Part shown: positions 1-13,570 of the stretch, in pieces
Position numbering within the stretch: position 1 is the first letter of the stretch
Layout of the letters: each line of letters starts with the position of its first letter
Assembly (NCBI GenBank): GCA_025361665.1
Contig: JANYKF010000400.1
Location: 1 to 13,570 of the forward strand
DNA from: Clostridiaceae bacterium
GTDB taxonomy: Bacteria; Bacillota; Clostridia; DSM-8532
Direction of reading: 5' to 3'
Length of the DNA: 13,570 nucleotides
Notes under the pieces: model-generated
What the model was told of the DNA's origin: nothing
The model's database searches: none
The model's input: only the letters and a program-made list of their open reading frames with translations
Position numbers and translations under genes: made by a program

Positions 1-14
1 GGACCGAGAGGTCC
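1..14. other. short hairpin upstream of the glycosyltransferase gene
   Basis: The window opens with GGACC-GAGA-GGTCC, a perfect 5-bp stem closed by a GNRA-type tetraloop. It lies 44 nt before the start of the next gene. It may be the last helix of a longer leader or upstream structure cut off by the window edge, or simply chance. No U-tract follows, so it is not an intrinsic terminator. Nothing else is recognisable in positions 15-45. Confidence 0.3.
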
Positions 15-58
15 CTGACCTACCAGATATATGAGTACTTGAAAGGGTGGGGACTCAC

Positions 59-1309
59 ATGAAGATCGCCATTTTCACGGAAACCTACCTCCCCTACATC
101 AACGGTATCGTCACGCATATCCGACTGCTGAAGGAGGGCCTCGAGAAACTCGGTCACGATGTTCTCATCGTTACGGCGGACCCCAAGGTGAAGCACCACC
201 GTGTTGACGATGGCATCCTGCGCTGCCCTGCCCATACAATCAAGAGAATTTACGGATATGGCATCGCGTCGCCTGTCAGCGCAAACAGGCTGCGGTATCT
301 GTACCGGTTCAAACCGGATATTGCGCATATCCACAACGAGTTCGGAGTGGGCTTCTTCGGCATGCAGGCGGCAGGCATCCTCAATATCCCCATGGTTTAT
401 ACGATCCACACGATGTATGACGATTATCTCCATTATGTCGCCCCAAGCGGCATGACTTTTGTGCTGAACAAGACCATTTCCGTTTATCTGAAACAGCTGA
501 CCAAAAGATCCAGCGCCATCATCGGACCCTCAGTAAAAGTTGAGGAATTCTGCCGACGGCACGGCATTCATCACAACATTCATATCATCCGGAATTGCCC
601 CGACCTGTATGCGTTCAGCCGGGATCAGATGCACCGGGATCGGGTGGATGCACTGAAGGAAAAATATGGGATTCTGCCGGACACGAAGCTTCTCATCGCC
701 ATTTCCAGAGTGGCGGCGGAAAAAAGCATGGATGTGCTGATTGACTATTTCAGCCGGTGCTTTGCCGGAGATGCAGACTATCAAATGATGATCGTCGGCA
801 GCGGGCCTGCGCTCGCATCGCTCAGGGAACAGGCGGCCCGCCTCCATCTCACCGGCAGGGTGCATTTCCCCGGTTCGGTTCCCAATGCGGAGGTGCCAAC
901 CTACTGCCACATGGCGGATCTTTTTGTCTCCGCCTCCCTGACCGAAATCTACTCCATTTCCATGCTGGAAGGATTGGCCTCGAGCCTCCCGGCCGTAATA
1001 CGGCGCGATCCCGTCAACAAAGGCCAGATTGAGCATGGGGTGAACGGATTCATCTTCGACGACGCAGCCGGGTTTGAGCAGTGCGTCCGAGGGTATTTCG
1101 CCCTGTCCCCCGACGAAAGGGAAAAGCTGAAGGCCAGTACCCTCGCTTCCGTTTCTTCCTACGGAAGCGTGGAGCTGGCCGCCGAAGTGGTTCACGTTTA
1201 CCGATACGCCCAGAAAAAATTCGCCCTGCGCCTGCATAACAAACTGACAGCGAAAATCAAGGAACTCCGCTTGACAAAGACATTCAGGAGCCGGAAGCTT
1301 TCCCGGTAG
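59..1309 (+). CDS. GT4-family (GT-B fold) glycosyltransferase
   Basis: This is a 416-residue glycosyltransferase of family GT4. It probably transfers a sugar from a nucleotide-sugar donor to a lipid or cell-surface acceptor in the cytoplasm. The N-terminal Rossmann half starts with KIAIFTETYLPYINGI (residues 2-17), typical of diacylglycerol-glucosyltransferase-like GT4 enzymes. The C-terminal donor half has SRVAAEKSMDVL near 216-227, with the Arg and Lys that bind donor phosphates, then GSGP near 247-250. The EX7E motif is present as E296 and E304. A basic tail (from about residue 385) could touch membrane phospholipid. The ATG at 59 is preferred because the purine tract GGGTGGGG ends 6 nt upstream; an in-frame GTG at 47 would place the start inside that tract. 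The gene is convergent with the alpha-mannosidase operon and 33 bp from it, so it is probably a separate unit. The acceptor cannot be read from sequence. Confidence 0.88.
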   Translation: MKIAIFTETYLPYINGIVTHIRLLKEGLEKLGHDVLIVTADPKVKHHRVDDGILRCPAHTIKRIYGYGIASPVSANRLRYLYRFKPDIAHIHNEFGVGFFGMQAAGILNIPMVYTIHTMYDDYLHYVAPSGMTFVLNKTISVYLKQLTKRSSAIIGPSVKVEEFCRRHGIHHNIHIIRNCPDLYAFSRDQMHRDRVDALKEKYGILPDTKLLIAISRVAAEKSMDVLIDYFSRCFAGDADYQMMIVGSGPALASLREQAARLHLTGRVHFPGSVPNAEVPTYCHMADLFVSASLTEIYSISMLEGLASSLPAVIRRDPVNKGQIEHGVNGFIFDDAAGFEQCVRGYFALSPDEREKLKASTLASVSSYGSVELAAEVVHVYRYAQKKFALRLHNKLTAKIKELRLTKTFRSRKLSR

Positions 1310-1322
1310 GCCGTTGATGGAT

Positions 1323-1342
1323 GTCCCTGTTCAATTCCCGTC
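1323..1342 (-). repeat. post-stop AATT-centred motif, copy after GH38
   Basis: Read on the minus strand, the bases directly after the alpha-mannosidase stop codon contain GGGAATTGAACAGGGA. This resembles the sequence directly after the stop of the URO-D-family gene (GCGGAATTCGACAGGGA). It fills most of the 33-bp convergent gap. No intrinsic terminator is visible between the two convergent genes. Membership in a repeat family is tentative because the match is short. Confidence 0.3.
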
Positions 1343-4162
1343 CTAGAATTGTATCCTCAGATTGCCCACGCCATTTGCCCGGTAGTCGAAATGCACCAGA
1401 TCACCCTCCACGTCGACTTGACCATCGACAGGCTGCTCAAGCAGGTTCACCTGTATCGCACCCTTCGGGGGCTTCATCACCCTCACTGTGCCGCGGCCCG
1501 ATTTCCCCTCCGCTTCATAGTAGCGGAGGATGATCCCGTGACGATCCTCTGCCTTTTTCACAGAGGAAAGGACCAGCCCGTTGCCCGAAAATGCCATCAG
1601 GGATTGAAAGGCCGGCATGGACCCTTTGTGCGCCTTTGTGGAGGCAACAACAACCTTGCTGCAGAATGCCCTGGCTGCGGAGATCGCTTCCGCCTTGCCC
1701 CGGCTGCCAAGCGCGATGGCCATCCGCATGCGGTGTTCCCCGACTTCCGGCCACGGATCCGGATCCACGGAGGACCGGATGAGCGTGAGGGACAGCCCTT
1801 TCACCGTACCGCGAAAGCCATACTTGCAGTCGCTGATGAGCATCAAAGAGGAACCCGTGCCGTTCACCGGCATTCCGAAAGACTGTGCGGGGACATCCAT
1901 TTCCAGAAGTTCCCGGTCGATGACACCCATCGGCACATCGTATCTGACATTGACATAGCCGTACGCCACCGGCATGTGGAAATTGAGCTGCGGATAGAAG
2001 GCGTCCTGCCGGCCGATTTCCTGCCAACGGACGGTCGTGTCAAAGCGAAGCATCTTCTCTCCGGCATCCAGAGAAACCATGACGAAGAGTTTGGACCCAT
2101 TTCCAAATTCCGCCTCATACGACAGGCTCTGACGGAAGAATTCCGAACCGATTTGGATTTTTGTGATTTTGACACCCTTGTTCAGAATGTCGACATTCAT
2201 ATGACGGCCAACTTGCCATGCCGACATGCCGCGAATCGGGTCTTCCTCCACCAGGCGAAAGACGCCCATCGGGCAACCGGGCTTCACAAATTCTTCACCT
2301 GTCTTTTTCTCCACAAAAGAGGTGATGCAGCCATCGCAAGGGTCAAGAACCACGCGGACATGCTCATTTTCCAGAACGGTTTCCACGATCCGATCCACTC
2401 TCGGGTCAAGAACCTTCACCGAGAAGGTGGTTGGACCGGCTTCGTTCAAGATCACGGTTGTATAGCCCATGGCAGGCATCTTCACCTTCACCAGGACTTC
2501 TGCGTGCAGGTGCCCCCAATAGTCGTCATATCCCGTGGTTGTCACCTGGTGGCCAAGCTTGTTTCCAAGCGCATCGGTCCACTGCATGCGTGCGGCGTCG
2601 CCGTTCCAGTCCCACAGGGTGATCTCCGCCAGTTCCTCCCGCTCGGACGGAAGCGGATTGAACACGGTGAACAGCCGCCTCAGGCCCGCATGCCGACCGG
2701 TCTGCGGCAGCCTGCCCTGAGTCAGTCCGAATCCGACCCCGGCTCCCTCGCTGCGGGTCAGGGAAATGTCTTCCTCCAGGAAAAAAGCGGATGTGTCGGC
2801 TGCATCGGAAAACGCGCGGACATTCATCTGGCGGCTGGTGTTGGCGGTGGCAAAGACTTCCTGGTACTGGCCCATCGCATATTCCCGCGTATCCACCGTG
2901 CCTGACCCGGGAAGGATGTCATGAAACTGGTTGAACAAGATTTTTTTCCATGCATCGGTGAATTCTGCCGCCTTGTACGGGGTTCCGAGGGCCATTTCCG
3001 CCAATGCGGCCGTCCCTTCGGCTTCCGCCAGAATTGCCTCGCCCAGGCGATTGCCTTTTTTCTGACGGGTCTGCGTGGTGTAGCAGCCATCGAAAATGAA
3101 ATTCAACTCACCTTCGACGACCGGAAATGCCTCGCGGTTTTGTTCCGCATGGTTGTAGAACTGTTCATACGTTCCAAACTTGAATGCGGGAAATATGGGC
3201 CAGGCATTCATGTCGATTATCTTTTCGATGTCCCTTCTGGTGGGGCCACCGCCATGATCGCCCACCCCATAGACGCGAAGCATCGAATCAAGTCCGTTTT
3301 TCTTGCAGAACTCCGGCACGACAAGGGCGCAGCGGCCATTCATCGCCCAGTTGTACCAGGTCGGTTCCCGGAAAACGAGGATGGCGCGTCCTGAAGGGGC
3401 TTTCCAGTTGTACAGCACCTGCTTGTCATATCCACGGCAGTGGTAATAGTACTTGACGCCCCCATCACACAAAACCTCCGGCACATTGATATTGTGTCCG
3501 AATGTGTCCGGCTCATAGTCGATATTCAAGCTTGCCGGATCGATCTCCAGCAGATTGGACAGATATTGTTTGGTATACAGAAAATGGCGGGCCATGCTTT
3601 CCAGATTGGGCATGTTGCGGTCCGCTTCAACCCAGGTGGAAGCGGTGACTTCCCACCGTTTTTCATGAACACGCTGCCTGATTTCATCCAGCATTTCCGG
3701 GCAATACTGCTCAACGATGCGATAGACCGAGGCCTGGCTTTGCCCGAATGTGAACCCGGGATATTCCTTCATCAGATCCAGCATGGTGCGAAAGGTGTCC
3801 AGTGTGATGGACACCGTTTCATCGAATCCCCACATCCAATTCATATCGATATGGGCATGGCCGATGCAAAGCAGACTGTATCCCTTGGCCTTTTCGGCAA
3901 TGGGTGACAGTGCCTGCTCCACGGCGATCGTGGTTGCCTTTGTGAGGGCGCCTTCCGAAACATAGGCTTCCCATGCAATATCGGTGGCGTCGAAAACCAA
4001 CTGGTCGTATGCACCGCCTTCACTCTCCGATAGCTTGAATGCATATTGCAGCTCCAGCATGCATCGGGCTCCCCAATCATTCGGGTGCATGTCATGCATC
4101 ACCAGATTGAGTTCCCCGAGGTTGGTTTTGGCCATTTTTTCCATCTTCATCAAATGCGTCAT
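1343..4162 (-). CDS. alpha-mannosidase, glycoside hydrolase family 38
   Basis: This 939-residue GH38 enzyme should be a zinc-dependent retaining alpha-mannosidase acting on cytoplasmic mannosides, as there is no signal peptide. The zinc site begins with GHAHIDMNWMWGFDE (H104 and D106). WVEADRNMPNLES follows near 177-189. The nucleophile is D219 in YEPDTFGHN. GDHGGGPTR (301-309) matches the glycine-rich active-site loop, and H414 in FNQFHDILPGSG completes the zinc ligands. The C-terminal half is the usual beta-rich GH38 region and ends in the tail motif GIILRYYE. The catalytic motif starts about 100 residues in, so the N-terminal domain is short. The first of three in-frame ATGs is chosen because AAGGGGGG lies 7 nt before it. 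That ATG overlaps the stop of the upstream dehydrogenase as ATGA, which implies translational coupling. Linkage specificity cannot be read from sequence. Confidence 0.93.
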   Translation of the reverse strand: MTHLMKMEKMAKTNLGELNLVMHDMHPNDWGARCMLELQYAFKLSESEGGAYDQLVFDATDIAWEAYVSEGALTKATTIAVEQALSPIAEKAKGYSLLCIGHAHIDMNWMWGFDETVSITLDTFRTMLDLMKEYPGFTFGQSQASVYRIVEQYCPEMLDEIRQRVHEKRWEVTASTWVEADRNMPNLESMARHFLYTKQYLSNLLEIDPASLNIDYEPDTFGHNINVPEVLCDGGVKYYYHCRGYDKQVLYNWKAPSGRAILVFREPTWYNWAMNGRCALVVPEFCKKNGLDSMLRVYGVGDHGGGPTRRDIEKIIDMNAWPIFPAFKFGTYEQFYNHAEQNREAFPVVEGELNFIFDGCYTTQTRQKKGNRLGEAILAEAEGTAALAEMALGTPYKAAEFTDAWKKILFNQFHDILPGSGTVDTREYAMGQYQEVFATANTSRQMNVRAFSDAADTSAFFLEEDISLTRSEGAGVGFGLTQGRLPQTGRHAGLRRLFTVFNPLPSEREELAEITLWDWNGDAARMQWTDALGNKLGHQVTTTGYDDYWGHLHAEVLVKVKMPAMGYTTVILNEAGPTTFSVKVLDPRVDRIVETVLENEHVRVVLDPCDGCITSFVEKKTGEEFVKPGCPMGVFRLVEEDPIRGMSAWQVGRHMNVDILNKGVKITKIQIGSEFFRQSLSYEAEFGNGSKLFVMVSLDAGEKMLRFDTTVRWQEIGRQDAFYPQLNFHMPVAYGYVNVRYDVPMGVIDRELLEMDVPAQSFGMPVNGTGSSLMLISDCKYGFRGTVKGLSLTLIRSSVDPDPWPEVGEHRMRMAIALGSRGKAEAISAARAFCSKVVVASTKAHKGSMPAFQSLMAFSGNGLVLSSVKKAEDRHGIILRYYEAEGKSGRGTVRVMKPPKGAIQVNLLEQPVDGQVDVEGDLVHFDYRANGVGNLRIQF

Positions 4163-5418
4163 CCGTGTTCCCCCCTTGTTGTTGAAGTGATTTGCATTTG
4201 TTTCCCTTGCTCAGCCAGCCCAATCATGCTCTCCAGCAAAGAACCCTTCTTCAGCAGGTTGAAGCATTCCACCACGGAACACCCCAGCGGTTCTTCCGGA
4301 CCGATGCCGCACCGGTTTTGCAGCACGGCTTCCAGCCCCTGTTGTGATAGTTCCCTCTGCAGGTCCATGGCGGACGCATCTTCCTCCGGGTTGAACAGAA
4401 ATGCCGCCGCAATTCCGACGCACAGCCATGACGGGAAAGAGCCCTGTGAAATGCAAAGACGCGCAGCCCCTTCCAATCGATCTTCAGCTGCCAGTTTTCG
4501 GACGGGATCTCGACCCACCCGAAAGACGGTATCACCCAGCGCTGGGTTTCCAAAACGGTAAAGCAGATCCTCCACATGGGCAAGCAGCGGCTCCAGTGGC
4601 TTTTCATGCCGCATGGCCAGCGAACGGGCGGCATCGGTCATGGCCGACTGCACGAACAGGCGGATATCCGCCATGCAAATGGCTTCATACAGGAATGTAC
4701 AGCCCTTCAGGTATCCAAGGTAAGCCGTCATCGCATGACCCATGTTGTGCAGGTACAATTTCCGTTCCAGATGGAACCGAAATGGAGAACTGGGCTCAAT
4801 CGTCGCCAAAGGGGGAACCGGTCCACGGAAGGCATCCTTGTCGACCGGCAGGGTCTTGTATGCTTCCACACAGACACGCAGCGGATTGTCCGCTTTCTGT
4901 TCCGGTGTCATCACGGGAACCATGCGCCCGATGGAAGCCTCCACCAGCCCGACCCGTTCCGAAAACATCCCGTGCAGCTCTTCCGGCAATTCATGACGAA
5001 CCAGTTCGGCGAGATAATGGTTGGCATCCATCAGGTTCTCGCAGATTAGAATGTCCAGCGGGCGGGTGACGCCATCCTCCCAGCGGTGCTGCAATCCTTT
5101 GGCCAGCGGACCTGCAATGCGCGGCAGGATATTCGCCCCCACTGCGGTTGCCATCATGTCGGCCGTCGCGATGGCCGTGATGACGGCTTCAAGATTTCGG
5201 CCATCCACCGCGGACACCGGTTCCATCCAGGTTTCCGTGTATCCCTCACGGGCCACGATGCGCACGGGATACCGATGTTCCCGGTTCAACGCTTCCACCA
5301 CGACCGGGTCGACATCGATGAAAATCACTTCATATCCGGCTTCCGAGAACAGTTGCCCGATGAAGCCACGCCCGATGTTTCCGGCTCCGTATTGCACGAA
5401 TTTTTTCAGTTCCCTCAT
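4159..5418 (-). CDS. mtlD: mannitol-1-phosphate 5-dehydrogenase-like polyol-phosphate dehydrogenase
   Basis: This 419-residue protein belongs to the long-chain mannitol dehydrogenase superfamily and most resembles MtlD, which interconverts mannitol 1-phosphate and fructose 6-phosphate with NAD(H). The N-terminal Rossmann motif is GAGNIGRGFIG (11-21), followed by an acidic FIDVD (33-37) suited to NAD. CENLMDA lies at 126-132. The catalytic pattern K-x4-N-x2-H is present as K220, N225 and H228 in KLYLHNMGHAMTAYLG. It is slightly longer than a typical MtlD of about 380 residues. GAGGCGGG precedes the ATG. The gene follows a PfkB kinase across a 99-bp gap holding a hairpin element, and is coupled by ATGA overlap to a GH38 mannosidase. 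No mannitol PTS gene is visible, so the substrate could be another hexitol or polyol phosphate. The symbol denotes family resemblance, not proven specificity. Confidence 0.85.
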   Translation of the reverse strand: MRELKKFVQYGAGNIGRGFIGQLFSEAGYEVIFIDVDPVVVEALNREHRYPVRIVAREGYTETWMEPVSAVDGRNLEAVITAIATADMMATAVGANILPRIAGPLAKGLQHRWEDGVTRPLDILICENLMDANHYLAELVRHELPEELHGMFSERVGLVEASIGRMVPVMTPEQKADNPLRVCVEAYKTLPVDKDAFRGPVPPLATIEPSSPFRFHLERKLYLHNMGHAMTAYLGYLKGCTFLYEAICMADIRLFVQSAMTDAARSLAMRHEKPLEPLLAHVEDLLYRFGNPALGDTVFRVGRDPVRKLAAEDRLEGAARLCISQGSFPSWLCVGIAAAFLFNPEEDASAMDLQRELSQQGLEAVLQNRCGIGPEEPLGCSVVECFNLLKKGSLLESMIGLAEQGKQMQITSTTRGEHG

Positions 5419-5431
5419 GATATCCCGCCTC

Positions 5432-5517
5432 TATCCTATAAATGCGTCTGTTCAATAACGGAAACCATGAAGCCAAGACGCATTTATAGTGGCTTCCTGG
5501 TGTTCGGGGCGAAGCAT
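5432..5517 (-). other. hairpin repeat element, copy 1 (between kinase and dehydrogenase)
   Basis: Perfect 14-bp inverted repeats, CTATAAATGCGTCT (5436-5449) and AGACGCATTTATAG (5476-5489), enclose 26 nt. The right arm is followed by CTTCCTGGTGTTCGGGGCGAAGCAT, a segment that can itself fold through TTCG/CGAA. On the minus strand the element begins immediately after the kinase stop codon and ends about 13 nt before the dehydrogenase start. A second copy with the same flanks and length, but a compensatorily altered stem, lies at 8988-9072. There is no U-tract, so this does not look like an intrinsic terminator. An mRNA-stability or processing hairpin, or a mobile palindromic element, are both possible. 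Confidence 0.6.
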
Positions 5518-6450
5518 CTATGGTCTATCCAGCAATGCCTTCACCTGGTCCATGGACCTGATGCCCGTCGATGCGCCTACGCCGGATACACAGAGCGCGC
5601 CCACCGCATTGGCCATCCTGCCGCATTCCGGCATCGGCAAACCAAGTGTGACCCCTGTGAGGAAGCCCGCGCAGAAGGCATCTCCGGCCCCAGTGGTGTC
5701 CAGCACTTCTTTCACGGGGAACCCGGGAATGCGCCATGTCTCCTCCGCCCGGCGGATGAGGCACCCGTCCGCCCCGAGCTTGATGACAACCGTCTGCACG
5801 CCCATGCCGAGGAACAGTTCGGAAATGACAACCGGATCCCGTTGTCCGGACAATTCCACCGCCTCGTCATAACTGGGCAGGAACAGGTCGATATGCGGCA
5901 TGCACGGCTTCAGCACGGTCATCCAGCGTCCTTTCGAGTCCCAGGCGGTATCCAGCGCGGTTGTTTTCCCAAGTGCCTTCGCCCTTTTCAGGACCCTGGC
6001 ACAAGAGTCACCATCAAAAGCGGGCATGAGCATCGTTCCGGCCACAAAAGCGATGCGGGACTGTTCCAGCAAGGCTTCTGGCACATCCGTGTCGGTGAAG
6101 ACCGCGTTTGCACCCAGGCTGTGCAGAAAACTGCGTTCGCCGTGCGCATCCACAAGCACGACGGAAGCCGAGGTTCCGACATGCGGGTCTTCAGCCACGT
6201 AGCGGTCTTCAACACCGGCCTGCCGCAAGGCTCCGCGCATGAACGAACCGAACCCGTCGGCGCCCACTTTGCCGGAAACCGCCGTGCGGAGCCCGATGCG
6301 CGCCATGTCGATGGCACTGCTGACCGCGCAGCCGCCCGTGAACAAATCGATATGATCCACCAGCGTCAGTTTGCCGGTCTCCGGCAGGGTGCGGACAGTC
6401 CGCGTGACCACATCGGCCACCAGGATGCCTATGCACGCAACGTCAAACAT
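5518..6450 (-). CDS. PfkB/ribokinase-family carbohydrate kinase
   Basis: This 310-residue cytoplasmic kinase of the PfkB family should transfer phosphate from ATP to a sugar, polyol or nucleoside hydroxyl. It starts DVACIGILVADVV. The first PfkB signature region is FTGGCAVSSAIDMARIG (37-53), with GKVGADGFG just after (60-68). The second signature is DTTGAGDAFCAGF (251-263), in which D257 is the expected catalytic base and GAG forms the anion hole. LDTAWDSKGRW near 166-176 and SYDEAVELSG near 193-202 match the usual pre-ATP-site regions. The start is fixed by GGGAGG, 6 nt before the ATG. It is the first gene of a leftward operon, under the promoter at 6595-6623, and is divergent from an ADP-ribosylglycohydrolase-family gene. 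PfkB kinases are commonly found beside such genes. Substrate is unassigned; order in the operon suggests it feeds the dehydrogenase. Confidence 0.9.
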   Translation of the reverse strand: MFDVACIGILVADVVTRTVRTLPETGKLTLVDHIDLFTGGCAVSSAIDMARIGLRTAVSGKVGADGFGSFMRGALRQAGVEDRYVAEDPHVGTSASVVLVDAHGERSFLHSLGANAVFTDTDVPEALLEQSRIAFVAGTMLMPAFDGDSCARVLKRAKALGKTTALDTAWDSKGRWMTVLKPCMPHIDLFLPSYDEAVELSGQRDPVVISELFLGMGVQTVVIKLGADGCLIRRAEETWRIPGFPVKEVLDTTGAGDAFCAGFLTGVTLGLPMPECGRMANAVGALCVSGVGASTGIRSMDQVKALLDRP

Positions 6451-6487
6451 GTTGTTCCTCCCAACTCTGAATCGCAGAACAGCTGCT

Positions 6488-6559
6488 GTTCAATATGGTT
6501 TGTCAGATGCAGTTCACTGTGGCTTATCTGATCCCATTCACTATGGTTGGCCAGATGCA
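6488..6559. repeat. three tandem 24-bp direct repeats in the divergent intergenic region
   Basis: Units start at 6488, 6512 and 6536. Units 1 and 3 are close (ATATGGTT / CTATGGTT, both ending CAGATGCA) and unit 2 is more diverged. Each begins RTTCAMT. Related RTTCAWT sequences recur at 6591, 6618 and 6642. The array lies between the predicted promoter of the kinase operon and its start codon, so it would be in the transcribed leader. Evenly spaced direct repeats here suggest an operator array for a regulator, or an RNA-level element. The 330-bp gap also holds promoter-like sites and a possible leader ORF, listed separately. Confidence 0.6.
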
Positions 6560-6594
6560 ATCTGTTTCTGTCGGCGCGTTGCTTCAACCAGTTC

Positions 6595-6623
6595 AATATA
6601 GCAGAACCGTACGGGTTGTTCAA
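6595..6623 (-). promoter_or_regulatory. predicted sigma-70 type promoter for the kinase operon
   Basis: On the minus strand, TTGAAC (6623-6618) and TATATT (6600-6595) are separated by exactly 17 nt. Both hexamers are close to the vegetative consensus. Transcription would start near 6588, giving a leader of about 138 nt that includes the three 24-bp repeats. Both boxes lie inside copies of the GTTCAA motif, so a protein bound to that motif would compete with RNA polymerase. Confidence 0.6.
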
Positions 6624-6642
6624 TCTGTTTTGATGAGGCGTG

Positions 6643-6670
6643 TTCATTGCCTGCTGATTGATGATATACT
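6643..6670 (+). promoter_or_regulatory. possible promoter for the ADP-ribosylglycohydrolase-family gene
   Basis: TATACT (6665-6670) is a good -10 box. The best -35 candidate is the weak TTCATT (6643-6648) at 16-nt spacing, which points to an activated or weak promoter. It is back to back with the minus-strand promoter, their -35 boxes about 20 bp apart. Expected leader length to the gene at 6781 is about 105 nt. Confidence 0.4.
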
Positions 6671-6685
6671 GTTCGGAGGAGTGTC

Positions 6686-6745
6686 ATGCCAGCCGATACG
6701 ACTCCCGCAGACAAGGGCGGGAGCAGAATTCCTCATGAATCCTGA
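6686..6745 (+). CDS. possible 19-codon leader peptide
   Basis: An ATG at 6686 follows GGAGG with 6-nt spacing and opens a 19-residue frame, MPADTTPADKGGSRIPHES, ending in TGA at 6743-6745. It lies just after the predicted -10 box at 6665-6670 and 35 nt before the main gene. A GC-rich hairpin at 6702-6723 sits inside the frame. The good ribosome site is the main reason to list it. The peptide has no run of one amino acid, unlike a classic attenuator, and it could be chance. Confidence 0.3.
   Translation: MPADTTPADKGGSRIPHES
6702..6723 (+). promoter_or_regulatory. GC-rich hairpin in the leader of the ADP-ribosylglycohydrolase-family gene
   Basis: CTCCCGC (6702-6708) pairs perfectly with GCGGGAG (6717-6723) across an 8-nt loop. 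No U-tract follows, so it is not a simple terminator. Lying within the small leader frame, it would be melted by a translating ribosome, which could alter stability or exposure of downstream sequence. Confidence 0.4.
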
Positions 6746-6780
6746 ACGTGATCGCGCCGAAAGGCAAGGAGGATACGGCC

Positions 6781-8163
6781 ATGCTGAAAAACCAACCCTG
6801 GATGTTGAACGCTCCGGATCTGCACTTCGAGCTGCAGCAAAGCAAGGAAGAAGGCAAAGACATATCGGGCTATGAAGAACGCATCGGCGCGATTCAGGCA
6901 ATGCCGGCGGATGACCCAGACCGCGAGCGGATGGCCGGCGAGCTTCTGGATGAGATGCTTTCACTGCCAGTCACGGAAGGCTACCGCTTCGAAGAGCCTT
7001 CGGACCTCGAGAGCATCCAAAGGCTGAGACCCACAACTGCAAAGAACTGGACCATCCCGGCCGCAATGCCGGATGCAGCGGTCCTTCTGGACCGGGTCCA
7101 TGGCGCCTGGCTGGGCCGGTGCGCCGGATGCCTGCTTGGCCAACCCATCGAAGGTTGGCGCAGGGACCGCATTCGCGGGCTGCTGAAAGAAACAGGCAAC
7201 TATCCGTTCAAGCACTACATTTCCTCCGATATCGGCGAAGAATTGAGAACCCGATACGATGTGCGGGATGAGGGCCATGTATATGGCAGCGACAAGAAGA
7301 ATTGGATCAACAATGTTGCCTATATGCCTGAGGATGACGATACGAACTACACCGTCATCGGATTGAAAGTGCTTGAAACCTATGGCTTCGGATTCACGCC
7401 GGAGGATGTTGCCGAATCGTGGCTGACGAATCTGCCGCTGCTGCATGTCTGCACGGCTGAACGCGTGGCATACAGGAACCTCGCGGCCTCCATTCCACCT
7501 CCGCAATCCGCCTCTTTCCGCAACGTATACAGGGAATGGATCGGCGCACAGATCCGCGCGGATTTCTTCGGATACGCCGCACCTGGAAACCCGGCCCTCG
7601 GCGCGGACATGGCCTGGAGGGATGCCTCCATCTCCCATGTGAAAAACGGCATATACGGTGAAATGATGATGGCGGCGATGCTTTCAGCCGCAGCCGTTTC
7701 GTCCGAAGTGAACATCGTGCTGGAGGCCGGGCTCTCCCAAATCCCGGAACACTGCCGGCTGGCGGAAGAAGTGCAGGAAGTCATCTTCTGGAAACAGGCC
7801 GGGGTTCTCGACTGGGAAGCTGCCCTGGACAACATCCATGAGCGCTACGATGAAAAGAAGGGGCACGAGTGGTGCCATACAATCTCAAACGCGCTGATTG
7901 TCAGCGTGGCCTTGCTCTATGGGGAACTTGACTTCGAGAAATCAATCGGCATTGCAGTTGTCGGCGCGCTGGATACGGACTGCAACGGGGCCACAGTCGG
8001 CTCCATCGTGGGGATGATGCTTGGCGCGTCAAAACTGCCCGCTTCCTGGATTGACCCGCTTTGCGACACATTGAAATCCGGTGTGGACGGCTTCGGCATG
8101 GTGAAGATTTCCGACATGGCCAGACGCACGGTGGACCTTGTCATGAAGCAGAAGCATCAATAG
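6781..8163 (+). CDS. ADP-ribosylglycohydrolase-family protein
   Basis: This 460-residue protein belongs to the DraG/ADP-ribosylglycohydrolase fold family of binuclear-magnesium hydrolases that cleave N- or O-glycosidic ADP-ribose bonds. Many bacterial members have unknown small-molecule substrates. The family domain begins with HGAWLGRCAGCLLGQPIEG (107-125). Acidic metal ligands appear in DDDTN (185-189) and in DTDCNGATVGSIVG (398-411, with D398 and D400). About 100 N-terminal residues precede the domain and carry a charged segment (EEGKDISGYEER, 23-34). ATG at 6781 is chosen because AAGGAGG lies 8 nt upstream; an in-frame GTG at 6748 extends through that site and is less likely. It is divergent from the PfkB kinase gene, a frequent neighbour of such proteins, suggesting sugar or nucleoside salvage rather than protein de-ADP-ribosylation. 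Its last 14 codons and stop lie in a 44-bp tandem duplication. Confidence 0.87.
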   Translation: MLKNQPWMLNAPDLHFELQQSKEEGKDISGYEERIGAIQAMPADDPDRERMAGELLDEMLSLPVTEGYRFEEPSDLESIQRLRPTTAKNWTIPAAMPDAAVLLDRVHGAWLGRCAGCLLGQPIEGWRRDRIRGLLKETGNYPFKHYISSDIGEELRTRYDVRDEGHVYGSDKKNWINNVAYMPEDDDTNYTVIGLKVLETYGFGFTPEDVAESWLTNLPLLHVCTAERVAYRNLAASIPPPQSASFRNVYREWIGAQIRADFFGYAAPGNPALGADMAWRDASISHVKNGIYGEMMMAAMLSAAAVSSEVNIVLEAGLSQIPEHCRLAEEVQEVIFWKQAGVLDWEAALDNIHERYDEKKGHEWCHTISNALIVSVALLYGELDFEKSIGIAVVGALDTDCNGATVGSIVGMMLGASKLPASWIDPLCDTLKSGVDGFGMVKISDMARRTVDLVMKQKHQ

Positions 8164-8207
8164 CCAGGCGCACGGTGGACCTTGTCATGAAGCAGAAGCG
8201 TCAATAA
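8120..8207. repeat. 44-bp tandem duplication spanning a stop codon
   Basis: Unit 1 (8120-8163) encodes the C-terminal tail and TAG stop of the ADP-ribosylglycohydrolase-family gene. Unit 2 (8164-8207) repeats it with three substitutions: CAGACG to CAGGCG, AAGCATC to AAGCGTC, and TAG to TAA. The second unit lies outside the frame. It also supplies the stop codon and last residues of the convergent truA gene (TCAATAACT on the plus strand). Confidence 0.9.
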
Positions 8208-8938
8208 CTTACCCGTTCCAGATAGAGTCCGCATGCATCCGCCATATGCCCTGCCTGGTTCCGCTCCATTGAATCAAAGATGTCCGGGATGGCTTCCGCA
8301 TCCATTTCACCCAATCCGACCTCAACCATGGTTCCGACGATCCGCCTTACCATATTGTGGAGAAAGCCATCCCCACGAACCCGGATGTCAACGAACCCGT
8401 TGGCTTCCTTGATCTCGATGGACGTGATCACGCGTACCATTGACTTCGACTTTGAACGCGCATTGGTGAAGGCTGTGAAATCATGCTCGCCGATGAAGAA
8501 CCGGGCTGCGCCTTTCATGGAGGCGAGATCGAGCTTCTGCGGCACATGCATGCTGAATTTCCGCATGAAGGGATTCGAATAGGCTTCATTCCAGATCCGG
8601 TACAAATAGGTCTTCTCTTTCGCATTGTACCTGGAATGGAAAATATCCGGGACCGCCGCAACATCGATGATGCTGATGTCTTCCGGAAGATACCTGTTCA
8701 GATACTGCATGATTTCGGATTCAACCAGTTTCGCCCTGCTTTTGAAATTGGCGATTTGGGCAATGGCATGCACGCCGGCATCCGTCCGGCTGCTTCCGAT
8801 GATTTCAACTTTTTTTCCTTCCATTTCAGACAAAACCTTTTCGATTTTCCCTTGAATGGAGTTCTCGCCCTCTCCAAGCCGCTGCCAACCCTTGTATCTT
8901 CCGCCGTCATATTGAATGGTCATTCTGTAATTGTTCAT
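8201..8938 (-). CDS. truA: tRNA pseudouridine synthase A
   Basis: TruA converts uridines 38-40 of the tRNA anticodon stem to pseudouridine in the cytoplasm, working as a homodimer. The 245 residues match the family length. The N-terminus is MTIQYDGGRYKGWQR. The catalytic aspartate is D53 in GSSRTDAGVHA (48-58). RYNAKEKTYLYRI, GEHDFTAFTNA and GDGFLHNMVRRIVG follow in the normal order. Start selection is supported by AAGGAGATC just upstream of the ATG. It is a housekeeping gene set among sugar genes. Clostridial genomes often carry more than one truA-like gene, so this may not be the only copy. It has its own 220-bp upstream region with a hairpin element. Its stop codon lies in the second unit of the duplication at 8120-8207. 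Confidence 0.94.
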   Translation of the reverse strand: MNNYRMTIQYDGGRYKGWQRLGEGENSIQGKIEKVLSEMEGKKVEIIGSSRTDAGVHAIAQIANFKSRAKLVESEIMQYLNRYLPEDISIIDVAAVPDIFHSRYNAKEKTYLYRIWNEAYSNPFMRKFSMHVPQKLDLASMKGAARFFIGEHDFTAFTNARSKSKSMVRVITSIEIKEANGFVDIRVRGDGFLHNMVRRIVGTMVEVGLGEMDAEAIPDIFDSMERNQAGHMADACGLYLERVSY

Positions 8939-8987
8939 CCTGATCTCCTTGTGAACCCGTATTCGGAATATCGTACCCTGTCAGTTT

Positions 8988-9072
8988 TATCCTGTATTTG
9001 TGCTGCTGGTGTGCAATTTTCACTGAGCATGGGCACAAATACAGGTCTTCCTGGTAATTCGCCGCGAAGCAT
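8988..9072 (-). other. hairpin repeat element, copy 2 (upstream of truA)
   Basis: Perfect 13-bp arms, CCTGTATTTGTGC (8991-9003) and GCACAAATACAGG (9033-9045), enclose 29 nt that may pair further through TGCT/AGCA and GTG/CAC. As in copy 1 the left arm is preceded by TATC and the right arm is followed by CTTCCTGGT, then TTCG, CGAAGCAT. The aligned 11-bp stems differ at four positions and each change is compensated on the opposite arm. Enclosed lengths (32 and 31 nt) are nearly identical. It lies 52 nt before truA, in its probable leader or promoter region. No convincing promoter for truA was found around it. Confidence 0.6.
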
Positions 9073-9099
9073 ATGTAGTGTATCATATCTTTCGACTGC

Positions 9100-9173
9100 A
9101 GGTTTCCCTCTGGAATTCAGCGGACTGCCACAGCAAAGGTTTCCCTGTCGAATTCCGCGGACTACCACAGCAG
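9100..9173. repeat. two tandem 37-bp repeats overlapping the 3' end of the URO-D-family gene
   Basis: Unit A (9100-9136) and unit B (9137-9173) both begin AGGTTTCCCT. They share GAATTC, GCGGACT and CCACAGCA at the same offsets. Unit B contains the last codons and TAG stop of the URO-D-family gene; the matching bases in unit A read CAG. The core resembles the segment after the right arm of the hairpin element just downstream. The repeats hold no gene. Confidence 0.8.
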
Positions 9174-10580
9174 CGTCGTCCAAATATAATTGTACACCCA
9201 GAAGTCCGCCTCTTCCCAACTATTCCGCACAAGTGCCGTGTCTCCGGAAAGATGCGTGTACCCGCGGCTCTCTTCCTCCCAAGGGATGCAGACACCCGGC
9301 GGCCGTTTCCCCATCTCCATGGGCGCGGGGTTCGAGGGGCTCTCCCTTTCACGGTGTTTAGCGGCGGAAGACCGGCTGTATGCGCCATGCTCCATGGTAT
9401 ATGCAATCGCCGTCTTCACGTTGTCCACGTTGATGTCCTGCATCATCAATGCCGTGGAATCCAGGATGTATCCCCCTTCCGGCGCAAGTGCGGAAAAGAG
9501 TTTCGCCAAATATGCCTCCACTTCCTGTTTCGTGCCCCAGGCCAGCAATTCATAGGGCAGCCCGCCGCTGACGGCAAACTTGCGCTTGATCGTATTCACC
9601 AGTTTCAAGGGATCACCCTTGTCAAGATGATAGATGATGCTGCCCGCAGGAAACTCCAGCAGCTTGTCATAGTGGGCTTCCCAGTTGCCTTCGCCATAGA
9701 ACAGGATACGATGTCCCTTTGCGATAATTTCCTCGAAAACAGGTTTCAGCGTGGGCCACATGATGCCATCGAACATCTCCGGCGTGATGAACGGGACAGT
9801 TCCCCGGTGCGCCCAGATCGTGATGGGTGCGTTCCTGTCAGCGTCCGCACCGCCAAGGGCATTCTTCACGATGTGCGGCATCAGCGCTTCGCAGGCTTTC
9901 AATACCTTTTTCGGCTGTGTGAAGGCGTCCATGACCGAGCCCTGGTAACCTCTCAGTTTGTCCATCAGCAAATCGAAAGGCGCCTTGATCATGCCCGCAT
10001 TGGCGGAGACGACGCCGGCCTCATATTTCAACTTGTCGGCATATTCCCCGAATGAACCGATGTATCGGGCATACGCCATGGCTCCGGAAATCAGCGCGGC
10101 ATTGTGTTGAAAGGCAACAGGGCCGCCGGGAGGAGAAAGCCGGGTCGTATATCGGGAAAACCATTTGGTCAGGAGGAAGGCCGTCGGGTCATCGGCAAAC
10201 TCGTCGTACTCATCCGCCTTCATGCAGAGGTCGGCCTCGGAGGCCGGTTCGTGAAACTGGCACACGCTGTCCGGTGAAACATCCACCCCCGGCACGGCGA
10301 AATATTTCCAGGAAGCGCCTTTCCCCACGCCATAGTTGCTCCAGATGGCGTTGAGCATCGCCGCGTCCACATTCAGTTCCATCGCCATCTTCCGGGTGGC
10401 GTCAAAAGCCAGGCGATAGTCGCAGGCCGTTTGCTGGGTTGTATATCCGGCATATTTCGCGGCAATTTCCTCAAAGAAAAACCGTATCGGAATGCGGTCC
10501 GGCATGTTGTTGTCCATAGCCGCGGCATACCGGCTGAAAGCCGCATGGTATCTGTTTTCAATCTCTTGTGATGCGAACAT
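9162..10580 (-). CDS. uroporphyrinogen decarboxylase-family (URO-D/MtaA fold) protein
   Basis: This 472-residue protein has the URO-D TIM-barrel fold, shared by HemE and by methyltransferases that act on corrinoid proteins. It is much longer than HemE (about 350 residues) and no heme gene is nearby, so it is more likely a methyltransferase-like or uncharacterised paralogue. Family-like segments are the N-terminal DRIPIRF (28-34), PFDLLMDKLRG, IIYHLDKGDP and the late GGYILDSTALMMQDINVDNVKTAI. Where MtaA-like enzymes have a zinc His-x-Cys, this protein reads HLD, and I see no Cys in the late glycine-rich segment, so the zinc site may be absent. About 70 residues follow the barrel, ending in NYIWTTLLW. 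GGAGGG precedes the ATG. It follows the second GH38 by 41 bp, presumably in the same operon. Its stop lies within a 37-bp tandem repeat. Confidence 0.75.
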   Translation of the reverse strand: MFASQEIENRYHAAFSRYAAAMDNNMPDRIPIRFFFEEIAAKYAGYTTQQTACDYRLAFDATRKMAMELNVDAAMLNAIWSNYGVGKGASWKYFAVPGVDVSPDSVCQFHEPASEADLCMKADEYDEFADDPTAFLLTKWFSRYTTRLSPPGGPVAFQHNAALISGAMAYARYIGSFGEYADKLKYEAGVVSANAGMIKAPFDLLMDKLRGYQGSVMDAFTQPKKVLKACEALMPHIVKNALGGADADRNAPITIWAHRGTVPFITPEMFDGIMWPTLKPVFEEIIAKGHRILFYGEGNWEAHYDKLLEFPAGSIIYHLDKGDPLKLVNTIKRKFAVSGGLPYELLAWGTKQEVEAYLAKLFSALAPEGGYILDSTALMMQDINVDNVKTAIAYTMEHGAYSRSSAAKHRERESPSNPAPMEMGKRPPGVCIPWEEESRGYTHLSGDTALVRNSWEEADFWVYNYIWTTLLW

Positions 10581-10621
10581 GATTCCCTCCAGTTTGTTTC
10601 CTGACCACGCGATTCTGTTGT

Positions 10622-13519
10622 TCAGCGTGACAGCTTCAAGGTGACGGCTTGATATGGCCTGATTTCCATGGCGACATGTCCTTCGACGATCTTCAGCAAG
10701 TCTCCTGTGGATTCATTCATGTCCGAGATCATTGCCTCACTGAAACCCCTGACATCCAGGCTGATCTGCCCGCTCTTTCCCTGGTTTTCATAGAACCTGA
10801 GAATGATGCCATCCTCATCGTGACAGCATTTGAAAGCAGACAGGCAGACGTGTTCCGGCAGCCCGCGGACAAGATGGCTGAAATCCGTCAATCGTTCATC
10901 CACGGAATCCGAACGAATCGCATGAACAACCGGAGGGCAGAAAAACGCATTGGCAATGGGCCGGAACGGGGCAAGATCATCCTGGCTGACAGCATATGGA
11001 AGGTAGGACCATTCGAATGCCTGCAATCCCAGGCACTGCGCACCGGGCGTGTCAAACGGATCGGATGCCCTTTCGACCCGCTGCATCATGTTCTCGCGGG
11101 TCATTTTGCCAATTCCCCGAAGCAGCGTGATGCAGATATCCGGCTGCCCGGTCAGCGGATTCGGGACGGCTTCATAGTCATAGAGCCCTTTGACCGCGAT
11201 GGCAAGCCCGTTTTGACAATCCTGCACGGCAAGCCATTCCCGGAACGGAAAGAGCCGGGTTGGCGGCTGCCGCCATGCCTGTTTCGGTTCAGGCGGACTG
11301 ACAGGACGTTTCAGAATGGCCAGATGACCTTGTGACAGGATCTCCGTTGCTTTCACGTTGGCGGGAAAGCGGAGCCGCACCCGATGGTCCCTGGCCCTGT
11401 TGTCAAGGACCAATCGAACATCGACCCGGGGAATCAGGCTGAACAATGATACTGTGAACGTCACCGGCATCTCGACCCGTTCGTCACTTCTCGCATCCCC
11501 ATTCAATTGTGCCGGAATGCTCAGCGTGCCGGTCATCTCAAGCGTTTGTCGGACAGGGCCGTCTTCCGCCAGGCGGCATTTGAATGGGAATCGTGTTGAG
11601 CGGACCGTTTCTCCCGGAATCCATGGGGGTGAATAGTCCCAGGCGTCTCCGGCGTCCGCTTCTTCCTCAATCAGGTTCAGATTGCAGTATTGCCTGCCCG
11701 TACGCTTGTCAAGAATATGGATCAGCGACCCTGAAACTTCTATGTGCAGCAGACTGTTTTCGATTGCGATATTGGCTGGATTTTCTTTATTTTCCTGATT
11801 TTCCTGATTTGCCTGATCTGCCTGATTTGCCTGAACCGGGCCAGCATCCTGCCAGGCATAGGTTTTGATTTGCAGACTGTCAAAGCTGTCGGAAAACAGG
11901 ACCTTGCGGTATACCTCCGCCGGGCAAGCTCCGTTGCGGGGCAAACCAATACCGTTCATCGCAATCGGATCCCTCTGTAAAATCTGGGTTGGCATCTTCG
12001 CTCCTTGTCCATCGATTATGAATCCTGCCTTGTCACCAATCGGCAGCCATACTTCCGCCGTTTGAGGGAAAGAGGACGATGCCGGTGCATAGGCGACGAT
12101 TCCTTTTGCCTTCATGTCCCACCAATGCAGGACATGCCGGCCGGCGAACTTCAGCACATCATGCATCACCCCGGCGGCGATCTGGTGAACGGCTGCATAA
12201 CGGGCCTCCATCTCGATGTGAACCTCGTCGGTACTGGACCCATGTATGCTGTCATGCGCGCTGTTGATCAGGATGTTGCGCCAGGCTTCGTGCAAAAGGG
12301 CCGGTTTCCCGGCGTATCCATGGCAGCCGGCGAGGGCCGTCAATGGCTCAACGTATTTTTCCATGAGCATTTCAGCTGAAAACTGCTTCTGCTTCAGATA
12401 TGTCCGGGTAGACAATGCGCCCAGCAGGATGAACTGATAGACCGAGCCAAGCATTTCTTCACGCAGGACAAGCGGGTGATGCAGATCCGCTTCCCGAAAG
12501 TCTGCCGGATGATTCTGGCTTGCTTCCTGAAAGTCTGCCGGATGATTCTGGCTTGCTTCCTGAAATTCTGCCGGATGATTCGGGCTTGCTTCCTGAAATT
12601 CTGCCGGATGATTCGGGCTTGCTTCCTGAAGATTTGTCCGCAGACCCAAACGCTCCCTGACCATGTTGATATAGTCTTCGGCATCGCCTGAGACAAATCT
12701 TATGTCTTTCTGGCTGTCATTGGCGATTTTGATCGAATCGCCGATGTTGATCTGCGGCGGGAGGTGGTCGAACCCGGCAATCAAGGGAATGATGCCTGAC
12801 GGATACCGTTCTGCGATGCGTCGGGCATTTTCAACAAGTTCCGTGGCGATTCGTTCCGGATCATCATGATCTGCCAGTTCAAGATGCCATTCATAAGACA
12901 GATACCCCGGATAATATGGGACATCGCGAGGCTGAATCGGGTCAACGACTTTATTGAACAAATTGAAGGCACCGCCGTAGCTTTCCCTGAAATGACTTGC
13001 CAGCACGCGTGAACCATCGGGTCCCTCAAGGATGAATTCATCCGGATGACCTCCCTCGATTTCGGGCATGCCGCGCATGAAAAGCAAACTGTCAATCCCG
13101 AAATTGTTAAGAATCTGCGGCATCTGCAGCGGGTGTCCGAAGTTGTCCGGCAGATACCCGGCCATCATGCACCGGCCATATCGATTGGACAGGCGGTTGC
13201 CATAAAGGCAGTTCCGGATGATTGCCTCGGCACTTGGCAGCCATTCGTCAAATTGTGTGTAGAAGGGTCCGATGCTCAGCTTCCGAGATGCAACCAGACC
13301 CATCATGGCCTGAAGATCCCCGGGAACGACTTCAAGATAAGCATCCAGCGGAAACACCTGCCCATCGAGCACATAGTTCTTGAAATCGGGGCGATGAGCG
13401 GCTATATGCTTCAGCTGCTCCAGCGCCTCAACTGTCCAGAACCGGTAGGACCTCATCGGCTGATACCATTCGATGTCCATGTGTCCCGCGACAACGACAA
13501 ATCCAATCAGTTCAGGCAT
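10622..13519 (-). CDS. alpha-mannosidase, glycoside hydrolase family 38 (MngB-like), with internal tandem repeats
   Basis: This 965-residue GH38 enzyme lacks a signal peptide and starts almost directly in the catalytic barrel, as MngB-type mannosidases do. Zinc ligands H13 and D15 lie in GHMDIEWYQP. The nucleophile is D125 in LPDNFGHPLQMPQIL. GFDHLPPQ lies near 249-256, GALSTRTYLKQ near 367-377, and the third zinc ligand is H422 in NSAHDSIHGSSTDEVH. The C-terminal tail has GIILRFYENQGKSG, shared with the other GH38 in this window, although their active-site motifs differ. Two in-frame repeats enlarge loops: about four 11-residue units (EASPNHPAEFQ type, 298-343) before the GALSTR segment, and an Asn/Gln/Glu-rich run (563-582). 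Start at 13519 follows GAGGAGG at 6-nt spacing; an open frame extends to 13543 but passes through that site. The substrate is an alpha-mannoside of unknown linkage, probably cytoplasmic. Confidence 0.92.
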   Translation of the reverse strand: MPELIGFVVVAGHMDIEWYQPMRSYRFWTVEALEQLKHIAAHRPDFKNYVLDGQVFPLDAYLEVVPGDLQAMMGLVASRKLSIGPFYTQFDEWLPSAEAIIRNCLYGNRLSNRYGRCMMAGYLPDNFGHPLQMPQILNNFGIDSLLFMRGMPEIEGGHPDEFILEGPDGSRVLASHFRESYGGAFNLFNKVVDPIQPRDVPYYPGYLSYEWHLELADHDDPERIATELVENARRIAERYPSGIIPLIAGFDHLPPQINIGDSIKIANDSQKDIRFVSGDAEDYINMVRERLGLRTNLQEASPNHPAEFQEASPNHPAEFQEASQNHPADFQEASQNHPADFREADLHHPLVLREEMLGSVYQFILLGALSTRTYLKQKQFSAEMLMEKYVEPLTALAGCHGYAGKPALLHEAWRNILINSAHDSIHGSSTDEVHIEMEARYAAVHQIAAGVMHDVLKFAGRHVLHWWDMKAKGIVAYAPASSSFPQTAEVWLPIGDKAGFIIDGQGAKMPTQILQRDPIAMNGIGLPRNGACPAEVYRKVLFSDSFDSLQIKTYAWQDAGPVQANQADQANQENQENKENPANIAIENSLLHIEVSGSLIHILDKRTGRQYCNLNLIEEEADAGDAWDYSPPWIPGETVRSTRFPFKCRLAEDGPVRQTLEMTGTLSIPAQLNGDARSDERVEMPVTFTVSLFSLIPRVDVRLVLDNRARDHRVRLRFPANVKATEILSQGHLAILKRPVSPPEPKQAWRQPPTRLFPFREWLAVQDCQNGLAIAVKGLYDYEAVPNPLTGQPDICITLLRGIGKMTRENMMQRVERASDPFDTPGAQCLGLQAFEWSYLPYAVSQDDLAPFRPIANAFFCPPVVHAIRSDSVDERLTDFSHLVRGLPEHVCLSAFKCCHDEDGIILRFYENQGKSGQISLDVRGFSEAMISDMNESTGDLLKIVEGHVAMEIRPYQAVTLKLSR
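11774..11833 (-). repeat. 9-bp in-frame microsatellite encoding QAN/QEN triplets
   Basis: On the plus strand the run reads as repeats of TTTCCTGAT, TTGCCTGAT and CTGCCTGAT. It encodes about seven three-residue units (QAN, QAD, QEN, KEN) at residues 563-582 of the second GH38. The hydrophilic run sits between the sheet ending KTYAWQ and the IAIENSLLHIEV strand, as a linker would. Copy-number change would keep the frame. Confidence 0.85.
12490..12631 (-). repeat. 33-bp in-frame tandem repeat inside the second GH38 gene
   Basis: Four units begin at 12490, 12523, 12556 and 12589, and a fifth partial copy begins at 12622. Units 3 and 4 are identical, units 1 and 2 differ by one base, and the pairs differ from each other at two bases. 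Each unit encodes 11 residues of the EASPNHPAEFQ or EASQNHPADFQ type. A degenerate unit (EADLHHPLVLR) lies on the left. Identical adjacent copies indicate recent expansion by slippage or unequal crossover. Confidence 0.95.
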
Positions 13520-13570
13520 CTGGTCCTCCTCGGGAAACATCACCGGATTGATCCGAAAAAAGGCAACTGG
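13520..13570. other. 51-bp upstream edge, unassigned
   Basis: This contains the ribosome-binding site GAGGAGG of the second GH38 gene. One minus-strand frame ends in TGA about 20 nt before that start, and another ends 5 nt inside the gene. Either could be the tail of an upstream operon gene, but too little is present to tell. No promoter boxes are evident. Confidence 0.3.

Follow-up and report, generated by a model that had tools for sequence, protein, structure and literature searches.

Two hairpin-forming sequences lie 3.5 kb apart in a 13,570-nt contig of a Clostridiaceae bacterium (JANYKF010000400.1, assembly GCA_025361665.1; this whole stretch of DNA is referred to below as the window), and the question raised by this locus is what kind of element they represent, the sequence-only reading having offered a 3′-UTR or processing element, a structured regulatory RNA, or a palindromic repeat moved by a transposase in trans. 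Both hairpins are present as described, at 5432-5517 and 8988-9072, with 11-nt arms at 5436-5446/5479-5489 and 8992-9002/9034-9044 that enclose 32 nt in copy 1 and 31 nt in copy 2, and four differences separate arm CTATAAATGCG from arm CTGTATTTGTG, each of them matched on the opposite arm. The 11-bp stems are parts of longer perfect stems, of 14 bp in copy 1 and 13 bp in copy 2, and the element itself is larger than first proposed, its covariance-model matches covering 5428-5532 and 8984-9087 and being read on the minus strand. The features concerned are as follows:

5428..5532, minus strand: element copy 1, whole (covariance-model match, E 5.7e-22)
5490..5532, minus strand: head of copy 1, GGATAGACC..TGCTTCGCCCCGAACACCAGGAA, including the small hairpin TTCG-CCC-CGAA (alignment)
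5436..5489, minus strand: hairpin of copy 1, 14-bp stem 5436-5449/5476-5489 with a 26-nt loop (folding and inverted-repeat scan)
5428..5436, minus strand: right end of copy 1, GGATAGAGG, with the common GGRTAGA motif (alignment)
8984..9087, minus strand: element copy 2, whole (covariance-model match, E 2.9e-20)
9046..9087, minus strand: head of copy 2, GATACACT..TGCTTCGCGGCGAATTACCAGGAA, including the small hairpin TTCG-CGG-CGAA (alignment)
8991..9045, minus strand: hairpin of copy 2, 13-bp stem 8991-9003/9033-9045 (folding and inverted-repeat scan)
8984..8992, minus strand: right end of copy 2, GGATAAAAC, with a degenerate GGRTAGA motif (alignment)
5518..6450, minus strand: PfkB-family carbohydrate kinase, upstream of copy 1 and outside the element (Pfam PF00294)
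4159..5418, minus strand: mannitol dehydrogenase family protein, downstream of copy 1 and outside the element (Pfam PF01232/PF08125)
9162..10580, minus strand: URO-D family protein, upstream of copy 2 and outside the element (Pfam PF01208)
8201..8938, minus strand: TruA-like pseudouridine synthase, downstream of copy 2 and outside the element (Pfam PF01416)

On the minus strand, the alignable span of both copies runs from a left end resembling GGATAGAC through TGCTTCGC..CGAA..ACCAGGAAG and the hairpin to a right end resembling GGATAG. A scan of the window for perfect inverted repeats (arms of 11 nt or more, spacers of 20-60 nt) returned these two places only, as seven overlapping matches, and the same scan of 200 first-order Markov sequences yielded a mean of 0.18 matches and a maximum of 7. 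As RNA, the two copies fold only moderately better than shuffled sequences, with z values of -1.84 (copy 1) and -3.13 (copy 2) on the minus strand and of -1.39 and -2.15 on the plus strand. The window holds other repeats as well: a 36-nt direct repeat (89% alike) at 9100-9172 between copy 2 and the URO-D-like gene; a directly repeated 44-bp segment (93% alike) at 8116-8203, at the end of an ADP-ribosylglycohydrolase-like ORF and extending into the spacer before the convergent truA; and a 33-bp tandem repeat at 12473-12630, with four registered copies, which gives an in-frame 11-residue repeat inside the GH38-like ORF 10622-13543, one of two GH38 alpha-mannosidase-like genes within these 13.6 kb (the other being 1343-4162).

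The two copies belong to a large family. BLASTN seeds in the same genome bin (E ≤ 1) gave 19 places with copy 1 as query and 36 with copy 2, the lists overlapping, from which 42 copies were extracted end to end, 14 rows having no recognised right end being left out; all but one of these (L030) entered the alignment and the covariance model. The search of the genome and its relatives with this model did find further copies: at least 66 matches at E ≤ 3.2e-7 in the own bin (2.59 Mb, 525 contigs, 83% complete), a lower bound because 150 of the 687 first-look candidates were scored, and about 60 in a sister species (G001, 75% complete), the one other genome of the genus that was searched. Relaxing the limit to E ≤ 0.1 raises the own-bin total to 71 places; the five added ones have E values of 0.005-0.083, and four of them overlap known copies on the opposite strand. 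In the sister species, the scoring of 64 out of 1150 candidates gave 60 matches at E ≤ 0.01, and a second search with 120 candidates scored gave 59 at E ≤ 0.001, bringing the copies detected in both genomes together to about 125.

Outside this pair of genomes the search was negative. The element is present in two of 61 relatives and in two of 33 genomes of the order, no covariance-model match being found in the 59 other relatives or the 31 other genomes of the order (overlapping sets). An exact-pattern scan of a collection described as covering 84,980 species, which may leave out records of the own genome, returned 34 stretches, all from one metagenome-assembled genome, 'Clostridia bacterium isolate bin_86', which is the sister species; neither viral contigs scanned with the exact pattern nor phages and plasmids searched with a single copy as query gave a match. 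Comparison with Rfam brought no known family to light: Rfam 15 has none in the window at the gathering threshold, and at E ≤ 1 five loci gave only five weak matches (microRNA families and RsmY), all outside the element copies. None of the titles and abstracts listed by literature searches describes such a family. The repeat family is real, has so far been found in a single genus, and was matched to no described family in the searches made.

In the orientation in which it is read here, the element consists of a conserved head of about 40 nt, a hairpin usually of 10-15 bp and a GGRTAGA motif, with a typical length of about 95 nt and a family range of about 75-110 bp (down to 74 nt). The head consensus can be written GRYAGACY..TGCTTCGCNNYGAATCACCAGSAA or GRYAGACY....ATGCTTCGCNNYGAATCACCAGSAA, and it contains the small hairpin TTCG-NNN-YGAA. 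Conservation runs from about column 4 of the alignment to two bases past GGRTAG, the flanks having near-zero information. Most long-loop forms have stems of 11-15 bp enclosing 22-35 nt, and the hairpin sequence varies by subfamily while the fold is retained. In the sister species there is also a minimal form of 74 nt, whose 11-bp stem, CCTCTAATTGC/GCAATTAGAGG, is unrelated to the others and whose loop has 3 nt, so that the long loop is dispensable; among the copies clustered, this short form accounts for 12, all in the sister species, and it opens an array at loci L203, L217, L248 and L253. A stem score of at least 10 was found downstream of 81 of 110 heads, compared with 1.5% of composition shuffles, and a score of at least 8 downstream of 92, compared with 18%, a few of the 110 heads possibly being spurious because three mismatches were allowed. 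Single linkage merged the hairpin subfamilies and average linkage still placed 66 of 98 hairpins in one cluster, for which reason we give no subfamily counts. At three loci (L208, L214 and L230), heads with a truncated-looking hairpin lie, as judged by eye, directly in front of unrelated genes, just 5′ of the ribosome-binding site and the start codon. A promoter reading with TAGAAT as the -10 element was dropped, its last T being only 35% conserved.

The matched differences between the two window copies had been taken to indicate selection on a fold, with no broken pair. The latter holds for those two copies and not for the family, in which 91.4% of 775 pair cells (41 aligned copies) are standard, with roughly 10% of the cells in the main stem unpaired. 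This pairing rate is nevertheless above that of all 500 shuffles, as is the covariation score (0.267 against 0.137, sd 0.009; reached by none of the 500); cells altered on both sides number 64 against 21 in shuffles, and sliding the pairing partners lowers pairing to 33-42%. The remaining two of the five measures show no excess, namely the number of pairs in which both sides have changed (9 against 7.4, reached by 72 of 500 shuffles) and further pair types (19 against 19.1, reached by 344). The outcomes that would have counted against the sequence-only reading, a lack of further copies or stem changes left uncompensated, were thus for the most part not observed, with these two measures and the unpaired cells on the other side. 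Since the relatedness of copies inflates the other covariation measures, we place the main weight on the occurrence of unlike stems under one head.

Selection on a fold remains a plausible source of this pattern, but template switching between hairpin arms can also yield compensated changes, as described in PMC8794818, and the matched stem changes might then be mutational, arising during replication with no need for selection on the fold. This account, which is compatible with a mobile repeat, finds some support in copy L007, otherwise close to subfamily L001-L006, which has paired double changes including a transversion, and in two subfamilies distinguished by A-T to T-A flips at adjacent pairs. 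Against it, pairwise comparison of similar hairpins (comparisons, not independent events) gave 499 one-sided differences, far more than the 47 compensated ones (27 further differences being two-sided), and the 47 comprise 35 transitions and 12 transversions, as expected for stepwise change; moreover, the same head carries stems of unrelated sequence and length. Template switching may explain part of the arm matching, and we consider it rather unlikely that it accounts for the matching in general. The folded species is not identified as RNA of the element strand by these data, since among 89 unique full-length copies (23 of 112 rows having been dropped as short or identical) the main stem has, on that strand, 71 A.C cells against 26 G.T cells, 29 of the A.C cells coming from the last pair, possibly not a genuine one. 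This imbalance does not speak for an element-strand RNA as the folded species, and a functional RNA is not required by the covariation.

Comparison with relatives shows individual sites that differ in the presence of a copy. One copy in the own bin lies within a ribosomal protein operon, between rpsH and rplF (L263:1521-1625), where the spacer is 213 nt long. Of six family members compared, five have spacers of 76, 87, 96, 96 and 117 nt at this place, shorter by 96-137 nt. In the sixth relative (G005) the spacer measures 235 nt and holds a different insert (L305) of roughly 120-160 nt, possibly another repeat family of its genus. A stretch just 5′ of rplF is conserved in all seven genomes compared (L263:1626-1710 and spacers L301-L306), with GTTCTGAAAAG, an apparent hairpin and CAAT.TAAG..C.GGAGGT, possibly serving as a leader or processing site of the L6 operon. 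The search of the sister bin did not return the rpsH-rplF region, all matches there being elements. In the part of the sister bin compared, six orthologous sites had their two flanks on a single piece; five were aligned and judged by eye, of which four are without the element in the sister species (L063, L072, L023 and L091) and one (L079/L121) has an element there too, with a different hairpin, while the sixth (L078), outside this alignment, has about 1.5 kb between its flanks. The two species are too diverged for an empty site exact to the base, and none was seen among these alignments. Several elements supply the stop codon of the adjacent gene, including that of the kinase at copy 1 (5518-5520, within the head), and oppositely oriented elements show overlaps of this kind as well.

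Copies are also joined to one another. We found 16 tandem pairs, 63-125 nt apart (one across a run of N), most of them joined at GGRTAGAC, and the arrays are chained head-to-tail. Fourteen pairs entered the comparison of neighbouring hairpins and 12 were resolved; their identity averaged 0.65, compared with 0.63 for random pairs of the same genome, and exceeded 67% in half of the tandem pairs and in 48% of the random ones. As neighbours resemble each other, on average, no more than random copies do, the arrays look like the outcome of repeated insertion at a common junction; the hairpins of the most alike pair are 96% identical, and local duplication is a possible source of one tandem pair.

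The family is thus dispersed, modular (a head, an exchangeable hairpin and a GGRTAGA end), located mostly in intergenic DNA beside unrelated genes, present or absent at orthologous sites and joined in arrays, and we conclude, with a probability of roughly three in four, that it is a non-autonomous mobile palindromic repeat, about 75-110 bp long and specific to the genus. A palindromic repeat moved by a transposase in trans is accordingly the best fitting of the three readings offered at the outset, with the qualification that no candidate mobilizer was found. A hairpin whose sequence varies and whose fold is kept also makes small mobile DNA elements likelier than a control switch of one gene.

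The placement of the copies bears on the alternative that they are structured cis-acting RNAs (leaders, processing or mRNA-stability elements) kept in many copies by selection on an RNA fold. From 112 matches, three duplicates (L044) and one antisense match (L119) were dropped; of the resulting 108 copies, 77 have both neighbours called (50 in the own bin), the other 31 being left out of the counts, and these figures are approximate because genes were called with a simple codon-usage script. Forty-eight copies lie between co-directional genes (two of them inside a called gene), 26 between divergent and three between convergent genes, where 51, 18 and 8 would be expected from the intergenic length in 1.05 Mb of the sister species (p 0.037), so that convergent spacers are mildly under-used. 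In the co-directional pairs, 33 copies are read with the genes and 15 against them (p 0.013), or 33 and 13 when the two copies inside a called gene are removed (p 0.005), and among the 42 copies followed by a gene on the same strand, the distance from the end of the copy to the called gene start is 5-62 nt in 18. The orientation bias would also arise from a regulatory role and therefore counts against a purely mobile reading; together with the covariation, the copies that end shortly before a gene start, the scarcity of convergent placement and the small head hairpin, in which G.T cells outnumber A.C cells on the element strand (28 against 11 in the same 89 copies), it speaks for the RNA alternative. 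The 17 divergent sites were uninformative on replication orientation, 11 agreeing with the gene majority of the contig and 9 with GC skew. On the other hand, the departure from the intergenic expectation is only mild, the excess of A.C in the main stem runs the opposite way, tandem copies carry unlike hairpins, Rfam has no such family, and the other genera of the family compared gave no matches. The downstream genes are moreover unrelated: those scanned with Pfam (30 of the 37 distinct genes behind 42 copy-gene entries) belong to diverse families, e.g., ribosomal L6, EF-G, SecA, MinC, a V-ATPase subunit and hydrogenase, on which ground a regulon was rejected. The regulatory-RNA and processing-element readings are thus weakened, also by the restriction to one genus and by the copy within a ribosomal protein operon, and although local use as an RNA element is possible at some sites, we hold a cis-acting RNA to be an improbable explanation of the family.

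If the element is a mobile repeat, the closest described systems are the REP (GTAG and CGTC) repeats and the ends of IS200/IS605 elements, to which it is, in our best reading, comparable. Like the former, as set out in PMC3733652 and PMC8266576, it is a dispersed intergenic palindrome in high copy, with subfamilies that differ by complementary stem changes and with a GTAG-like tag; a preference for unlike neighbours is reported for most GTAG and CGTC families (PMC3733652), and here too joined copies mostly carry different hairpins. A classical REP family whose RAYT (TnpA-REP) gene happens to be missing from both incomplete bins would account for these likenesses, GGRTAG holding the tag at both ends. 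There is, however, little chance that it is the right answer: the Y1 transposase domain (Y1_Tnp, PF01797) had no match over the cut-off in either bin with control genomes positive (two weak matches in the sister bin, E 0.03 and 0.19), the tag GRYAG precedes the small hairpin by about 10 nt and the main one by about 35 nt and does not lie at, or 1-2 nt from, the 5′ hairpin foot as GT[AG]G does in REPs, roughly a third of the ends read GATAG and not GTAG, and the length of about 95 nt, with its conserved head of about 40 nt and long-looped second hairpin, exceeds the 21-65 nt given for REPs in PMC6006769. Convergent spacers are also rare here, while REPs lie mostly between unidirectional and convergent genes; CGTC repeats, for their part, also occur without a dedicated transposase (both PMC3733652). 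With IS200/IS605 ends the element shares two hairpins near the ends, a short motif on the insertion side and, apparently, the lack of a clear target duplication (PMC6006769), and it differs in that neither bin has a TnpA (Y1) over the cut-off or a TnpB (PF07282; 6 of 14 control genomes positive) and that no full-length element or coding copy was met among the heads read. These were 12 of 110, picked mainly for a missing or odd hairpin; no autonomous gene-carrying copy was found among them, several running, as judged by eye, into unrelated genes and none into a recognised transposase. Bacterial MITEs such as RUP, NEMIS, Bcr1 and ERIC are similarly non-coding, gene-adjacent and hairpin-forming at 70-300 bp (PMC3733652), but MITEs defined by terminal inverted repeats and target-site duplication differ from the present element, whose ends carry the GGRTAGA-type motif as direct repeats, with no terminal inverted repeats. 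No clear target duplication was found at 81 isolated copies; the two ends of a copy resemble each other slightly more than in shuffled controls in the own bin (p 0.026) and not in the sister species (p 0.33), a target duplication remaining conceivable in view of the former, and the left end has a weak GRY bias.

Integron attC sites combine a constant box with a sequence-free hairpin, are chained at a common junction and are recognised by their fold and not by stem sequence. The present arrays recall them in these respects, and tyrosine recombinases, which would have to move such sites, are present in both bins; the best frame, of 403 aa on sister contig C138 (L312/L314), matches the integron integrase model (TIGR02249) in two stretches of 105.9 and 96.3 bits. 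Neither bin has a match over its 265-bit cut-off, although none of 14 control genomes passes it either, so that this search is without a positive control, and no genes were seen between the joined copies; integron-like attC sites are in our opinion very improbable. An IS91-type or helitron-like (Y2) mobilizer was rejected, the own bin having one Y2 gene, near which an element match was never better than E 0.27, and the sister bin none, as was a retron, the own bin having one reverse transcriptase (presumably group-II-like, from its motifs as judged by eye), the sister bin none, and the element ends not being complementary by eye. With bins 83% and 75% complete, the absence of a mobilizer is weak evidence.

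For the mobile palindromic repeat favoured here, a single-strand, HUH-like step is the most likely mechanism, which we propose tentatively and at somewhat less than even odds, mobility itself being much better supported. A trans-acting protein would recognise the head together with the folded hairpin, the substrate probably being single-stranded DNA, where the hairpin is presumed to form in vivo; after cutting at GGRTAG, it would place the element 3′ of a target resembling GRYAG and leave that target unduplicated. The right end of the element bears this motif too and could itself serve as a target, new copies landing behind old ones and building arrays, and because the hairpin is held by structure and not by sequence, subfamilies could replace the stem. 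Mostly neutral insertion, with selection against disruption of coding sequence, would explain much of the placement. Such a scheme would resemble the logic of IS200/IS605 and REP elements as outlined in PMC6006769 and PMC3733652. It is conceivable, if unlikely, that the family stands for an undescribed class of 'hairpin cassettes' moved as single strands, with a fixed head, sequence-unrelated but equivalent hairpins, a GRYAG target and GGRTAG chaining, and an enzyme other than Y1/RAYT, Y2 or integron integrase.

As regards the meaning of these findings, covariation alone is insufficient to call a regulatory RNA. In about 125 copies, including the 74-nt minimal forms, the conserved head and the hairpin defined by its fold only can be cleanly separated, which makes this family well suited as a natural test case, both for recognition by structure only in small mobile repeats and for the question whether the covarying stems of DNA repeats result from selection or from the copying of one arm from the other.
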